A stretch of DNA of 64,000 bases from Cyanobacteria bacterium RI_101 (GTDB lineage: Bacteria; Cyanobacteriota; Cyanobacteriia; Cyanobacteriales; Microcystaceae), in contig WGLZ01000039.1 in the NCBI GenBank assembly GCA_016471375.1, forward strand, positions 1 to 64,000. The letters run 5' to 3'. A program made the translations under genes and the position numbers. Shown one piece after another: positions 1-64,000 of this stretch (position 1 is its first letter; each line of letters begins with the position of its first letter). The notes beneath the pieces were generated by a model. It was not told the DNA's origin. It worked only from the letters and a program-made list of their open reading frames with translations, and did no database searches.

Positions 1-1231
1 CCGCTCCATTGCAATCTGCATTAATCAGAAAACCTTGGGCGGTTTTGTATTGTCCACGGGTAATCCGCTTTCCTGACGGCTTCCAGCTTTTGGGTTTTTC
101 GCCAAATGTCGGCAGAAGATCCCCGTCAAGGAAAGAAGATTGAGAAGTGTAAGACTCTTCGGTTTCAATATACTGAATACCGTGAACCGCGCACAATTCC
201 CGAAGACGCTCTTTTAACCGTCCTGTTGGAACTTGGACAACAGACTGATTGTTTTGAGAACCGAGATTGATTCCATTTTTTTGTCCTTTATTCCATCCAA
301 AGACAATCACTCCAATACGGTTTTCTAGGCAGTGATTGACAATGAATCGAGCCGTTTTGTTAACGGCGTCTCGCATGAAACAATTTCGCTCTTCAGTGAT
401 ACGAGCCAGTTCTGGACTCCAGTAACCTTGCGGTTGTCCTGTTTTGAGTTCAGCAATTCGCTTGTTATACCATTGATTAGCGGATTTGACTTGCGCCCCA
501 TCAATAAGGAACGACTTGCCAAGGGTTGAAACACAAGTCAGCCAGTTACCAAGTCCATGATCAATTCCTAGGGCTTGATGGGGGTCTAATCCCAGGGCGC
601 AAGTCGGGCCATCGTTGCCAAACTCATAAACGTATTCAGCGTAAAGAGTCTGGTTTTTGGGCAAGATTCGCACTTCTTTGATTTGTTCTGGCTTGATGCT
701 GTAACAGCCATTAATCCAAATCTCAGAAATGTCAAAATCGGAGCGTAGATCTCCCTTGACTTCGTTGCTAACGGGGAGTCGGCACTCTCCTGTCTCAAGG
801 TTGAACTTAAGATGCTGGGCCGGGTATGTGATGGGGGCCAATCCATCTTTGGAGCGATACCCCGGCAATCGTGGCTTTTCTCCTTCTCCTGCAAAAAAGA
901 GCTTTAACAGGGCGTTATAGGATGAAAAAGATTCAGCTACTCCCTTTAACACCTGTTGAGCGGGTTGGCCGCCTAACGCAACGTAATGAGGGTTTTCTTT
1001 TAATTCGTGCCACAGGTCGTAGTAACCAGCAGTTTTGACACGCCCCAATGATCGCCCAACTCTAAACTCGTCCGCCACAAAAAAGGTTTTTTTGGGGGAC
1101 TGCTCAAAATGTAACTGACGGGCGATATATGTAGCGCAGTTAATCAGCTTGTTTGCTTGCTGACACTGGTACACAAGATAATCCCTGACGGGGTCTGGCA
1201 CATTTAGTCTAACTTGAATCGTTCCGTACAT
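1..1231 (-). CDS. tnpB: TnpB-like RNA-guided nuclease of IS200/IS605 family (partial, 3' end outside window)
   Basis: My own minus-strand translation is open for 410 codons from ATG at 1231 to the window edge, with no stop. The ATG is preceded by GGAGGT. Family knowledge: TnpB is a RuvC-like nuclease guided by an RNA made from the transposon end. The three acidic RuvC positions look present: Asp in GIDHGLGN (about residue 224), Glu in IETEESYTS (about 357-359) and Asp in INADCNGA (about 406). The classical CxxC zinc ribbon between the last two is missing and is replaced by a PSGKRITRG stretch, as in one cyanobacterial subgroup. It is divergent from tnpA at 1285, as in IS605. It appears intact over the visible part; the last residues and that end of the element are not in the window. 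Confidence 0.88.
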   Translation of the reverse strand, partial: MYGTIQVRLNVPDPVRDYLVYQCQQANKLINCATYIARQLHFEQSPKKTFFVADEFRVGRSLGRVKTAGYYDLWHELKENPHYVALGGQPAQQVLKGVAESFSSYNALLKLFFAGEGEKPRLPGYRSKDGLAPITYPAQHLKFNLETGECRLPVSNEVKGDLRSDFDISEIWINGCYSIKPEQIKEVRILPKNQTLYAEYVYEFGNDGPTCALGLDPHQALGIDHGLGNWLTCVSTLGKSFLIDGAQVKSANQWYNKRIAELKTGQPQGYWSPELARITEERNCFMRDAVNKTARFIVNHCLENRIGVIVFGWNKGQKNGINLGSQNNQSVVQVPTGRLKERLRELCAVHGIQYIETEESYTSQSSFLDGDLLPTFGEKPKSWKPSGKRITRGQYKTAQGFLINADCNGA

Positions 1232-1284
1232 TTGAGACCTCCTTGTGTTATTATAGTCGCTTGATAGCGTTTTGACAACCTGTG

Positions 1285-1698
1285 ATGGCAACATTAAGTT
1301 CTGCTGATAATGAATATAGGAGAAGCGAATCATCGGTTTCTTCCGTCAATTACCACTTCGTTTTTGTGCCCAAGCGCAGAAAGCCCGTTTTGGTGGGTGA
1401 CATTGCCACGAGATTGCAATCGATTGTTTTTGAATTGGCCATTGAGCATAACTGGCGGGTTATTGCGCTTGAAATTATGCCAGACCAAGTTCATCTGTTT
1501 GTTAATGCTATGCCAACTGAATCCCCATCGGACATTGCCAGATGGACAAAAGGGCGGGCCGCAAAGATTTTGCGCTCTGAATTTCCACAACTCAAAAAAC
1601 TACCTTGCTTGTGGAGTCCTAGTTATTTTGTCGCATCAACAGGTAAAGCCAGCACCGAAACGGTAAGACGTTATATTGAAGGACAGAAAGGGAGGTGA
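1285..1698 (+). CDS. tnpA: IS200/IS605-type Y1 transposase TnpA with altered HUH motif
   Basis: A 137-residue protein of normal length for TnpA, the single-strand DNA transposase that cuts and rejoins transposon ends with one tyrosine. ATG at 1285 directly follows a GTG at 1282; either could start it. The N-terminal strand YHFVFVPKRRKPVL and the C-terminal RRYIEGQK with the catalytic Tyr (residue 131 counted from the GTG) fit the family. The metal-binding HUH motif reads PDQVHLFV: the first His is Gln (CAA at 1486-1488), one base from a His codon. The frame is otherwise open, so the gene may be a recent loss-of-function copy. It is divergent from tnpB across a roughly 50-base shared promoter region. 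Confidence 0.87.
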   Translation: MATLSSADNEYRRSESSVSSVNYHFVFVPKRRKPVLVGDIATRLQSIVFELAIEHNWRVIALEIMPDQVHLFVNAMPTESPSDIARWTKGRAAKILRSEFPQLKKLPCLWSPSYFVASTGKASTETVRRYIEGQKGR

Positions 1699-1702
1699 AT
1701 AC

Positions 1703-1752
1703 GCGGGGTTAAAACCCCGCAATGGTTTTCATCCCCCCGCTAAAGCGTGGGG
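1703..1752. mobile_element. tnpA-side end of the IS605-like element, two hairpins
   Basis: Just after the tnpA stop there is a perfect hairpin at 1703-1720 (GCGGGGTT, AA, AACCCCGC) and an imperfect one at 1734-1752 (CCCCCGC, TAAA, GCGTGGGG) followed by TTTTC. IS200/IS605 ends carry subterminal hairpins that TnpA recognises, so this is probably the tnpA-proximal end. The exact cut point cannot be fixed by eye and the other end lies beyond base 1. Confidence 0.6.
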
Positions 1753-1782
1753 TTTTCAACCTCATTTCCGCTCATTATCGGA

Positions 1783-1857
1783 AATCCCCCTAAATCCCCC
1801 TTTGCAAGGGGGACTTTGAGAAGTTTTCCCCCCTTTCCAAGGGGGGTTAGGGGGATA
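1783..1857. repeat. Dispersed C-rich/G-rich palindromic repeat, copy 1
   Basis: Reads as CCCCCTAAATCCCCC, a short hairpin loop, AAGGGGGACTTTGAG, a spacer, then CCCCCCTTTCC with its complement AAGGGGGG and TTAGGGGGAT. Close copies in this window are at 6051-6128, 15309-15387 (opposite orientation), 26394-26432 (half) and 29324-29400. It has no coding potential of its own. It lies between the IS element and purM. Confidence 0.85.
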
Positions 1858-1954
1858 AACCCTTTTTAAACAATCTCTAAAACCCAGATCTGAAACCCTG
1901 CAAGGTCAGGCTATTCTGGGAAAACACCATTGGACGGGAGCTAAAGGATTGGCT

Positions 1955-2992
1955 ATGGATTACCGCTCAGCCGGGGTCGACGTCGGCGCCGGACGGGACT
2001 TTGTGGAACGGATTCGCCGGGAGGTGGAAGGCACCTTTCGCCCCGGCGTTTTAGGAGGCTTGGGGGGCTTTGGCGGTCTCTTTGAAGTGCCGCAGGGCTA
2101 CCGGCAACCGGTTTTGGTTTCCGGCGCGGACGGGGTGGGCACCAAATTAAAGATCGCCCAGGCGCTGAACCGCCACGAAACCATCGGCGTCGATCTGGTG
2201 GCCATGTGCGTCAACGATATCCTCACCAGCGGCGCCGAGCCGTTATTTTTCCTCGACTACCTCGCCACGGGGAAACTCGACCCCGAGCAGTTGGCCGAAG
2301 TAGTGACGGGAATCGCCCAGGGCTGTCGGCAGGCGGGATGCGCCCTGCTGGGGGGAGAAACCGCGGAGATGCCGGGTTTTTACGGCGCCGGGGAATACGA
2401 CGCGGCGGGCTTTGCGGTGGGTATTGTCGAAAAGAGCCAACTCCTGACGGGAGAAAAGGTGCAGGTGGGAGACCGTTTAATCGCCCTGGCCAGTAGCGGC
2501 GCCCACAGCAACGGCTATAGCCTGGTGCGGAAAGTGGTCGAAAGCGCCGGTTACGATTGGCAAGAGTGTCCCCCGGAGTTGGGCGGCGCTTCCCTGGGGG
2601 AAAGTTTTCTGACTCCTACGAAGATTTACGTTCAACCCATCCTGGCGCTGTTAAGATCTGAATTACCAGTTCACGGGTTGGCCCACATTACCGGGGGCGG
2701 TCTGCCGGAAAATTTACCCCGCTGTCTCGGGCCGGGTCAGGACGCGCAGCTTCAGGCTGAAAGTTGGGCGGTTCCGGCGCTCTTTCGCTGGCTGGCTCGA
2801 CAGGGGCAAATCTCGGCGGCGTCCATGCTGGAAACCTTTAACCTGGGCATTGGCTTGGTGGCGGCGGTTCCCCCGGAGAGCGCCGAGGCCAGTCTGGAAT
2901 TTTTACAGAACCAAGGACTGGAGGCTTGGGACGCGGGTCAAGTGGTCTCCGGCGCCGGCGCTTTTCAGTTAGTCGGCGATTTAAAGCTCTAA
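1955..2992 (+). CDS. purM: Phosphoribosylformylglycinamidine cyclo-ligase (AIR synthetase)
   Basis: PurM closes the imidazole ring: FGAM plus ATP gives aminoimidazole ribonucleotide, the fifth step of purine synthesis, in the cytosol. The 345-residue length is normal. Seen: the phosphate-binding [12 protein letters not shown], the GGETAEMPG motif and [13 protein letters not shown] near the C-terminal domain. ATG at 1955 has AAGGA six bases upstream; the TTG six bases earlier would overlap that site, so ATG was chosen. It is followed after 12 bases by the glycosyltransferase and so may be co-transcribed with it, although the functions differ. Confidence 0.96.
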
Positions 2993-3004
2993 TTTCTTGC
3001 TCCC

Positions 3005-4075
3005 GTGTCTAAACTCCTGATCAATCTCTCCTTTCTCTTAAAGGAACCCACGGGCGTCAGCGTTTACGCCCAAAATGTCTTTCCCTATCTGGCGCCCCTA
3101 GCGCCGACTTTACTCGCGAGCCAAGATTGGCCGGGTTTTAACCGCTATCTCGTCTCCGACCAACTCACCCCGGCCCAGGGCAGTCGGGGCCACTTTAACC
3201 GCCTCGTCTGGACAGAAACCCAACTGCCGCAGATTTACCGGAAGTTACAAGCCGACCTCCTCTTTTCCCCCGTCCCGGAAGCGCCATTAATTCAACCTTG
3301 CCGCTCGGTGGTGATGGTTCACGACCTGATTCCCCTCCGTTTTCCCCGCTGGCGCTCCCCCCTGACCTACTACTGCCGCTTTTATCTGCCCCAGGTGTTA
3401 AAACGGGCCACCCATATCCTCTGCAACTCCCAGGCCACCGCCGCCGACTTAATCGATTTTTTCCAGATTCCCGCGGCTAAAATCACCCCCATTCTCCTGG
3501 GCCACGACCCCAGCCGCTTTTTTTGCCCCGACCCTAGGGAATCTCCCCGTCCCTATTTCCTCTACCTAGGACGACTAGACCCCCACAAAAATTTAGCTCG
3601 CCTCATCCAAGCCTTCGCCCAGATCCCGGAAGAGTACGAACTTTGGTGCGCCGGCCCCCCAGACCCCCGCTACCGTCCCGGCTTAACGGCTTTAGGAGAA
3701 AGTCTCGGCTTCGGCGCCCGTCTGCGTTGGCTGGATTACGTCCCCCCGGAGGACTTGCCCCTTTTGCTCCACCGGGCGACGGCTCTAGTGTTTCCCTCCC
3801 TCTGGGAAGGGTTTGGTTTTCCGGCGCTGGAGGCGATGGCCTGCGGAACGGCGGTAATTACCTCCAATTGTTCCTCATTACCGGAAGTTACAGGAGAGGC
3901 GGCGCTGTTGGTCAATCCCTACGACGTGGAAGACATTGCCGGCGCCATGAAGCGCCTGATTGAGGAGCCGGGGTTACGGTCGGAACTGGTTCAAAAAGGG
4001 TTGGCTCGCGCGAAGGAACTGACCTGGGCGGAAACGGGGCGCCAAACTCGGGAGTGTTTAGAAAAATGGCTCTAG
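3005..4075 (+). CDS. Glycosyltransferase family 4 (GT-B fold)
   Basis: A 356-residue protein starting at GTG 3005. It transfers a sugar from a nucleotide-sugar donor with retention of configuration; the acceptor cannot be told from sequence. The N-terminal half holds the acceptor domain ([13 protein letters not shown], then [13 protein letters not shown]). The C-terminal half holds [15 protein letters not shown] and the EX7E motif EGFGFPALE at about residues 268-276, which binds the donor, followed by [15 protein letters not shown]. There is no signal peptide or membrane span. The 3' end overlaps the cobS start by 10 bases, suggesting coupled translation. Confidence 0.9.
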
Positions 4076-4860
4076 GTTTATCCCCGTTGAAATCCCTTTT
4101 ACCTTCCCTTTGCGGCGCCGTTCTTTTCTATAGTCGTTTTCCCCTCCCAGCCCGGTGGCCCGTTACTTTTGAGCGCATCGCCCGTTGGTCTCCCTTGGTG
4201 GGTTTAGCTTTAGGGGGAAGTTTAACCCTGGGGTTAAGCCTTCTGGCTCTCGGCGGTTGTCCCCCGGAAATTCGCGCCGTCTTCGCGGTCGCCTTTTGGG
4301 TTTTGAGCGCCGGCGGATTGCATTTAGACGGGTTGGCGGACACGGCGGACGGGTTGCAAATCAAAGACCCCCAGCGCCGGTTAGAAGTGATGCGGGACAG
4401 TCATACCGGCGCCTACGGGGCCATGGCCATTGCTTTAATCCTCTGGGCGAAGGGGATGGCGTTGTTGGCGCTGTTGAATTTAGGCGGCGCCTGGGGTTGG
4501 CTCTTAACCCTGACCTGGGGCTGGGCCCGCTGGGGCCAGGTCGGCGCTATCGCTTGGTTTCCCTACCTGAGGACGGAGGGCAAGGGGTTGATTCATCGCA
4601 GAACTCTGGAGGTTCCCGAAGATTTGCTCTGGGGATTGGGATGTTTAGGTTTAACCGCGTTAGTTTGGGGCATATTTCAACCGGGGGATTGGGAACTGCT
4701 CCTCGGCGCGACGATTTTAGGTCTGGGGATTCCGCCGGGAATCGCCTTCCTTTTAGCTTGGCGCTTGGGGGGACACACGGGGGACAGCTACGGCGCTGTG
4801 GTGGAGATCGCCGAGGCCTTACTGTTAAGTCTTTACGGTTGGCTTTTAGCCAGTTTTTAG
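4066..4860 (+). CDS. cobS: Adenosylcobinamide-GDP ribazoletransferase (cobalamin synthase)
   Basis: CobS joins adenosylcobinamide-GDP with alpha-ribazole in the last steps of cobalamin (in cyanobacteria usually pseudocobalamin) synthesis, in the membrane. The 264-residue protein has several hydrophobic segments and the family motif HLDGLADTADG (about 86-96) followed by RRLEVMRDSHTGAYG, which carries the metal/substrate acidic residues. ATG at 4066 overlaps the preceding stop; GTG at 4054 is an alternative. No cobalamin riboswitch was seen and no other cob gene is nearby. Confidence 0.94.
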   Translation: MALGLSPLKSLLPSLCGAVLFYSRFPLPARWPVTFERIARWSPLVGLALGGSLTLGLSLLALGGCPPEIRAVFAVAFWVLSAGGLHLDGLADTADGLQIKDPQRRLEVMRDSHTGAYGAMAIALILWAKGMALLALLNLGGAWGWLLTLTWGWARWGQVGAIAWFPYLRTEGKGLIHRRTLEVPEDLLWGLGCLGLTALVWGIFQPGDWELLLGATILGLGIPPGIAFLLAWRLGGHTGDSYGAVVEIAEALLLSLYGWLLASF

Positions 4861-4960
4861 TTTTGTGAGGAAACCGGCGCCTATTTTTCTCATTTCGCTC
4901 TAAAATTCAGCCAAGTCTTGATTGGTTAAGCCCTTGGGAGCAAGGGAAGGAAGAGAGCAC

Positions 4961-6019
4961 ATGAGCGAACAGGGGCTAACCCGGGTCGGCATTATCGGCG
5001 CCTCCGGCTACGGCGGGGTGCAGTTGGTCAAACTTTTATTGGAGCATCCCCAAACGGAGTTGACCTATTTGGCGGGTCACAGCAGCGCCGGCAAGGCCTA
5101 TACGGACATCTATCCCCACTTGGCCCAGGCGGTGGCGCTGAAAATTGAACCCATTGATCTGGAGGCCATCGCCCAACGGTGCGACGTCGTTTTTTTGGGA
5201 CTGCCCAACGGTCTAGCCTGCGACATGGCGCCGATTTTGCTGGCCAAGGGTTGTAAAGTCCTCGACCTCTCCGCGGATTACCGTTTCCAAGACCTCAACA
5301 CCTACACCGCTTGGTACAAAAAAGACCGGGAGGACGGCGCCGTCGCTAAAACCGCGGTCTACGGTCTGCCGGAGCTTTATCGGGAACAAATCCGGGGCGC
5401 GGGCCTCATCGGTTGTCCGGGCTGTTATCCCACCGCTAGCTTATTAGCGCTAGCGCCGTTGTTAAAACAGGGGTTGATCGTGCCGGAGACCGCCATTATC
5501 GACGCCAAGTCGGGCACCTCCGGCGGCGGTCGAGAGGCTAAAGTGCCCATGCTTCTCGCGGAGGCGGAAGGCTCCCTCGGCGCCTACGGCGTGGCTAACC
5601 ACCGCCACACCCCGGAAATTGAGCAAATCTGTAGCGATCTGGCGGGGCAAAGTCTCCGGCTCCAGTTTACGCCCCACCTGATTCCCATGGTGCGGGGCAT
5701 TTTGGCCACGGTTTACGCCACCCTCAGAGATCCGGGGCTGGTGCGGGACGATTTACTCACCATCTATACCGCCTTCTACCGCTCTTCTCCTTTTATTAAG
5801 GTCTTGCCCTCCGGCGTCTTGCCCCAAACCAAGTGGGCCTGGGGCACCAACTGCTGTTACCTCGGCGTCGAGACCGACCCCCGCACCAATCGGGTAATCA
5901 TTGTGTCAGCGATTGATAACTTAATTAAGGGTCAGGCCGGTCAGGCGCTCCAGTGTTTAAATCTGATGATGGGTTGGGAAGAATCCTTGGGTCTGCCCCG
6001 TCTGGCCTTTTATCCTTAG
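4961..6019 (+). CDS. argC: N-acetyl-gamma-glutamyl-phosphate reductase
   Basis: ArgC reduces N-acetylglutamyl phosphate to the semialdehyde with NADPH, the third step of arginine synthesis. Seen: the dinucleotide motif [11 protein letters not shown] (residues 9-19) and the catalytic Cys in GCPGCYPT (Cys155), then [12 protein letters not shown] at 4961 follows AAGGAAGAG; a TTG at 4922 would add 13 residues that look unrelated. The length of 352 residues is standard for the cyanobacterial type. It stands alone; the next gene is separated by a dispersed repeat. Confidence 0.95.
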
Positions 6020-6050
6020 AAGATGTTTGGAAAGCGCCGTACTGTCTCTG

Positions 6051-6128
6051 GGAATCCCCCTAAATCCCCCTTCGTAAGGGGGACTTTGAGTCTTGTTCCC
6101 CCCTTTCTAAGGGGGGTTAGGGGGGATA
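6051..6128. repeat. Dispersed C-rich/G-rich palindromic repeat, copy 2
   Basis: Nearly the same sequence and order as the copy at 1783-1857: CCCCCTAAATCCCCC, AAGGGGGACTTTGAG, CCCCCCTTTC, AAGGGGGGTTAGGGGG. About 30 bases upstream is AGAAGATGTT, which also precedes the copy at 29324. It falls within the artificial upstream extension of the next reading frame. Confidence 0.85.
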
Positions 6129-6193
6129 ACACTGGGGTGTTGACGCTTTTTAAACAACCTTTTAGTTGTTGTCCCGTTTATCTCCAAGTCTCC

Positions 6194-6601
6194 ATGAAAC
6201 CCTTATCCGCCCTATTTCTCGGCCTTCTCCCCGCCAGTTTCCTCGCCCTTGCCCCCAGTCCGGTTCAGGCGGGGGAAACCTGCAACTACCTCAACTACGA
6301 CATCGCCATGGCCATGGCCTCCCAGAACGAGAACCAGGTCTGGGTTAGCGAAGGTTGGTGGCTTCTAGAGCCGGGGGAATGCGCCGTTTACCCCGACCGC
6401 GCTCAAGTTTTTTTCCAGATCGACAAAGATTCCCCCATCAGTCGAACGATTCCTAAAGGCTCCCCGAGTCAAAGCCTTTGCGTTGTGTCCGACCGCTTCA
6501 CCGCCTACCAAGCGGATAACAGCCAAGCCTGCGACTCGTTGGACGGCGCTATGGTCACCTTTTTTAACCCCGGCGCCGCTCGGGAACTGCTAAAGGAGTA
6601 G
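6194..6601 (+). CDS. DUF1036-type secreted protein
   Basis: The 135-residue protein begins at ATG 6194 with a clear signal peptide (MKPLSALFLG then ASFLALAPSPVQA, cleavage likely after about residue 26). The mature part has CNYLNYDIAMAMAS, VSEGWWLLEPGEC and a cysteine near AYQADNSQACD, the pattern of the DUF1036 family, whose biochemical role is unknown. Conserved cysteines suggest disulfides in the periplasm. The frame could be opened upstream from 6023, but that part is only the dispersed repeat, so it is not used. Confidence 0.78.
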   Translation: MKPLSALFLGLLPASFLALAPSPVQAGETCNYLNYDIAMAMASQNENQVWVSEGWWLLEPGECAVYPDRAQVFFQIDKDSPISRTIPKGSPSQSLCVVSDRFTAYQADNSQACDSLDGAMVTFFNPGAARELLKE

Positions 6602-6651
6602 AGGTTAACTGAAAAAAGTCATAAAGAGTGACAAAAAATGACCCGGCGCTA

Positions 6652-6680
6652 TTGACGAATCGGGGAAGTCCCTCTACTAT
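6652..6680 (+). promoter_or_regulatory. Probable sigma-70-type promoter of the PEP-CTERM gene
   Basis: TTGACG at 6652-6657, a spacer of exactly 17 bases, and TACTAT at 6675-6680. The likely start of transcription near 6687 leaves a leader of about 130 bases before the ATG at 6815. Inferred from consensus only. Confidence 0.6.
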
Positions 6681-6814
6681 AAGGTGAAGTCTGGGGTCTT
6701 ACTAAGTCTTTAGACCTAAAGTACACCTCTAGGCTAGTTGCTAGACGGCGACGCCGACCTCTTGATATCCATCAAGATCCATTTTTATAGTTCTTACCGA
6801 CTACCATTTCCATC

Positions 6815-7414
6815 ATGCTAACTCTTTCCAAAAAACTGGCCGCCGGTATCGCCGCCACCACCGCGGTTGCCGCCGTGGCTATCGCCGCTCCCCAAGCCCA
6901 AGCGACTACCTTCGGCACGGTCATTGACTTCTCCTTCAACGGAGATCGCACTGGCACCGCCGCCGCCACCACTTTGACCACGGTGGGTAACGCTGTCGCC
7001 GCCGATCCCGCCGAACAGTCTGTCGTCTCTTCTCTCCTTCCTGGCGGCACGGTGTTTAACCTCGAGTTCCCCGACGGTTTTCCCGGAGTCGTTCCCAACT
7101 TCCGTCCCGTTAACTTAACCTCCCCCCTCGTCTTAGGCGGCGGCTCTGTTAACACCACCATCGTCAACAACCCCCAGGCGGGTTTCCGCCCCGGCGTTGC
7201 TGGCACCTTTTCCACGACCCAGTTTGAGTCTGATGTGTTCAGCTTTGGCGGCCACCTGTGGAAAGCCTCTCTGATCTTCAACTCCAACACCCTTAACACC
7301 TTTGGCGGCACTGGCTTCGTCACCGCCGTTCCCGAACCCATGACCATGCTCGGCGCCTCCGCCGCCGTGGCCTTCGGCGCCGCCTTCAAGCGCCGTCAAG
7401 CCAAAAAAGGCTAG
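6815..7414 (+). CDS. PEP-CTERM-anchored exported protein
   Basis: A 199-residue protein with an N-terminal signal (LSKKLAAGIAATTAVAAVAI, ending near PQAQA) and a C-terminal sorting tail: VPEPMTMLGASAAVAFG, then the basic end FKRRQAKKG. Family knowledge: such tails are processed by exosortase and often mark envelope or extracellular matrix proteins. The middle is low-complexity and rich in Ala, Thr and Gly, with no recognisable enzyme domain. It has its own promoter (6652-6680) and terminator (7453-7490), so it is probably a single-gene unit. A second protein with the same tail design is encoded at 38120-38710. Confidence 0.82.
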   Translation: MLTLSKKLAAGIAATTAVAAVAIAAPQAQATTFGTVIDFSFNGDRTGTAAATTLTTVGNAVAADPAEQSVVSSLLPGGTVFNLEFPDGFPGVVPNFRPVNLTSPLVLGGGSVNTTIVNNPQAGFRPGVAGTFSTTQFESDVFSFGGHLWKASLIFNSNTLNTFGGTGFVTAVPEPMTMLGASAAVAFGAAFKRRQAKKG

Positions 7415-7452
7415 ACTCTAGTCTTACGGCTTTAAGGGTTGATTCAACCCGA

Positions 7453-7490
7453 CAAGGGAACCTAGATCTGTCTAGGTTCCCTTTGTTTTT
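7453..7490 (+). terminator. Rho-independent terminator after the PEP-CTERM gene
   Basis: A 14-base arm CAAGGGAACCTAGA at 7453-7466, a short loop, its complement from 7471 (TCTAGGTTCCCTTTG), then five T at 7486-7490. This is the clearest terminator in the first 20 kb. Confidence 0.88.
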
Positions 7491-7597
7491 GAGGCTGGTT
7501 TTCAGTTTGACATTACGGATTCTGTCCAGATCGGCGCCGCAAGTTCCTAAGGGTATGGCACTCTGAAGTTAATGGAACTTTAAAGCTTTAGTAAACG

Positions 7598-8302
7598 ATG
7601 ACGACTTCTCGCTGGTTGACCCTCGCCGGATTAACCCTGACGGTAACGGCCATGGCCCAAATTCCTCTGCAAGCTCAAGCCCCTTCGCCCTTGGAAAAAC
7701 AGCCCTGGCGCTTGCTCAGTATTGACGGCGCTCCCGCTTTACCCAACCCCCCCGCGTCTTTGGAATTTAAGGGCCAACGGTTGGCGGGGACGGGGGGCTG
7801 TAATCGTTTAATCGGACAATTTACAACCGAAGGCGACCAGTTAACCGTTAATCCCCCAATGGCTAGCACCATGATGGCCTGCCCGGAACCCCAGATGAAG
7901 CAAGAGGCGGCCCTAACCCAGGCGCTGAGCCAGGCGAAACGGTATCAAATCACGCCCCAGGGGGAATTGGTCATCTATTACGGCTCTGGGAACCAAAGTC
8001 TGCGCTTTCAACCCCTCGCCCAGGCGGCGCTGAAGGAAATTTACGTCGGCCCTGAATTAGCGGATTGCGTCGGCGTCGGGCCGCAAAAATGCTGGCGGGT
8101 GAAGGAATCCGCCGCCGGGCCCTGGCGCCTCCAGTATTTCCCCGTGGAAGGCTTTAACTATGTCCCCGGTTTCTATTACCGATTGCAAATTCGCGAAGAA
8201 GCCGTCTCCAATCCCCCCGCCGACGGGCCTTCCCGGCGCTGGATCCTAGTGAAAGAGTTGGCCAAATCCCCCCGCCCCTTCCCCGAACTCGGCGCCGAGT
8301 AA
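7598..8302 (+). CDS. META/HslJ-like plus DUF4377 lipid-envelope type secreted protein
   Basis: The 234-residue protein has a signal peptide (about 1-28, ending QAQA). The first half is a META domain ([39 protein letters not shown]), the family of HslJ, linked to heat and novobiocin tolerance in E. coli. The second half (from about 145) resembles DUF4377: [15 protein letters not shown], then [14 protein letters not shown] and [11 protein letters not shown]. This domain pair occurs in several bacteria; its function is not known. The product probably resides in the periplasm. It lies just upstream of rpmH but ends before the rpmH -10 element. Confidence 0.78.
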
Positions 8303-8306
8303 ATGC

Positions 8307-8312
8307 TACAAT
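8307..8312 (+). promoter_or_regulatory. Candidate -10 box of the rpmH-rnpA-yidC operon
   Basis: TACAAT at 8307-8312 lies 43 bases before the rpmH ATG. No good -35 is visible at the right distance because the region is still the 3' end of the previous gene. Weakly supported. Confidence 0.35.
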
Positions 8313-8355
8313 CGAAAACTGTGTCTTTTTTGGAACTTTTGGAAATTGTAGCGAT

Positions 8356-8493
8356 ATGACCCAGCGCACCCTCGGCGGCACCGTCCGCAAACAAAAACGC
8401 ACCTCCGGGTTCCGGGCCCGGATGCGCACCCACAATGGCCGCAAAGTCATTCAAGCCCGACGCAAGAAAGGACGGCATCAACTCTCTGTTTAG
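8356..8493 (+). CDS. rpmH: Ribosomal protein bL34
   Basis: A 45-residue, highly basic protein: [15 protein letters not shown], then [16 protein letters not shown] and [12 protein letters not shown], the typical L34 sequence. It is a structural protein of the 50S subunit. The ATG at 8356 was found by direct translation. It heads the conserved rpmH-rnpA-yidC cluster and is followed five bases later by rnpA. Confidence 0.97.
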
Positions 8494-8498
8494 GGAGC

Positions 8499-8855
8499 AT
8501 GGGATTACCCGCCCCGCTCCGCCTCAAGCGCCGGCAAGACTTCCAGCGGGTCTATCAACAGGGCAAACGCTACCGGGGAGCCTGTCTTTTACTGCGGGTT
8601 CTCAAGGAGCCGGGGCTGGCCCAGAGTCGCTTTGGCATTAGCGTCAGTCGAAAAGTGAGTAAGCGAGCGGTGGATCGGAATCGTCTCAAGCGCCGGGCCC
8701 GAGGGGTTATTCTGCGACTTTTGCCCCGTCTCGGGGGAGGATTTCAGGTGATTATCGTGGTCTTACCCCAGGCGGCGCTGTACAACTCCGAGCATTTTTT
8801 GAGAGAATTAGAGCAATTATTTACACAAGCGGGGATCATTCCGTATGGGCATTAG
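8499..8855 (+). CDS. rnpA: Ribonuclease P protein component
   Basis: RnpA binds the RNase P RNA and helps it cut 5' leaders from pre-tRNAs. The 118-residue protein has the family motif ISVSRKVSKRAVDRNRLKRR (about residues 47-66) and the N-terminal LRLKRRQDFQRVYQQG. ATG at 8499 has AGGGAG just upstream, formed partly by the rpmH stop region. The 3' end overlaps the next gene by 11 bases, which points to translational coupling. Confidence 0.96.
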   Translation: MGLPAPLRLKRRQDFQRVYQQGKRYRGACLLLRVLKEPGLAQSRFGISVSRKVSKRAVDRNRLKRRARGVILRLLPRLGGGFQVIIVVLPQAALYNSEHFLRELEQLFTQAGIIPYGH

Positions 8856-9240
8856 AGAAACCACCTTCTATGAGGGCGGCCCCCACATTGGCGATTTGAT
8901 CATTAATATTCTGTTGGGCTTTACCGTCATTTTTTTGCCCCTGACCGTCGGCGCCGTGGTGCGGGCTATTTGGCTCCGCTATAAAATCACCGACCGCCGC
9001 ATCTCCATCACCGGGGGCTGGATGGGGAGAGACCGCACCGATATTGTCTATGGCGAGATTAGCAAGATCGCTAAAATTCCGAGGGGAATCGGGCTGTGGG
9101 GGGACGTGGTGGTGACGCTCAAGGACAACAGCCGTTTGGAACTCCGGGCCATACCCCGCTTCCGGGAAATTTGCGACTACATGGCGGAGCGGGTGGCGGC
9201 CAAAACCGGTCTGTCCCTGGAGGCGATTAACAGTCAATAA
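8845..9240 (+). CDS. Membrane protein with bacterial PH-like domain
   Basis: The 131-residue protein has one or two membrane segments ([23 protein letters not shown]) followed by a bacterial PH-like domain: [50 protein letters not shown]. This gene commonly sits between rnpA and yidC in cyanobacteria, which suggests a role tied to membrane insertion or envelope homeostasis; its molecular function is unknown. The start overlaps rnpA. Confidence 0.82.
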
Positions 9241-9271
9241 TCTTTAGACCCCCGTTTCCTTCGACTCCCTT

Positions 9272-9320
9272 GTTTCCCGAGCGTAGCCTCTCCCGTTTCC
9301 TTCGGCTACGCTCAGGAAAC
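9272..9320. repeat. Long inverted repeat between the PH-domain gene and yidC
   Basis: The left arm 9272-9288 (GTTTCCCGAGCGTAGCC) and right arm 9304-9320 (GGCTACGCTCAGGAAAC) pair over 17 bases with one mismatch around a 15-base loop. There is no T-run, so it is not a classical terminator. It may moderate read-through, or be a copy of a small dispersed palindrome. Confidence 0.75.
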
Positions 9321-9368
9321 GGTTATTTAGAAAATCAATTTACCCCCCACAGCTCAAGAGTTAAGCGC

Positions 9369-10529
9369 ATGGATTTTGGTATTGGCTTTATTTCGACAAA
9401 CATTATGTTGCCGATCCTGGATTTTTTCTTCGGGATCGTCCATAGTTACGGCTTCGCCATTGTGGCGCTGACCCTCGTGATTCGACTGGGACTCTACCCC
9501 CTCAGCGCCGGGCAGATTCGCAATATGCGGAAAATGCGCATTACCCAACCCTTGATGAAGGAGCGCCAGGAGGAGATTCAACGGCGCTATAAGGACGACC
9601 CGGCTAAGCAACAGGAGGAAATGGCCAAATTAATGCAGGAGTTTGGCAACCCCCTGGCGGGCTGTCTGCCCCTGTTGTTGCAAATGCCGATTCTCTTCGC
9701 CCTCTTCGCCACCCTGAGAGGATCGCCCTTTTCCGACATTAACTACACTGTGGATTTGCAAATTCTGCCCAAAGAGCAGATCGAGAACCTGGCGCCCCAG
9801 AGCTACGGGACAAAAAGCCAAAATATCTACGTGGACGAAGCCATTCACTACCCCATCACCGCCTTCCTGCCTGGCGGCAACCGCCTAGGGGTGGGGCAGA
9901 AAAGCCAAATCCAACTGCAAACCGCGGAGGGCAAAAGTTTAGCCCAGATCGCCGCCGAAACGGAGCACAAGCCCGACTTGAGTCCGACCTACACCCTCAC
10001 CAAAGGGGAAGACCGCGCCCAAGTGGCGCCGGATGGCACGGTAACGGCGCTAGCGCCGGGGGACGCGACGGTGCAGGTGACGGTGCCGGGCATCGCCTCC
10101 AAAACCGGTTTCCTCTTTATCAAGGCCTTGGGTCAGGTGGGCGTCACGGGGGAAAACGGGGAGATTAACTGGGACATCCTCGGCATGATTATCTTCTTTG
10201 GTTTAAGCATCTACCTCAACCAGGAACTATCCGGGAATAGCGGCGCCCAGGGCGCCAATCCCCAGGCCCAGCAACAACAGACCATCAATAAAATTACCCC
10301 GGTGATTTTTAGCGGCATGTTCCTCTTCTTCCCCCTACCGGCGGGGGTGCTGATGTACATTGTGCTGGCCAACGTCTTCCAAACCCTGCAAACGGTGATT
10401 TTGATGCGGGAACCCCTACCGGAGAACCTGCAAAAACTCCTAGACCAACAGGAAAAAGCCGCCGCCGCCCAGAATCGGGAAGCTTTGCCCTTTGAAAAGA
10501 GCAAAAAGAAAAAGGAAAAAACCTCTTAG
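9369..10529 (+). CDS. yidC: Membrane protein insertase YidC (cyanobacterial type)
   Basis: YidC/Oxa1/Alb3 inserts proteins into the plasma and thylakoid membranes, alone or with SecYEG. The 386-residue protein has the first helix near [20 protein letters not shown] with the conserved Arg in the groove, the coiled-coil cytosolic loop (about 55-95), [20 protein letters not shown], and late helices ending in a Lys-rich tail. Between these lies an insert of roughly 150 residues with a BIG2-like strand pattern ([17 protein letters not shown], then [10 protein letters not shown]). ATG at 9369 was chosen; the upstream TTG frame at 9270 only crosses the inverted repeat. Confidence 0.95.
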
Positions 10530-10538
10530 ATTCCAACC

Positions 10539-11036
10539 ATGACTAGCGAACTGGAAAGCCATAGCCAACAAGCCAAAGTCTGGCTGGAGACTCTACTGTC
10601 CCTGATGGGTCTGCCCGCCTCGGCCCAAATTCAAGTGATGGGGGACGGCGCGCTCCTCCCCGGCGTTTGGCTCCTCGTCGATCCGGCGCCGTTAACCCCG
10701 GAGCAGTGTCAACATCTCCTAGGGGAGCGGGGGGCGACCTTGGATTCCATTCAGTACCTCCTCAACACTCGCCTCAACGTCAACGCTGATTGGGAAGAGC
10801 ATCACACCTTTATTGTGGAACTGGACGGCTACCGCCTCCGGCGCCAGCAGGAATTACTGCTCCTCTCCCAAACCGTGGCTCAACAGGTGCGGTCTAATCG
10901 CCAGCCGGTGGAACTGACCGACCTCTCCGCAGCCGAGCGCCGTCAAGTCCACACCATTTTCCAGAGGGAGCCGGATCTGGAAACGGAGAGCCAGGGCCAC
11001 GAGCCGGACCGGCGCTTAGTAGTGCGTTTAAGGTAG
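10539..11036 (+). CDS. jag: Jag/KhpB-family RNA-binding protein (KH-R3H)
   Basis: A 165-residue protein with a KH-like N-terminal domain (LLGERGATLDSIQYLLNTRLN) and a C-terminal R3H domain (PVELTDLSAAERRQVH). Family knowledge: Jag/KhpB binds RNA and in Gram-positives influences cell shape and sRNA stability; in cyanobacteria it is found next to yidC as here. It lacks the N-terminal Jag_N domain seen in Firmicutes. It starts nine bases after yidC. Confidence 0.9.
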   Translation: MTSELESHSQQAKVWLETLLSLMGLPASAQIQVMGDGALLPGVWLLVDPAPLTPEQCQHLLGERGATLDSIQYLLNTRLNVNADWEEHHTFIVELDGYRLRRQQELLLLSQTVAQQVRSNRQPVELTDLSAAERRQVHTIFQREPDLETESQGHEPDRRLVVRLR

Positions 11037-11044
11037 GTCGCGTT

Positions 11045-11638
11045 ATGGAGTTAGACCGGGAGCGGGTAATCGCTTGGTTAAAAGAGGAAGTTTCGGCGGA
11101 GCGCCTGGCCCATATTTTCGGGGTAGAAGCGATGTCCCGGGAACTGGCGCTGGTTCACGGCGCCGATCCCGAACTGGCGGCTCAAGCCGGACTTTTGCAC
11201 GATCTGGCTAAATTTTTTCCCAAGGAGCGCCTGCTGAAACTCGCTCGCCAGGCGGGGTTAACCCTTGACCCCATCCTCGAAGCCACGCCCCACCTGATCC
11301 ACGCCGACGTCAGCGCCCTGGTGGCCCAGCAGGAATTTGGCGTCAAAAATCCGAAAATCCTAGGGGCCATTCGTCACCATACCCTGGGGGAGCCGGGCAT
11401 GGGCAAACTCTCCCGCGTCGTCTTTGTGGCGGACGCCCTAGAACCCAACCGGGGCGATAGTCCCGACCTGACGGCCCTGCGGCAAACGGCCCGGGTTAAC
11501 CTCGACCGAGCCGTCCGTCAGACCTGCGACCGCACCTTAAGCTATCTCCTGAAGCATCAGAAAACCATCCATCCCCGTCTGGTTGAAACCCGCAATTGGG
11601 CGCTTCAACGGGAAAGAAAAGAAACAGATACCCTATGA
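11045..11638 (+). CDS. yqeK: HD-domain Ap4A hydrolase YqeK
   Basis: YqeK-type HD proteins split diadenosine tetraphosphate symmetrically into two ADP. Seen in the 197 residues: LAHIFGVEAMS with the first His (23), GLLHDLAKFFPK with the HD pair (52-53), the later IRHHTLGEPGM and FVADALEPNRG. It follows jag by eight bases and closes the operon; in other cyanobacteria rsfS often follows, but here it does not. Its last six bases overlap the convergent response-regulator gene. Confidence 0.9.
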   Translation: MELDRERVIAWLKEEVSAERLAHIFGVEAMSRELALVHGADPELAAQAGLLHDLAKFFPKERLLKLARQAGLTLDPILEATPHLIHADVSALVAQQEFGVKNPKILGAIRHHTLGEPGMGKLSRVVFVADALEPNRGDSPDLTALRQTARVNLDRAVRQTCDRTLSYLLKHQKTIHPRLVETRNWALQRERKETDTL

Positions 11639-12283
11639 CAGAGCCGTCTCTTGGGTTTGCCAAACTAAAATGGCTTCCTGTCGGTTGGCCGCGCCCAACT
11701 TTTTGATAATGGCGTGGAGATGAACGCGCACCGTGCCGGGAGAAATATACAAATGACGGGCAATCTCCCGGTCGCTCTGACCCGAAGCTAATAATCTTAA
11801 AATTTCCCGCTCTCTAGGCGTTAAAAGAGAATCCCGCGGAGGCGGTAAAGGCTCTAGGGTTTGGGCAAAAGTAGAGCGAATTTCCCGGGTCGCGTGGCAG
11901 TCCCACCAAGAGGCGCCGGCGGCGACGGAACGAATGGCGAGCATTAAGGTCGAGGAATCGACGCCCTTTAAGCAAAAACCCTGAATGCCCGCGTCAATCA
12001 GACGACTAATTAAGCTTGGCTCCGAGCGAGAAGTCAGGGCTAAAATCGGTAGTCCGGGCTGTTGAGCCTTAATGTGTTGACAAGCTTCCAATCCTCCTAG
12101 ACGGGGTAAGCCTACGTCTAAAAGCACCAAATCTAAAGGATAGGCGCCGGCCAAAGCGATGGCGGTTTCTCCATCCTCCGCTTCGCAGACAATTTCCAGT
12201 TCGGGTTCCTGTTGCAGACGCACGACTAACCCGAGGCGGAACAGCTCATCGTCTTCGACAATTAGTAAACGAATGGGCGTCAT
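11633..12283 (-). CDS. NarL/FixJ-family response regulator
   Basis: A 216-residue regulator with a receiver domain (acidic pocket near VEDDELFRLG, phospho-acceptor Asp56 in DLVLLDVGLPRLGG, Lys in LKG) and a LuxR-type HTH at about 150-205 (LTPREREILRLLASGQSDRE, then GTVRVHLHAIIKKLG). It lies six bases downstream of the histidine kinase, so the two almost certainly form one system. The divergent kdp operon, with its kinase-less KdpD, is the obvious candidate target; this is inference from position. Confidence 0.92.
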   Translation of the reverse strand: MTPIRLLIVEDDELFRLGLVVRLQQEPELEIVCEAEDGETAIALAGAYPLDLVLLDVGLPRLGGLEACQHIKAQQPGLPILALTSRSEPSLISRLIDAGIQGFCLKGVDSSTLMLAIRSVAAGASWWDCHATREIRSTFAQTLEPLPPPRDSLLTPREREILRLLASGQSDREIARHLYISPGTVRVHLHAIIKKLGAANRQEAILVWQTQETALS

Positions 12284-12289
12284 TTTAGC

Positions 12290-13414
12290 TCATGGATGAT
12301 ATCGAGGGAGTTGAAAAGCGAACATAGCGCCTTTGGGAGAACGATTTTCGGCCCAAATTTTACCGCGATGAGCGTCAACGATCTGACGGCAAAGATAAAG
12401 ACCGAGACCGGTTCCTTTGGCTTGGCGATTACTATCGCCCTGGTAAAAGCGCTCGAATAGGTTGGCAAACTCGTCGGGATTAATCCCAGACCCGGTATCC
12501 AAAATTTTGACGGTGTGGGCGGAAGTCTGAGCCGTTAAACAAACTTCCACATGATCTCCCCGCCGGGAATGGTTAACGGCGTTGATTAATAGATTACTAA
12601 AAACCCGCTCCAATTGTAACTTATCTCCCAAGACCCATAGGGCTTGACGAAAATCGGAGTCGCCATAGTTAAGACGGATATAAACCTGATGGCTAGCCGC
12701 TAGATTGGCTAAGGCGTTACTCGCCGCTTCCGCCAAGGAGGCCAAGTTAACCGGCGCTAGATTGAGGGAGAGGCCCTCGATATCGTTACGATAAACGTCT
12801 AGCAGAGTTTCCACAAGACGCAAACTGGATTGATGACTACGACTCATGGTGTTTAGGGCTTGCTTTTGACGTTTATTCACCGGGCCAAATTGACTTTTTT
12901 CAAAAGCCTTCAATGTTTCTAGAGCGCCGAGGAGGGGCGTTTTCAGATCGTGGGTCAAGGTGGAAGCGAAATCTTCTCGAAGTTTCACCATTTTTTCCTG
13001 AGATTGAAGCTGACTTTCTTGTTGAATTAAAATCATTTGAGAGCGCCGATTTTGCTCGCAAATAATTCCGGTTAACCCAAGGGATAAACTAGCGATAAAA
13101 CGGTTAGTAATAGTGGGGAAATCCACCGGAATTTTATGGGGAAAAATTAAGTTTAAGAGCGTCAAAAAAATAGCGATAAACGTTAGCTTCCAGATGGCTA
13201 AATTTTCTAGACGCCGATTAGCCCAAAGGATGGGCGCAATATAAAGATAACCAAAAACATAGCTAACGGGGGTTGAAATTTCTAAAATAAAGACTATCGA
13301 GAATAATAATACAAGCTTAATATTGTCTAAAAAAATAGAGTTGTAGGCCGACGCGTAAACCTGTAAAATAAGAGCTTCGACTACGCTCAATCCTCTAAGA
13401 ATAAGCTTGACCAT
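12290..13414 (-). CDS. Membrane-bound sensor histidine kinase next to kdp
   Basis: The 374-residue kinase has four or so N-terminal hydrophobic segments (about 33-120) without a large periplasmic domain, so it probably senses within the membrane or its surroundings. These are followed by a coiled stretch, the H-box FASTLTHDLKTPLLGA with His155, the N-box NLLINAVNHS, DTGSGIN, and the G2 box GTGLGLYLCRQIV. It is transcribed with the NarL-type regulator downstream and is divergent from kdpA over 176 bases rich in inverted repeats. Confidence 0.92.
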   Translation of the reverse strand: MVKLILRGLSVVEALILQVYASAYNSIFLDNIKLVLLFSIVFILEISTPVSYVFGYLYIAPILWANRRLENLAIWKLTFIAIFLTLLNLIFPHKIPVDFPTITNRFIASLSLGLTGIICEQNRRSQMILIQQESQLQSQEKMVKLREDFASTLTHDLKTPLLGALETLKAFEKSQFGPVNKRQKQALNTMSRSHQSSLRLVETLLDVYRNDIEGLSLNLAPVNLASLAEAASNALANLAASHQVYIRLNYGDSDFRQALWVLGDKLQLERVFSNLLINAVNHSRRGDHVEVCLTAQTSAHTVKILDTGSGINPDEFANLFERFYQGDSNRQAKGTGLGLYLCRQIVDAHRGKIWAENRSPKGAMFAFQLPRYHP

Positions 13415-13448
13415 AAGACTGTCTCTCAGAACCGTGAATGCCCCTATA

Positions 13449-13510
13449 TTTGCCTTGAGGCAAAATTAAGCGTTTAGGAAACTGTTTAGGCTCTAAACGA
13501 TTGTTTAGAG
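13449..13510. promoter_or_regulatory. Candidate operator region between the kinase gene and kdpA
   Basis: Seen: an inverted repeat TTTGCC-TTGA-GGCAAA at 13449-13464; the heptamer GTTTAGG at 13472 and 13484; and a perfect inverted repeat CTCTAAAC-GATT-GTTTAGAG at 13491-13510 that carries the same GTTTAG core. Repeated half-sites between divergent genes suggest regulator binding, possibly by the NarL-type protein encoded alongside. Confidence 0.55.
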
Positions 13511-13554
13511 AAAAACTATACAAGTCAGGGGCTGACTCTTAAAAGATTATCCCC

Positions 13555-13560
13555 TACAAT
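13555..13560 (+). promoter_or_regulatory. Candidate -10 box of the kdp operon
   Basis: TACAAT at 13555-13560 is 30 bases before the kdpA ATG at 13591. No convincing -35 precedes it, which fits an activator-dependent promoter with the repeats at 13472-13510 at the right side and distance. Inferred. Confidence 0.45.
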
Positions 13561-13590
13561 GATGCTCAGTTTGCGGTAGGAAGTATTTCT

Positions 13591-15267
13591 ATGTTGCAGG
13601 GATGGCTACAAATTCTCCTGACCCTTGCCCTTGTCATTGCCATAGCCCCTTGGCTCGGGGGCTATATGGCGGCGGTTTTTCAAGGAGAGAGAACCTGGTT
13701 AGACCCCATTTTGAGGCCGGTAGAGCGCCGAATTTACGCCTGGTCGCAAGTCCGGCCGGAAGACTCCATGAGCGTCTGGCAGTACGCCGGGGCGTTATTG
13801 TATCTTAATCTGACGATGGGCGTTGGCGTCTATAGCTTACTCTTGCTTCAGGGCGTCTTACCCTTTAATCCCGCCCAATTGCCGGCGCCGAGTTGGCATT
13901 TGGCGCTACACACCGTTATTTCTTTTTTAACCAACACTGATCAACAGCATTATTCGGGGGAAACGGCCCTCAGCTACGCTAGTCAGGTCTTTGGGCTGGG
14001 ATTTTTACTCTTTACCTCTTCCGCCACGGGCTTGGCGGTGGGTATCGCCTTTATTCGGGGACTAACGGGAAACGGTCTGGGGAATTTTTATCAAGATTTC
14101 ACCCAAAGTGTTACCCGGATTCTTCTGCCTTTCTCTTTAATTATCGCCTTACTATTACTCATGGCGGGGACGCCGGAAACTTGGTCGGGGCCGGTTCATC
14201 TAACCACTCTGGAAGGCGCTTCTCAGGTCGTCGCCGTTGGCCCCGTCGCTCACTTTGAAGCGATTAAATTACTGGGGGAAAATGGCGGCGGTTTTTTCGG
14301 GGTTAATTCCGCCCACCCCTTTGAAAATCCCAACGCCTTTACTAACTTACTGCAAACGGTGGCGATGCTCGGTATTCCCTCCTCGTTGATCTATACCTAC
14401 GGCGTCTTTGCTCAAAATCGGCGCCAAGCCTGGCTTCTCTACGGTATGGTCATGGGCATTTTTCTGGTTCTGACCAGCGTCGCCGCTTGGGGCGAACTTC
14501 AGGGCAATCCCGCGGTGAACGCCATTTTAGGCGGCGCTTCTGAGAACTTAGAGGGTAAGGAGATTCGTTTCGGCTGGGCCCAAACGGCTCTATACTCAGT
14601 TTCCACCACTGGCACCATGACCGGCGCCGTTAACGGGATGTTGGATTCCTTAATGCCTTTAGGGGGATTTGTCGTTCTATTTAACTTGTTTCTCCAAGTC
14701 ATTTGGGGAGGGCAAGGCACAGGAACCGCTTATCTATTTATCTATCTGATTTTAGCGGTCTTTCTCACGGGGTTAATGGCGGGGCGGACTCCTGAATTTT
14801 TAGGACGCAAAATTGAGAAAAAGGAAATTGTTTTAGCGAGCGTGATTCTGCTGGTTCATCCCATCGGCGTTTTGTTGCCGGCGGCTATTACTTTAGGCTT
14901 TCCCGAAACCTTGGGGGGAATGAGTAATCCCAGCTTTCACGGTTTGTCCCAAGTGGTCTATGAATACGCTTCCGCCTCCGCCAACAATGGTTCCGGTTTT
15001 GAAGGCCTCGCAGACAATACCCTCTGGTGGAATTTAAGCGCCTGTTTTAGTTTACTTCTAGGGCGCTATATTCCCATCATCGCGCTTCTATTACTAGCGG
15101 ACGGCTTGGCTCGGAAGCAAAAACTGCCGCCGACGCCGGGAACCCTTCGCACCGACACCTTGCTTTTTACGAACGTAACCGCCGGGGTAATTTTAATTTT
15201 AGGCGCCTTAACCTTTTTCCCCCTTTTAGTGCTTGGCCCCATCGCCGAAGCCTTTAACCTGAGTTAA
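13591..15267 (+). CDS. kdpA: K+-transporting ATPase subunit A (KdpA)
   Basis: KdpA is the channel-like K+-selective subunit of the KdpFABC pump. The 558 residues include about ten membrane segments and four selectivity-filter-like loops: [45 protein letters not shown] and [15 protein letters not shown] at 13591 is preceded by TAGGAAG. The gene is intact and of normal length. The following kdpB is unusually separated from it by a 79-base dispersed repeat. Confidence 0.97.
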
Positions 15268-15308
15268 GTCCTCCCTTGCAAAGGCTACTGTGTATACACA
15301 AATGCCGA

Positions 15309-15387
15309 GATCCCCCCTAGCCCCCCTTGGAAAGGGGGGGAACAAGACTCAAAGTCCCCCTTGGAAAGGGGGATTTAGGGGGATTCA
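15309..15387. repeat. Dispersed palindromic repeat inside the kdp operon
   Basis: A copy of the C-rich/G-rich repeat in opposite orientation to the copies at 1783 and 6051: CCCCCCTAGCCCCCCTTGG, AAGGGGGGG, ACTCAAAGTCCCCCTT, GGAAAGGGGGATTTAGGGGG. It fills the kdpA-kdpB spacer. It could form strong hairpins in the mRNA and so lower or uncouple kdpB expression. Confidence 0.85.
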
Positions 15388-15410
15388 ATAAACTCCATCA
15401 TCAATTGCCA

Positions 15411-17474
15411 ATGTTAACGAAACCGCGCTCTCAACGAAAACACACGCCCAAAGTCCAGAATAAAGGGCTTTATCTGCGGGCAATCCAACAAGCCTTTGTC
15501 AAACTCGATCCCCGTATCGCCGCCAAAAATCCGGTCATGTTTTTGGTTTGGGTCGGGACAATTATTACGGCGCTGACGGTCTTTAAACCGGCGCTTTTTG
15601 GCGACGGCGCCTCGGATAATCAACCGCTCTTTAACGGCGCTATTACGCTGATTTTATTACTGACTGTCCTCTTCGCTAATTTTGCCGAAGCGGTGGCGGA
15701 AGGTCGGGGAAAAGCGCAAGCGGACGCGCTCCGTAGCGCCAAGGGCGAAACCCAAGCTCGACGGTTACTGCCCGACGGCTCAGCGGAAACGATCAACTCC
15801 GCGGCGCTGAAACGGGGCGATATCATCCAAATCCGAGCGGGAGATATGATTCCCGCGGACGGGGAAGTGATTGGCGGTATGGCCTCGGTGGACGAGTCCG
15901 CCATTACGGGAGAATCGGCGCCGGTGCTCAAACAACCCGGCACGGATATCGCCAGTTCCGTCACCGGGGGAACTCGAATTATTTCCGATGAATTAACGGT
16001 TCGCATCACCGCCGATCCGGGTCAAGGCTTTATTGACCGGATGATTGCCCTCGTGGAAGGCGCCGAGCGGAGCAAAACCCCCAACGAAATCGCCTTAACG
16101 GTTCTATTAGCCGTCCTCAGCGAGGTGTTTTTAATCGTGGCGGCGACCTTGCCCTCCTTTGCTCATTATGTTAATAACCCCGTTAGCGTTTCCACCCTCG
16201 TCGCCCTTTTAGTGGCCCTGATTCCCACCACCATTGGCGGTCTCCTCAGCGCCATTGGCATCGCCGGGATGGATCGGGTGGCGCAATTTAACGTCATCGC
16301 CACCTCCGGTCGGGCGGTGGAAGCCTGCGGCGATATTAACACGTTAGTCTTAGACAAAACGGGAACGATTACTCTCGGTAATCGCCTAGCGGAGGAATTT
16401 ATTTCCATCAACCAGCACAGTTTAGAAGAAGTCGCCCAGGTGGCCCTAATTTCCAGCTTATTTGACGAAACGCCGGAAGGGCGGTCTATTGTCCAACTTG
16501 CTCAAAAACTCGGCGCTCGTCTCGCGATTGATCCCCAAACGGCGACGGGGGTAGAATTTTCCGCCCGGACTCGCATGAGCGGGGTCGATTTAAGCGATGG
16601 TCAAGAAATTCGCAAAGGGGCGGTGGACGCGATTAAGGGATTTGTGCGCTCTCGACAGGGGCAAATTCCCAGGGATTTAGACGCCGTTTTCGAGTCTGTT
16701 TCCCGCCTTGGGGGCACCCCCTTAGCTCTCTGTCGGGGAGAAGAAATTTACGGCGTTATTTATCTGAAAGATATTATTAAACCCGGCATTAAGGAACGCT
16801 TTGATCAACTGAGAAGGATGGGGATTCGCACCGTTATGCTGACGGGAGATAATAAAATTACCGCCTCTGTGATCGCTCAGGAAGCCGGGGTGGACGACTT
16901 TATCGCCGAAGCGACTCCAGAGGATAAGATCGAGGTCATCCGCGCCGAACAGGCCCAGGGTAAATTAGTGGCGATGACGGGGGACGGCACCAACGACGCG
17001 CCGGCGCTGGCCCAAGCGAATGTGGGCGTGGCCATGAATTCCGGCACCCAGGCGGCGAAGGAGGCGGCTAATATGGTGGATCTGGATTCCGACCCGACAA
17101 AACTGATTGATATCGTCACCATCGGCAAACAATTACTGATTACTCGCGGCGCCTTGACCACCTTTTCCATCGCCAACGATGTGGCCAAGTATTTCGCCAT
17201 TATTCCCGCCATATTTACCCGCGTTGGCATTGGGGGGTTAAATATTATGGGATTGACCAGTTCCGACTCCGCCATTCTTTCCGCCTTAATCTATAACGCC
17301 CTGATTATTCCCGCCCTGATTCCCTTGGCCCTAACCGGGATTAAATTTCGCCCCTTAAGCGCCGACCAACTGCTGAAGCGGAATATTTTTATTTACGGGT
17401 TAGGGGGCGTGGTCTCGCCCTTTATCGCCATTAAAATCATCGACGTCTGCCTCAGTTCCCTGGGTTTAGTTTAG
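15411..17474 (+). CDS. kdpB: K+-transporting P-type ATPase subunit B (KdpB)
   Basis: KdpB hydrolyses ATP to drive the pump. The 687 residues contain TGES in the actuator domain (167-170), the phosphorylated Asp315 in [26 protein letters not shown] and [13 protein letters not shown] at the P-domain hinge. ATG at 15411 gives the standard N-terminus; the TTG frame at 15327 is only the repeat read through. All catalytic motifs are intact. Confidence 0.97.
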
Positions 17475-17514
17475 ACCCCATTTCCCAACCCTCGCTCTGG
17501 AGATATTTTCCGCT

Positions 17515-17742
17515 ATGAAGACCCCATCGGCGCTCTTGCCCCGACGATTGACCTTTAAAAACATTGCCTTTTATTTCGGAGTTTTATTTCTACTTAACCT
17601 CGCCTTCGCGCCTTGGGTCGAAGCCAGCGCCGGCGCCGGTTTATCCAGAGGGCAGATTTACGCCTTAACGGGCTTAGGTTTGGTCGCGCTTTCTCTCTTT
17701 GTTTATTTATTCCTAGTCATTCTGCAACCGGAGAAATTTTAA
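17515..17742 (+). CDS. kdpF: KdpF-like small subunit (KdpG of cyanobacteria)
   Basis: A 75-residue protein with two hydrophobic segments. The C-terminal one (LTGLGLVALSLFVYLFLVIL) ends in QPEKF, the signature of KdpF, the small lipid-like stabilising subunit. The extra N-terminal segment matches the form that lies between kdpB and kdpC in cyanobacteria and has been called KdpG. It stops one base before the kdpC ATG. Confidence 0.82.
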   Translation: MKTPSALLPRRLTFKNIAFYFGVLFLLNLAFAPWVEASAGAGLSRGQIYALTGLGLVALSLFVYLFLVILQPEKF

Positions 17743-17743
17743 G

Positions 17744-18325
17744 ATGAGTCAAATCCGAGAAGGGTTACGAGCGATTCAAGTGAGTCTGTTATTTTGGTTG
17801 ATCACGGCGGTTGTTTATCCTTTAATTATTTTTCTTTGCGGGCAATTTCTCTTTCCCTTCCAAGCCCAGGGCAGTTTCCTCAAAAATTCCCAGGGACAGG
17901 TCGTCGCTTCGGCGCTGATTGGTCAACCCTTCCGCGGGGATCGCTATTTTTGGAGCCGTCCCAGCGCCGTGGATTACAGCACAGGAAAAGCGGCGGGCGA
18001 CACGGGAGTTAGCGGCGCGAGCAATTTCGCCCCCAGCAACCCGGCTTTGCTTCCAAGGATTCAAGAACAAGTCAAAACTCTAATGTTGGCCCAGATTCCT
18101 CCCTCCGCCGATTTGGTTTATAGTTCCGGCTCCGGTCTGGATCCCCATATCGGCGTCGCCGCGGCCCGCAACCAAATCCCTCGTATCGCCCAGACTCGTA
18201 ATCGAGACCCCAACGAGTTGGAAATTCTGATTCATAAAGCCACAGAGGGACGTTTCCTCGGTATTTTCGGCGAGCCGGGAGTCAATGTGGCGAAATTAAA
18301 TCTTTCTTTAGATCAAAATCAATAA
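17744..18325 (+). CDS. kdpC: K+-transporting ATPase subunit C (KdpC)
   Basis: KdpC is the single-span periplasmic subunit that helps ATP binding and K+ affinity. In the 193 residues: one membrane helix near the N-terminus (LLFWLITAVVYPLIIFLCG), then the family motifs GQPFRGDRYFWSRPSA, SGASNFAPSNPAL and SGSGLDPHIGVAAARNQIPRI. Normal length, intact. Confidence 0.96.
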   Translation: MSQIREGLRAIQVSLLFWLITAVVYPLIIFLCGQFLFPFQAQGSFLKNSQGQVVASALIGQPFRGDRYFWSRPSAVDYSTGKAAGDTGVSGASNFAPSNPALLPRIQEQVKTLMLAQIPPSADLVYSSGSGLDPHIGVAAARNQIPRIAQTRNRDPNELEILIHKATEGRFLGIFGEPGVNVAKLNLSLDQNQ

Positions 18326-18340
18326 AAAATTGACCAACAG

Positions 18341-19420
18341 ATGACTCCCCCTCGCGGCAGGCATAAGATTTTTATCGGCATGGCTCCCGGAGTCGGCAAG
18401 ACCTACAAAATGCTGGAAGAAGGGCAAATGCTCAAGCGTCAGGGTATTGACGTGGCTATTGGTTTGCTAGAAACCCACGGGCGCCGAGAAACCCAAGAAA
18501 AAGCTAAAGGTCTGGAAATCCTTCCCCGTCGGCAAATCATTCAGGGATCCGCCGCTCTTCTGGAAATGGATACGGAGGCCATTCTGGAACGCTCGCCCCA
18601 ATTGGTTTTAATCGATGAGCTAGCCCATACGAATCTCCCCGGCTCGGCGCGGAATAAACGCTATCAAGATGTGGAAATGATTCTTCAGGCGGGCATCGAC
18701 GTCTATTCCACGGTGAATGTCCAGCATTTAGAAAGCTTAAATGACTTAGTGGCCCGCGTCACTGGCGTGGTGGTGCGGGAACGGATTCCCGACCGAATTT
18801 TGGAGGAAGCGGACGAAGTCGTGGTGGTGGACGTCACGGTGGAAACTCTAGAAGAACGGCTACAGGAGGGAAAAATTTACGCGCCGGAAAAAATCCAACA
18901 GTCGTTGCAAAATTTCTTTCAACGACGTAATTTAATCGCTCTACGGGAATTGGCGCTCAGGGAGGTGGCTAACGCCGTCGAAGACGAGGGCGAACATATC
19001 TCGCTGGAGGGAAATTTCTGCCCGATTCAAGAACGCGTATTAGTTTGTATTTCCACCTATCCCAATTCTCTCCGTTTGCTCCGGCGCGGCGCCAGACTCG
19101 CCAACTATATGAACGCGCCCTTATTTGTTTTATTTGTGAATAATCCCGATCAATTTTTAACTAAGGAAGAAACGCTTCATATTGAAACCTGCGAACGTCT
19201 TTGTCAGGAATTTAACGGTCATTTTCTACGGGTGGCTAGCCCCAATGTTCCCCACACGATCGCTCAGATTGCGGAAGAGAATAAAATCACCCAAATTGTG
19301 ATTGGTGAAAGTCGTCAATCCCGTTGGAAATATCTTTGGAAAGGCTCTTTTACTCAGAAATTAATGCGCCTCATCTGGCAAAAACAAATTGATTTGCATA
19401 TTATTTCCACTAAGCAGTAA
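18341..19420 (+). CDS. kdpD: Truncated KdpD: sensor N-terminus and Usp domain without kinase
   Basis: The 359 residues match only the N-terminal part of KdpD: the P-loop GMAPGVGKT (13-21), the Walker-B-like LVLIDELAHTNLPGSARNKR, TVNVQHLESLND, and a Usp-like domain (about 230-355, CISTYPNSLRLLRRGARLA). The four transmembrane helices, GAF and histidine kinase of full KdpD (about 900 residues) are absent. The stop is clean and no kinase remnant follows, so this is a settled short form, known from some cyanobacteria, not a frameshift. It may tune the separate kinase encoded at 12290-13414. Confidence 0.93.
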   Translation: MTPPRGRHKIFIGMAPGVGKTYKMLEEGQMLKRQGIDVAIGLLETHGRRETQEKAKGLEILPRRQIIQGSAALLEMDTEAILERSPQLVLIDELAHTNLPGSARNKRYQDVEMILQAGIDVYSTVNVQHLESLNDLVARVTGVVVRERIPDRILEEADEVVVVDVTVETLEERLQEGKIYAPEKIQQSLQNFFQRRNLIALRELALREVANAVEDEGEHISLEGNFCPIQERVLVCISTYPNSLRLLRRGARLANYMNAPLFVLFVNNPDQFLTKEETLHIETCERLCQEFNGHFLRVASPNVPHTIAQIAEENKITQIVIGESRQSRWKYLWKGSFTQKLMRLIWQKQIDLHIISTKQ

Positions 19421-19443
19421 AGCTCTAAAAGAGGATTCAGAAA

Positions 19444-19519
19444 GCCCAGCTAGCCCCCCCCAATTCTGGGGGGGAACCGGACTCAAAATCCCCCAAAGAT
19501 AGGGGATTATCCCACTGGG
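19444..19519. repeat. Variant palindromic repeat with GCCCAG/CTGGGC ends
   Basis: Starts GCCCAGCTAGCCCCCCCC, contains AATTCTGGGGGGGAACCGG, ACTCAAAATCCCCC and AAAGATAGGGGATTAT, and ends CCCACTGGGC. The outermost bases pair (GCCCAG with CTGGGC). It sits between convergent kdpD and cydB and may act as a two-way transcription stop, although no T-run is present. Confidence 0.75.
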
Positions 19520-19562
19520 CTTGGTCAAGTCTGCCAAAGTGTAGAGCGCCGATCGACTCTGA

Positions 19563-19602
19563 TTAAACAGCCCCTAAACTTCTTAAACAGCCCCTAAACT
19601 TC
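19563..19602. repeat. Tandem 20-base duplication at the 3' end of cydB
   Basis: TTAAACAGCCCCTAAACTTC occurs twice in direct succession, at 19563-19582 and 19583-19602. The second copy includes the cydB stop codon (19594-19596) and last codons, so the first is a perfect extra copy of the gene end. It is too short and too few to be a CRISPR. Confidence 0.9.
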
Positions 19603-20607
19603 GTCGATGATTTTGCCCCGGAAAACAATATAGTTATAAATATTGTAGGACAGAACCACGGGAATTAAGAAGCCAATAAAGGTCAGCATAAACACCAAAG
19701 AACTCGGCGCCGCGGCGGCTTGGTAGATGGTGACGCTGGGGGGAATGATGTTGGGAAAAATGACAAATCCCAGACCGATGAAGGAGAGGGAGAAGATCAA
19801 AAAGGTGTAAACCAAGGGCGCGTTTTCCTCCCGTTTGCGCAAACTCCGTAGAAGCAGGGCCACAAAGACCAATCCCAACACCGGAATGAGTCCGAAAATA
19901 TAGATTAACGGCGCCGTAAAGAGTTGACTCCGGGCCTCCGTAGAAATCAAGGGGGTGCTGATGGTGATAAACAAAGCGCCGGCGAGGGTGGTCCAGGTGG
20001 CGAGGGTGGCGGTTTTATAGTGGGTGTTTTGCAGTTCTCCAGTTGTTTTCAAAATTAAATAGGTAGAGCCGACCAGGACGTAGGCTTGAATAAGGGTTAG
20101 CGCCACGATGACGGAGCGCCAGGTGAGCCAGTCCCAAATCCCCCCGGCAAAATGCCCGGCGCTGTCCACTTGAATCCCTTCAAAGACGCTCCCGAGAGCG
20201 AAGCCTTGACCCAGCGCCGCTAGGAAACTACCGGCGCCGAAGGCAATATTCCAGACCAGTTTATTGTCGGCGTTTTCCCGAAACTCGAAGGAAACGGCCC
20301 GCAAAATTAAGCCCACCACCATAATCACCGCCGGCAAGTAGAGGGCGTTCAAAATGGTGGCGTAGGCTAGGGGAAAAGCGCCGAAGAGGGAACCCCCCAT
20401 CAAGACCAACCAGGTTTCGTTGGCGTCCCAAACATTCCCCAGACTGGTCATTAGAATACCGCGGCGCTCTTCGCTGGAGGCGGTTAAGGATAAAATCCCC
20501 ACCCCCAGGTCAAAGCCGTCCAGGAGGACGTAGAGAAAGAGAAACAACCCCAGAATAAAAAACCAAACCTGGGGCAAAAAACGTTGTAGCGGCTCTAAAG
20601 ATTCCAT
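19594..20607 (-). CDS. cydB: Cytochrome bd-type quinol oxidase subunit II
   Basis: CydB pairs with CydA in the terminal oxidase that takes electrons from plastoquinol to O2. The 337 residues show about eight membrane segments and the typical N-terminus (LFLYVLLDGFDLGVGIL) and GNVWDANETWLV. ATG at 20607 lies 15 bases after cydA, so they form one operon. The 3' end has been duplicated in tandem just beyond the stop. Confidence 0.95.
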   Translation of the reverse strand: MESLEPLQRFLPQVWFFILGLFLFLYVLLDGFDLGVGILSLTASSEERRGILMTSLGNVWDANETWLVLMGGSLFGAFPLAYATILNALYLPAVIMVVGLILRAVSFEFRENADNKLVWNIAFGAGSFLAALGQGFALGSVFEGIQVDSAGHFAGGIWDWLTWRSVIVALTLIQAYVLVGSTYLILKTTGELQNTHYKTATLATWTTLAGALFITISTPLISTEARSQLFTAPLIYIFGLIPVLGLVFVALLLRSLRKREENAPLVYTFLIFSLSFIGLGFVIFPNIIPPSVTIYQAAAAPSSLVFMLTFIGFLIPVVLSYNIYNYIVFRGKIIDEV

Positions 20608-20622
20608 AGTTAATAGCCTCCC

Positions 20623-22068
20623 TTACTGTTGAGCTTCCGCGGGACGACGATCCCGACCGTGGCGGGCCGGCTCCAGATCGATGACCGTTTCCGTAAAGGT
20701 TCGCGGCGCCGGCAGTTCTAGATTGGGCCCTTTACGGATAATGCGACTGCCAAAGAAGAGGGCCGCCACGAAAAAGACGGCGTACATGGTTGTTAACCCC
20801 GTTAAAGAAAAGAGGATTTCCCCCGCCGGTAAATGGGAGGCGGACTCCGCCGTGCGCAACTCCCCATAGACAATCCAGGGTTGGCGTCCCACGCACCGCA
20901 CAATCCAGCCGGTTTCCACGGCGACGTAACCCAGGGGCGCTGCGAAAATCCAAGCCCGCAGGAGCCATTTCTGCTGGTCGACCCGCTCCGGCGCTAGCGC
21001 GCCTCGCAACCATTGCAGAACGGTAACCGCCATCAGACTCGCCAAAAATAACCCAATCGCCACCATAATGCGGAAGGCGTAATAAATTAAACCCACCATG
21101 TGGGGACGGTTTTGGGGTTCCCATTCCTTTAAACCGAGAACCGGCTGATCCAACTTGGGTTTCAGTTCCAAGATGTAACTGAGGGCGCCGGGAATTTTTA
21201 ACTCCCAGTCGTTGCGCTCCCCTCGCTCATTGGGCAGGGCCACCACGCTCCAGGCGGCGGACTCGCCGGCGGGCGCCGTTTCCCACTGGGCTTCCATGGC
21301 CGCCAATTTTGCCGGTTGATAATGGTAAACCTGCTCGGCGCTGAGGTGACCGATAAAAATTTGTAGGGGCGCGACCACGAGGGCGATGGCCAAAACCACT
21401 TTGAGGGAACGGCTAAAAAACTCCGTCTGGCGATTATTAATTAAATACCAGGCGCTGATACCGCCGATGACAAAGAGGGAGGTTTCCAAAGTGGCGAAGA
21501 ACATGTGTAGGAAACTCTTCACCATAAAGGGATTGGCGATGGCTTGAAAGTAATCTTGAACCACAAACTTGCCATTAACAAATTCTCCTCCCGCGGGCGT
21601 TTGTAACCAGGAGTTAGCGGACAAAATCCAAAAAGTGGAAAGATTGGCGCCGAAGGCCACCAGCATCGTCGAGAGCCAATGCACCAGAGGCGGCACTCGG
21701 TCCCAACCAAAGAGCATAATGCCCAAAAAGCTGGCTTCTAGCATAAAGGCCATGGTGCCTTCAAAACCCAACACGGTGCCGAAAAAATCCCCTACGGACT
21801 CCGAAAAGGGCGCCCAGTTTAAGCCAAACTGGAAAGCCATGGGCAACCCGGAGGCCACGCCAATCCCGAAATTGAGAACGTAGAGCTTTGACCAAAAGCG
21901 GGCGTGGCGATAGTAATCCAGATTTTTGGTTTTGAGCCATAATCCTTCAATCACCGCCAGATAAATGGCCATGCCGGTGGTGAGAACCGGCCAGAGCATG
22001 TGAAAAATAGCCGTCAGCGCAAATTGCAGTCGCGATAGGGCTACCGTATTAGAAAATAATTCCGGCAT
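20623..22068 (-). CDS. cydA: Cytochrome bd-type quinol oxidase subunit I
   Basis: CydA carries the hemes and the quinol site of cytochrome bd. The 481 residues hold His23 (AIFHMLWP) and His188 (SFLHMFFATLE) as likely heme ligands, and VGRQPWIVYGELRT. The Q-loop is short, as in the cyanide-insensitive class. In cyanobacteria this oxidase helps dissipate excess electrons from the plastoquinone pool. No small CydX gene was noticed next to it. Start ATG at 22068. Confidence 0.95.
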   Translation of the reverse strand: MPELFSNTVALSRLQFALTAIFHMLWPVLTTGMAIYLAVIEGLWLKTKNLDYYRHARFWSKLYVLNFGIGVASGLPMAFQFGLNWAPFSESVGDFFGTVLGFEGTMAFMLEASFLGIMLFGWDRVPPLVHWLSTMLVAFGANLSTFWILSANSWLQTPAGGEFVNGKFVVQDYFQAIANPFMVKSFLHMFFATLETSLFVIGGISAWYLINNRQTEFFSRSLKVVLAIALVVAPLQIFIGHLSAEQVYHYQPAKLAAMEAQWETAPAGESAAWSVVALPNERGERNDWELKIPGALSYILELKPKLDQPVLGLKEWEPQNRPHMVGLIYYAFRIMVAIGLFLASLMAVTVLQWLRGALAPERVDQQKWLLRAWIFAAPLGYVAVETGWIVRCVGRQPWIVYGELRTAESASHLPAGEILFSLTGLTTMYAVFFVAALFFGSRIIRKGPNLELPAPRTFTETVIDLEPARHGRDRRPAEAQQ

Positions 22069-22161
22069 ATTAAAGGAAGATGGGAAAACTGAGAAACGGC
22101 CCCAGCTTACAGGGCGCTCCTAGGAATCACAAGCGCCGATCAATACATAACCCAGGTTTTG

Positions 22162-23793
22162 TCAACGGCGCCGGACAAGTCGTCCCGCTTTAACGTCCAT
22201 CTGGGCTAAATCCGGCCCGGGCCGAGAAACAGCGCCGACGACGGCCAGCCCGTCCAGCGTTTCTAAGGTCGAAGGCGGCGGTGTTTCCCCCTGAAGCGCC
22301 GCTATTTTTTCTAACAGGGGTAGAGCGGCGCCAAGGTTGAGGTAAAAATAACCGCTATTTTTCCGGGGTAGACCGGCGCTCAGGGTTTTAAAAGCGGCGC
22401 TTTGGGCCAAGGAGTGAGCGGGTTTCACCGCCAGCAAAGGCGCGACAGAATCCCCGAGGGCTATGGAAAAGACGTCCCTATCCAGCCAACCGTAGGCCAG
22501 CGCCGTTTGTCCCTGAAGCGTGCGCCATTCCGTCAAAGGGTCGTCGCCGTTGGGAACGGCTTGAGGTTTGAGAAAGAAAGAGAATCTCTGCTCTAAATTT
22601 TTCTCCAGCCGGGGGAGGACGGCCCGTCCCCGCTCTCCCTGGGTGGTTGCCAACAAAATAGCGCCGCTAACGCCCCAATCGCCGCTAAAGCCCCCCGGCG
22701 CCGGAATCAGGGCCAGAGCAAATTCTCCGTCCAGCCAGTCCATCAAGTCTTGATCCAGATCTAAACCTAGGGCGCCGCGAACCGTTTGCCGGGCCTGCTC
22801 TAACCCCGCTTGTACCTCCGGCGCTTGGGCGGCGCTGGCCGTCAGTTGGCGCCAACTCTGACTCATGCCCTGACCGTTGAGCAGAAAAAGCGTATTTTCC
22901 GGGAGTCGCTCCAGAAGTTCGTTGGGGTTGGTCTCCCCGCCAACATTGCCGATTTTCTCCGGGTCGAAACCCGTCAGCGCCTGTAGATGTAGCCCCTCCG
23001 GCGCTAGGGAAAGACCGCCGAGGAAAAAGCGAACGCCCTGGGCTGCGCTTTGGGCCAAGTCCCCAGACTCGCCCCCGAGAGCGGATTGGCCAGACCAGAG
23101 ACGGGGGTCAAGACCGTAAACCTGAATCACCGGATTTTTCAGGTTTAGGCGCTCCGAGAGAATCCGGCGCTTGTCTTCTACCTGGGCTAGGGAGGGTTCG
23201 CCGGTCTGGGTCGCCAGCGCCGCCTGAACCCCCGCGGGAGAACTGGCGAGTAACAGACGGTTTTGCCAAAAGGCGTAGCTGAATCTCGCCTTGGGGTCGT
23301 TGCCCCGGAGTTCCGCGATTTCCGTCCCTTGATAATCCTGGGTTTGAGTCTCCACCTGGGGACGGCGCCGGAGTTGGTCAAAAAATTGGCGGGCCTTACC
23401 GGGATCTTTCAGCCCGGCGACGCCCGCCCACTCCGAGGCGTTCCCTTCCTCCGACAGAGCCGCCAGGAAAATATTGCCCAGCCAAGGCTGAATATCCCGA
23501 GACCAGTTAATCTGGGTTTTTGCTTCCAGTTCCCTTTGCCACTCCGGTAGGGTTTCCTCCCCCAACTCTGCGGCGAGATAGCCCCAGGCGGGGTCTTCTA
23601 CTTTAATGAATACGCCCCCTAGGGCTTCATCCGGAAGCGCTTTCGCCGCCTCCAGCGCCGTCAAGGAGCCGTTCCCACCGCCGAACCACCCCTGACCGTA
23701 GGCCCACCAGCCCCCGGCGCCGAGGGTTCCCAGCGCCAAGAGGAGTCCTAAACACCCGCCGCAAGACAAACCTTGAGACCGATTGACCGCCAT
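22162..23793 (-). CDS. DUF3352 membrane-anchored protein
   Basis: A 543-residue protein with one N-terminal hydrophobic segment (CGGCLGLLLALGTLGAGGWW), so probably anchored with its body outside the cytosol. The rest matches the cyanobacterial DUF3352 pattern: LPDEALGGVFIKVEDP, NIFLAAL, FSYAFWQNRLLLASSPAGV, GEFALALIPAP and GYFYLNLGAALPLLEKIA. No enzyme motif is recognised. It follows ribE on the same strand, but function and partners are unknown. Confidence 0.75.
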   Translation of the reverse strand: MAVNRSQGLSCGGCLGLLLALGTLGAGGWWAYGQGWFGGGNGSLTALEAAKALPDEALGGVFIKVEDPAWGYLAAELGEETLPEWQRELEAKTQINWSRDIQPWLGNIFLAALSEEGNASEWAGVAGLKDPGKARQFFDQLRRRPQVETQTQDYQGTEIAELRGNDPKARFSYAFWQNRLLLASSPAGVQAALATQTGEPSLAQVEDKRRILSERLNLKNPVIQVYGLDPRLWSGQSALGGESGDLAQSAAQGVRFFLGGLSLAPEGLHLQALTGFDPEKIGNVGGETNPNELLERLPENTLFLLNGQGMSQSWRQLTASAAQAPEVQAGLEQARQTVRGALGLDLDQDLMDWLDGEFALALIPAPGGFSGDWGVSGAILLATTQGERGRAVLPRLEKNLEQRFSFFLKPQAVPNGDDPLTEWRTLQGQTALAYGWLDRDVFSIALGDSVAPLLAVKPAHSLAQSAAFKTLSAGLPRKNSGYFYLNLGAALPLLEKIAALQGETPPPSTLETLDGLAVVGAVSRPGPDLAQMDVKAGRLVRRR

Positions 23794-23848
23794 AGTCTTT
23801 CACTCCCTAGGGATATTTTTTCTTCAGTTTAGCGAAGCCTTTTTCGGT

Positions 23849-24517
23849 TTAATAACCCTGCTCCGCTAGAAAATCTAAGGTGATCTCCGGCGCCGGGGTC
23901 GAGGGTTGAGGGAAGCGAAGCAGGTTATCCACGTATTTTCCCAAAATATCCCCTTCAAGATTAACGATGTCTCCCGGTCGGAGGTATTGCAGATTAGTAT
24001 TGAAATAAGTATGGGGAATCACCGCCACTCGAAAACTGAGAGACTCCGGCTCCCAATAAGCCACGGTGAGACTAATGCCGTTGACGGCGATACTGCCCTT
24101 GGGAACGAGGTAACGAGCGACGGGATTATGGGACGAATCAAGGCGGAAGGTCAACTCCCAGGCTTGGGCCGTTTTCTCCGCGGCGCTCAACGCGCCCACT
24201 CCGTCCACATGGCCGGTGACAAAATGTCCCCCCAGTTTATCCCCCGCCCGCAGGGACGGCTCTAGGTTCACCGGTCGTTGACTTTGACCGGTTTGGGCTA
24301 GGGAACTTCTAGCGAGGGTTTCCGGGGAAACGGCGACGCTGAAGCCTTCCCGGTCAAAGGTTTCAACGGTTAAACAGACTCCGTCCACGGCGATACTATC
24401 CCCCAGGGCGATGTGCCGCCCCCACTCCGGCGCCGGCGGCTCCAGAAAGCTCACCCGTAAACGCTCCGCCCCGAGGGGAGCGATTTGTCCCAGCCCTTGC
24501 ACAAGTCCGGTGAACAC
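23849..24517 (-). CDS. ribE: Riboflavin synthase alpha subunit
   Basis: The enzyme dismutates two 6,7-dimethyl-8-ribityllumazine into riboflavin and the pyrimidine dione. The 222 residues show the tandem lumazine-binding repeats: MFTGLVQGLGQI at the start, VDGVCLTVETF, GGHFVTGHVDGVG, then AVNGISLTVAYW. GTG at 24517 gives the invariant MFTGL start. It lies 11 bases after the TerB-like gene and 55 bases before the DUF3352 gene. No FMN riboswitch was seen. Confidence 0.95.
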   Translation of the reverse strand: MFTGLVQGLGQIAPLGAERLRVSFLEPPAPEWGRHIALGDSIAVDGVCLTVETFDREGFSVAVSPETLARSSLAQTGQSQRPVNLEPSLRAGDKLGGHFVTGHVDGVGALSAAEKTAQAWELTFRLDSSHNPVARYLVPKGSIAVNGISLTVAYWEPESLSFRVAVIPHTYFNTNLQYLRPGDIVNLEGDILGKYVDNLLRFPQPSTPAPEITLDFLAEQGY

Positions 24518-24528
24518 GGCGGCGGCAA

Positions 24529-24939
24529 TTATTCTTTAATGAGATTGGCGTAGAGGCGCCGAACCTGGGAGAGGAATTTCTCTAGGGGCGTTTGCGTCGC
24601 CTCCAGCGCCGGATCTAGGGTTTGAACGGCGCTGAGGAGTTTGGCCTCTTGGGTTTGAATATCGCCGTCGCTGTAGAGAAGCCCGCTCAGGGTTTCCAAG
24701 AGTTCCTGATAATCCGCTTCCTGGGGATGATCGCCGCAGTACTCCTGAAGCCATTGATAACACTCGCCGGCGCTGACGGGTTTGAGTTCGCTCAAGAGAA
24801 CTTGGATTTCCGGGTCTTCCTCCAGATGAGCGGCGGCGGCGACTTTTTTCAAGTATTGACGCTCTTCCGGTTGGATTACGCCGTCAATCCAGGCGGCGCC
24901 GATTAAAATTTTTAACAGTTGTTGGGTGGGGGAACGCAT
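24529..24939 (-). CDS. TerB-like helical protein
   Basis: The 136 residues are all-helical in character with two repeats of the TerB pattern: KILIGAAWIDGVIQPEERQYLKK and ETLSGLLYSDGDIQTQEAKLL, with the conserved DG positions. TerB domains occur in tellurite resistance and in many uncharacterised membrane-linked proteins; there is no tellurite operon here. It sits upstream of ribE on the same strand. Confidence 0.78.
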   Translation of the reverse strand: MRSPTQQLLKILIGAAWIDGVIQPEERQYLKKVAAAAHLEEDPEIQVLLSELKPVSAGECYQWLQEYCGDHPQEADYQELLETLSGLLYSDGDIQTQEAKLLSAVQTLDPALEATQTPLEKFLSQVRRLYANLIKE

Positions 24940-25001
24940 GGGGCGCTAGACCGATGACGGTGACTTTATCAATCTTAGGGGATTGTCCGCGGCCTAGGAG
25001 G

Positions 25002-25928
25002 TTAATTCTCCCCTAACCGGCGCCAAGCTAAACGCGCGGCGCCCACCATACCGGCCCGGTTGCCCAATTGAGCGGCCTGAATCACTAACCCTTCCCGAGA
25101 AGGCGGCAAGACCCTTTTCTCAATCTCTCGTTCTAAGTCCTCTCGAAAGTAAGGCTCCGCGGCGCTCAACCCGCCCCCCAGTAAAACCGCTTCCGGGGTA
25201 AAGACATAAACCAAGTTAGCGATCCCCGCCCCTAACCGACGCCCGTAATCCGCCCAAAAAGCCAGCGCCGTCGAATCCCCTTGCTCTGCCAGCGCCGCCC
25301 AGTCCGCCCCGGTTTTGCCGGTGCGCCGCCAAATCGCCCGGGCCGAGACCTGTTGCTCCAGAGACCCGCGATTGCCGCTATTGCATTCCGGGCCTTCATA
25401 CTCCATCGTTAACAACCCCAACTCCCCTCCGGCGCCGAGACGTCCCCGGAACAACTCGCCCCCTAAGAAGACGGCGCCGCCGACCCCGGTGCCCAGGGTA
25501 AGGAGGAGAAAATCTTTGTACTTTTGACCGGCGCCGAGCCAGGCCTCCCCCAGACCGGCGCAGTTGCCGTCGTTTTCCAAATAGACGGGTAGCTTTAGTT
25601 CCGCTTCTAACCAGTCCGCCAGGGGAATCTGGCGCCATCCCGGCAGATTAATGGCCAGTTGAGCCGCCCGCCCCTGGGCGTCCGCCGGCCCCGGACAGCC
25701 CAAACCGATGGCTCGACACTGGGGCGTTTGTAGTGAGCGAATAGCGCCGACTAAGGTTTTCAAGACCGCCTCGGGAAGGGCCGGTTGGGGGGTGGGATAT
25801 CGCTCAAAGGCCAAACAGTCCCCTCCAGAGTTAAAGCGTCCCAGTTTAATGGCGGTTCCTCCCAGATCGACGCCAATCACCTGGGGCTGGGACTCTAGAA
25901 TAGAAGCATTGGTTAAGGAGGCAATCAA
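25002..25928 (-). CDS. ROK-family sugar kinase (glucokinase-like)
   Basis: ROK proteins are ATP-dependent sugar kinases or repressors; this one has no HTH, so kinase is likely, probably for glucose. Seen: the phosphate loop VIGVDLGGTAIKLG, catalytic Asp in LENDGNCAGLGEAW, and TLGTGVGGAVFLGG. The zinc motif is reduced: ECNSGNRGSLEQ has one Cys where classical ROK kinases have several, as in other cyanobacteria. The start is uncertain: TTG at 25928 or GTG at 25880; no ATG fits. The region before GTG contains the ribosome binding site of the divergent RpiB-like gene. Confidence 0.88.
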   Translation of the reverse strand: MIASLTNASILESQPQVIGVDLGGTAIKLGRFNSGGDCLAFERYPTPQPALPEAVLKTLVGAIRSLQTPQCRAIGLGCPGPADAQGRAAQLAINLPGWRQIPLADWLEAELKLPVYLENDGNCAGLGEAWLGAGQKYKDFLLLTLGTGVGGAVFLGGELFRGRLGAGGELGLLTMEYEGPECNSGNRGSLEQQVSARAIWRRTGKTGADWAALAEQGDSTALAFWADYGRRLGAGIANLVYVFTPEAVLLGGGLSAAEPYFREDLEREIEKRVLPPSREGLVIQAAQLGNRAGMVGAARLAWRRLGEN

Positions 25929-25932
25929 GGCA

Positions 25933-26382
25933 ATGAAACTAGCGGTGGGAAGCGACGAAAGAACGCGTTTAACGGAACAAGTCCTAGCTTTTTTAGGCAA
26001 TCAGGGCCACGAGGTTCTGCTTTTTGGCCCCCTAGGGGGAGAAATTGCCGCCTGGCCCATCGTATCCCAACAGGTGGCGGAGGCGGTAGCCCAAGGAAAG
26101 GCGGAGCAGGGCGTTCTCTTTTGTTGGACGGGCACCGGCGCGGCCATAGCGGCCAATAAAGTTCCCGGCATTCGGGCGGCTTTAGTCGGCGATAGTCAAA
26201 CGGCTCAGGGCGCCCGGCGCTGGAACGACGCCAATATTTTAGTCCTGAGTCTCCGGGCCACCTCGGAAGCCATCGCCCAGGAAATTTTAACCGCTTGGTT
26301 CGCGGAACCCTTCGATCCTCAGGAAGCCCCCTGTTTAGCCCGCCTGACGGCGCTGGAGCGGAAGTATAGCCAGCCTCAGTAG
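25933..26382 (+). CDS. RpiB/LacA-type sugar-phosphate isomerase family protein
   Basis: The 149-residue protein resembles ribose-5-phosphate isomerase B: MKLAVGSDERTRLTEQV, HEVLLFGPLGG, VAQGKAEQGVLFCWTGTGAAI, ANKVPGIRAALV and ARRWNDANILVLSLR. The catalytic Cys of RpiB (usually in a GVLICGTG-like stretch) would correspond to the Cys in GVLFCWTGTG. ATG at 25933 has TAAGGAGG about 13-19 bases upstream. It starts five bases from the possible ROK start on the other strand. Confidence 0.82.
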   Translation: MKLAVGSDERTRLTEQVLAFLGNQGHEVLLFGPLGGEIAAWPIVSQQVAEAVAQGKAEQGVLFCWTGTGAAIAANKVPGIRAALVGDSQTAQGARRWNDANILVLSLRATSEAIAQEILTAWFAEPFDPQEAPCLARLTALERKYSQPQ

Positions 26383-26393
26383 ATTGCGAGTCG

Positions 26394-26432
26394 ACTTTAA
26401 AGTCCCCCTTTTCAAGGGGGATTGAGGGGGAT
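26394..26432. repeat. Half copy of the dispersed palindromic repeat
   Basis: GACTTTAAAGTCCCCCTTTT followed by CAAGGGGGATTGAGGGGGAT. Only one half of the longer unit is present. It lies upstream of ho1. Confidence 0.7.
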
Positions 26433-26590
26433 CGCCATCCCCCGGCGCCGGGGACTGTACCCAGGGTTTGTAAAAAAACTTAATACAAAGTCTTAACCTG
26501 GGGCTGTAAGTTAGTAAACTAGGCAAATTTTTTATAAATTCCTTTCTAACCTCGACTCCCAATTACCTTAAGACACAGGATTCAGTTCAC

Positions 26591-27310
26591 ATGAGCGTTA
26601 ATTTAGCCACACAACTGCGGGAAGGCACCAAAAAATCCCACACCATGGCCGAGAACGTCGGTTTTATTAAATGTTTTCTCAAAGGGGTGGTAGAGAAAAA
26701 TTCCTATCGGAAGTTGGTGGGAAACCTCTACTTTGTCTATAGCGCCATGGAAGAGGAGATGGAAAAACTGCGGCAACATCCCGTTCTCTCCCATCTTTAC
26801 TATCCTCAACTCAACCGGAAAGCGAGTCTAGAGCAGGATCTCCATTTTTACTACGGCGCTAACTGGCGCTCCGAAGTCCAACTTTCCCCCGCCGGTCAAG
26901 CCTACGTGGATCGCATCCGGGAGATTTCTGCCACGGCGCCGGAATTGCTAGTGGCCCACGCCTACACCCGCTATCTCGGCGACCTCTCCGGCGGGCAGAT
27001 CCTCAAGAAAATCGCCCAAAACGCCATGAATCTTCAGGAGGGCGGCACGGCTTTCTACGAGTTTGCGGAAATCCAAGACGAGAAAGCCTTTAAAAACACC
27101 TACCGTCAGGCCATGGACGACCTGCCCATCGACCAAGCCACCGCCGAGCGCATTGTCGCCGAAGCTAACGACGCCTTTGGCATGAACATGAAGATGTTCA
27201 ACGAACTGGAGGGGAATTTGATTAAAGCCATTGGTATTATGGTCTTCAATACCCTTACCCGGCGCCGGGCCCAGGGCAGTACGGAAGTCGAATTAGCCAC
27301 CGCCGACTAG
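26591..27310 (+). CDS. ho1: Heme oxygenase (ferredoxin-dependent)
   Basis: HO1 opens heme to biliverdin IX-alpha, CO and iron, the first step toward phycobilins. The 239 residues are the usual length. Seen: the proximal heme ligand His17 in TKKSHTMAENVGF, and the distal helix YLGDLSGGQILKKIAQ. ATG at 26591 begins MSVNLATQLREG, as in other cyanobacteria. It has a long upstream spacer and is not in an operon. BvdR, which acts on its product, is encoded at 38845-39813. Confidence 0.96.
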   Translation: MSVNLATQLREGTKKSHTMAENVGFIKCFLKGVVEKNSYRKLVGNLYFVYSAMEEEMEKLRQHPVLSHLYYPQLNRKASLEQDLHFYYGANWRSEVQLSPAGQAYVDRIREISATAPELLVAHAYTRYLGDLSGGQILKKIAQNAMNLQEGGTAFYEFAEIQDEKAFKNTYRQAMDDLPIDQATAERIVAEANDAFGMNMKMFNELEGNLIKAIGIMVFNTLTRRRAQGSTEVELATAD

Positions 27311-27424
27311 AGGCTGTGCCTTTCGTCCTATTGACCCTCGCCCAAAAAAAACTCCCTCCTTTGGTCGCGCCCAGGGGACGGGAGACGGGAACGAGGGCGA
27401 ACACCAAGACGGATAAAACCGAGG

Positions 27425-27465
27425 GGCTTCCCTGGCCAAAACTTTAACGTCTTACCAGGGAAGCC
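27425..27465. repeat. Perfect 11-base inverted repeat between ho1 and the SDR gene
   Basis: GGCTTCCCTGG at 27425-27435 and CCAGGGAAGCC at 27455-27465 with a 19-base loop. The right arm is the last codons of the SDR gene. It lies between convergent genes, so it may act as a transcription barrier, but it has no T-run. Confidence 0.65.
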
Positions 27466-28219
27466 GAGCGCCGTCCCAAGAGAAAAAAGAACCGCTATCC
27501 TCCGGGCCGAGGGACTTTAGGACAGTTATTAATTGGCTCACCGTCCGTTCCGCGGAAAATAATTTCTCCGGCGGCACATTTTTTTGGAAGGGACGGGATA
27601 ACTCCGTATCAGTGGTGCCGGGGTGGAGCAGGACTAGAGTCGCCTGCGGCGCCGAGCGCCGATATTCCAGAGCCGCGGTTTTAATAAACATATTGAGCGC
27701 CGCTTTAGAAGCCCGGTAGCCATACCAGCCCCCCAGTTGATTGTCGCCAATACTGCCCACCTTAGCGGAAAGGAAGGCGAAAACGCTGGGGTCTGGGTGA
27801 CGGAAATGGGGCAAAAGCGCCTGGGCGAGTAAAACCGGGCCAATGCTATTGACGGCGAAATAAGTTTGGAGATGATCCGCCCGCAGTTGCCGCAGGTTTT
27901 TTTCCGGTTGTAGCGTCTCGTTTTGCAATAGTCCCACACAGTTGACGGCGCCGTGAAGACGGGGGGGCAAAGCGGCGCTTAGGTTGGCGATACTGTCCGG
28001 CTCGGTTAGATCGAAGGGGAGTAAATGGAGGCGTTCGGGATACTGGGTTTGGAGGTCGGCTAAATCTTGGGAGCGCCGCCGATACGCGCCCCAAACCTCG
28101 GCGCTGGGATACTGGCTCAACCAATAACGGGTAAAGCCGCCGCCTATGCCGCCGGAGGCGCCGAGAACCAAAAAATGGGGCCGGGGCAGAGGGGCCCAAG
28201 GATCTGGAGGAAGAGACAT
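27452..28219 (-). CDS. Short-chain dehydrogenase/reductase
   Basis: A 255-residue classical SDR of unknown substrate. Seen: the cofactor motif LVLGASGGIGGGF, the NCVG stretch (AVNCVGLL, in place of NNAG), and the active-site YGYRASKAALNMF (YxxxK). A basic patch after strand 2 (YRRRSQ) suggests NADP(H). It is close to the CsgA/SniffeR-like branch. It ends within an inverted repeat shared with ho1. Confidence 0.88.
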   Translation of the reverse strand: MSLPPDPWAPLPRPHFLVLGASGGIGGGFTRYWLSQYPSAEVWGAYRRRSQDLADLQTQYPERLHLLPFDLTEPDSIANLSAALPPRLHGAVNCVGLLQNETLQPEKNLRQLRADHLQTYFAVNSIGPVLLAQALLPHFRHPDPSVFAFLSAKVGSIGDNQLGGWYGYRASKAALNMFIKTAALEYRRSAPQATLVLLHPGTTDTELSRPFQKNVPPEKLFSAERTVSQLITVLKSLGPEDSGSFFSWDGARLPW

Positions 28220-28282
28220 GGACGGGAATAAAAACGGCGAGATCAGAGGTAGTTTAACGCAGGACCAACCAGTGTATAAAAA

Positions 28283-29038
28283 CTAGCTCCGCAACAAAAT
28301 CGCCCCGGCTCCCCGGCTACTGTACAGGAGGAGGGAGAGGACTAGATCCGCCGCCACGATCAAGACAAGGGATGTTAACACCGTCGCGGCGCTAGCGTCC
28401 CCGGCGCCGGGGGCCCAGTCTTCGCCCTCCAGACCCCAATAGGCCGCCGTCCAGGTGATAACGACGCCAAAAACCAGTCCTTTAATCCCCGCTAGTAAGA
28501 GTTCGCCGCTCTGGAGAGTGACCCGAGCGGAATTGAGAAACATGGGGCCGGGAATGTCGTAATAGACCCAAGCAAACCAAGCGCCGCCCGCTAAACCCAA
28601 GGGAAGACTTAGGATCCCTAGGACTGGAATTAAGGCGCAACTGGCCCACAGCGCCGGCAAAATCTGGGATTGAAAGGCAACCCCTTCAGTTTCTCCTCGA
28701 TTGGCTCGCAACTCCGCCGCTAGACCGGCGCTTTTCTGGGCCGCCACCACCACGGCGGTGACAATCACGATCAACTCCCGGGCCAGGGCGATAGCCACGG
28801 CGCCGCCGACAATCCGTTCTCCCCCAAACACAATGACCTCCCGAGCCACTTGAAAGGCGACGATCATGCCGATAATAGCCGCGGCGGGTAGGACGATGGC
28901 TAAAACGGGAAAGCCCCCCAAAAAGACCTGCCGGAGCCACGCCTGGGGAGCGGGCGCCCGGGTCAAGGCCCTCCGCCCAAAAACGGCGCTGAAGCGCAGA
29001 CCCCGCAGGACGGTATTCAGCAACGGAGCCGGGGCCAT
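28283..29038 (-). CDS. MlaE/YrbE-family ABC transporter permease
   Basis: The 251-residue membrane protein has about five hydrophobic segments and the MlaE pattern: GGFPVLAIVLPAAAIIGMIVA, ALARELIVIVTAVVVAAQ, GLAAELRANRGETE, LPLGLAGGAWFAW. Family knowledge: MlaE permeases move lipids between membranes with an MCE-domain partner and an ATPase; none is visible next to this gene. The start is ATG at 29038, two bases after the thiS stop; an upstream frame from 29107 overlaps thiS and is rejected. Confidence 0.85.
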   Translation of the reverse strand: MAPAPLLNTVLRGLRFSAVFGRRALTRAPAPQAWLRQVFLGGFPVLAIVLPAAAIIGMIVAFQVAREVIVFGGERIVGGAVAIALARELIVIVTAVVVAAQKSAGLAAELRANRGETEGVAFQSQILPALWASCALIPVLGILSLPLGLAGGAWFAWVYYDIPGPMFLNSARVTLQSGELLLAGIKGLVFGVVITWTAAYWGLEGEDWAPGAGDASAATVLTSLVLIVAADLVLSLLLYSSRGAGAILLRS

Positions 29039-29040
29039 CC

Positions 29041-29244
29041 CTAGCCGCCCCCCACAATGGTGACGATTTCCAAACGGTCGCCGTCTTGCAGTTGAGTCTG
29101 GGGCCAAAACTGGCGGTGGAGGATTTCGCCGTTGTACTCAATGGCGATCAGCTTGGGATTCAGACCCGCTTGGGATAGAAAGTCCAGCAGGGGTTGAGAT
29201 CCGGGGCAAAGCCGCTCTTCGCCGTTAACCCAGAGTGATGTCAT
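29041..29244 (-). CDS. thiS: Sulfur carrier protein ThiS
   Basis: A 67-residue ubiquitin-fold protein ending in Gly-Gly-Gly (IVTIVGGG), the tail that carries sulfur as thiocarboxylate for the thiazole of thiamine. Also typical: LWVNGEERLCPG at the start and LQDGDRLEIVTIV. No TPP riboswitch and no thiG is adjacent. It is followed two bases later by the MlaE-type permease, so the two share a transcript. Confidence 0.92.
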   Translation of the reverse strand: MTSLWVNGEERLCPGSQPLLDFLSQAGLNPKLIAIEYNGEILHRQFWPQTQLQDGDRLEIVTIVGGG

Positions 29245-29323
29245 GGTGAAAAATTTCCCCTCAAGGCGTCATCCTTAGAATTATGTCCTAAGAAGATGTT
29301 GGGTGAGCCTCCTAGCTTTCCGT

Positions 29324-29400
29324 GAATCCCCCTAAATCCCCCTTTGCAAGGGGGACTTTAAAGCCGGTTCCCCCCTTTCCAAGGGGGCTAGGGGGGATAA
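29324..29400. repeat. Dispersed C-rich/G-rich palindromic repeat, copy 4
   Basis: GAATCCCCCTAAATCCCCC, AAGGGGGACTTTAAAG, GGTTCCCCCCTTTCC, AAGGGGGCTAGGGGGG. Same orientation as copies 1 and 2, and AGAAGATGTT occurs about 30 bases upstream as in copy 2. Confidence 0.85.
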
Positions 29401-29460
29401 AACTAGGAGATTGGTTCTATCCAACCACTAACCTAAATTTAAATTACAGAGCACAAAATT

Positions 29461-30096
29461 ATGGACGCATCCGTTGTTTATCAAGGGCAGTTCGGCCCCT
29501 TTACCCTCGACAAACAGGATTATCAAGAAGTTATCCTCTACCGCGCCGGTCTCGGACTAGCGGCGCTCTCCTTTCTCTTCGGCGCCGGGTTAACCTTGAC
29601 CCTTGGCCCCAGCCCCGTGTTAACCCAAATCTTAACAGCCCTCTACTGGAGCTTTCTAGCCGGGTTGGGGTTGAGCCTTTGGATGATTCATATCTATTTA
29701 CGTCCCCTCCATCGGCTTTTACAAGTCTTTTGGCTGGTCGGAGTGATGACGTCCCTTGCCCTCAGCCTTACAGTTGGGCCCTTCTCCTTGCTCTCCTTCA
29801 GCTATAGCCACCCCTGGACGCTCTGGGGACTGGGCTTTAGCTTTGCGGCGCTGACGGGGATTTTCTTTAAAGAGGCGTTTTGTTTTAACCGGCTGGAGAC
29901 TAAATTTCTGACTCCCCTAGTTCCGAGTTTACTTCTAGGACATTTAGCCGGTCTCTGGACGCCGGGCGTGGAAAAAGGTCTTTTGGCCCTTTGGGCGGCG
30001 CTGTTTGCTATCTTCGCCCTGCGGAAGGTCCTGCAAGCCATTCCCCCGGATATTGGCGATAAGTCGGTGTTTATTTATCTACGGGAACAAGGATAG
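29461..30096 (+). CDS. DUF2301 multi-pass membrane protein
   Basis: The 211-residue protein has six or so membrane helices (about 25-200) and ends with the conserved PDIGDKSVFIYLREQ. The N-terminal YQGQFGPFTLDKQDYQEVILYR and this tail match a cyanobacterial DUF2301 family of unknown function. ATG at 29461. Flanked by palindromic repeats on both sides, so it is probably transcribed alone. Confidence 0.76.
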   Translation: MDASVVYQGQFGPFTLDKQDYQEVILYRAGLGLAALSFLFGAGLTLTLGPSPVLTQILTALYWSFLAGLGLSLWMIHIYLRPLHRLLQVFWLVGVMTSLALSLTVGPFSLLSFSYSHPWTLWGLGFSFAALTGIFFKEAFCFNRLETKFLTPLVPSLLLGHLAGLWTPGVEKGLLALWAALFAIFALRKVLQAIPPDIGDKSVFIYLREQG

Positions 30097-30148
30097 ATAT
30101 CAGATGACAGTTATAGCGGTCGTAGATGATTCGTAAATCAAGCTCCTT

Positions 30149-30263
30149 AACCACCCCGCCCCTTCGGGGCACCCCTCCACAGGAGGGGAATCCTCAAATT
30201 AATGTGTCAGAGCTTAATTCCCCTCCCCTGGAGGGGTGGCAGGCGTAGCCTGACGGGGTGGTC
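30149..30263. repeat. 115-base palindromic element (MITE-like)
   Basis: The left arm begins AACCACCCCGCCCC and runs to GGAGGGGAA; the right arm begins TTCCCCTCC and runs to GACGGGGTGGTC. The two arms pair over most of their length, with small inner hairpins (CCCCTTCGGGG and a GGCGTAGCC motif). The ends CCACCCCG/CGGGGTGG are complementary. It lies between two plus-strand genes. Its sequence differs from the CCCCCTAAATCCCCC family. Confidence 0.8.
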
Positions 30264-30337
30264 AAACTTCGGGATGAGGACAAGATTCATAAACAATTTG
30301 CGATGACTATACCAATTACCAGATGACCTGAAAATGA

Positions 30338-30982
30338 ATGAGCGGTCTTGATCCTTACCACGCCCTCGGTCTGCGCCGTAATCCCTTCTACGCGCCCAGT
30401 TCCCTGCAAATCCCCCCGGAGCGCTGGCTGGACTGGGGCTACTCCCAAGCGCCGGCGCCGGGAGAGAGGCTATTTGTCCAAATTCTGGGCGTCAAGGGCG
30501 CCGGAAAAACCTCCCATCTCCTCCACTGGCAAGCCCAAACCGGCGGCGCTTATTTTTACCAACCGCCCTGGGACTGGCGGGCGTTTCCGCCGACCGCTTC
30601 CCCGGAGAGTCCGTTAATCGTCTATTGGGACGAAGCCAATCGGATTCCTTTACCCACTTTACTCTGGAGTCTAGGGCGGGCTTACCGTGATTTCCTAACG
30701 GTGGTGGTGGGCGCCCATTGGAACCTAGCGCCCTGGGCTAGAATGACCGGCTTTAGCGTCCAAACTCGGCGCTTGGGGATGTTGACGGCGGAAAGGCTAG
30801 AGGTTTGGGCGACTCGACAACTGCAAGCCGAACTGATTTTTCCCGATCTCCCGGCGCCGGATTTAGCGTTAACCCCGGAGATTTTGGCGGAGATAGCCGC
30901 CCAATCCCAGGGTTCTTGGCGTCAAGCCGCCAGTTTCCTGCACCGTTGGACGGCCCGGTTAGCCCAAAAAGCGCCGAAATAA
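30338..30982 (+). CDS. Small P-loop ATPase, function unknown
   Basis: A 214-residue protein with a clear Walker A (LGVKGAGKTS, about 51-59) and a probable Walker B (LIVYWDEANRI, about 91-101). The N-terminus DPYHALGLRRNPFYAP resembles the start of ExeA-like or helper ATPases. The C-terminal part (ELIFPDLPAPDLALTPEIL, then QGSWRQAASFLHRW) looks like a lid domain. It may be an AAA-type switch but no partner gene is adjacent. The start is ATG 30338 (ATGAGCGG); an out-of-frame ATG occurs at 30334. Confidence 0.7.
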   Translation: MSGLDPYHALGLRRNPFYAPSSLQIPPERWLDWGYSQAPAPGERLFVQILGVKGAGKTSHLLHWQAQTGGAYFYQPPWDWRAFPPTASPESPLIVYWDEANRIPLPTLLWSLGRAYRDFLTVVVGAHWNLAPWARMTGFSVQTRRLGMLTAERLEVWATRQLQAELIFPDLPAPDLALTPEILAEIAAQSQGSWRQAASFLHRWTARLAQKAPK

Positions 30983-30989
30983 TTCAGGA

Positions 30990-31715
30990 TTAATCCTCGA
31001 TTTCCACCCCTAACTCCCGTAATTTTGCCGCCAGGCGCTCGGCCCGACGCTGGGCTTGCTGAGCGAGTTGTTCCGAAAGTTCCGCCCGTTGATTCGCAGT
31101 CTGGGCGGCTTCATAGAGTTCCTCCGGGGTGAGGAGCTTTTCCCCCGTATCCAAACGATAGAAACCCATCAGATACTCTTCCGCCCGCAGTTGTAAGCCT
31201 AAAACCTGACTCTGGTTATCGGCGATGGGTTCGTAAACCCCGGACTCATTGAGACGGTAGCCCTGGAGTTGACCCGCAATCCAGTCTCCGTAGGGGTCAA
31301 AGAGCCAATATTCCAACACCCCTAACTGCTCGTACAGCGCCTTTTTAAACCCCCAATCCGCCTCTTTTGTACCCGCGGAGGTGACTTCAAAGATAATCGC
31401 CGGGGTCTGTTTCCCCTCCCAGAGTTTATAGTTGGCGTAAAGCCGTTGAGGAATATCAAAAATCACCATCACATCCGGCGCGACCCTCGCCCTCGGTTTA
31501 TCCTTCACGTAATAGAAAAACTGGTCGGCGAAGACCACGGCGGGCTGGTCTTGTAAATAGAGCCGCAGAAGCGCCAAAGTCGTTAGAATGGCGAGGACAT
31601 GTTGCTGGGTTTCGGCCAAGGGTTCTCCGTCGGAACTGGGATAAACAATTTCTGGGGCGGGGGTATTAACAGAGGGGACGGCGCTGGGCGCTCGGGGTTC
31701 AGTGGCGAGGGTCAT
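30990..31715 (-). CDS. Uma2-family (DUF820) restriction-endonuclease-like protein, copy 1
   Basis: The 241-residue protein carries the PD-(D/E)XK-like core of Uma2: ARVAPDVMVIFDIP (Asp), AIIFEVTSAGTKEAD (Glu) and FKKALYEQLGVLEYWLFDP. The C-terminal 60 residues form a coiled coil (ELSEQLAQQAQRRAERLAAK). This family is greatly expanded in cyanobacteria and its biological role is unclear. A second, shorter member is encoded at 60615-61229, with a changed first acidic residue. Confidence 0.85.
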   Translation of the reverse strand: MTLATEPRAPSAVPSVNTPAPEIVYPSSDGEPLAETQQHVLAILTTLALLRLYLQDQPAVVFADQFFYYVKDKPRARVAPDVMVIFDIPQRLYANYKLWEGKQTPAIIFEVTSAGTKEADWGFKKALYEQLGVLEYWLFDPYGDWIAGQLQGYRLNESGVYEPIADNQSQVLGLQLRAEEYLMGFYRLDTGEKLLTPEELYEAAQTANQRAELSEQLAQQAQRRAERLAAKLRELGVEIED

Positions 31716-31901
31716 GGGCTTAAAGACAGCGAGAAACCTATTTGACGAGTGTAACCCCGTTATCTGTCGTCTGGTATTCTGTCATCGGTCTAGTCCTCCG
31801 GCTCTATCCCCAGAAACGGCTGGGAATGGCCAAAAATCCCCCTTAATCCTCTAAACTAACCAGAGATAACTTTTTTGTCGTAAGCGGAGTCACAATCGGT
31901 A

Positions 31902-32771
31902 ATGCAGATGACCTCAACTCTGCAAGCTGTCCCCAAGGAATATTTGCAGGCTGACGGCGGGCTAAACCCTAACCTTTTGATGTTTTTAGGGGCGCTGACC
32001 CTAGTGGGCTTTTCTGTTCCAGGCTACTGGCTCTGGGGGTTTCCCGATTGGCTCTGCTTTAGCGCCAACGTCTTAGCCTTGCATCTCTCGGGGACGGTGA
32101 TCCACGACGCCTCCCACAACGCCGCCCATCGCCATCCTGTTTTAAACGCCATTTTGGGTCACGGCAGCGCCCTGATGTTGGGTTTCGCTTTTCCCGTCTT
32201 TACCCGAGTCCATCTCCAGCACCACGCCCACGTCAATGATCCCGAAAACGACCCGGATCACTATGTTTCCACCGGCGGGCCTTTGCTCCTAATCGCCGCC
32301 CGTTTCTTCTATCACGAAATCTATTTTTTCCGGCGCCGTCTCTGGCGTAATTACGAATTATTAGAATGGTTTTTAAGCCGCTTGGTCTTATTTACCATCG
32401 TTTTCTTGGGGATTTACTACGGCTTTATCGGCTATATCATGAACTTCTGGTTCGTGCCGGCGCTGATTGTGGGCATCGCTCTGGGTTTATTTTTTGATTA
32501 CTTGCCCCATCGTCCTTTTCAAGACCGTAACCGTTGGAAAAACGCCAGGGTATATCCTAGCCCGGTCTTAAATCTGATGATTTTCGGGCAAAACTATCAT
32601 CTTGTTCACCATCTCTGGCCCTCTATTCCTTGGTACCACTACCAACCGGCTTATTGGGCCGCTAAACCCCTCTTAGACGAAAAGGGGTGCGAGCAATCTT
32701 TAGGACTACTACAGGGGAAAAATTTTTGGAGTTTCCTCTACGATATTTTTCTGGGTATCCGCTTTCATTAA
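31902..32771 (+). CDS. crtR: Beta-carotene hydroxylase CrtR
   Basis: CrtR hydroxylates the ionone rings, giving zeaxanthin and myxoxanthophyll precursors; it is a di-iron membrane oxygenase. The 289 residues contain the histidine boxes HDASHNAAH (68-76), HLQHHAH (104-110) and NYHLVHHLWPSIPWY near the C-terminus. VFTRVHLQHHAHVNDPENDP is nearly invariant in cyanobacterial CrtR. ATG at 31902 is followed by a second ATG at 31908. Likely its own transcript. Confidence 0.94.
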   Translation: MQMTSTLQAVPKEYLQADGGLNPNLLMFLGALTLVGFSVPGYWLWGFPDWLCFSANVLALHLSGTVIHDASHNAAHRHPVLNAILGHGSALMLGFAFPVFTRVHLQHHAHVNDPENDPDHYVSTGGPLLLIAARFFYHEIYFFRRRLWRNYELLEWFLSRLVLFTIVFLGIYYGFIGYIMNFWFVPALIVGIALGLFFDYLPHRPFQDRNRWKNARVYPSPVLNLMIFGQNYHLVHHLWPSIPWYHYQPAYWAAKPLLDEKGCEQSLGLLQGKNFWSFLYDIFLGIRFH

Positions 32772-32789
32772 CGATGCCAGAAGAAGGCT

Positions 32790-35018
32790 TTATTCCGGCG
32801 CCGCCATCAGCGCCAGCGCCGAGCGAGCTTCTAACCGATAGGCCGGGGCGTTGATTAAGGGAGCCTGGTCGAGGTCTTGAAAATCCTCGGGGGTCGGTAA
32901 AAAAGTGTCCACCAAACGGCGCCAGCGCCAGCCCTGGGGCAGGGGCGGAATTTCAAAGTCTAAAGCCTCCCGGTAGGCGTTGAGGGCGACGTAAAGATAT
33001 TCCTGCGCCTGGGGTTCGTAGAGGCTAAAGGCCAAGGAGTGGGAATAGTAGCCCCAATCCGGTTGGGCCAGACGGACGCCGTGCCAAATTAAACAGGGAC
33101 GGGGATGGCGCCGTAGGGCTTCTAAGTAAAGGTATTGCAGTTTGGCGGTGTCCACCGGCGCTTCCAAGATTAGGGCTTCGCTGAAAACCGGGGGCGTAAA
33201 GGGAAGACGGGGCAATTTTAAGGCGACGACGTCCAAGACCCGCTCTTCCTGAAAAATCTGGAGGGATTGGGTTAAACGAATTAACCCCCGCAGAAAATGA
33301 GTTTCGTCGCAGTGGCGCTCTTCTTCAGCCCAATCAAACCAACTCAGTTCGTTATCTTGGCAGTAGGCGTTGTTATTGCCCTTTTGGGTGCGACGCACCG
33401 GATCTCCCATCAACAGCATCGGCGTCCCCTGGGAGAAAAAGAGAATGGTCAGGAAATTTTTAATCTGGCGCAGACGCAGGCGGTTAATCTCCGGGTCGTC
33501 CGTTTCGCCTTCGGCGCCGCAGTTCCAGCTAAAGTTCTCGTTACTGCCGTCCCGGTTGTCTTCTCCGTTGGCTTGGTTGTGTTTTTGGTTATAGGAAACG
33601 AGGTCATTAAGGGTGAAGCCGTCGTGACAGGTAATGAAGTTAATACTGCGATTAATGTCCGTGTCCTGACGGTGATAAATATCGGGACTGCCCAGAATCC
33701 GATTCGCCAACTGAACCACGGCGTTCTCGTCTCCTCGCACAAAGCGCCGGACGTCGTCCCGGTAGGGGCCGTTCCATTCCGCGAACCAGTCCGCCAATTC
33801 CACAAATTTACCGACGCTATACAACCCCGCCGCGTCCCAGGCTTCGGCGATCAGTTTGGTGCCCGCCAAAATCGGGTCCGATTCGATGGCCCAAATGATA
33901 TTGGCCATCTCCATCTCGGCGCCGTGAATCGGCGCGCCGTTAATGTCCCGCGCTAAAACCGAGGCTAAATCAAAGCGAAAACCGTCCACGTGCATGACGG
34001 AAACCCAGTACCGCAGACAATCCAGAATCAGCCCCCCCACCACGGGATGATTGGCTTTGACGCTATTGCCGCAACCGCTGTAGTTTTTGTAGTGAATTTG
34101 GTCGTCTTCGAGAATATAGTAAGTCTGATTGTCAATACCTCGAAAAGAGAGGGTCGGCCCCTTTTCGTTGCCCTCCGCCGTGTGGTTAAAGACCACGTCC
34201 AAAATGACCTCAATCCCGGCTTTATGCAGAGCCTTGACCATGTCCCGGAACTCGTCCACGGCGCCGGTGGGATCTTGGCGGGAACTGTAGGCGCTGTGGG
34301 GGGCGAAAAAGCCGATGGTGCTGTAGCCCCAGTAGTTGGTTAAACCGGGTTGGGCGTCCTCCGGGTCGAAGTAATGAACCGGCAATAACTCCACCGCGGT
34401 GATCCCCAGATCTTGAAGGTAGGGGATTTTCTCGATTAAGCCGGCGAAGGTGCCCCGTTTTTCCGGCGCTAGACCAGAATTAGGGTGTTTGGTAAACCCT
34501 CCCACGTGGAGTTCATAGATAATACTGGCGGCGTAGGGGGTTCGTAAAGGGCGGTCGCCTTCCCAATCGTAGTGGTAGGGGTTGGTGTCCACCACCACTC
34601 CCCGCAGAGCCTGGGCGCAATTGTCCCCCGGCGCCATGGCGGCTTGGCGGTTATAAATTTCGGCGCCGACAATGGCCTTGGCGTAGGGGTCGAGAAGCGC
34701 CTTTTGGGGATCGAAACGATGGCCCCGCTCCGGCGCCCAGGGCCCCTTGACCCGATAGGCGTAAACTTGACCGGCGCCGACGCCTTCCACAAAGATATGC
34801 CAATAGAAAAAGGTCTTATTTAATTTCGGATTGAGGGCAATAACTCGACTGGGAGCCGGCGCCGTCGGCTCGTCAAAAAGCAGTAACTCCACGCCCTCCC
34901 CGTGTTTGGAAAATAGGCAAAAATTAACCCCGTCCTCATAGACCGTAGCGCCGAGGGGAGAGGTTTGGCCGGGACGGAGGCCGGGAGCGGGCAGGGGATA
35001 GGCGGGGGGGACGATCAT
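32790..35018 (-). CDS. glgX: Glycogen debranching enzyme (isoamylase type)
   Basis: GlgX removes alpha-1,6 branches from glycogen in the cytosol. The 742 residues comprise an N-terminal CBM48-like beta domain (about 10-150) and a GH13 barrel with VFNHTAEGNEKGP, the nucleophile Asp350 in DGFRFDLASV, the acid Glu392 in AEAWDAAGLY, and the third Asp in ITCHDGFTLNDL. Length and motifs are standard. It is convergent with crtR (18-base gap). Confidence 0.94.
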   Translation of the reverse strand: MIVPPAYPLPAPGLRPGQTSPLGATVYEDGVNFCLFSKHGEGVELLLFDEPTAPAPSRVIALNPKLNKTFFYWHIFVEGVGAGQVYAYRVKGPWAPERGHRFDPQKALLDPYAKAIVGAEIYNRQAAMAPGDNCAQALRGVVVDTNPYHYDWEGDRPLRTPYAASIIYELHVGGFTKHPNSGLAPEKRGTFAGLIEKIPYLQDLGITAVELLPVHYFDPEDAQPGLTNYWGYSTIGFFAPHSAYSSRQDPTGAVDEFRDMVKALHKAGIEVILDVVFNHTAEGNEKGPTLSFRGIDNQTYYILEDDQIHYKNYSGCGNSVKANHPVVGGLILDCLRYWVSVMHVDGFRFDLASVLARDINGAPIHGAEMEMANIIWAIESDPILAGTKLIAEAWDAAGLYSVGKFVELADWFAEWNGPYRDDVRRFVRGDENAVVQLANRILGSPDIYHRQDTDINRSINFITCHDGFTLNDLVSYNQKHNQANGEDNRDGSNENFSWNCGAEGETDDPEINRLRLRQIKNFLTILFFSQGTPMLLMGDPVRRTQKGNNNAYCQDNELSWFDWAEEERHCDETHFLRGLIRLTQSLQIFQEERVLDVVALKLPRLPFTPPVFSEALILEAPVDTAKLQYLYLEALRRHPRPCLIWHGVRLAQPDWGYYSHSLAFSLYEPQAQEYLYVALNAYREALDFEIPPLPQGWRWRRLVDTFLPTPEDFQDLDQAPLINAPAYRLEARSALALMAAPE

Positions 35019-35116
35019 GGCGCTGATTAACCAAACAGTTCTCTTTCCCCCAAACTAGCAAAGCCCCCGCCGAAAGTTGACGCTTTTCGGAAATGTTATG
35101 ATGAGGAGACCTTTTT

Positions 35117-35190
35117 GGGGTTGTAGCTCAGCAGGATAGAGCGAGCGCCTCCTAAGCGCTAGGCCGCCGGTTCGACTCCGGCCAATCCCG
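35117..35190 (+). tRNA. tRNA-Arg, anticodon CCU (AGG codons)
   Basis: Folds as a cloverleaf: acceptor GGGGTTG with CAATCCC (one G-U pair), D-arm GCTC...GAGC, anticodon stem AGCGC/GCGCT with loop CTCCTAA (anticodon CCT), T-arm GCCGG TTCGACT CCGGC. The discriminator is G and no CCA is encoded. TTGACG at 35077 and TATGAT at 35097 upstream may be promoter parts, but the 14-base spacing is short. Confidence 0.93.
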
Positions 35191-35207
35191 TATTTGCGGC
35201 TCCGTTG

Positions 35208-35248
35208 AGTCCGGTTCCCCCCAGAATTGGGGGATTAGGGGGCTGGCC
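35208..35248. repeat. Short G-rich/C-rich palindromic repeat
   Basis: GTCCGGTTCCCCCCAGAATTGGGGGATTAGGGGGCTGG, a truncated variant of the repeat seen at 19444. It lies just downstream of tRNA-Arg and might act as its terminator, though no T-run follows. Confidence 0.6.
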
Positions 35249-35349
35249 AAGCGCTTTCTAACCGGGAAATCGCCATAGCCATCGGCCCGGCGAGCGCTAC
35301 CCTAATAGGGAAATTCGCAATTTCCGCGTTTATTGTTTAAGCCAGAACC

Positions 35350-36090
35350 ATGACCCAAACGCCCCTCCCCCAGTCCAAGGAACCTTTAGCCTTACCCCAG
35401 AGCATCCGGGAAATCACCCTCACCATCGCGGCTAAAAATCTAGACCCCACTCTCCTGAGCGAGCAGTTTCTCAAATTTAGCGGCATTGTTCCCAATGATC
35501 TGGAATTGGCCCGCCAGCCGGTGCTCAATCCTGGCGGCGCTCAGTTGATGTTCAAAAACGGCCTTGGCATTGTGGCTCAGCCTAGGGTGGTGAACTTTAT
35601 GGAAACCCTAACCGGGAAGGAAACCGAGGCGGTCAGCGCCCCGGAAGTGGCCCGCCAGTTTATCGCCAAACTGCCTAACGCCGAATATCAAGGCGTCACC
35701 ATCAGCCCCAAATGTCTGATTCCGTTCCCCAACGACCCCGACGGCGCTCGGAAATACATCACCCAAACCCTCTTAGCGCCGGGGCCCTGGCAGAATTTTG
35801 GCAAAGCGCCGACGCAGGCGGGGATTAACTTTCTGTACCAGTTTGAGGGCTGTCAGTTGAACCTGAACGTCAACCAAGCCATGTTGCAAATTCCCGACCA
35901 AAAACCCGTGGCCGCCATCCTCTTCACCGGCAACTTTAACTACGCCACGGATCATCCCACCCCGGCGGAGCGGATTAAAATCATCGATCAATACCTAAGC
36001 GCCTGGCAGTCCGACGTCCAAACCTTCCAAGAGATGATCGAAGAACGGTTTATGGGCAATAACCAACAACCCGTTTCGGTTTTCGGTTAA
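35350..36090 (+). CDS. Conserved cyanobacterial protein of unknown function
   Basis: The 246-residue protein has no signal peptide or membrane span. No known domain was recognised. Notable stretches are QSIREITLTIAAKNLDPTLL near the N-terminus, GGAQLMFKNGLGIVAQP, and LYQFEGCQLNLNVNQAMLQ, followed by FTGNFNYATDHPT. The repeated beta-type segments suggest a cytosolic beta-rich fold. It lies 23 bases before the CoA-transferase/GNAT gene, so the two may share a transcript. Confidence 0.7.
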   Translation: MTQTPLPQSKEPLALPQSIREITLTIAAKNLDPTLLSEQFLKFSGIVPNDLELARQPVLNPGGAQLMFKNGLGIVAQPRVVNFMETLTGKETEAVSAPEVARQFIAKLPNAEYQGVTISPKCLIPFPNDPDGARKYITQTLLAPGPWQNFGKAPTQAGINFLYQFEGCQLNLNVNQAMLQIPDQKPVAAILFTGNFNYATDHPTPAERIKIIDQYLSAWQSDVQTFQEMIEERFMGNNQQPVSVFG

Positions 36091-36113
36091 TTTTTCCCGT
36101 CCTAAAATTGACC

Positions 36114-37991
36114 ATGGCCGCCCTGACCTTAGCGGAACTGCAACGGGCCTACCCCGAGAAATTCGCAGGGGAGGAGCAAATCTTCGCTCAGATTCCTCGG
36201 GGCGCCCGTCTTTTTATCGCCAGCGCCTGCGGCGAACCCCAGTATTTAGTGCGGGCGCTGGTTAACTACGTCCAGACCCATCCCAAGGCCATCTACGACG
36301 CGGAAGTGCTCCAAATCTGGACGTTGGGATTGGCGCCCTACGCCGACAGCAAGCTCCAGCGCCATTTTCGCCATAATTCCTTTTTTATTGGCCAGCATAC
36401 TCGGGGAGCGGTGAATGAGGGACTGGCGGACTATACCCCCATTTTTTTGTCCCAGGTTCCGGGTCTTTTTCGCCAGGGACGAGTCCCTATCGACGTAGCG
36501 TTCATTCAAACGTCCTATCCCGACGCCCACGGCTACGTTAATTTAGGGGTCAGCGTCGATATTGTTAAGGCGGCCGCGGAGGCGGCGGATCTGGTCGTTG
36601 CCCAGATGAATCGTTTTATGCCCCGCATTCAGGGAGACGGTTTTCTTTCCCTAGGGGATTTAGATTTTATTGTTCCCCGGGACGAACCCCTGCTGGAATA
36701 TTTGCCCGGCGGCGACGAAGAGACGGGCCAAAAAATCGGGGCCTATGTGGCCCGATTAGTGCGAGACGGAGATACGTTACAGGTGGGCTATGGCAATTTG
36801 CCCAATCAAGTTTTGAAGCAACTGGGGCGCAAAAAAAACCTCGGCGTTCACACCGAGCTTTTGACCCCCGGCATTTTAGAGTTAATGAAAACCGGCGCCG
36901 TGGACGGCAGTCGGAAAACCCGCAACCGGGGCAAAGTGGTGGCGACCTTTTCCCTGGGGGACGCGCAAACCTACTCGGGTCTAGACGACCATCCGGCGGT
37001 GGAATTTAGAACCGCGGACTATACCAATAACGCTTTGATCATCGCCCAGCACGATAACTTTGTGGCCATTAACGGCGCTCTGCAAATCGACCTCACGGGT
37101 CAAGCTACGGCGGAATCCTTGGGGAGTCAATTCTATAGCGGCATCGGCGGCCAGGCGGATTTTATGCGGGGGGCGCTCTTGGCCAAGGGCGGGCGCTCGA
37201 TCTTAACCCTCGAATCCAGCGCCGAGGAGGAAACGGTTTCTCGCATTGTGCCCTTTCTACCGGAGGGGAGCGGCGTCACCCTCAACCGGGGGGACGTTCA
37301 TTATGTGGTCACAGAGTACGGTATCGCCTACCTCCACGGCAAAAATATCCGGGAGCGGGCCCTAGAATTGATCGCCGTCGCCCATCCTAAGTTTCGAGGT
37401 TGGTTGATTGAGGAGGCGAAACGGCGCCGTCTCATTTACGCGGATCAAGCGTTTATCAGCGGTCAGGGGGGAGAATACCCGGAAGGTCTGGAGCGTTATC
37501 AAGCAACCCGTCAGGGGGCAAAACTCCTGCTCCGTCCCGTCAAAATGAGCGACGAACCCAAGTTAAAATCTTTCTTCTATTCCCTCTCCGACGAGAGTCT
37601 CCGGCGCCGCTTTTTCTCCGTTCGCAAAGATATGCCCCACCGGCGCTTACAGGAGTTCGCCGTCATTGACTACAGCCAGGAAATGGTTTTGTTGGCGCTT
37701 CAGCTTCAGGAAGAACAGGAAATTTTGGTGGGATTGGCTCAATACGCCTTGAACGAGGACAGCTACACCGCCGAGGTGGCCGTCGTGGTGCGGGACGACT
37801 GGCAAAATCAGGGCATTGCCACGGCGCTTCTGCGTCATCTGACTCTGTTGGCGAAAAAACGAGGTCTTCTGGGTTTCAGCGCCGAGGTTCTGTTAGAAAA
37901 TCGAGCCATGATTCAGGTTTTTGAAAAACTGGGTTTACCGATACGTCGCCGGATGCAAAACGGGGTTTACGCGCTGACGATGCCTTTTTGA
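36114..37991 (+). CDS. Acetyl-CoA hydrolase/CoA-transferase fused to GNAT acetyltransferase domain
   Basis: A 625-residue two-part protein. Residues about 1-430 follow the acetyl-CoA hydrolase/CoA-transferase family: IASACGEPQYLVRALV, VQTSYPDAHGY-like strand, VGYGNLPNQVL, GVHTELLTPGILELM, GIGGQADFMRGAL, YVVTEYGIAYLHGKNIRERA. From about 465 a GNAT domain begins (LLLRPVKMSDEPKLKSFFYS) with the CoA-binding loop RDDWQNQGIATALLRHL. Which substrates are used cannot be told. The ATG is 36114; a TTG at 36108 would add two residues. Confidence 0.85.
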   Translation: MAALTLAELQRAYPEKFAGEEQIFAQIPRGARLFIASACGEPQYLVRALVNYVQTHPKAIYDAEVLQIWTLGLAPYADSKLQRHFRHNSFFIGQHTRGAVNEGLADYTPIFLSQVPGLFRQGRVPIDVAFIQTSYPDAHGYVNLGVSVDIVKAAAEAADLVVAQMNRFMPRIQGDGFLSLGDLDFIVPRDEPLLEYLPGGDEETGQKIGAYVARLVRDGDTLQVGYGNLPNQVLKQLGRKKNLGVHTELLTPGILELMKTGAVDGSRKTRNRGKVVATFSLGDAQTYSGLDDHPAVEFRTADYTNNALIIAQHDNFVAINGALQIDLTGQATAESLGSQFYSGIGGQADFMRGALLAKGGRSILTLESSAEEETVSRIVPFLPEGSGVTLNRGDVHYVVTEYGIAYLHGKNIRERALELIAVAHPKFRGWLIEEAKRRRLIYADQAFISGQGGEYPEGLERYQATRQGAKLLLRPVKMSDEPKLKSFFYSLSDESLRRRFFSVRKDMPHRRLQEFAVIDYSQEMVLLALQLQEEQEILVGLAQYALNEDSYTAEVAVVVRDDWQNQGIATALLRHLTLLAKKRGLLGFSAEVLLENRAMIQVFEKLGLPIRRRMQNGVYALTMPF

Positions 37992-38055
37992 CAGATGACA
38001 GATATCAGCGAGCAGTTGTGGCAAGCCTAAATCAATCGCAAACAAAGTTTGATTC

Positions 38056-38090
38056 GCGCCCCCCTTTCCAAGGGAGTTTGGGGGGCGGAT
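38056..38090. repeat. Short palindromic repeat of the C-rich/G-rich family
   Basis: GCGCCCCCCTTTCCAAGGGAGTTTGGGGGGCGGAT. Shortened variant, lying between the CoA-transferase and the convergent PEP-CTERM gene. Confidence 0.6.
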
Positions 38091-38119
38091 AAACCTTCCA
38101 AAGATCCCCTTCGGGGTCA

Positions 38120-38710
38120 TTAACTCCGAACTCGGCGCTTGAAGGCGGCGCCGATACCCAGGCCGACAACGGCGCCGAGGAGAGAAACAGGTTCGGGAAT
38201 GGCCGTCGCGGTAATGGCGACAAAGTTGCCCAGTCCGTCGGGGATACTGAGGGGAGGGACAAAAGCGCCGTTAATTAGGGCAAATTCAGAGTAGGACGGA
38301 AGAGGCAGACTAGAGCCGGGAAAATCCGTCGCCGTCACGTAGAAAAGGTTATAAAGAATACCGTCGGCCTTATAGAGAAAACCCCCTAAGTCCACAAAGG
38401 GGCCGGATTGATACACCAAATTATCAAAAGATCCCCCGGCCGCTTCCCAAGCGAGGGCGTCCGGGGAGCCGAGGGGCACGACGTCAGTAATCGGCACCCC
38501 ATTGCGAGTTCCCGTCACGCCGGTCACCAGATAGGTGTCTGGGGTGGGAACCCCGGCGAAATTCGGGTTAACGCCGAGGGGCCCCGTGGTCAAAACGCCG
38601 TCAAAGTTAATACCGGCGCCAGCGTAAGTGAGTTTAAATTGGGCCGCCTGGGCGGGCAAGGCGGACAGTACGCCCAAAGCGAGGGGCAAAAGCCATTTGG
38701 TCAGCATCAT
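38120..38710 (-). CDS. Second PEP-CTERM exported protein
   Basis: The 196-residue protein begins MMLTKWLLPLALGVLSALPAQA, a signal peptide, and ends with IPEPVSLLGAVVGLGIGAAF and the basic FKRRVRS, a PEP-CTERM tail. The middle is a beta-rich unknown domain (FKLTYAGAGINFDGVLTTGP, DLGGFLYKADGILYNLF), seen in other PEP-CTERM proteins. The start at 38710 gives a clean signal; the frame opens further up to 38779, which would bury it. No exosortase gene is in the window. Confidence 0.8.
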   Translation of the reverse strand: MMLTKWLLPLALGVLSALPAQAAQFKLTYAGAGINFDGVLTTGPLGVNPNFAGVPTPDTYLVTGVTGTRNGVPITDVVPLGSPDALAWEAAGGSFDNLVYQSGPFVDLGGFLYKADGILYNLFYVTATDFPGSSLPLPSYSEFALINGAFVPPLSIPDGLGNFVAITATAIPEPVSLLGAVVGLGIGAAFKRRVRS

Positions 38711-38844
38711 AGGTCGGTAGCGGTAACGGTAAATTAACCCCGTTGGGGTTATAGGAACGTCCGCAAGCATAACCGGCATGACTGAAAATGGCGGAGGAGA
38801 TTAACAAAAATTTACTAAAAACGAGGTTTTAAAGCCGTCTGCGT

Positions 38845-39813
38845 TCAGCGTAACCGAACCTGTCGGGCTTCCAGCACCGAAGTTTGGGCGCCCGCGGCCA
38901 CCTTAAGGGCGTAAAGACTGGCTTCGGGTCGCACATACAAAGGAGCGCCGTCGATTAAGTGGTCTAAAACCGCCTGGGTGTCTTTTAAAAATAAACCCCG
39001 CTTACTGCCCACTTCCAAGGTCTTTTCTTCGTCGCCCCGCCGTAAAACCCCCTCTTCCCCGTCAAAAATCAGGGTTCCGGCCTCCCCCTCAATTAAAAAG
39101 CGGCGCTCGCCCCAGGCGAAAACCTCTCCCTTGCCGTAGAGGACTTCCGCCATGACGCCGTTTTGGAACCCCAACTGACTCTGGCATAAACAGCCCCGAT
39201 AGTAGGGCGAATTATCCCTCGCCCAAATTCGGTTTTGGCAACTAACTCCGGCCACAGCGCCGAAGAGATCCGTTAATCGGTGGACTCGGGAAAGCGCCGC
39301 GATTAAGGGAAAGCCAAACTCCTCGGCATGGTACGTCCAACGCTCCGGCGCCGGGGTCTGGGGTTGAACCGTGGCGTAACGGGCGTAGGCAACGGCGCCG
39401 ATCTCCGGCAGATAGCGCCGGATGGCCTGGTGCAAACCGCCCAACAGTTCGATATGTTCGACGTGGAGCAATTTACGGCGCCGGCGGGCGAGGGCGAATA
39501 GGGCTTCCCCCTCGGCGTAATCTAGGCATAACGGATACTCGACAACCACGTGTTTATCCGCCTCCAGAGCGGCGCGGACCATCTCCCCGTGGTCGCGGTT
39601 GACGCCGCAAACCATCACTAACTCCACCGCCGGCGACTGGATTAATTCCCGCCAATCTTCCTGGGCGGTCAAACCGAATTTTTCGGCAAAGGCCAAGGTC
39701 GAATCTGGGCGATGCCCGGCGACGGCGAATAACCGGCCTCGGGAATCTTCCCGCAAGGCTTCCGCCCTGCGGGCGGCGGCAAACCCTGTGCCGATTAAAC
39801 CCACTTGAATCAC
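38845..39813 (-). CDS. bvdR: Biliverdin reductase (Gfo/Idh/MocA fold)
   Basis: BvdR reduces biliverdin IX-alpha to bilirubin with NADPH; in Synechocystis it affects phycobilisome assembly. The 322 residues begin with the Rossmann motif VGLIGTGFAAARRAEAL. The block LLHVEHIELLGGLHQAIR and ERWTYHAEEFGFPLIAALSR match cyanobacterial BvdR closely from memory. GTG at 39813 has GAAGGAG upstream; it is 14 bases after the prfA stop. It acts on the product of HO1 (26591-27310). Confidence 0.87.
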   Translation of the reverse strand: MIQVGLIGTGFAAARRAEALREDSRGRLFAVAGHRPDSTLAFAEKFGLTAQEDWRELIQSPAVELVMVCGVNRDHGEMVRAALEADKHVVVEYPLCLDYAEGEALFALARRRRKLLHVEHIELLGGLHQAIRRYLPEIGAVAYARYATVQPQTPAPERWTYHAEEFGFPLIAALSRVHRLTDLFGAVAGVSCQNRIWARDNSPYYRGCLCQSQLGFQNGVMAEVLYGKGEVFAWGERRFLIEGEAGTLIFDGEEGVLRRGDEEKTLEVGSKRGLFLKDTQAVLDHLIDGAPLYVRPEASLYALKVAAGAQTSVLEARQVRLR

Positions 39814-39827
39814 GGCGTCTCCTTCTA

Positions 39828-40925
39828 TCAATTGTTGTTCGCGTTGGCCAACTCCGCTAGGCGCTCCTGCTGATCCTGAGAAATACAGGATTGGATCATG
39901 TCGTCAATGTCCCCCTCCAGCGCCGTGGCGAGGACAAAGTTTTTACCGAGACGGTGGTCGGTCACCCGGTTGTCTTTGTAATTATAGGTGCGAATTTTCT
40001 CCGAGCGGGCGCCGGTGCCCACCTGGGAGCGCCGCATGGAACTGACGGCCTGTTGTTGCTCCTGAAGTTTAAGGTCGTAGAGTTTAGCCCGAAGAATCTG
40101 CATGGCCCGTTCTCGGTTTTGCAATTGGGAGCGCTCCTCAGTGCAAAAAATACGAATCCCCGTGGGTTTGTGAAACAGATCCACCGCCGTTTCCACCTTG
40201 TTGACGTTTTGCCCCCCGGCGCCGCCGGAACGGGCGGTGGTTAGTTCAATCTCTTTGGGATCAATATGAATTTCCACATCGTCCACCTCCGGCATAATGG
40301 CCACCGTGGCGGTGGAGGTATGGACGCGGCCCCCCGCTTCCGTCACCGGCACCCGTTGCACCCGATGGACGCCCGCCTCGAACTTAAGCTGGCTGTAAAC
40401 TCGGTCGCCCTTGATTTCCAAAATCGCTTCCTTAAAGCCCCCCATATCCGCCAGGGACTCGCTCAGTAAACTTACCTTCCAGCCCTGAGTCTCGGCGTAG
40501 CGAGAATACATTCTCACCAAATCTCCCGCCCAAATGCTAGCCTCGTCGCCGCCGGTGCCGGCCCGCACTTCCAACATGATATTTTTGTCGTCGTTGGGGT
40601 CTCGGGGCAGGAGCAAAACCGTTAATTCCTGCTCTAAATTTACCAACTTTTGTTCTAATTCCGCCACTTCTAGGCTTGCCATTTCCCGCATTTCCGGGTC
40701 GGCGCCGGCTTCCTTGAGAATTTGGCGCGCGTCCCGCAGATCGTCCTGAGCCTTTTTCCAAGCCTCGTAGGTCGTCACGGTTTCCTCTAGGGAAGAGCGA
40801 GCTTTCGCCACCCGTTGCAGTTCTTCGGGATTAGTCGCAATGTCGGGATCGGCCAATTGGCGGGTCAACTCCGCAAAGGTTTGCTCCACCGACTGCAATT
40901 TCTCCAAAAGATAGGGTTCAGCCAT
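39828..40925 (-). CDS. prfA: Peptide chain release factor 1
   Basis: RF1 reads UAA and UAG and triggers peptide release. In 365 residues: the codon-reading PxT motif PVT (193-195, [10 protein letters not shown]), and the catalytic GGQ at 237-239 ([13 protein letters not shown]). There is no in-frame stop or frameshift, as expected for RF1. It is upstream of bvdR and probably co-transcribed. Confidence 0.97.
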
Positions 40926-41117
40926 AGTTCGCTCGGGGGGTAATTTGCCTAATCCTTTATCATAGCCGGAGAGTCGGCTCTTCGGCGCTGAACCTCTTTC
41001 AGGTTTTTAGCGAGGAGAGCCAGGTCTAAATTGTATAACAGTATACAGTTCTACTGCGCAATCCCCCAGAGCCGAAATTTAGAAGTGGCGGCGCTTTTTT
41101 AGTTCAAGATAACGATT

Positions 41118-41852
41118 TTACTTCTTCTCCCTAATCTGAAGAGTGCTATCATCCGAGACCACATTGATCTCGTTTTGCGGAGTAAGCAGTCCCTGAAAAT
41201 TTTTGACGGCCTCAGCTAAAGCTTTCGCTTCCGCTTTGCGTTTTTCTCCTTGTTGTTCTGTGATAAATCGCTCCTGTATGCTAGATTGGACTGAACTAGG
41301 AAGAATAACATGAAAAAGAGAAACCTGATCAATGACGAAACCTTGGGCGTTTAACGATTCATTCATTAAAGATTGAATTTTATTAGAGATTGCCTCATTT
41401 TGATTACCATAGATAACCTTTAGGGGATACTTAGAAGTAACTGAAGTGAATGCGGAAGCCAAGTTTTGTCGGAGGATTATTTGGCTGTTATCTCCAATAT
41501 TTTGATAATAATAACCAGATTTTTGAGGATCAATATGATATTGTAATCCAATATCAGCGGTAAAATTAATACCTTCTCGAGAGGTTAATTCTAAACTCTC
41601 GTGTTGAACTTGAGCGCGGGTAGAAATTTTGACAACATTATTCCAGGGATTTAACCAATAAACACCAGGTAAAAGAGGAGAAGTGAGAAGTTTCTCCGGC
41701 TTTTCAATTACGCCAACTTCTCCGACTGGAATAATAATTAACGTTCTCAATAACAATTTAGTCACCATTAAAATAAACGCGACGCCTAAAACGGCGCTTC
41801 CCAGTTTGTGCTCTATTTTTACGTTGGTAAGACCAAAAGAACGCAGAGTCAT
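41118..41852 (-). CDS. SPFH/prohibitin-family membrane protein
   Basis: The 244-residue protein has one membrane segment near the N-terminus (LGSAVLGVAFILMVTKLLL), then an SPFH domain: PVGEVGVIEKPEKLL, PGVYWLNPWNNVVKI, SREGINFTADIGLQYHI, and a helical tail (EQQGEKRKAEAKALAEAVKN). Such proteins form membrane scaffolds. Codon use and base content look less GC-rich than its neighbours, and no operon partner is nearby. The gene sits next to an 850-base spacer of similar composition, so transfer is possible. Confidence 0.85.
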   Translation of the reverse strand: MTLRSFGLTNVKIEHKLGSAVLGVAFILMVTKLLLRTLIIIPVGEVGVIEKPEKLLTSPLLPGVYWLNPWNNVVKISTRAQVQHESLELTSREGINFTADIGLQYHIDPQKSGYYYQNIGDNSQIILRQNLASAFTSVTSKYPLKVIYGNQNEAISNKIQSLMNESLNAQGFVIDQVSLFHVILPSSVQSSIQERFITEQQGEKRKAEAKALAEAVKNFQGLLTPQNEINVVSDDSTLQIREKK

Positions 41853-42700
41853 TGTAGACCTCCTGACAATAGATCGAAGATTAGGATCTTCTGAAGAGCG
41901 TACTTTATTTGTAGGGTTAAAGATAAGACAGAATTCGGTTCGGCGCTTCTATTGCTAATCTAAGACTAAATGTCAAGAAATTCAAGTTTTGAATGTCTGG
42001 AAATTTATCTGTCCGCTCTTGTCTGAAAAACTGACCATAAAATATTCATACCTTTTAATTATCTCGATTAAATATGGGATTTTTTATGTATTTTTTGAAT
42101 TGATTTTCTGGGTTTATAGCGTCGTTCAGTTGACCGAGACACGCAGTATCGGTTGAAGTCTCGGGCTTCGCTAGACCTTCGGATACGGCAAGCTCAGCGC
42201 GAAGCGGCGAAGCTTAGCTTTCGGGCCCTGAGGGCAGCGGCCCCTGAACAACCTCGAAGGGGCCGAAGGACGGTCCTCAATCTGTCCCTTACCTAAGAGA
42301 ATACCGCCATAGAATTTTTATCAAGATTAAGCTAAAAGAATTAATCACCAGATAAACCAGCGCTCTGACCTGATTTTAAATACAGACCACCAGACAAAAT
42401 TTTACGACTAACCGAAGCGTTTTAGAGATTAGAATATGACCAAACAGCCACTCCCCGTTAAAAGGAGCATCCCCGAATTCTACAGATAATACATAAAGCC
42501 TGCTTTCTCTCCCGCAAGATGGGCGCCTTGCGCATTCCAAAGAACTAGCTAAGATTTGCAACTCTAGAAACATGCGGGGAAACTATTTCATCTCCGGCTA
42601 AGTCAGATAGCATGACTGACAATTCAGTTTAGTGAACTCCTCAATTTTCCCTGTTTTTTTAGAATCATCAGTTTTAGACTCCTTAATCAATAATAAATGA
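41853..42700. other. 848-base AT-leaning spacer with a GC-rich palindromic cluster
   Basis: No convincing gene was found. Most is AT-rich. At about 42140-42275 sits a GC-rich island with short inverted motifs: GAAGCGGCGAAGC and a hairpin CGGCCCCT, loop, AGGGGCCG at about 42238-42265. Such islands resemble small repeated palindromes of cyanobacteria. The left part may contain the promoter of the minus-strand prohibitin-like gene. Confidence 0.5.
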
Positions 42701-44041
42701 ATGATCAATTGGGAGCAAACAAGAGAGCTTATTGAGGAGGCGGTTTTTAACTATTTCGGAGAATCGTTAAAAGATATTCACTGGACGTTATTAGAGGATG
42801 TCTGGCGGGGGTTAAACTATCAGCAAATTTCTCAAAAAAATCATCTATCCGTCAATTATATTCGGGGAGATCTGGCGCCGAAGCTCTGGCAAAAACTTTC
42901 CTTAGCCTTAGGCAGACCCATCACGAAGAGTAATTTTAAACAAATTGTCTCCAATCTGAACGCCGATTTTTCCGCTTCAGAGATCCTTAACGCCTCGACC
43001 CTAGATCCCGCGCCGACGGACTATCCGCCTCTCAACGGTTTTTTAGCCGCCGACTCTCCCCATTATCAAGAACGGATCGAACCTTTAGCTCAAAAAATTT
43101 TAGCTCAACCCGGCGCTTATCTCGCCCTTCAAGCGCCGCAAGGAATGGGCAAAACTCACTGTCTTCGGCGCTTAACACATTGGGCGCAATCTCAAGAGTA
43201 TCAAACGTTATACCTAAACTGGAGTCAGGCGGAACCCGACGCGCTCGTGAACTGGCCGCTTTTTCTAGAGTGGCTCGGCGTTAAAATTGCTAATAGTTTA
43301 AATATTCAGATGAGTTATTATCCGAGTCAAGAGCGCCGATTATTCAGATCTCAAGACGACTTAAATCAATTTTTAGAAGACCAAGTTTTACCTCGATTGC
43401 TCCAGCCATTCTTATTAATTTTAGATGATGTTGAGGCTCTGTTTGATTTTCCAGAGATTACTTTTAGATTTGGACGACTATTTAATAGTTGGCATGAGAA
43501 ATCTCACTTTTCTTCCCGCTGGCAAGCGCTCCGTTTATTATTCGCTTATTCCCCGGAATCTCCCCAGTTTTGGACAATGGATCACGAGCTATTTTCCGGC
43601 GCTGTTACTCTAGAACTGGACGACTTTTCCATGACTCAAGTCGAAACCCTAATTCAAAAGTCCTGTATCGTCCTAACTCCTGAACAACGCCGCCAGCTAA
43701 TGGCGCTAGTGGGCGGACACCCCTATCTTCTCAGCCAAGCCTTATACGCGCTCAAGTACCGCCGTCAATCCCCCGACGCTTTTTTCAATCAAGCGCCGAC
43801 CCTGGGGGGCGTTTACGCCTCCCATCTCTACGCCAAGGCGCGACAACTGCAAGGGGTTCCCGGTCTGCTTCCCCTGTGGCGCGAGCTAGTCTGGTCGAAC
43901 AGTCCGCTAGAGGCAAACGCCCTAGGCTTCCGCGCCTTAACTTATCTTGGACTGATCCAATGGCAAGGTAATCAAGTTATGATCAAAAACGATTTATATC
44001 GGCGCTTTTTTCGGCGGATTGATCCAAATTTAGCGCCGTAA
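42701..44041 (+). CDS. NTPase with vMAP-like N-terminal HTH (AAA-like domain)
   Basis: The 446-residue protein starts with a helix-turn-helix-like domain of about 85 residues (INWEQTRELIEEAV, VWRGLNYQQISQKNHLSVNY, GDLAPKLWQKLSLALG), of the kind at the N-terminus of vWA-MoxR-associated proteins and AAA-like signalling NTPases in cyanobacteria. Next is an NTPase: Walker A in APQGMGKT (145-152), Walker B in LLILDDVEALFD. Family knowledge: these domains occur in cyanobacterial signalling or conflict systems with effector partners; here no partner is adjacent. Upstream is a 659-base AT-rich spacer. Confidence 0.72.
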   Translation: MINWEQTRELIEEAVFNYFGESLKDIHWTLLEDVWRGLNYQQISQKNHLSVNYIRGDLAPKLWQKLSLALGRPITKSNFKQIVSNLNADFSASEILNASTLDPAPTDYPPLNGFLAADSPHYQERIEPLAQKILAQPGAYLALQAPQGMGKTHCLRRLTHWAQSQEYQTLYLNWSQAEPDALVNWPLFLEWLGVKIANSLNIQMSYYPSQERRLFRSQDDLNQFLEDQVLPRLLQPFLLILDDVEALFDFPEITFRFGRLFNSWHEKSHFSSRWQALRLLFAYSPESPQFWTMDHELFSGAVTLELDDFSMTQVETLIQKSCIVLTPEQRRQLMALVGGHPYLLSQALYALKYRRQSPDAFFNQAPTLGGVYASHLYAKARQLQGVPGLLPLWRELVWSNSPLEANALGFRALTYLGLIQWQGNQVMIKNDLYRRFFRRIDPNLAP

Positions 44042-44062
44042 TTGTCTGGAGTTGAGTAAGCC

Positions 44063-44683
44063 TTGAGTCGAGTCCGAGTCCGTCAACACGTTAATCCTCT
44101 TAGCCAAAAATATCAAACTCCCATCGCGGCGCCTCCCTGGGAAAAGATTTACGCCGACTTCTTCCAGCCTCTGCACCTCGATATCGGTTGCGCTCGGGGA
44201 AAATTTTTATTAACCATGGCCGAAAAATATCCTGACTGGAACTTTTTGGGGGTGGAAATCCGGGAGCCGTTGGTGATTGAAGCCAACGAGCAAGGGCGGA
44301 GCTTAGGGTTGACAAACCTTCATTTTCTCTTTGGCAATATCAACGTCGAACCCCTCAATTTTTTGCGGAGCCTACCCCAAGCGCCGGGACGAGTGTCTAT
44401 CCAATTTCCCGATCCTTGGTTCAAAACCCGTCACAGCAAGCGCCGGGTTGTCCAACCGGAGTTGGTTCAGGCGCTGGCCGACGTTTTAGCGCCGGGGAGT
44501 TTAGTTTTTCTCCAATCCGACGTCGCCCTAGTGGCCCGGGAGATGGCGGCGCAATTTGAAAACCAGCCGGAGTTTAAGCCCCTAACCCGCGGGGACAATC
44601 CCTGGGGGGTTCCCACGGAACGGGAAATCGCCTGTCAACGGCTGGGGCGCCTGGTTTATCGGCGCTTATTGGAGCGGCGCTAG
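44063..44683 (+). CDS. trmB: tRNA (guanine-N7-)-methyltransferase
   Basis: TrmB methylates G46 of tRNA. The 206 residues contain the SAM motif LHLDIGCARGKFLLTMA, FLGVEIREPLVIEA, and the tRNA-binding/catalytic IQFPDPWFKTRHSKRRVVQP. Start is TTG at 44063, giving MSRVRVRQHVNPLS, typical in cyanobacteria. 21 bases follow the NTPase stop, so it may be co-transcribed with it. Confidence 0.93.
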   Translation: MSRVRVRQHVNPLSQKYQTPIAAPPWEKIYADFFQPLHLDIGCARGKFLLTMAEKYPDWNFLGVEIREPLVIEANEQGRSLGLTNLHFLFGNINVEPLNFLRSLPQAPGRVSIQFPDPWFKTRHSKRRVVQPELVQALADVLAPGSLVFLQSDVALVAREMAAQFENQPEFKPLTRGDNPWGVPTEREIACQRLGRLVYRRLLERR

Positions 44684-44690
44684 AGAATTG

Positions 44691-44765
44691 CCCTCATCCC
44701 CCAGCCCCTTCTCTCACTCTGGGAGAAGAGGAGTCAAAGTCCCCCAAAGTTGGGGGATTTAGGGC
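44691..44765. repeat. C-rich/G-rich repeat after trmB
   Basis: CCCTCATCCCCCAGCCCCTT, CTCACTCTGGGAGAAGAGGA, GTCAAAGTCCCCCAAAGTTG, GGGGATTTAGGG. Variant of the dispersed family, between convergent genes. Confidence 0.65.
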
Positions 44766-44776
44766 GCTGAGCGGCG

Positions 44777-45853
44777 CTAGAAAGTGTACCAATCCCGAAT
44801 GGAGGTGGCAAAATTGGTTTCTCCCCCCTCTTCCGTCGCCTCGTCGTGTTGGATAAACTCCCGGATCGAAGTTTCTTGACTATCGAGGTTTCTTTGAATC
44901 CTAGCGGATTGTTGATCTTTTACGCGCCCTCTAGCCGGTTGCCTTTCCTCTTCTTTGAGAAAGCGCCGGTAAACCTGACGAACGGTTTTAGCGAGGTTAT
45001 GAACCGTCAGTTTTTCTTTGGTTAAACCATGGAGACGGAAGAAAGCGTCAATTTCCTTAATCGCGTTTTCATAAAGATTCACTCCCGTTTTCAGTTTTTC
45101 CGTTAGTTCCTCATAGCTCATTTTCCCTTCATGACCGTCGATTTCTCGCACAAATTCCTCCAGTTCCATAATCATATTATGGGCGGTGCTGGCTTTATCC
45201 ACTTCCCCTAGGTTTAACGGGGTCGATTTACGGAGCGGATCTCGCATCACGGCGGCGATGCCTTGCCGGACGGCTCCGTGGATATTTTCCTTCAATTGTT
45301 CGGCTTTTTGAGATTGGTAATAGCGCCCCTCTTCGCTGGAGACATAAAGGGGCGGCAAGCGGTTGAGCGCGAAGGTGGCCACTTCCGCCGTGCTGATAAA
45401 TTTAGCGGCGTTGACCGGCAACTTTTGCAATTCCCGATAAACTTCGTCTTTCACCAGCACTTCCATTAAATTAATACAAGGCTGAGTTCTTTTTTCTTTG
45501 GTTTTATCCCGCTCTTCGATAAAGGTTTGAATAATCGAGCGCTCCACCATCTCCGGCGTCGTGTTATAAATCGGCGCTAGGGTCATTAAAATATATTTAG
45601 CCAAAGGCGCGTAAACTTCCTGACGGTTTAAACTGAGCACTAAACCGTGGGCGGCGATAATTAGGCGCTTGAGGTTGGGATGAGTCTTTAATAACTCGAT
45701 CAAAAGACTTTTGAGAGAATGGCTCTCTAGTTTAGTCGGGTCGTTTTCCCAAAGGTTTTTACAGAGCGAATAAATCAGCTTCTTGATCCGTAAAGCCTCC
45801 GGGTGGTCGGAGAGCTGAGTAAGGGCGCGATTTAAATCATCAACAGTAGGCAT
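44777..45853 (-). CDS. ComFB-domain protein with N- and C-terminal extensions
   Basis: The 358-residue protein carries a ComFB core at about 127-215: INLMEVLVKDEVYRELQKLP, EVATFALNRLPPLYVSSEEG. Family knowledge: ComFB proteins were named from competence operons, and recent work describes them as cyclic-dinucleotide receptors in cyanobacteria. The N-terminal 120 residues are helical and match nothing I recognise; the C-terminal 140 are charged and partly coiled (EEERQPARGRVKDQQSARIQ). No signal peptide. A -10-like element (TATAAT on the minus strand, 46149-46144) lies about 290 bases upstream. Confidence 0.75.
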   Translation of the reverse strand: MPTVDDLNRALTQLSDHPEALRIKKLIYSLCKNLWENDPTKLESHSLKSLLIELLKTHPNLKRLIIAAHGLVLSLNRQEVYAPLAKYILMTLAPIYNTTPEMVERSIIQTFIEERDKTKEKRTQPCINLMEVLVKDEVYRELQKLPVNAAKFISTAEVATFALNRLPPLYVSSEEGRYYQSQKAEQLKENIHGAVRQGIAAVMRDPLRKSTPLNLGEVDKASTAHNMIMELEEFVREIDGHEGKMSYEELTEKLKTGVNLYENAIKEIDAFFRLHGLTKEKLTVHNLAKTVRQVYRRFLKEEERQPARGRVKDQQSARIQRNLDSQETSIREFIQHDEATEEGGETNFATSIRDWYTF

Positions 45854-46280
45854 GGGAGAGTTCCTGAATGCGAAGGACGCGTTGTTAATCGTCGCGCCGG
45901 CAATTCCAATAGTTCAAATGAACGAAGAGGCAAGCCGAGGGCGTCCCTAGAATCTAAGAACGCTTAGGAGACTAGAGGGTTTCCTGAAAATAAATCATGT
46001 AGAAAAACGTTATCATACCTTTCGCTAGACGCTTGTCCGTCGCGCGCAAATTCCGCGCCAACAGAAAAAGACTGATGGAAATCCCCCATTTCGGACTCCT
46101 GGCTTAACAAACGCAGAAAGAGCGGGGTAGTAAACGTTAGCCTATTATAGGACGATTTTCAAGAACTTGCCGATAGGAAGAAAGTATTCACTAAAACCAG
46201 ATCATCTTACCTATTTTTAGCGACGGTCGACTCCAGCCAAGGCGGTCGGGATTAAGAAGCGCCGGGGGGCGTTCCCTTCT
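45854..46280. other. 427-base spacer without a clear gene
   Basis: No reading frame of quality was seen. It holds the palindrome CCTATTATAGG (46141-46151), with TATAAT readable on the minus strand, a candidate -10 for the ComFB-domain gene. No good -35 lies at the usual spacing. Nothing else was recognised. Confidence 0.4.
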
Positions 46281-47342
46281 CTAGTTGGGTTTCAGCGCCG
46301 TCCAACTTTTGCTAAAGCAATGTCGGCGCTCTTGGATCTGACTAAACCCCGCTTTCTCCAGACGGGCGAGAAAATCGTCCTCGGTATAGTTGCGGTAGTA
46401 GGGTTCGTGGAAAAGGCGGGGGAAGTTCTCCAGCATCGGCGCCCAATCAGGGCGGTCTTTCAGTTGAATAGAATCAAGAATGACCAAAACCCCGCCGGGT
46501 TTTAGGGCCCGATAACACTCCTCTAGAACCCTCTGACGGGGCTGGGGGGGAAGCTCATGAAACAAATAAACGCAAGTGATTCCGTCGAACCAGTCGTCTC
46601 GGAAGGGCAATTCCTCGGCGTTACCCTGAAAGAGTTGCGGCGCCGTTACGCCCCCTTCCTCTAGGCGCCGACGGGCGTAGTCCAAGTAAGCGGGGGAAAG
46701 GTCTAAACCCGCGAGGGACGCCTGGGGAAAGGTTCGGGCCAAATGTTTGAGGGTGACTCCGCCGCCGCAGGCGACGTCTAGAAGGCGGGGAGTCTTTTTG
46801 TCCGCCAGCGCCGTTTTCAAGGGTTTTAACAGGCGGCGCCGCATAGCTTCGGCGGTTCCGTTAAACAGGAGTTCCACCTGGAGATCGTACAGAGTCGCCG
46901 AGGTTTCCCCGAGATAACCGTCGGTCTGATAGTGAAAATTTTGCCGGTAATAGTCCGGGTAGGACTGAACGTCGATCTCGGGGGCGAAACTCCGATAGTC
47001 CTTCGCCGCCATCCGCTCCCAAACCGCGACCTGATCCAGCCAGAGTTGGGGATAGGTCTGGGCCCAGCGGAGCCAGTCGTCCTCAAACAACAGAGACTTG
47101 GGATACACCCCCGTTTCCGCGTCTTGCCAGTCCTCCGCCAGCAGTTCCTCCCGGGCCGTCTTCAGGCTAGCCAGTAGTTCCGGGGCGAGGGAGGCCATCG
47201 CCGGCATAGAGTCCGGCGCCCAGAGTTTCCGCAACTGATTATTCAGGTTTTTGTGGGCTAAACTCAGGGCCGCTTTACCGTCCTGTTGGCCAAAGTAGAG
47301 GCTTTTTTGCCAGTCCGGGGGAAGCAGATCGATTAGGAGCAT
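46281..47342 (-). CDS. Class I SAM-dependent methyltransferase
   Basis: The 353-residue protein has a 170-residue N-terminal region (helical, unknown) and then a UbiE-like methyltransferase: motif I LLDVACGGGVTLKHLA, motif II LAGLDLSPAYLDYARR, NAEELPFRDDWFDGI, and LKPGGVLVILDS. The substrate is not evident. The N-terminal extension, with YYRQNFHYQTDGYL just before the core, is seen in a cyanobacterial subgroup. It lies alone between the ComFB protein and the ccm spacer. Confidence 0.82.
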   Translation of the reverse strand: MLLIDLLPPDWQKSLYFGQQDGKAALSLAHKNLNNQLRKLWAPDSMPAMASLAPELLASLKTAREELLAEDWQDAETGVYPKSLLFEDDWLRWAQTYPQLWLDQVAVWERMAAKDYRSFAPEIDVQSYPDYYRQNFHYQTDGYLGETSATLYDLQVELLFNGTAEAMRRRLLKPLKTALADKKTPRLLDVACGGGVTLKHLARTFPQASLAGLDLSPAYLDYARRRLEEGGVTAPQLFQGNAEELPFRDDWFDGITCVYLFHELPPQPRQRVLEECYRALKPGGVLVILDSIQLKDRPDWAPMLENFPRLFHEPYYRNYTEDDFLARLEKAGFSQIQERRHCFSKSWTALKPN

Positions 47343-47447
47343 GGGCGACGGGGAGGGAGACGAATCCTTAGTTTACCAAAACGCCGTCTCTGGCTTCAAT
47401 GACCGCCGCCGTTGGCGGAGTGAGTTTGCTCAATTCGTCAAGCCCTA

Positions 47448-47476
47448 TTGACAAAACTTTACATTTTTGTTACATT
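47448..47476 (+). promoter_or_regulatory. Strong sigma-70-type promoter
   Basis: TTGACA at 47448-47453, a spacer of exactly 17 bases, and TACATT at 47471-47476; a second -10-like TACAAT at 47482-47487 follows. This is one of the best consensus promoters in the window. It points rightward at a non-coding stretch that ends in a terminator-like hairpin at 47601-47625. Confidence 0.7.
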
Positions 47477-47482
47477 AAGTTT

Positions 47483-47625
47483 ACAATTAAGGCGATAGAG
47501 AATCCTGACCGCCACGAAAACGCTTTCCCGAAGGGGAGTCGGCGCCGTAGTGACCTAGGGTTTTCAGTACCTTCCATTGACATTGAGTTCTCCTAGATAG
47601 GCTCCGGTTCCGCCGGGGCTTTTTT
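47483..47625 (+). ncRNA. Candidate small RNA upstream of the ccm operon
   Basis: Between a consensus promoter (47448-47476) and a hairpin with a T-run (47601-47625) lies a stretch of about 140 bases with no convincing gene; a 65-codon frame there lacks a ribosome site and any family. The segment has internal pairing potential (CTTTCCCGAAGGGGAG) and an exposed TTCTCCTAG near the 3' end, which could pair with ribosome binding sites. No known cyanobacterial sRNA family (Yfr1 or Yfr2 signatures) was recognised. The boundaries are estimates. Confidence 0.5.
47601..47625 (+). terminator. Rho-independent terminator of the candidate small RNA
   Basis: GCTCCGG (47601-47607), loop TTCCG, CCGGGGC (47613-47619, one G-U pair), then six T at 47620-47625. 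Confidence 0.75.
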
Positions 47626-48013
47626 ATTGACCGACGGCGGAGAGCGCCGGAGTCAGAAGAGAGCGAGCGCTTCTCTAGGGCTAGAATACTTTTTCGCCTT
47701 GTCAAGAACAAAAGAACGATGAAGAGCGATTAAGCGCCGTTAACTATTCCATCAAAGAATATGATGATTTTTTATATTGTCAAAGGGCCCCCGGTTCCCT
47801 ATGCTTCTTATAGAGTGATAACTTTAGCGGCTTGCCTAAGTCTTTTTCGGTTTGTCTCTGCCCCAGCTCCCGTCAAACGGCGCCGGTCGCCTTGGGATCT
47901 CCTGGAACAGAATAATAAAACTGTACAGAAAACCTTATTCACTCTTTTCCGGGACTCTCCTCCCCCATCCTGAATTAATCTAGCTTATCGCCTAAGCGAG
48001 GAACTTTAAACCT
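47626..48013. other. 388-base spacer before the ccm operon
   Basis: No gene of quality was seen; a 70-codon frame at 47761-47973 has no domain or ribosome site and is rejected. The region must hold the ccm promoter, but no -35/-10 pair stands out. GAGGAACTTTAAACC precedes the ccmK2 ATG. Confidence 0.4.
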
Positions 48014-48325
48014 ATGTCAATCGCAGTTGGAATGATCGAAACCAAGGGCTTTCCCGCCGTTGTGGAAGCCGCGGACGCCATGGTCAAAGCGGCCCGGGTC
48101 ACCCTGGTGGGTTACGAAAAAATCGGTAGCGGTCGGGTCACCGTTATTGTCCGGGGCGACGTCTCCGAAGTGCAGGCCTCCGTCTCCGCCGGGATCGAAG
48201 CGGCGAATCGAGTGAACGGGGGGGAAGTCCTCTCCACCCACATCATCGCTCGCCCCCACGAAAACCTGGAGTATGTGCTCCCCATTCGCTACATCGAAGA
48301 AGTGGAACAGTTCCGCACTTACTAG
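48014..48325 (+). CDS. ccmK2: Carboxysome shell hexamer protein CcmK2
   Basis: A 103-residue BMC-domain protein that forms the hexagonal tiles of the beta-carboxysome shell. Seen: [37 protein letters not shown] with the pore loop, and [13 protein letters not shown]. The length and EQFRTY ending fit CcmK2; the next gene is the longer CcmK1. It opens the ccmK2-K1-L-M-N operon. A long stretch of its DNA is almost identical to ccmK1, suggesting gene conversion. Confidence 0.96.
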
Positions 48326-48464
48326 GACTTTCCAGAGGATAACTTCCCTACCGGGGCGCTATCCGTAAACTCAGCGACAAAATCAAGGGAATCTCCGTCC
48401 TTCGGCGCTGAAAGATTCCCGCGACGCCAGTCCCAACTATCCCAACACGCCTTAAATAAAGATC

Positions 48465-48803
48465 ATGTCAATTGCAGTCGGAATGGTAGAAACCCTCGGT
48501 TTCCCCGCCGTGGTCGAAGCCGCGGACGCCATGGTGAAAGCGGCCCGGGTCACCCTGGTGGGTTACGAAAAAATCGGTAGCGGTCGGGTCACCGTCATTG
48601 TCCGGGGCGACGTCTCCGAAGTGCAGGCCTCCGTTTCCGCCGGCATCCAAAACGCCCTCAAAGTCAACGGCGGCGAAGTTCTGTCCAACCACATCATCGC
48701 CCGTCCCCACGAAAACCTTGAATACGTCCTTCCCATCCGTTACACCGAAGCGGTGGAGCAGTTCCGGGAAAGCGTTAACCCCCGTCCCCTGCGTCGGATC
48801 TAG
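48465..48803 (+). CDS. ccmK1: Carboxysome shell hexamer protein CcmK1
   Basis: A 112-residue BMC protein, nearly the same as CcmK2 but with a longer C-terminal tail ([13 protein letters not shown]) characteristic of CcmK1. Core motifs are the same: [20 protein letters not shown] and [18 protein letters not shown]. It lies 139 bases after ccmK2 and 36 bases before ccmL. Confidence 0.95.
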
Positions 48804-48839
48804 GTTCCTTAGCGGGCCGGGAGCCTGAGTTTTAAGATC

Positions 48840-49145
48840 ATGCAAATTGCCAAAGTTCTTGGCACCGTCGTCAGCACCCACAAAACTCGGAGTCTGACCG
48901 GGGTTAAACTCCTGGTCGTCCAGTACGTCGACGCTCAGGGTCAACCGCTTTCCAAATACGAAGTGGCGGGAGATCTCGTCGGCGCCGGGGTAAGCGAGTG
49001 GGTGTTGGTGACCCGGGGGGGAGCGGCTCGCAAAGACGAAGGCAACGAAAACCGCCCCCTAGACGCGCTGGTGGTGGGCATCATCGACACGGTGACGGTG
49101 GAAAATCGCTCCCTCTACAGCAAGAAAGACGAGTTTCGAGGCTAA
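48840..49145 (+). CDS. ccmL: Carboxysome vertex pentamer protein CcmL
   Basis: A 101-residue EutN/CcmL-family protein that caps the twelve vertices of the shell. Seen: MQIAKVLGTVVSTHKTRSLTG, LLVVQYVDAQGQ, GAGVSEWVLVTRGGAARK and VVGIIDTVTVEN. Length and sequence are typical. It is followed by a 119-base spacer with TATCAGAT/CTGATAA repeats before ccmM. Confidence 0.96.
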   Translation: MQIAKVLGTVVSTHKTRSLTGVKLLVVQYVDAQGQPLSKYEVAGDLVGAGVSEWVLVTRGGAARKDEGNENRPLDALVVGIIDTVTVENRSLYSKKDEFRG

Positions 49146-49147
49146 CT

Positions 49148-49264
49148 TTTTCAGATATCAGATACCAGATGTCAGATATCACTGTATGACCGCCGCTATT
49201 CCCCGCTCACTGAATAACTGCTCCTTTTTTGCTGACATCTGTTCACTGATAACTGATAACTGTC
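49148..49264. repeat. Short CAGATATCAG/CTGATAAC repeat cluster before ccmM
   Basis: ATCAGATACCAGATGTCAGATATCAC and later CTGATAACTGATAACTGTCATG. Related short stretches occur at 30100-30110 and 37993-38010. They are probably a small dispersed repeat with weak hairpin potential; any effect on ccmM translation is unknown. Confidence 0.5.
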
Positions 49265-51169
49265 ATGGTCGCGCCCCCTATCCCCTGGTCAAAAAATCTG
49301 GCGGAACCCCAAATCGCCGAGTCCGCCTATATTCACTCCTTCGCCAATTTGGTGGGGGACGCGCGGGTCGGAGCCGGCGTTTTGATCGGGCCGGGAACTT
49401 CCATCCGAGCGGACGAAGGCGCGCCTTTCCATATTGGGCAACAAACCCATATTCAGGACGGCGTGGTGATCCATGGTCTGGAACAGGGACGGGTTCTGGG
49501 GGACGACGACCAGGAGTATTCCGTTTGGATCGGCGCTCACTGTTGTCTCGCCCATCTGGCTCTGCTCCACGGCCCCGTCTATGTGGGCGACCGGGTTTTT
49601 GTCGGCTTTCGCTCCACGGTCTTTAACGCCCGGGTCGGCGCCGACGCCGTGATTATGATGCACTGCCTAGTGCAGGACGTGGAAATTCCCCCCGGTCGCC
49701 TCGTGCCTTCCGGCGCCGTCATCACCCGTCAGGAGCAGGCGGATCAGCTACCGGAGGTTCAACCCCACCAACGTTTGCTGGCCCGGCAAGTGGCGAATCT
49801 AGCTCCGGCGGTTCAATCCCCTCCGCCGACTCCCCCGGCAGACCCTAAACAAATTTCCTATACAAATCCAGATACCCCTATGAGTATTTCCGCCGATCTC
49901 CGCAGTCAAGTCCGCTCCCTCCTCTCCCAGGGCTACAGCATTGGGGGAGAACACGCCACCGAGCGCCGTTTTAAAACCAAGTCCTGGACCAGTTGCGGCA
50001 TCGCCGAAGGTTTCCGGGAGGATCAAGTCCTGGCCGCTGTGGAAGGTTGGCTTCGGGAATACCCCGGCGAGTACGTGCGTTTAATCGGCGTCGACACCCA
50101 GGCCAAACGGCGAGTGGTGGAAATGATCATCCAGCGCCCCGGCGAGGCTCCCGGCGCTCCCAGTCGGGTCTCCAGCATTAGTCGGAGCGCCGGTCGGACG
50201 TCGAGTAACGGCGCCGGCATTAAAGCCGATAGCCTGGGCCAAGTCCGGGCCTTGATCCACCAGGGTTGCAAAATCGGCCTGGAACACGCCAACGCTCGGC
50301 GCTTTAAAACCAGTTCCTGGCTCGGGGGCGGCTTGATTGAGACCACCCGAGAATCCGAAGCCCTGCAAAAAATCGAAGCCTTTATCGCCGACCACCCCGG
50401 CGAGTATGTTCGCATTATCGGCATTGATCCCGTCGCCAAGCGCCGGGTGGCGGAGGTGGTGGTTAGCCGTCCCGATGGCAATGGCAACGGCCCCGCGCCG
50501 AGTTCTAGTTCTAGCGGTGGTTCCCACAGCGCCCCGGCGGCGTCCTCCGCAGGTCTTTCGGGAGACGTGGTCGCTCAGGTGCGCGCGCTTCTCGCCCAGG
50601 GTTATAGCGTCAGTACCGAACACGCCGACGCCCGGCGCTTTAAAGCCAAATCCTGGCACACCTGCCCCGCCATTGCCAGCAACCGAGAAGGGGACGTGCT
50701 GGCGGCGCTGGAGCAATGTTGCGCCGACCATAGCGGCGAGTATGTCCGTTTAATCGGGGTGGATCGCAACGCCAAACGGCGGGTGTTGGAACTGATTATT
50801 CAGCGCCCGGAGGGTAATGGCGCCGCCCCGGCCCCTCAACGCGCGCCCCTAGGCTCCCTCAACCCGGCGCCGGCGAGCAATAACGGCTACAGTTCCAATT
50901 CCAACCCCAGTCTGAACAGCGAGGTGATCAACCAAGTCCGCTCCCTCCTCAGCCAGGGCTACAAGATCGGCACCGAGCACACCGACGCCCGGCGCTTTAA
51001 AGCCAAGTCCTGGCAGAGTTGCGCCCCCATTGACAGCAATCGGGAAGCCGAGGTGATCCGGGCCCTGGAAAACTGCCTAGCGGACCATAGCGGCGAATAC
51101 GTCCGCCTGCTGGCCATCGACACCCAAGCCAAGCGCCGCGTCCTCGAAACCATCATCCAGCGCCCCTAG
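49265..51169 (+). CDS. ccmM: Carboxysome core scaffold CcmM (gamma-carbonic anhydrase plus four SSUL repeats)
   Basis: CcmM condenses Rubisco and links it to the shell. The 634 residues start with a gamma-carbonic anhydrase fold with His70, His97 and His102 at the zinc positions ([16 protein letters not shown]), so catalysis may be kept. Four Rubisco-small-subunit-like repeats start at about 210, 321, 434 and 552, each with an RRFK motif and a GEYVR(L/I) block. Repeats 3 and 4 hold a Cys pair 18 residues apart; repeats 1 and 2 do not. An internal ATG at 49880 (residue 206) could make the short form of about 47 kDa. Confidence 0.96.
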
Positions 51170-51191
51170 GGGAAACGGGTTACTGCTCCCC

Positions 51192-51761
51192 ATGACCGAT
51201 CTTCTCCAGACCCCGGACTATTGCCTCAGCGGCGAAGTCAGTCTCCACCCCGCGGCGCGCATCGCTCCGGGAGTGGTGCTCCAGGCGGCGCCGGGCGCTC
51301 GGATTGAAGTGGGGGAAGGGGTCTGTATCGGTCTGGGGTCGATCCTCCACGCCTACGGCGGCGTCCTCCGCTTGGAAGCGGGCGCCACCTTAGGTCAGAA
51401 AGTTCTTCTCCTCGGCGCCGGAGCGGTGGGGCGGGGGGCCTGTATCGGAGCCGAAGCGACGCTCTTCAACCCGGCTCTGGCGGATTTTGGACTGGTTCCT
51501 CCCCAGGCGCTCTGGGGCGACCCCTCCCAGGCGGCGCCGGAATCGACAAGCCCGAAGGCTCAGCCCTTACCCTCTCCTTGGGAAGAGGAGCAACCCGCCG
51601 TTGTCTCGGAGCAGGAACCGCCGCCCGCGGTAGAAACCGTTCTTGAAGTCGTCTTAGAAACGCCGGAACCCGAAACTCCGGCGCCGAAGGTTCCGGTAGT
51701 CGGTCAGGTTTATATCAATCAACTTTTAGTCACCCTTTTCCCCGAGCGCCGGAAAAGTTAA
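51192..51761 (+). CDS. ccmN: Carboxysome assembly protein CcmN
   Basis: CcmN bridges CcmM and the CcmK shell. The 189 residues have an N-terminal left-handed beta-helix of hexapeptide repeats (VCIGLGSILHAYGG, LEAGATLGQKVLLLGAGAVG), a Pro-rich linker (about 115-165) and the C-terminal encapsulation peptide VYINQLLVTLFPERRKS (173-189). It closes the ccm operon, 22 bases after ccmM; its last four bases overlap the convergent PatD-like gene. Confidence 0.95.
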   Translation: MTDLLQTPDYCLSGEVSLHPAARIAPGVVLQAAPGARIEVGEGVCIGLGSILHAYGGVLRLEAGATLGQKVLLLGAGAVGRGACIGAEATLFNPALADFGLVPPQALWGDPSQAAPESTSPKAQPLPSPWEEEQPAVVSEQEPPPAVETVLEVVLETPEPETPAPKVPVVGQVYINQLLVTLFPERRKS

Positions 51762-52084
51762 AGCTCCAGACTCGCCTGATAGTAGCGCCGCAGAATTTGA
51801 CAATGGCGGAGGAGTTTCTCCGGGGGGGAAGAGTTAACTTTGAGGCGCCAAAACTGAAATTCGGTTTGTAAAAGACGAAGGGAGCGCCGTATTTCGGTTT
51901 GAAGCCCCAGTTGACTGTCTCCCCGGCGCTCTAGGTATTGTTCCCAGACCCGTTGTAACCGGGTTAACAGCGCCTGACATTGACTAAGATCCGGCGGCGT
52001 TTGTCCGAGGGCCGACTCTAGCTCTATAAGCGCCGCTAGGGGCGCTTCATTCTCCGGCCCCGGAAACAGTGTAGTAGATAACAT
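51758..52084 (-). CDS. Small helical protein, PatD-like (tentative)
   Basis: A 108-residue, all-helical protein. The C-terminal stretch EIRRSLRLLQTEFQFWRLKV followed by LRHCQILRRYYQASLEL resembles the heterocyst-frequency protein PatD family, which also occurs in non-heterocystous cyanobacteria. The match is from memory and weak. It is convergent with ccmN and overlaps its stop. Confidence 0.5.
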   Translation of the reverse strand: MLSTTLFPGPENEAPLAALIELESALGQTPPDLSQCQALLTRLQRVWEQYLERRGDSQLGLQTEIRRSLRLLQTEFQFWRLKVNSSPPEKLLRHCQILRRYYQASLEL

Positions 52085-52373
52085 TTTCTTAACCTTCGAT
52101 GTTACAATAGCTTAAGCTTTATTTTCGCTTTTCTCGCCCGCGCCCCATTGTTTTCGCCTCCCCGGCGCCCGACTCTGCCGCTAACGGCCCAAAAATCTTA
52201 AGAAAACGTTAACTTTGCCCCCTTTTCTCTGGGTCTCTGCTAAACAATAAAGGGATAGTCCGATTGGGGACAACCAATGACCCAGACTCACTGGGTATAT
52301 CCGTCTCAAGTTTAAGGCTAACGCAGACCGCAATCAGTCATTACGTTCTCCTTTTGTCCCCCCTGTCTATCCT

Positions 52374-54626
52374 ATGAACGTCGTCGCCCCTTGTCCTCAA
52401 CCGCTCAACGTTGCCCTCCCCCCGGAAATCCCCGCCCCGGATTTTGATATTAAGCTTCCCTCTTGGCTCAGGAGTTGTTTGCGGGCCAACAAACCCTCCG
52501 ACTGCTTAATTTGTCGGGCTTTTCGCTTTGCCCACGAACTGCATCGGGGGCAGACGCGGCGTTCGGGCGAGCCGTATATTATGCACCCGGTGGCGGTGGC
52601 CGGGTTGTTGCGGGATCTGGGGGGGGATGAAACCATGATTGCCGCCGGGTTTCTCCACGATGTGGTAGAGGATACGGAAGTCAAAATCGAGGAAATTGAA
52701 GCTCTCTTCGGCGCCGACGTGGCCCGCTTAGTAGAAGGAGTGACCAAACTCTCTAAGTTTAATTTTGAGAGCAAGACGGAGCACCAGGCGGAAAATTTCC
52801 GGCGTATGTTTCTGGCCATGGCCAAGGATATCCGGGTGATTGTGGTCAAGTTAGCCGACCGTCTCCACAACATGCGCACCCTAGAGGCGCTGGCGCCGGA
52901 GAAACAAAAACGCATCGCCCAGGAGACCCGAGAAATTTTCGCGCCCCTAGCGAACCGGTTAGGGATGTGGCGCTTTAAGTGGGAGTTGGAGGATTTGGCG
53001 TTTAAATATTTAGAGCCGGAGGATTATCGGCGCATTCAGGCGCTGGTGGCGGAAAAGCGAGGCGCGCGGGAGTCCCGTCTGGAGCACGTCAAAAAACTGC
53101 TGGGTCAGCGCCTCGCGGAGGCGGGAATTGAGAGCCACGAACTCCAGGGGCGTCCAAAACACCTCTACGGCATCTATCACAAGATGACGGCCCAACAGAA
53201 GGAATTCGCGGAGATTTACGATATCGCGGCGCTACGGATTATCGTCCGAGAAAAAGAAGAGTGTTACCGAGTCTTAGCCATTATCCACGACGCCTTTAAA
53301 CCCATTCCCAACCGTTTTAAGGACTACATCGGTCTGCCGAAAGCCAACCGCTATCAATCCCTCCACACCACCGTCGTGGGCTTAAACGGGCGGCCCCTAG
53401 AAGTGCAGATTCGCACGGAGGAAATGCACCAAATCGCCGAGTACGGCATCGCCGCCCACTGGAAATATAAGGAGACCGGCGGCTCGGAAAATACGGCGCT
53501 GACCACCAGCGACGAGAAATTTACCTGGTTGCGGCAACTGTTGGATTGGCAGAACGACCTCAAGGACGACCAGGAGTATGTGGAGCAACTGCGGGAAAAC
53601 CTCTTTGAGGACGACGTCTATGTCTTTACCCCCCAGGGAGACCTAATTGGTCTGGCCCAGGGCGCCACGCCGGTGGATTTCGCCTACCGCATCCATTCCG
53701 AAGTGGGGCATCACATGAAGGGCGCCCGCATTAACGGACAGTGGTCAGGGGTGGACACGGAATTGCAAAACGGCGACATCGTGGAAATTGTCACCCAAAA
53801 TAACGCCCATCCCAGCCTCGATTGGCTCAATTTCGCCGTCACCCCCAGCGCCCGTCATCGCATTCGCCAGTGGTTTAAGCGCTCGCGTCGAGACGAAAAT
53901 ATTCTGCGGGGTCGAGAGTTATTGGAAAAAGAGTTGGGGAAAAAGGGGCTAGAAAATAGTCTCAAATCCGCCCAGATGCAGGCGGTGGCGGAGCGTTGCA
54001 ATTATCAATCCGTGGAAGATCTTCTGGCCGGTTTGGGTTACGGAGAAATCACTCTAAATTTAGTGGTCAACCGTTGGCGGGAAATGACCATGAAGACCCA
54101 ACAAACGGAGGTCACCCTAACGGCTTCGCCGGTGGTGAGTCCCGCGCCGGCCGCTAAACCGGCCCCCAGCGCCGGCAGTTCCCCCATCGCCGGGGTGGAG
54201 GGTCTGCTATACCATATCGCCGGTTGTTGTCATCCCCTGCCGGGGGAATCCATTATCGGAGTCGTCAACCGCGGCGCTAAGGGCATTTCCATTCACCGTC
54301 AGGGTTGCCCCAATGTGGATCAGGTGGACGGCGAGCGCCTTATTCCCGTGCGCTGGAACGCCGCGGCCCAAAACGGCCACACCTATCCGGTGAGCATTAT
54401 CATCGAAGCCATCGACCGGGTGGGAATCTTAATGGAAATTTTGGCCCGCCTCAGCGAGGAAAAAATTAATGTCCGGGACGCCAGGGTGAAAACCTCCGTC
54501 GCTAAACCGGCGCTGATTAGTCTGGAACTGGAGATTCGGGATCACGCCCAACTGGAGGTGATTTTGACCAAAATTAAAAACATGAGCGATGTCCTAGCCC
54601 TGCGGCGGGTGAACGGGCTGGATTAG
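52374..54626 (+). CDS. spoT: Bifunctional (p)ppGpp synthetase/hydrolase
   Basis: Rel/SpoT makes and degrades the alarmone (p)ppGpp. The 750 residues have an intact HD hydrolase (His71, His95-Asp96, Glu99-Asp100 in GFLHDVVEDTEV), a synthetase (DIAALRIIVREKEECY, FKDYIGLPKANRYQSLHT), a TGS domain (VYVFTPQGDLIGLAQGATPV), a Cys-containing zinc-finger-like region (HIAGCCHPLPGESI) and a C-terminal ACT domain. Both activities are probably present. ATG at 52374; a 290-base leader precedes it. Confidence 0.95.
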   Translation: MNVVAPCPQPLNVALPPEIPAPDFDIKLPSWLRSCLRANKPSDCLICRAFRFAHELHRGQTRRSGEPYIMHPVAVAGLLRDLGGDETMIAAGFLHDVVEDTEVKIEEIEALFGADVARLVEGVTKLSKFNFESKTEHQAENFRRMFLAMAKDIRVIVVKLADRLHNMRTLEALAPEKQKRIAQETREIFAPLANRLGMWRFKWELEDLAFKYLEPEDYRRIQALVAEKRGARESRLEHVKKLLGQRLAEAGIESHELQGRPKHLYGIYHKMTAQQKEFAEIYDIAALRIIVREKEECYRVLAIIHDAFKPIPNRFKDYIGLPKANRYQSLHTTVVGLNGRPLEVQIRTEEMHQIAEYGIAAHWKYKETGGSENTALTTSDEKFTWLRQLLDWQNDLKDDQEYVEQLRENLFEDDVYVFTPQGDLIGLAQGATPVDFAYRIHSEVGHHMKGARINGQWSGVDTELQNGDIVEIVTQNNAHPSLDWLNFAVTPSARHRIRQWFKRSRRDENILRGRELLEKELGKKGLENSLKSAQMQAVAERCNYQSVEDLLAGLGYGEITLNLVVNRWREMTMKTQQTEVTLTASPVVSPAPAAKPAPSAGSSPIAGVEGLLYHIAGCCHPLPGESIIGVVNRGAKGISIHRQGCPNVDQVDGERLIPVRWNAAAQNGHTYPVSIIIEAIDRVGILMEILARLSEEKINVRDARVKTSVAKPALISLELEIRDHAQLEVILTKIKNMSDVLALRRVNGLD

Positions 54627-54640
54627 GTTACGGTTCCCCT

Positions 54641-55177
54641 TTAAACTGATTTCGGCGCCCCGACGCGCTTTTGTAAAGATTCTGCCCGGCGCTTGGCCGC
54701 TTTATTGTTTGGGTCGACGGCCAGCGCCGCCTGGTAGGTTTCCAGCGCCTTATTGGTCAGTTGCTTTTTCTCATAGACATTGCCCAGATTATTCAGCGCC
54801 ACCACATAGTTGGGGTTGAGTTTAATGGCGTCTTTGTAGTTGCGGATTGCCAATTCGTACTGCTCCTGGGTGTTATAAGCGAAACCAAGCGCGTTATGAA
54901 TCAGCGCCTGATTTTCCGGCTCAATCTCTTCTTTGCTCTTCAGCGCCTTTTGGAGCAAGTTAATGGACTGAACATAGAGTTTTTTGTCCAGGTAAATGCT
55001 TCCCAATTGATAATAATCCTGGGCGGCGCCTTTGCCGTCCTTAATCTTATTCTGAAGTTGACGATAGGTTTTATCGAGGCGGCGGGTTTTAATGATTTGG
55101 CGGAGGACAAAAACGCCGAGACCAGCTAAGAGAATTAATAAACCAGAGAGGTAAATAGCGGGTAAATAATCGTTCAT
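54641..55177 (-). CDS. ycf37: Ycf37-like TPR protein (photosystem I assembly)
   Basis: The 178-residue protein has one N-terminal membrane segment (YLPAIYLSGLLILLAGLGVF) and three TPR units (about 50-165), including ALIHNALGFAYNTQEQYELA and VVALNNLGNVYEKKQLTNKA. Length and order match Ycf37, which helps assemble photosystem I. It is convergent with rel/spoT (14-base gap). Confidence 0.85.
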   Translation of the reverse strand: MNDYLPAIYLSGLLILLAGLGVFVLRQIIKTRRLDKTYRQLQNKIKDGKGAAQDYYQLGSIYLDKKLYVQSINLLQKALKSKEEIEPENQALIHNALGFAYNTQEQYELAIRNYKDAIKLNPNYVVALNNLGNVYEKKQLTNKALETYQAALAVDPNNKAAKRRAESLQKRVGAPKSV

Positions 55178-55202
55178 AAGTAAAAGAATTTAAAACATTA
55201 AC

Positions 55203-55382
55203 TCAGACTAATCAATAAAATCGCATCCACGTAAAAACTGTAGTTTAACTCCCCCTCTTGGGAGGGGGCTGGGGGGTGGGTTCAGCCTTGAGACTAACCA
55301 ACCCCTAACCCCTCCGAGGGAGGGGAACCGGAAACTTCGAATTTTAAGTTAGACGCAGTTTAACAGACTAATCAATTAAAAT
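55203..55382. repeat. Palindromic element flanked by an imperfect direct repeat of the Anbu gene end
   Basis: CAGACTAATCAATAAAAT begins at 55204 and CAGACTAATCAATTAAAAT at 55364; the second covers the last codons and stop of the Anbu gene. Between them lie CTCCCCCTCTTGGGAGGGGG (about 55249-55268) and CCCCTAACCCCTCCGAGGGA, a variant of the C-rich/G-rich repeat. The repeat could be a duplication made on insertion. Confidence 0.7.
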
Positions 55383-56135
55383 TTGTTCCCCGGAATCCAG
55401 TTGCTCAGCCTCCCATTCTACATTAGGCATGGACTCAAAGGCGTGGCGAACATAAGATTCCCATTGCCCCCGCATTTTCGCCAGGTAGGGATCGCCCAGG
55501 CGCAGGGTAAGTTTATGGCGCACCGTTAAGCTGTCCGCTTCGTACATGACTAAATTAATCGGCGGCCCCACGGAAATATTGGATTTCATGGTGGAATCAA
55601 TGGAAAGTAGGGCGCACTTAGCCATCGCCTCTAGGGGCGTGTCGTAGGTAATGGTTCGGTCTAGGAGGGGCTTCCCGTATTTCGTTTCGCCGATTTGTAA
55701 AAAAGGCGTTTCTTTGGTGGCTTGAATATAGTTGCCCTGGGGATAAATGAGGTAAAGCTGCGGCTCTTCCCCCAAAATTTGTCCCCCGAGGAGAAAATTA
55801 CACTGGTAATCAATACTGTCTTTTTCCAACCAGAGTCGGTCTCGCTCCTGACACTGACGAATTTTAACCCCGATGTACTCGGCTAGGTCATACATGGAGC
55901 CTAAACGATGGAGACTATCTCCCTCCTCCGCCCGCAGGTCTCGACGGATTTGGTGGATCACGCCCTGACTCATAGAAAGATTCCCGGAAGTGCAAAGGAG
56001 AATCACCCGTTCTCCGGCCAGAGAAAAATCAAAGAGCTTGCGATAGGCGGAAATATAATCGACCCCGGCGTTGGTGCGGGAATCGGCGCCCATCACGATG
56101 CCAAAACGGTTAATCAGTCCTAAACAGTAGGTCAT
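55368..56135 (-). CDS. Anbu-type bacterial proteasome-like peptidase
   Basis: The 255-residue protein starts MTYCLGLINRFGIVMGADSR, with Thr2 as the likely N-terminal nucleophile after removal of Met, and Asp and Lys of the Ntn-hydrolase fold (MGADSRTNAG, SAYRKLF). Anbu proteins form a spiral of proteasome-beta-like subunits; their substrates are unclear. ATG at 56135 gives the Thr; the frame opens seven codons earlier but would bury it. It lies 29 bases downstream of the NlpC/P60 gene on the same strand; the usual alpha-E/ATP-grasp/transglutaminase partners are absent. Confidence 0.9.
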   Translation of the reverse strand: MTYCLGLINRFGIVMGADSRTNAGVDYISAYRKLFDFSLAGERVILLCTSGNLSMSQGVIHQIRRDLRAEEGDSLHRLGSMYDLAEYIGVKIRQCQERDRLWLEKDSIDYQCNFLLGGQILGEEPQLYLIYPQGNYIQATKETPFLQIGETKYGKPLLDRTITYDTPLEAMAKCALLSIDSTMKSNISVGPPINLVMYEADSLTVRHKLTLRLGDPYLAKMRGQWESYVRHAFESMPNVEWEAEQLDSGEQILID

Positions 56136-56164
56136 AGCGCCGGAAAATAACACCAAATTAAGCC

Positions 56165-56878
56165 CTAATTGAGGGTATCACCAAGCGCCGCCCGACTTCG
56201 ATAACTCGACTCCACCCGGCCGCAACTCCAATAGCGAGCGCCGTAGGCTCGACTGACCGGATCGTCGGAGGGATTCAGGGTATCGACGCCAATGCCATTG
56301 CGCCCCATGGTCGTCCCGGAACTGTGGAGGTAGCGCCCCTCTCCGAGGTAAACGCCCACATGATCCACCTTTTCCGTCCCAAAAAAAATCAAGTCCCCCG
56401 GTTGTAAGTCTCTACGAGAAACCCGGCGGGTAAACATTTCCTGTTGGTAGGAGTCCCGAGGGAGCCAAATCCCCGCGGAGGCGAAGGCCGCCTGGGTTAA
56501 CCCGGAGCAATCGTAGTTGGGGCCGATATTCCCCCCCCAGAGGTAGGTGTTGGCTCTCCCGGCGGCTTCTTGCAGGTAGTCGAGAACTTGGGGTAAACGG
56601 GCCTCAATCTCTCGGCGGTCTAAACCGGCGCTCTGGTAGGGCGTCGGCGCCGGCGCCAGCGCCGCTAATCGGCTCAGGGGCAACCAAGCCCGGTAGTCGT
56701 CCTCCAGTTGCCAGACTAAAAGCGCCATTTCCGCGACTGTCGTTGTGGGGATGACATAGCGTCCCTGGGCGGCTTGACTGGCTAAACTCGGCCCCGAAGG
56801 GCTAGCCCATAAATCGAGATTCTCCAGGACAAGATATTGCTCCGTGGGAGAAGGCGGTAACAGCGAAGCTTCCGTCAT
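56165..56878 (-). CDS. NlpC/P60 (C40) peptidoglycan endopeptidase
   Basis: The 237 residues have an SH3b-like N-terminal domain (about 15-80) and a C-terminal NlpC/P60 domain with Cys124 (NYDCSGLTQ), His173 (DHVGVYLG) and His185 (RYLHSSGT). Family knowledge: the cyanobacterial relative AvPCP cleaves the gamma-D-Glu-diamino-acid bond of free cell-wall tripeptides. There is no clear signal peptide, so it may be a cytosolic recycling enzyme. Followed 29 bases later by the Anbu gene. Confidence 0.92.
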   Translation of the reverse strand: MTEASLLPPSPTEQYLVLENLDLWASPSGPSLASQAAQGRYVIPTTTVAEMALLVWQLEDDYRAWLPLSRLAALAPAPTPYQSAGLDRREIEARLPQVLDYLQEAAGRANTYLWGGNIGPNYDCSGLTQAAFASAGIWLPRDSYQQEMFTRRVSRRDLQPGDLIFFGTEKVDHVGVYLGEGRYLHSSGTTMGRNGIGVDTLNPSDDPVSRAYGARYWSCGRVESSYRSRAALGDTLN

Positions 56879-57003
56879 GTCCTTAAAACCTTGAAGTTTT
56901 CGTCTTTGTCAGCTTCAGCAAAGTCCCCTCTGCCGACCTGGCTAGCCCACCGCCGGGAAACTGGCGTTTGTTCCCGCTGCGATTTAAGCTTAACCCAACG
57001 GGT

Positions 57004-57237
57004 CTAGGGAAGGACAGCCCAAGCCTTGAGGATAATCTCTTGGAGCCAGCGCCGTTGAACGCCGTCCAAAAGCGCGTCCTCCGCCATGACTTCGGCGCTG
57101 AGGTCTTCTAGACTTTGCCCCTGACGCTTAGCCAAACCAACCACCCCGGCGATAGCCACGGCCAAAAGTTCTTCGCTCACTGGAAAACGGCGCAGGGCGG
57201 AGACTTCTTCGGGACTTCTAGGGATGGCGTGTTGCAT
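57004..57237 (-). CDS. Small conserved protein, function unknown
   Basis: The 77-residue protein reads MQHAIPRSPEEVSALRRFPV then ELLAVAIAGVVGLAKRQGQS and AEDALLDGVQRRWLQEIILK. It is helical, acidic in the middle, and has no membrane span or known domain. Similar small proteins occur in other cyanobacteria. It is divergent from the cruA-like gene. Confidence 0.6.
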   Translation of the reverse strand: MQHAIPRSPEEVSALRRFPVSEELLAVAIAGVVGLAKRQGQSLEDLSAEVMAEDALLDGVQRRWLQEIILKAWAVLP

Positions 57238-57360
57238 GAATTTCGGGCTTTAGCTAAGCTCTCAAAATGAATTAGAGTTATATGGTAACGGATACGTAAT
57301 CCAGTGGCGTCCGTAGATTCCCTCTATTTTTGCCAGTCTGGTTCATCACTAATCCCTCAA

Positions 57361-59361
57361 ATGCGCGAAATTCTTTACCTAGAAGTTCCCACCCCCGATA
57401 CCGCCGGGGTTTGCCGTTGGTTGCAGACGGATTGGTCGGCGCCGTTGGGTCAAGGGGTGGAGAAAAGATTGACGCCTCAGGGGATTCTTCTCGCTTGTCC
57501 AGGAGATCGCGCCTCCGCCCTCTCGGTCTTTGTCTGGTCTCTGCAACGCACCACCTATCTCAAAGTCTTTCGTTGGGGAGAGCGCCGATTTCCCCAAGAA
57601 AATCAATGGGTTCAGTTCCTCAAAAACGCCGTTAATCAAGCCTTTCCGCCCCATTACCCGGCGCCGCCCCAGATTGACCTCTCCGGGCAAAATATTTTCC
57701 AAGCCCTGGCGCCCCATTACCCCCAGACGGCGAGATTTTTCCAGCGTTTCCCAGAAGGGGAGCGGGATCTGCGACGGGTCTATTGGTGGGAGCGTCGCTG
57801 GCGAGAGGGGGTTGAAAATCCCCAAACTCCGCCCCAGACGCTAAAAATCCAGCCCTACCCCAGCGCCGAGCCGACGGATTACGATTTGATCTACATTGGC
57901 GGCGCTTTGGGGGTGATCCACGCCGCGGTTATGGCCCGTTTAGGTTATCGGGTTTTACTGATCGAGCGCTTGCCTTTCGGACGGATGAATCGAGAATGGA
58001 ATATTTCCCGAGACGAGTTCCAGCGCCTCGTCGATTTAGGGCTATTTACCCTGGCGGAATTTGAGGACTTGATCGCCCGGGAGTACCAGGACGGCTTCAA
58101 TAAGTTTTTCGACGCCAATAATCCGCCCCGCCTTAAAGCGAAAGTGCTCCATACCCCCCGAGTCTTAAACATCGCCCTGGATTCCGCTCAACTGCTAGAA
58201 CGGTGCGGGGAAAAATTACGGGCGGCGGGGGGCGAGATTTGGGAAGAGCGAGAGTTTAAGCAAGCCATTGTCCATTCAAACCAAATTCGGGTGGAGGTTC
58301 TGGATTTACACTCCGGGGAAACCTTAACCGCCGGGGGTCGCCTGCTGGTGGACGCCATGGGCACCGCCTCCCCCATCGCCTGGCAATTAAACGGCTCCCG
58401 GGCCTTTAGTAGCGTTTGCCCCACCGTCGGCGCCGTCATTGAAGGGTTAGATCCCCAGGTTTGGAACCCCGAGTACGGGGACGTCCTCAACTCCCACGGA
58501 GATATCTCCAGGGGACGGCAGTTGATTTGGGAATTATTTCCGGGGAAAGGGCGGGAGTTAACGGTTTACCTGTTTCACTATCATCAGGTTCACCCCCGGA
58601 ATCCCGGCTCCTTGCTGGAAATGTACGAGGATTTTTTCACCATTCTGCCGGAATATCGGCGCTGCGACCTGGAGCGCCTTACCTGGAAAAAGCCCACCTT
58701 TGGTTACATTCCGGGGCACTTTAGCGTCTCGGCCCAGGACCGGCGGGTGGCCTACGACCGGGTCTTAGCCATTGGCGACGCGGCTTCTTTGCAATCGCCC
58801 CTGGTCTTTACCGGTTTTGGCTCCTTGGTGCGCAATTTAGGGCGCCTGACGGAATTATTAGATACGGCGCTCCGCCGGGATCTTCTGCAAGGAGAAGACT
58901 TAGACGCCATTCGGGCCTACCAGAGCAACATCGCCGTCACCTGGCTCTTTTCCAAGGGGATGATGGTGCCCACGGGACAAACCTTGCCGCCTCAACGGAT
59001 TAACGCCATGCTCAACACCTTCTTTGGTTTGCTGGCGGACTCTCCCCCGGAAGTGGCGGACACCTTTATCAAAGACCGAACGACCTGGGCGCTTTTCTCC
59101 CGGCTGGCGCTTAAGGCCGCCCGCCTTAATCCCCGTCTGCTCCTCTGGATTTGGCAGATGGCGGGAACTAAAGATTTAATCGCCTGGCTGGGGATTTATT
59201 TTGAATTTAGTCGGGAGGCGTTGCTTCAAACTCTTTTTCGGGGTTGGTTTCCCCAATGGCTCCAGGGCGCTCGTCCCTGGTTAGAAAGCCGCTCCCCTCG
59301 CCTCTGGCTCCAACTCTTGAGTTGGCGCTATCGCCTGCTAGCGCCGAGTCCGGGAAAATAA
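57361..59361 (+). CDS. cruA: CruA/CruP-family lycopene cyclase (FAD)
   Basis: The 666-residue protein has the FAD motif IYIGGALGVIHAAVMARLGY, LLIERLPFGRMNREWNIS, VDAMGTASPIAWQLNG and LAIGDAASLQSPLVFTGFGS, the pattern of the CruA/CruP lycopene cyclases. Its length fits CruA more than CruP, but the two are related and the assignment is inference. Lycopene cyclases make the rings of beta-carotene. ATG at 57361 was chosen over GTG at 57304. Confidence 0.78.
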   Translation: MREILYLEVPTPDTAGVCRWLQTDWSAPLGQGVEKRLTPQGILLACPGDRASALSVFVWSLQRTTYLKVFRWGERRFPQENQWVQFLKNAVNQAFPPHYPAPPQIDLSGQNIFQALAPHYPQTARFFQRFPEGERDLRRVYWWERRWREGVENPQTPPQTLKIQPYPSAEPTDYDLIYIGGALGVIHAAVMARLGYRVLLIERLPFGRMNREWNISRDEFQRLVDLGLFTLAEFEDLIAREYQDGFNKFFDANNPPRLKAKVLHTPRVLNIALDSAQLLERCGEKLRAAGGEIWEEREFKQAIVHSNQIRVEVLDLHSGETLTAGGRLLVDAMGTASPIAWQLNGSRAFSSVCPTVGAVIEGLDPQVWNPEYGDVLNSHGDISRGRQLIWELFPGKGRELTVYLFHYHQVHPRNPGSLLEMYEDFFTILPEYRRCDLERLTWKKPTFGYIPGHFSVSAQDRRVAYDRVLAIGDAASLQSPLVFTGFGSLVRNLGRLTELLDTALRRDLLQGEDLDAIRAYQSNIAVTWLFSKGMMVPTGQTLPPQRINAMLNTFFGLLADSPPEVADTFIKDRTTWALFSRLALKAARLNPRLLLWIWQMAGTKDLIAWLGIYFEFSREALLQTLFRGWFPQWLQGARPWLESRSPRLWLQLLSWRYRLLAPSPGK

Positions 59362-59465
59362 TCGGCGCCGGGGATGAAAGCTAAAATTCCTTGTTAAGCT
59401 AGGGTAAGCGGCGCTCCCCGACGAGCTTTTCCTCCCCCTGTCCCCCACCCAAGGAAGTCCTCCCC

Positions 59466-59732
59466 GTGTTGCAGTTAATCTATATTTTGGCCTTTACCGT
59501 CATCGCCTTTTTGGCGGTGAGCAATCTGATTCGCAGTCTCATTTCCGTCAGTTTCGGCGCTCAGCGCCCTCTTCGGCGCCCGCCCCAGAACGTCCATCCC
59601 GAACTCTTTGACGCCGATGGGGAACCCATTAACGAACCCCTACTGGTCATGCGCTCGGTGAATGTGGAGCAAGCCCGCCAACAGTTGGACGCCCTCTACG
59701 AAGCCTCCCCCAGCGGCGACGACGACCGTTAA
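59466..59732 (+). CDS. DUF2973 small membrane protein
   Basis: The 88-residue protein has an N-terminal membrane segment (LIYILAFTVIAFLAVSNLI) and the conserved ending HPELFDADGEPINEPLLVMR, VEQARQQLDALYEASP of DUF2973, a cyanobacterial family of unknown function. GTG start at 59466. It is followed 21 bases later by hypB. Confidence 0.8.
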   Translation: MLQLIYILAFTVIAFLAVSNLIRSLISVSFGAQRPLRRPPQNVHPELFDADGEPINEPLLVMRSVNVEQARQQLDALYEASPSGDDDR

Positions 59733-59753
59733 CCTTTCCCCGGATTGTCTGCT

Positions 59754-60569
59754 ATGTGCCAAACCTGCGGTTGCGCCCTTCAAGTCCAGAGCCACGACCA
59801 TCCCCATCCCCATGAGCACGACCACGACCATGACCATGACAGCGGGGATCATGGCCATTTACCGACTCTGGATCTTCTCGACCCCCTCGCCGCCAGTCGG
59901 CGCCTAGCTTTAGGACAAGCCTTGTTAAATAAGAACGATCGTTTGGCGGAACGGAATCGGGGCTACTTTGAAGCCAAGGGGGTCTTGGCGCTCAATCTCC
60001 TCTCTTCCCCCGGCTCGGGCAAAACTAGTATTATTGAGCGAACGCTCCGGGATTTAGAGGGAACCTTGAAGGCTGGGGTGATTGTGGGGGATCTGGCTAC
60101 CGACCGGGACGCCCAACGGATTCAACAAACCGGCGCCCAGGCGGTGCAGATTACCACGGGGACAGTCTGCCATCTGGAGGCGGAGATGGTGGCCGGGGCG
60201 GTAAAACAATTAGATTTTACCGATTTAAATTTGCTAATTATTGAAAACGTGGGCAATCTCGTTTGTCCGGCGGACTACGATCTCGGGGAGCGGTTACGAG
60301 TGGTGTTGCTTTCCGTCACCGAAGGGGAGGATAAACCCCTCAAATATCCGGGGATGTTTAAATCGGCCCAAATCATTTTGCTCAATAAAATCGACATCGC
60401 CGAGGCCGTGGGTTTTGACTTGGCCCTAGCTTTGCAGACCCTAAGGGAAGTGGCGCCCCAAGCCCAAATTTTTCAAGTTTCCGCCCGCACCGGGGCGGGC
60501 ATGGACGCTTGGTACGCGTATCTCCAGTCCCAAATATCGGCGCTGGGGGGGAGCGGGTTGAATTTTTGA
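59754..60569 (+). CDS. hypB: Hydrogenase nickel incorporation GTPase HypB
   Basis: HypB inserts nickel into [NiFe]-hydrogenase using GTP. The 271 residues have an N-terminal CxxCGC motif ([10 protein letters not shown]), a His-rich stretch (about 14-35) for nickel storage, Walker A in LSSPGSGKT (about 83-91), and [20 protein letters not shown] at 59754 was chosen over an upstream TTG at 59745. No other hyp or hydrogenase gene is nearby, unusual for HypB. Confidence 0.95.
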
Positions 60570-60614
60570 GGCTAGTCAACAGTTGACGGTTTGCTCATGA
60601 GGAGGATTTAACAG

Positions 60615-61229
60615 ATGACCATCGCCCTCAACCGAGAAGTCATTTATCCCGATAGTGATGGACAACTCATGGCGGACAATACGGAACAATTTCAGTGGAT
60701 TGTATTACTGAAAGAAAATCTAGAGTGTCTTTTCGCCAAACGCGCCGATGTGTTCGTGGGGGGAGACTTGCTGTGGTATCCGGCGGAAGGTCAACCTGAG
60801 ATCCGAGTGGCGCCGAATGTGATGGTCGTTTTTGGAAGACCGAAGGGGAAACGGGGATCTTACCGCCAGTGGCAGGAAAATCAGCAACCGCCCCAGGTGG
60901 TCTTTGAGATTTTGTCGCCGGGGAACACCCTCAAGGAAATGACTAAAAAATTGCAATTCTATGACCGCCATGGCGTGGAAGAGTACTATATTTATAGTCC
61001 CAGTCAGAATGAGTTAACCGGACTAGAGCGCCAGAGCGGAGAGTTGACGGTGATTGAGGACATGGCAAGCTGGGTCAGTCCTCGCCTCGGTATTCGCTTT
61101 GAGCTAACGGCTGAAACCTTGCGGGTCTATTATCCCGATGGACGGCGCTTTCTCTCGACGGTGGAGTTGGCGGAAGCCGAGAATCGGCGTCTAAGAGCGT
61201 TACTGAAGGAAGCGGGGATCGAGTTTTAG
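60615..61229 (+). CDS. Uma2-family (DUF820) protein, copy 2
   Basis: The 204-residue protein has the Uma2 core: IRVAPNVMVVFGRPKG, QVVFEILSPGNTLKE, KKLQFYDRHGVEEYYIYSPS. The first acidic residue is Asn68 (AAT at 60816-60818), where the copy at 30990-31715 and most members have Asp, so nuclease activity may be lost. The coiled-coil C-terminus is short. GAGGA precedes the ATG at 60615. Confidence 0.86.
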   Translation: MTIALNREVIYPDSDGQLMADNTEQFQWIVLLKENLECLFAKRADVFVGGDLLWYPAEGQPEIRVAPNVMVVFGRPKGKRGSYRQWQENQQPPQVVFEILSPGNTLKEMTKKLQFYDRHGVEEYYIYSPSQNELTGLERQSGELTVIEDMASWVSPRLGIRFELTAETLRVYYPDGRRFLSTVELAEAENRRLRALLKEAGIEF

Positions 61230-61314
61230 GATCTAGGCGCTGGCGGGTAAACCGTTCAATTCAACTGAGCTTATCGAAGCATAGGGGGGCAGATCGACCC
61301 TGGTTAAATAGCTT

Positions 61315-61611
61315 TTAACGGGCCGAACGGAGCCAGAGCCAGACTCGAAACCAGGGGATTTGCCCTAAAAACAGCAGAATTTGCCACCGGCGCCGAAGCT
61401 GGCGGGAAGAGAGACGACCCGTCTGGGCGGCGCTTTTAAAGCGGTAGAGACGACCTGGCGCCGCGCCTAAAATCCGCCGGGAGCACCGCTCCAACTTCGC
61501 TAAACGGCGAGCGAGGCGCTGGAGGCGACGACGTCCCAGCCATAACTGCGCGGCAAGATAACAGTTCAGCGCCGCGAGAGCCAGATTAAAACAGATGACG
61601 AAGAGGAGCAT
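61315..61611 (-). CDS. Small basic membrane protein, unknown
   Basis: The 98-residue protein has one N-terminal membrane segment (FVICFNLALAALNCYLAAQL) and a very basic rest (RRRLQRLARRLAKLE, SSRQLRRRWQ). No domain was recognised. It lies just upstream (on the other strand) of tRNA-Ala. Confidence 0.55.
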   Translation of the reverse strand: MLLFVICFNLALAALNCYLAAQLWLGRRRLQRLARRLAKLERCSRRILGAAPGRLYRFKSAAQTGRLSSRQLRRRWQILLFLGQIPWFRVWLWLRSAR

Positions 61612-61637
61612 GGGATGCTATGATGGGAACCCGTTAC

Positions 61638-61710
61638 GGGGAATTAGCTCAGTTGGTAGAGCGCTGCGATCGCACCGCAGAGGTCAGGGATTCGAGTTCC
61701 CTATTCTCCA
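61638..61710 (+). tRNA. tRNA-Ala, anticodon CGC (GCG codons)
   Basis: Cloverleaf: acceptor GGGGAAT with ATTCTCC (one G-U pair), D-arm GCTC...GAGC, anticodon stem CTGCG/CGCAG with loop ATCGCAC (anticodon CGC), T-arm AGGGA TTCGAGT TCCCT. Discriminator A, no encoded CCA. TATGAT at 61619-61624 is a candidate -10. The anticodon arm contains GCGATCGC, the HIP1 octamer. Confidence 0.94.
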
Positions 61711-61740
61711 TAGATTACTAAAGTTTTACTAACAACCGAC

Positions 61741-62808
61741 TTATCGCGGCGCCGTCTTAACCGCGGCGTCCTCCCGTCTTTGGGCGTAGTAGGCGTTGAG
61801 CCAATCCTGAAGGGCGCCGGCGAGGGGCACCGCCACTAAAATCCCCAGCAGTCCGGCGATCCGCCCGCCAATCATCAAGGATAGCAACACCCAAACGGGA
61901 TGGACGCCGGTAAATTTGCCCAATAGTTTCGGCGCTAGAATATTTTCGATTAACTGATCCAGAAGAGTGGCGACCGCCAACACTTTTACTCCCAACCAGA
62001 GACTTTGGAGCGCCGCCGCAAGACTGATAATAACGATTCCCGTGGCGCCGCCAAAGGGGAAAAAGGCCAGGACGCCGACGAGGAGACCAAAGAGGAGGCC
62101 AAAGGGCACTTGCAAAAGGGTGAACGCCAGGGTCAAACTCCCCCCCAACAGCGCCGAAATCGCGGCTTGACCGATATAGTAATTTTGGAAACTACGCCGC
62201 AAACTCTCCCGCAGGGGTTGGCGCCAGCGCCGGGGCAACCACCGGTAAAGCCCGTCCCAAAATTCCTCTCCTCGCAGAAGGAGATAAATCGTAATGACTA
62301 AAATAAAGCCCGCTTCTAGCAGTCCCCCCGCGGCGCCGATGGCGAGGCTGAGCATTTGGGTCAACACCGTCTGGAGTTGATCCGGTAGTTTTTCTGACAC
62401 TTGCTCCGCTAGACTCCTGAGATTGCCCGGTAGATTCCCCTGTAAAGACCAGCCCTCTAGACCCTCTAGGGCCTGCCGGTGGGTTTCGCCGAGGTAGGGC
62501 AAAAACTGGTTAACCTGATCGATTAAAGTGGGAATCAGAACGCTAGCTAGGCCTCCGAGGATTAAACCGGCGCCGATGAGGACTAAAAAAACCGCCAGGG
62601 GGCGCTCCAGGGGCAGGCGGGCCAGGAGCCAACGGGTCGGATAGCCCAGAATAAAGGCCGTTAAGGTGGCGAAGATAAAAATGCGAATGACGGACTGGAA
62701 ATAATCTAAAACGATGAGCGCCAGCCAGGCGTTCAGAAACAGCAAAGGAAATCCCAGCAGAGCCAAGGCTCCGTTTTGCGTATTAAGGGCGGGGAAACGC
62801 CAATTCAT
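61741..62808 (-). CDS. AI-2E family transporter
   Basis: The 355-residue protein has about seven membrane segments and the AI-2E pattern: FATLTAFILGYPTRWLL, VPFGLLFGLLVGVLAFFPFG, LAVATLLDQLIENILAPKLL, GILVAVPLAGALQDWL. The family was named for AI-2 export but members also carry other small solutes; the substrate is unknown. The start overlaps the HTH-protein stop by four bases (ATGA), so they are translationally coupled. Confidence 0.88.
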   Translation of the reverse strand: MNWRFPALNTQNGALALLGFPLLFLNAWLALIVLDYFQSVIRIFIFATLTAFILGYPTRWLLARLPLERPLAVFLVLIGAGLILGGLASVLIPTLIDQVNQFLPYLGETHRQALEGLEGWSLQGNLPGNLRSLAEQVSEKLPDQLQTVLTQMLSLAIGAAGGLLEAGFILVITIYLLLRGEEFWDGLYRWLPRRWRQPLRESLRRSFQNYYIGQAAISALLGGSLTLAFTLLQVPFGLLFGLLVGVLAFFPFGGATGIVIISLAAALQSLWLGVKVLAVATLLDQLIENILAPKLLGKFTGVHPVWVLLSLMIGGRIAGLLGILVAVPLAGALQDWLNAYYAQRREDAAVKTAPR

Positions 62809-63722
62809 CCCCCTCCGTCCAGAGAATAAACTTGACCGTCGAGGAAAATGCGAGTAATACCTTTATCTCGTAGTTGGGGCAAGGTTTTCTGAAGCAAACG
62901 ACTGTCGGGCACCTTAATGACCCGTTGGGTTCGATTGGAAAAGCGCCGGGCGATACGGTGGTTATCAAAAACCGGGAGGGTTTTTTGTTGATCTTCCTGG
63001 GTCGGAATCATGCCTAGGTGGGCAAATTCCCGCAGGGGCCGGACGATCAACTCCGCCACCCGGTCCACCACCAGATAGCAAGAGGGCGGTAAAACCGCCG
63101 ACGTAAAGGGCAAGACCTGAACGTTAACGACCTCCGCCAGCGCCGGGGCAAAGTCGGCTTCTTCTTCTCCCCAGTCTTCATCGAGGTCTTCGGAGTCCTC
63201 TTCCTCTAACTCCTCGTCTAACTCTTCATCCTCGAAATCATCGTCCAGATCCTTGACAATTTCCCCCAGATCCGAATCTTGCGGCAGGGGCGGAGGGGAA
63301 GCCGGAGCGGGTCGGGGCGTCCGTTTTTGGGGGGCGGGGAGCGTAAACCGTTCCGCGGGAGGGCTAGGCGCGAGGATCTCTGGCTCCGCTTCGGCGCTGG
63401 CGGCGGAACTGCGACGCCGACGACTTCGAGACGGCGCCGGGCTTTCGGTTTCCGCTAGCGAGGGTTGGGCGGGAGGGACTGCGGCCGTTTCAACCTCTAA
63501 GGGGAGCGGCGGTTGACTGTCCCTCTTTTGAAAACGGGTTAGGCGCTTTTGTTGGATTAAATCTTCATATTCCCGTTCTCCCAAATGGGTTTTGAGCAAA
63601 CGGCTGATAGTGGAATTGCTAACCCCGAACCGCTCCGCTAAGGTGGAGGAAGTTGCCGCGGTCTGGCGATAGAGCGTCAGGATTTGTTCCTTATCCGTAT
63701 CGGTTAACTTTTTAAGACTCAT
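62805..63722 (-). CDS. HTH protein with acidic linker, cyanobacteria-specific
   Basis: The 305 residues have an N-terminal transposase-like HTH (AERFGVSNSTISRLLKTHLG, about 30-50), a Pro/Ala/Ser-rich low-complexity region, an acidic run (about 150-192, DLDDDFEDEELDEELEEEDS), then a conserved C-terminal part of about 110 residues (VLPFTSAVLPPSCYLVVDRV, RRFSNRTQRVIKVPDSRLL, GITRIFLDGQVYSL). No catalytic DDE residues were seen, so it is not a transposase. It is coupled to the AI-2E transporter and divergent from carA. Confidence 0.7.
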   Translation of the reverse strand: MSLKKLTDTDKEQILTLYRQTAATSSTLAERFGVSNSTISRLLKTHLGEREYEDLIQQKRLTRFQKRDSQPPLPLEVETAAVPPAQPSLAETESPAPSRSRRRRSSAASAEAEPEILAPSPPAERFTLPAPQKRTPRPAPASPPPLPQDSDLGEIVKDLDDDFEDEELDEELEEEDSEDLDEDWGEEEADFAPALAEVVNVQVLPFTSAVLPPSCYLVVDRVAELIVRPLREFAHLGMIPTQEDQQKTLPVFDNHRIARRFSNRTQRVIKVPDSRLLQKTLPQLRDKGITRIFLDGQVYSLDGGG

Positions 63723-63929
63723 GGGCGCTTAGTACCATCAAGACAACTTGACATAATTCGGGGTTAGACTCCGGGGGGGTCTGGTAAGATGGGGACGATT
63801 TAGCCAGGATAATCCCTCCCCAAGACAGCCGGGTTTTCTATCCTAACCCTAAATCTTCCCTGATTGGCGGGAAGCGCCGACTCAAGACCCTGAAATTTTA
63901 TCTGTATTCTCTTTTTACTGGATATCGCT

Positions 63930-64000
63930 ATGCCCATGACTGAGGCTCAGCCCGCTCTCTTAGTGCTCGCGGATGGAACGGTTTTCCGAGGCTATTCCTT
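63930..64000 (+). CDS. carA: Carbamoyl-phosphate synthase small subunit (partial, runs off window)
   Basis: Only 23 codons are visible: MPMTEAQPALLVLADGTVFR then GYS. The LVLADGTVFRG stretch is the usual CarA start. CarA supplies ammonia from glutamine to the synthesis of carbamoyl phosphate for arginine and pyrimidines. ATG at 63930, or the second ATG at 63936. Confidence 0.8.
   Translation, partial: MPMTEAQPALLVLADGTVFRGYS

Follow-up and report, generated by a model that had tools for sequence, protein, structure and literature searches.

A predicted small RNA beside ccm genes in a Synechocystis-genus cyanobacterium belongs, by sequence, to the PsrR1 family

Results

The locus and its transcription unit

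We analysed a window of 64 kb, by which we mean the whole stretch of DNA of 64,000 nucleotides. At the locus studied here, a short unit on the forward strand has as its neighbours a methyltransferase gene, which is on the opposite strand, and a downstream group of two genes with a BMC domain (ccmK), one gene of the CcmL family and one ccmM-like gene, as assigned by Pfam. In the ccmM-like gene Pfam finds RuBisCO small-chain and hexapeptide repeats, a combination that we take to correspond to the name ccmM. The first ccmK gene starts at 48014, and 388 bases separate it from the T run that ends the unit, in agreement with the original prediction of a distance of about 400 bases to a carboxysome operon. 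The features of the unit are listed in Table 1.

Table 1. Features of the psrR1 locus in the window
Feature	Position	Strand	Basis
-35 box, TTGACA	47448-47453	+	sequence
Spacer between -35 and -10 boxes	17 bases	+	sequence
-10 box, TACATT	47471-47476	+	sequence
psrR1 core promoter	47448..47476	+	TTGACAAA (47448-47455) same in 7/7 of alignment A1
Putative tandem RpaB/HLR1-type half-sites, core promoter	47448..47487	+	consensus as given in a passage of PMC13421787
Half-site TTGACAAA, one mismatch, possible fourth	47448-47455	+	consensus comparison
Exact half-site TTTACATT	47458-47465	+	consensus comparison
Exact half-site GTTACATT	47469-47476	+	consensus comparison
Exact half-site TTTACAAT	47480-47487	+	consensus comparison
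Predicted PsrR1 transcript, ~143 nt	47483..47625	+	start inferred from -10 box, few bases uncertain
RF02701 (PsrR1) match	47547..47623	+	model positions 1-79, 50.1 bits
Pairing block CTTCCATTGACATTGAGTTCTCCTAGATA	47571..47599	+	identity in 7/52 loci; predicted pairing
TTCTCCTAG	47588-47596	+	sequence
Intrinsic terminator: GC-rich hairpin 47599-47621, T6 47620-47625	47599..47625	+	sequence, family model

The promoter, the roughly 140 non-coding bases and the hairpin with six T residues, which had been described from the letters alone, were all recovered, and these elements bear out the idea of a free-standing small RNA, as far as sequence can tell. Within the predicted transcript of 143 nt no open reading frame starting with ATG, GTG or TTG reaches 8 codons. 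This bears on the possibility that the region is a short protein-coding gene, for which a frame of 65 codons (47399-47596) that crosses it might speak. That frame, on the other hand, opens 49 bases ahead of the -35 box, and the upstream half of the RNA shows insertions and deletions among relatives. A conserved short protein had been named at the outset as one of the findings that would tell against a small RNA. We rejected the coding alternative, to which we give hardly any credence.

The predicted fold has a 5' domain and the terminator, with ACAUUGAGUUCUCC unpaired between them. The original prediction had the whole of TTCTCCTAG open; this holds for ACAUUGAGUUCUCC, whereas the UAGA that follows it, which includes the last UAG of the longer motif, forms base pairs at the base of the terminator stem. 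The global stability of the fold is unremarkable (z = -1.68; 11 of 200 shuffles were equally stable). We also see that the 5' half of the RNA (47490-47560 in the window) is longer than, and unlike, that of the congeners and contains a predicted GC-rich hairpin.

When the same rule was applied to all genomes of the genus, the predicted transcript was 143 nt long in the window, 137 nt in G001 and 132 nt in each of G002-G004, the last value agreeing with the 131 nt published for PCC 6803. The window RNA, with a putative promoter and terminator of its own and no open reading frame, would be somewhat longer than the PsrR1 class of about 130 nt. In the part of PMC2662882 that deals with this RNA, the PCC 6803 start is placed 55 nt after fabF in a spacer of 206 nt. 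This start could not be transferred to G003, where it would land upstream of the -10 box; perhaps the mismatch stems from the spacer lengths, 206 nt as published and 233 nt between the mechanically called open reading frames.

Assignment to a known family

An Rfam scan of the 64 kb window returned three matches, of which two are tRNAs. The third is RF02701 (PsrR1, also called SyR1), which spans the entire model, scores 50.1 bits where the gathering score is 42 (E = 2.1e-6) and is the sole match to this family that we found in the window genome. The CAUUGACAUUGAGUUCUCCUA core, followed by the terminator hairpin and the U run, is present as well. The RNA at 47547-47623 is, judging from this match, PsrR1; the family has already been described, and the notion of a new, unannotated small RNA was not upheld. 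Two other Rfam candidates were discarded: sroD (RF00370) reached 19.1 bits where the cut-off is 50, with a weak overlap mainly at the terminator hairpin that we took to be chance, and a narK match in this stretch, reported at E up to 1, was far under its cut-off.

The score of 50.1 bits is the lowest for PsrR1 in the genus, the other four genomes having 60.2-71.4 bits. On our reading of the alignment, the first ~25 model positions hold mismatches and the terminator hairpin differs, in keeping with the low score.

It is the E value of 2.1e-6 over the 64 kb window that places the unit above chance. Between 46500 and 48700, both strands included, we counted 4 promoter-like sites where 0.8 were expected from shuffles, and 3 terminator-like sites where 3.5 were expected. 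The hairpin pattern by itself is therefore not above chance, and we rejected the terminator count as independent support. One could argue from this count that transcription from 47448 passes the hairpin into ccmK and that the unit is a leader of the ccm operon, all the more as the ccm genes lie on the same strand and are the next large genes downstream. However, the hairpin and the T run belong to the conserved family model, and the gene after psrR1 has the opposite orientation in G002-G004 and is an unrelated one in G001. We consider a ccm leader extremely improbable.

Since G004 (Synechocystis salina LEGE 00031) carries the same genus label as the window genome, the window comes from the genus in which PsrR1 was discovered. 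For PCC 6803, the relevant passage of PMC2662882 describes SyR1 as an RNA of about 130 nt from the fabF-hoxH spacer, validated by Northern blot. Both SyR1 primer sequences printed in that part of the paper occur exactly in L005 (G003) and L006 (G004), which ties these two loci to the Northern-proven gene. A passage in the review PMC6202907 gives 131 nt for PCC 6803 PsrR1 and lists psaL, psaJ, chlN and cpcA as its targets, while high-light induction and control by RpaB are mentioned in sections of the reviews PMC12850537 and PMC13421787. Strong induction by high light is also reported, in a portion of PMC6091082, for a homologue in Synechococcus elongatus UTEX 2973.

Conservation and distribution

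PsrR1 was found in all five genomes of the window's genus. In a search of 38 genomes of relatives, the window's included, at least 20 had a match with E no higher than 0.001 and at least 18 were over the cut-off, the five of the genus among them. In a sample of the phylum (386 genomes) the corresponding numbers were at least 50 and at least 46; both searches scored a capped number of first-look candidates, and the phylum search also used stricter filters by which weak matches may be lost, so that the numbers of carriers are lower bounds.

The pairing block of 29 bases (47571-47599) occurs unchanged in 7 of 52 whole-genome psrR1 loci, namely those of all five members of the genus, of G008 (Snowella) and of G009, and it varies in other genera. 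Shorter segments are shared more widely: the core of 21 bases, CATTGACATTGAGTTCTCCTA, by 12/52 loci, the inner TTGAGTTCTCCTA by 29/52, and TTCTCC by 49/52. In alignment A1, which consists of the window and six relatives, GTCAAG (47437-47442) and TTGACAAA (47448-47455) are invariant. The invariance of the block in A1 is not independent of the count above, because the seven aligned loci are exactly those that hold it. The 5' half of the RNA is poorly conserved, with insertions and deletions among relatives. Four loci (L019, L020, L037 and L050) were unoriented; L019 was kept as it was in an alignment of 16 sequences, and no count depends on it.

Many genomes have two to five PsrR1 matches, among them those of genus g7 (G010, G018, G253, G255, G271, G330 and G375) and several of family f18. 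In five of these seven g7 genomes (G010, G018, G253, G255 and G375) the two copies share a contig, on opposite strands and separated by about 8 to 11 kb. Loci of g7 such as L007 have an insertion, GATTTGC, in the core. In L031-L034, from family f18, the core reads CATTTGGACTTCTCC in place of CATTGAGTTCTCC, and the target sites there may be shifted too.

Half-sites in the promoter

According to a section of the review PMC13421787, RpaB recognises the HLR1 motif KTTACAWW-N2-KTTACAWW, with a spacer of 2, and represses when the motif lies at -38 to +23. We compared the psrR1 promoter with this consensus. In the window, the spacers between successive half-sites are 2, 3 and 3 bases, and the three exact half-sites start 11 bases apart. 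Relative to the predicted start at 47483 they extend from about -25 to +5 and cover both the -10 box and the start. The two exact pairs are the only ones in the window at spacer 2 or 3, and an exact pair was seen in none of 2000 shuffles of 47343-48013. When up to 2 mismatches were allowed at spacer 3, the same two pairs and no others were found in the window, where 0.74 were expected. The exact pairs have spacer 3, compared with 2 in the published HLR1.

The half-site sample comprised 17 of the 52 whole-genome loci, with L019, L020, L037 and L050 outside it. Among the 16 upstream regions other than the window's, the best pair had 0 mismatches in 1, 1 mismatch in 6 and 2 mismatches in 9, and 0 to 20 of 300 shuffles were equally good. 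For the four congeners the best pair had 2 mismatches, with 1 to 5 of 300 shuffles equally good. An RpaB-type element is thus likely at the psrR1 promoter, where RpaB would be expected to bind. As judged by the motif, the array in the window appears nearer to the RpaB consensus than those of the congeners, and its predicted position agrees with low-light repression by RpaB, despite a spacer of 3 instead of 2.

Predicted targets

We calculated interaction energies as the energy of the duplex plus the cost of opening both RNAs, using leaders from -80 to +40. A total of 62 leaders were ranked: five photosynthesis genes, ccmK1 and ccmK2, and a background of 55 mechanically called open reading frames of the window, which probably include some non-genes; psaJ was treated outside the 62. 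The psaL leader came first (-15.6 kcal/mol), cpcA third (-11.7) and chlN fourth (-10.7), while ccmK2 was 7th (-9.5) and ccmK1 12th (-7.6). The second place was taken by the reading frame 39828-40925 on the minus strand (-12.4, site within the first codons), which has no known link to PsrR1 and yet outranks cpcA and chlN. Two further photosynthesis genes, psbB (42nd of 62) and psaF (43rd), are unsupported as targets in the window genome.

For psaJ, we predict an almost continuous duplex of 26 nt across the ribosome-binding site and the first codons (-13.3 kcal/mol). When the RNA of each genome was paired with its own leaders, the top-scoring site overlapped the ribosome-binding region for psaL, psaJ and chlN alike in 5/5 genomes. 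This is in line with the earlier suggestion that the open segment could pair with ribosome-binding sites; the TTCTCC segment is predicted to pair with such sites. For cpcA, the site is found 25-48 bases before the start in 5/5 genomes (32-48 in the window genome). The predicted psaJ pairing extends to the third codon (ATGGAAGGT) in the leaders of the window genome (L121, G000) and of G001 (L120), a longer reach than in G002-G004.

As a control, the small RNA was dinucleotide-shuffled 40 times and paired with seven leaders of the window genome. Energies as low or lower were reached by 0 shuffles for psaL, 1 for psaJ, 2 for chlN and 3 for cpcA, and by 2 for ccmK2, 8 for ccmKx and 13 for ccmK1. 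In these predictions only psaL stands clearly above the shuffles by itself, with chlN and cpcA moderately better than them. The weight of the computed pairings lies in their agreement with the four published targets psaL, psaJ, chlN and cpcA, for which predicted pairing is strong in the case of psaL and moderate for the others.

The carboxysome genes as neighbours and as targets

The closeness to the ccm genes had led to the suggestion of a link to carbon regulation, and one may go further and assume a new small RNA dedicated to the control of the carboxysome and carbon concentration, placed beside ccm as its regulator. We searched the surroundings of 57 psrR1 loci (52 with flanks of about 1.5 kb, and five stretches of 8 kb from genomes already in the set) for ccmK1, ccmK2, ccmL and the methyltransferase gene, using tblastn with E up to 1e-5, and found them near psrR1 in 1/57, the window's own. 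In G001-G003 psrR1 and ccmK are far apart, and in G004 they are on different contigs. The suggestion drawn from proximity is not sustained by these arrangements.

By comparison with the published fabF-hoxH place, the neighbours of psrR1 in G002-G004 are presumably a beta-ketoacyl synthase gene on one side and, on the other, a hydrogenase large-subunit gene in opposite orientation. G001 has it in a different place with an unrelated gene downstream. The fabF-hoxH spacer, the usual but not defining location of PsrR1, is not where the window copy lies, and other neighbours are also seen in the congener G001 and in three other genera (G006, G009 and G013). The spacer before ccmK1 (47627-48013) has promoter-like sites near 47756-47805, both on the forward and on the reverse strand.

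Some of the pairing results would favour a role in carbon regulation. A passage in the review PMC4390856 has one ccmK gene among the candidate targets of PsrR1. The ccmK1 leaders of G002-G004 contain TCTAGGAGA, with predicted pairing of -9.9 to -10.8 kcal/mol; over the ccmK1, ccmK2 and ccmKx leaders of these genomes the range is -9.9 to -13.8 kcal/mol, and for the ccmKy leader of G001 we obtained -14.5 kcal/mol, all as plain energies, the shuffle control being confined to the window genome. In the window genome, 2/40 shuffles were as low for ccmK2. Against this, ccmKy of G002-G004 reaches a plain energy of only -4.3 to -6.4 kcal/mol, and ccmK1 (13/40) and ccmKx (8/40) are within the range of the shuffles in the window genome. 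The ccmK2 site there is 53-69 bases ahead of the start, and the RNA pairs with it through its unconserved 5' half; in G003 and G004 the ccmKx sites likewise involve the 5' half. Moreover, Rfam identifies the RNA as PsrR1. Since the arrangement is unshared and ccmK1 pairs no better than expected by chance, we rejected a carbon-control RNA argued from proximity and regard a dedicated regulator of this kind as very improbable. The position of psrR1 beside ccm looks like a local coincidence. A link to carbon through pairing in trans, independent of adjacency, is possible within the genus, and the computed pairing with ccmK1, ccmK2 and ccmKx is weaker in the window genome than in G002-G004.

Discussion

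We are highly confident that the unit is the psrR1 gene of a cyanobacterium of the genus Synechocystis, a gene that would be repressed by RpaB in low light and expressed in high light. Family membership, the sequences of promoter and terminator, conservation and predicted pairing were established in this analysis. In low light, RpaB bound to tandem half-sites of the TTTACA type over the core promoter would silence psrR1. In high light RpaB would depart, and psrR1 would be transcribed into a non-coding RNA, about 143 nt long, that terminates at the hairpin and T6. PsrR1 is regarded as a regulator that lowers light-harvesting and photosystem I proteins when light is strong. For light induction, control by RpaB and repression of targets we infer from the work on PCC 6803, by way of the reviews.

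The window RNA shares with PsrR1/SyR1 of PCC 6803 the pairing block, the terminator and the length class, the predicted pairing with psaL, psaJ, chlN and cpcA and, judged from the congeners G002-G004, the promoter frame TTGACA-17-TAnnnT. It differs in that it adjoins ccm rather than lying in the fabF-hoxH spacer. The predicted 143 nt differ from the 132 nt of G002-G004, and the half-sites are nearer to the RpaB consensus than those of the congeners, with one extra repeat. The PsrR1 of Synechococcus elongatus UTEX 2973, a homologue by the naming used in the pertinent part of PMC6091082, has 131 nt and is strongly induced by high light.

The ccm adjacency, the up to four tandem half-sites and the psaJ pairing, longer than in G002-G004, raise the question whether psrR1 in this lineage has stronger silencing in low light, shifted priorities among its targets and perhaps a coupled control of ccm. 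We consider such a specialised variant improbable. The locus is an ordinary yet well-supported member of the PsrR1 family, whose individual traits are its genomic place, the longer 5' half and the more perfect array of half-sites.

In summary, an apparent unknown has been settled as a known regulator, and a diverged congener copy has been added to the family. In the comparison, the 29-base pairing block and the terminator emerge as the parts kept in the genus, and the 5' half and the genomic place as those that drift; psrR1 of the window is a natural variant of a promoter that is thought to be controlled by RpaB.
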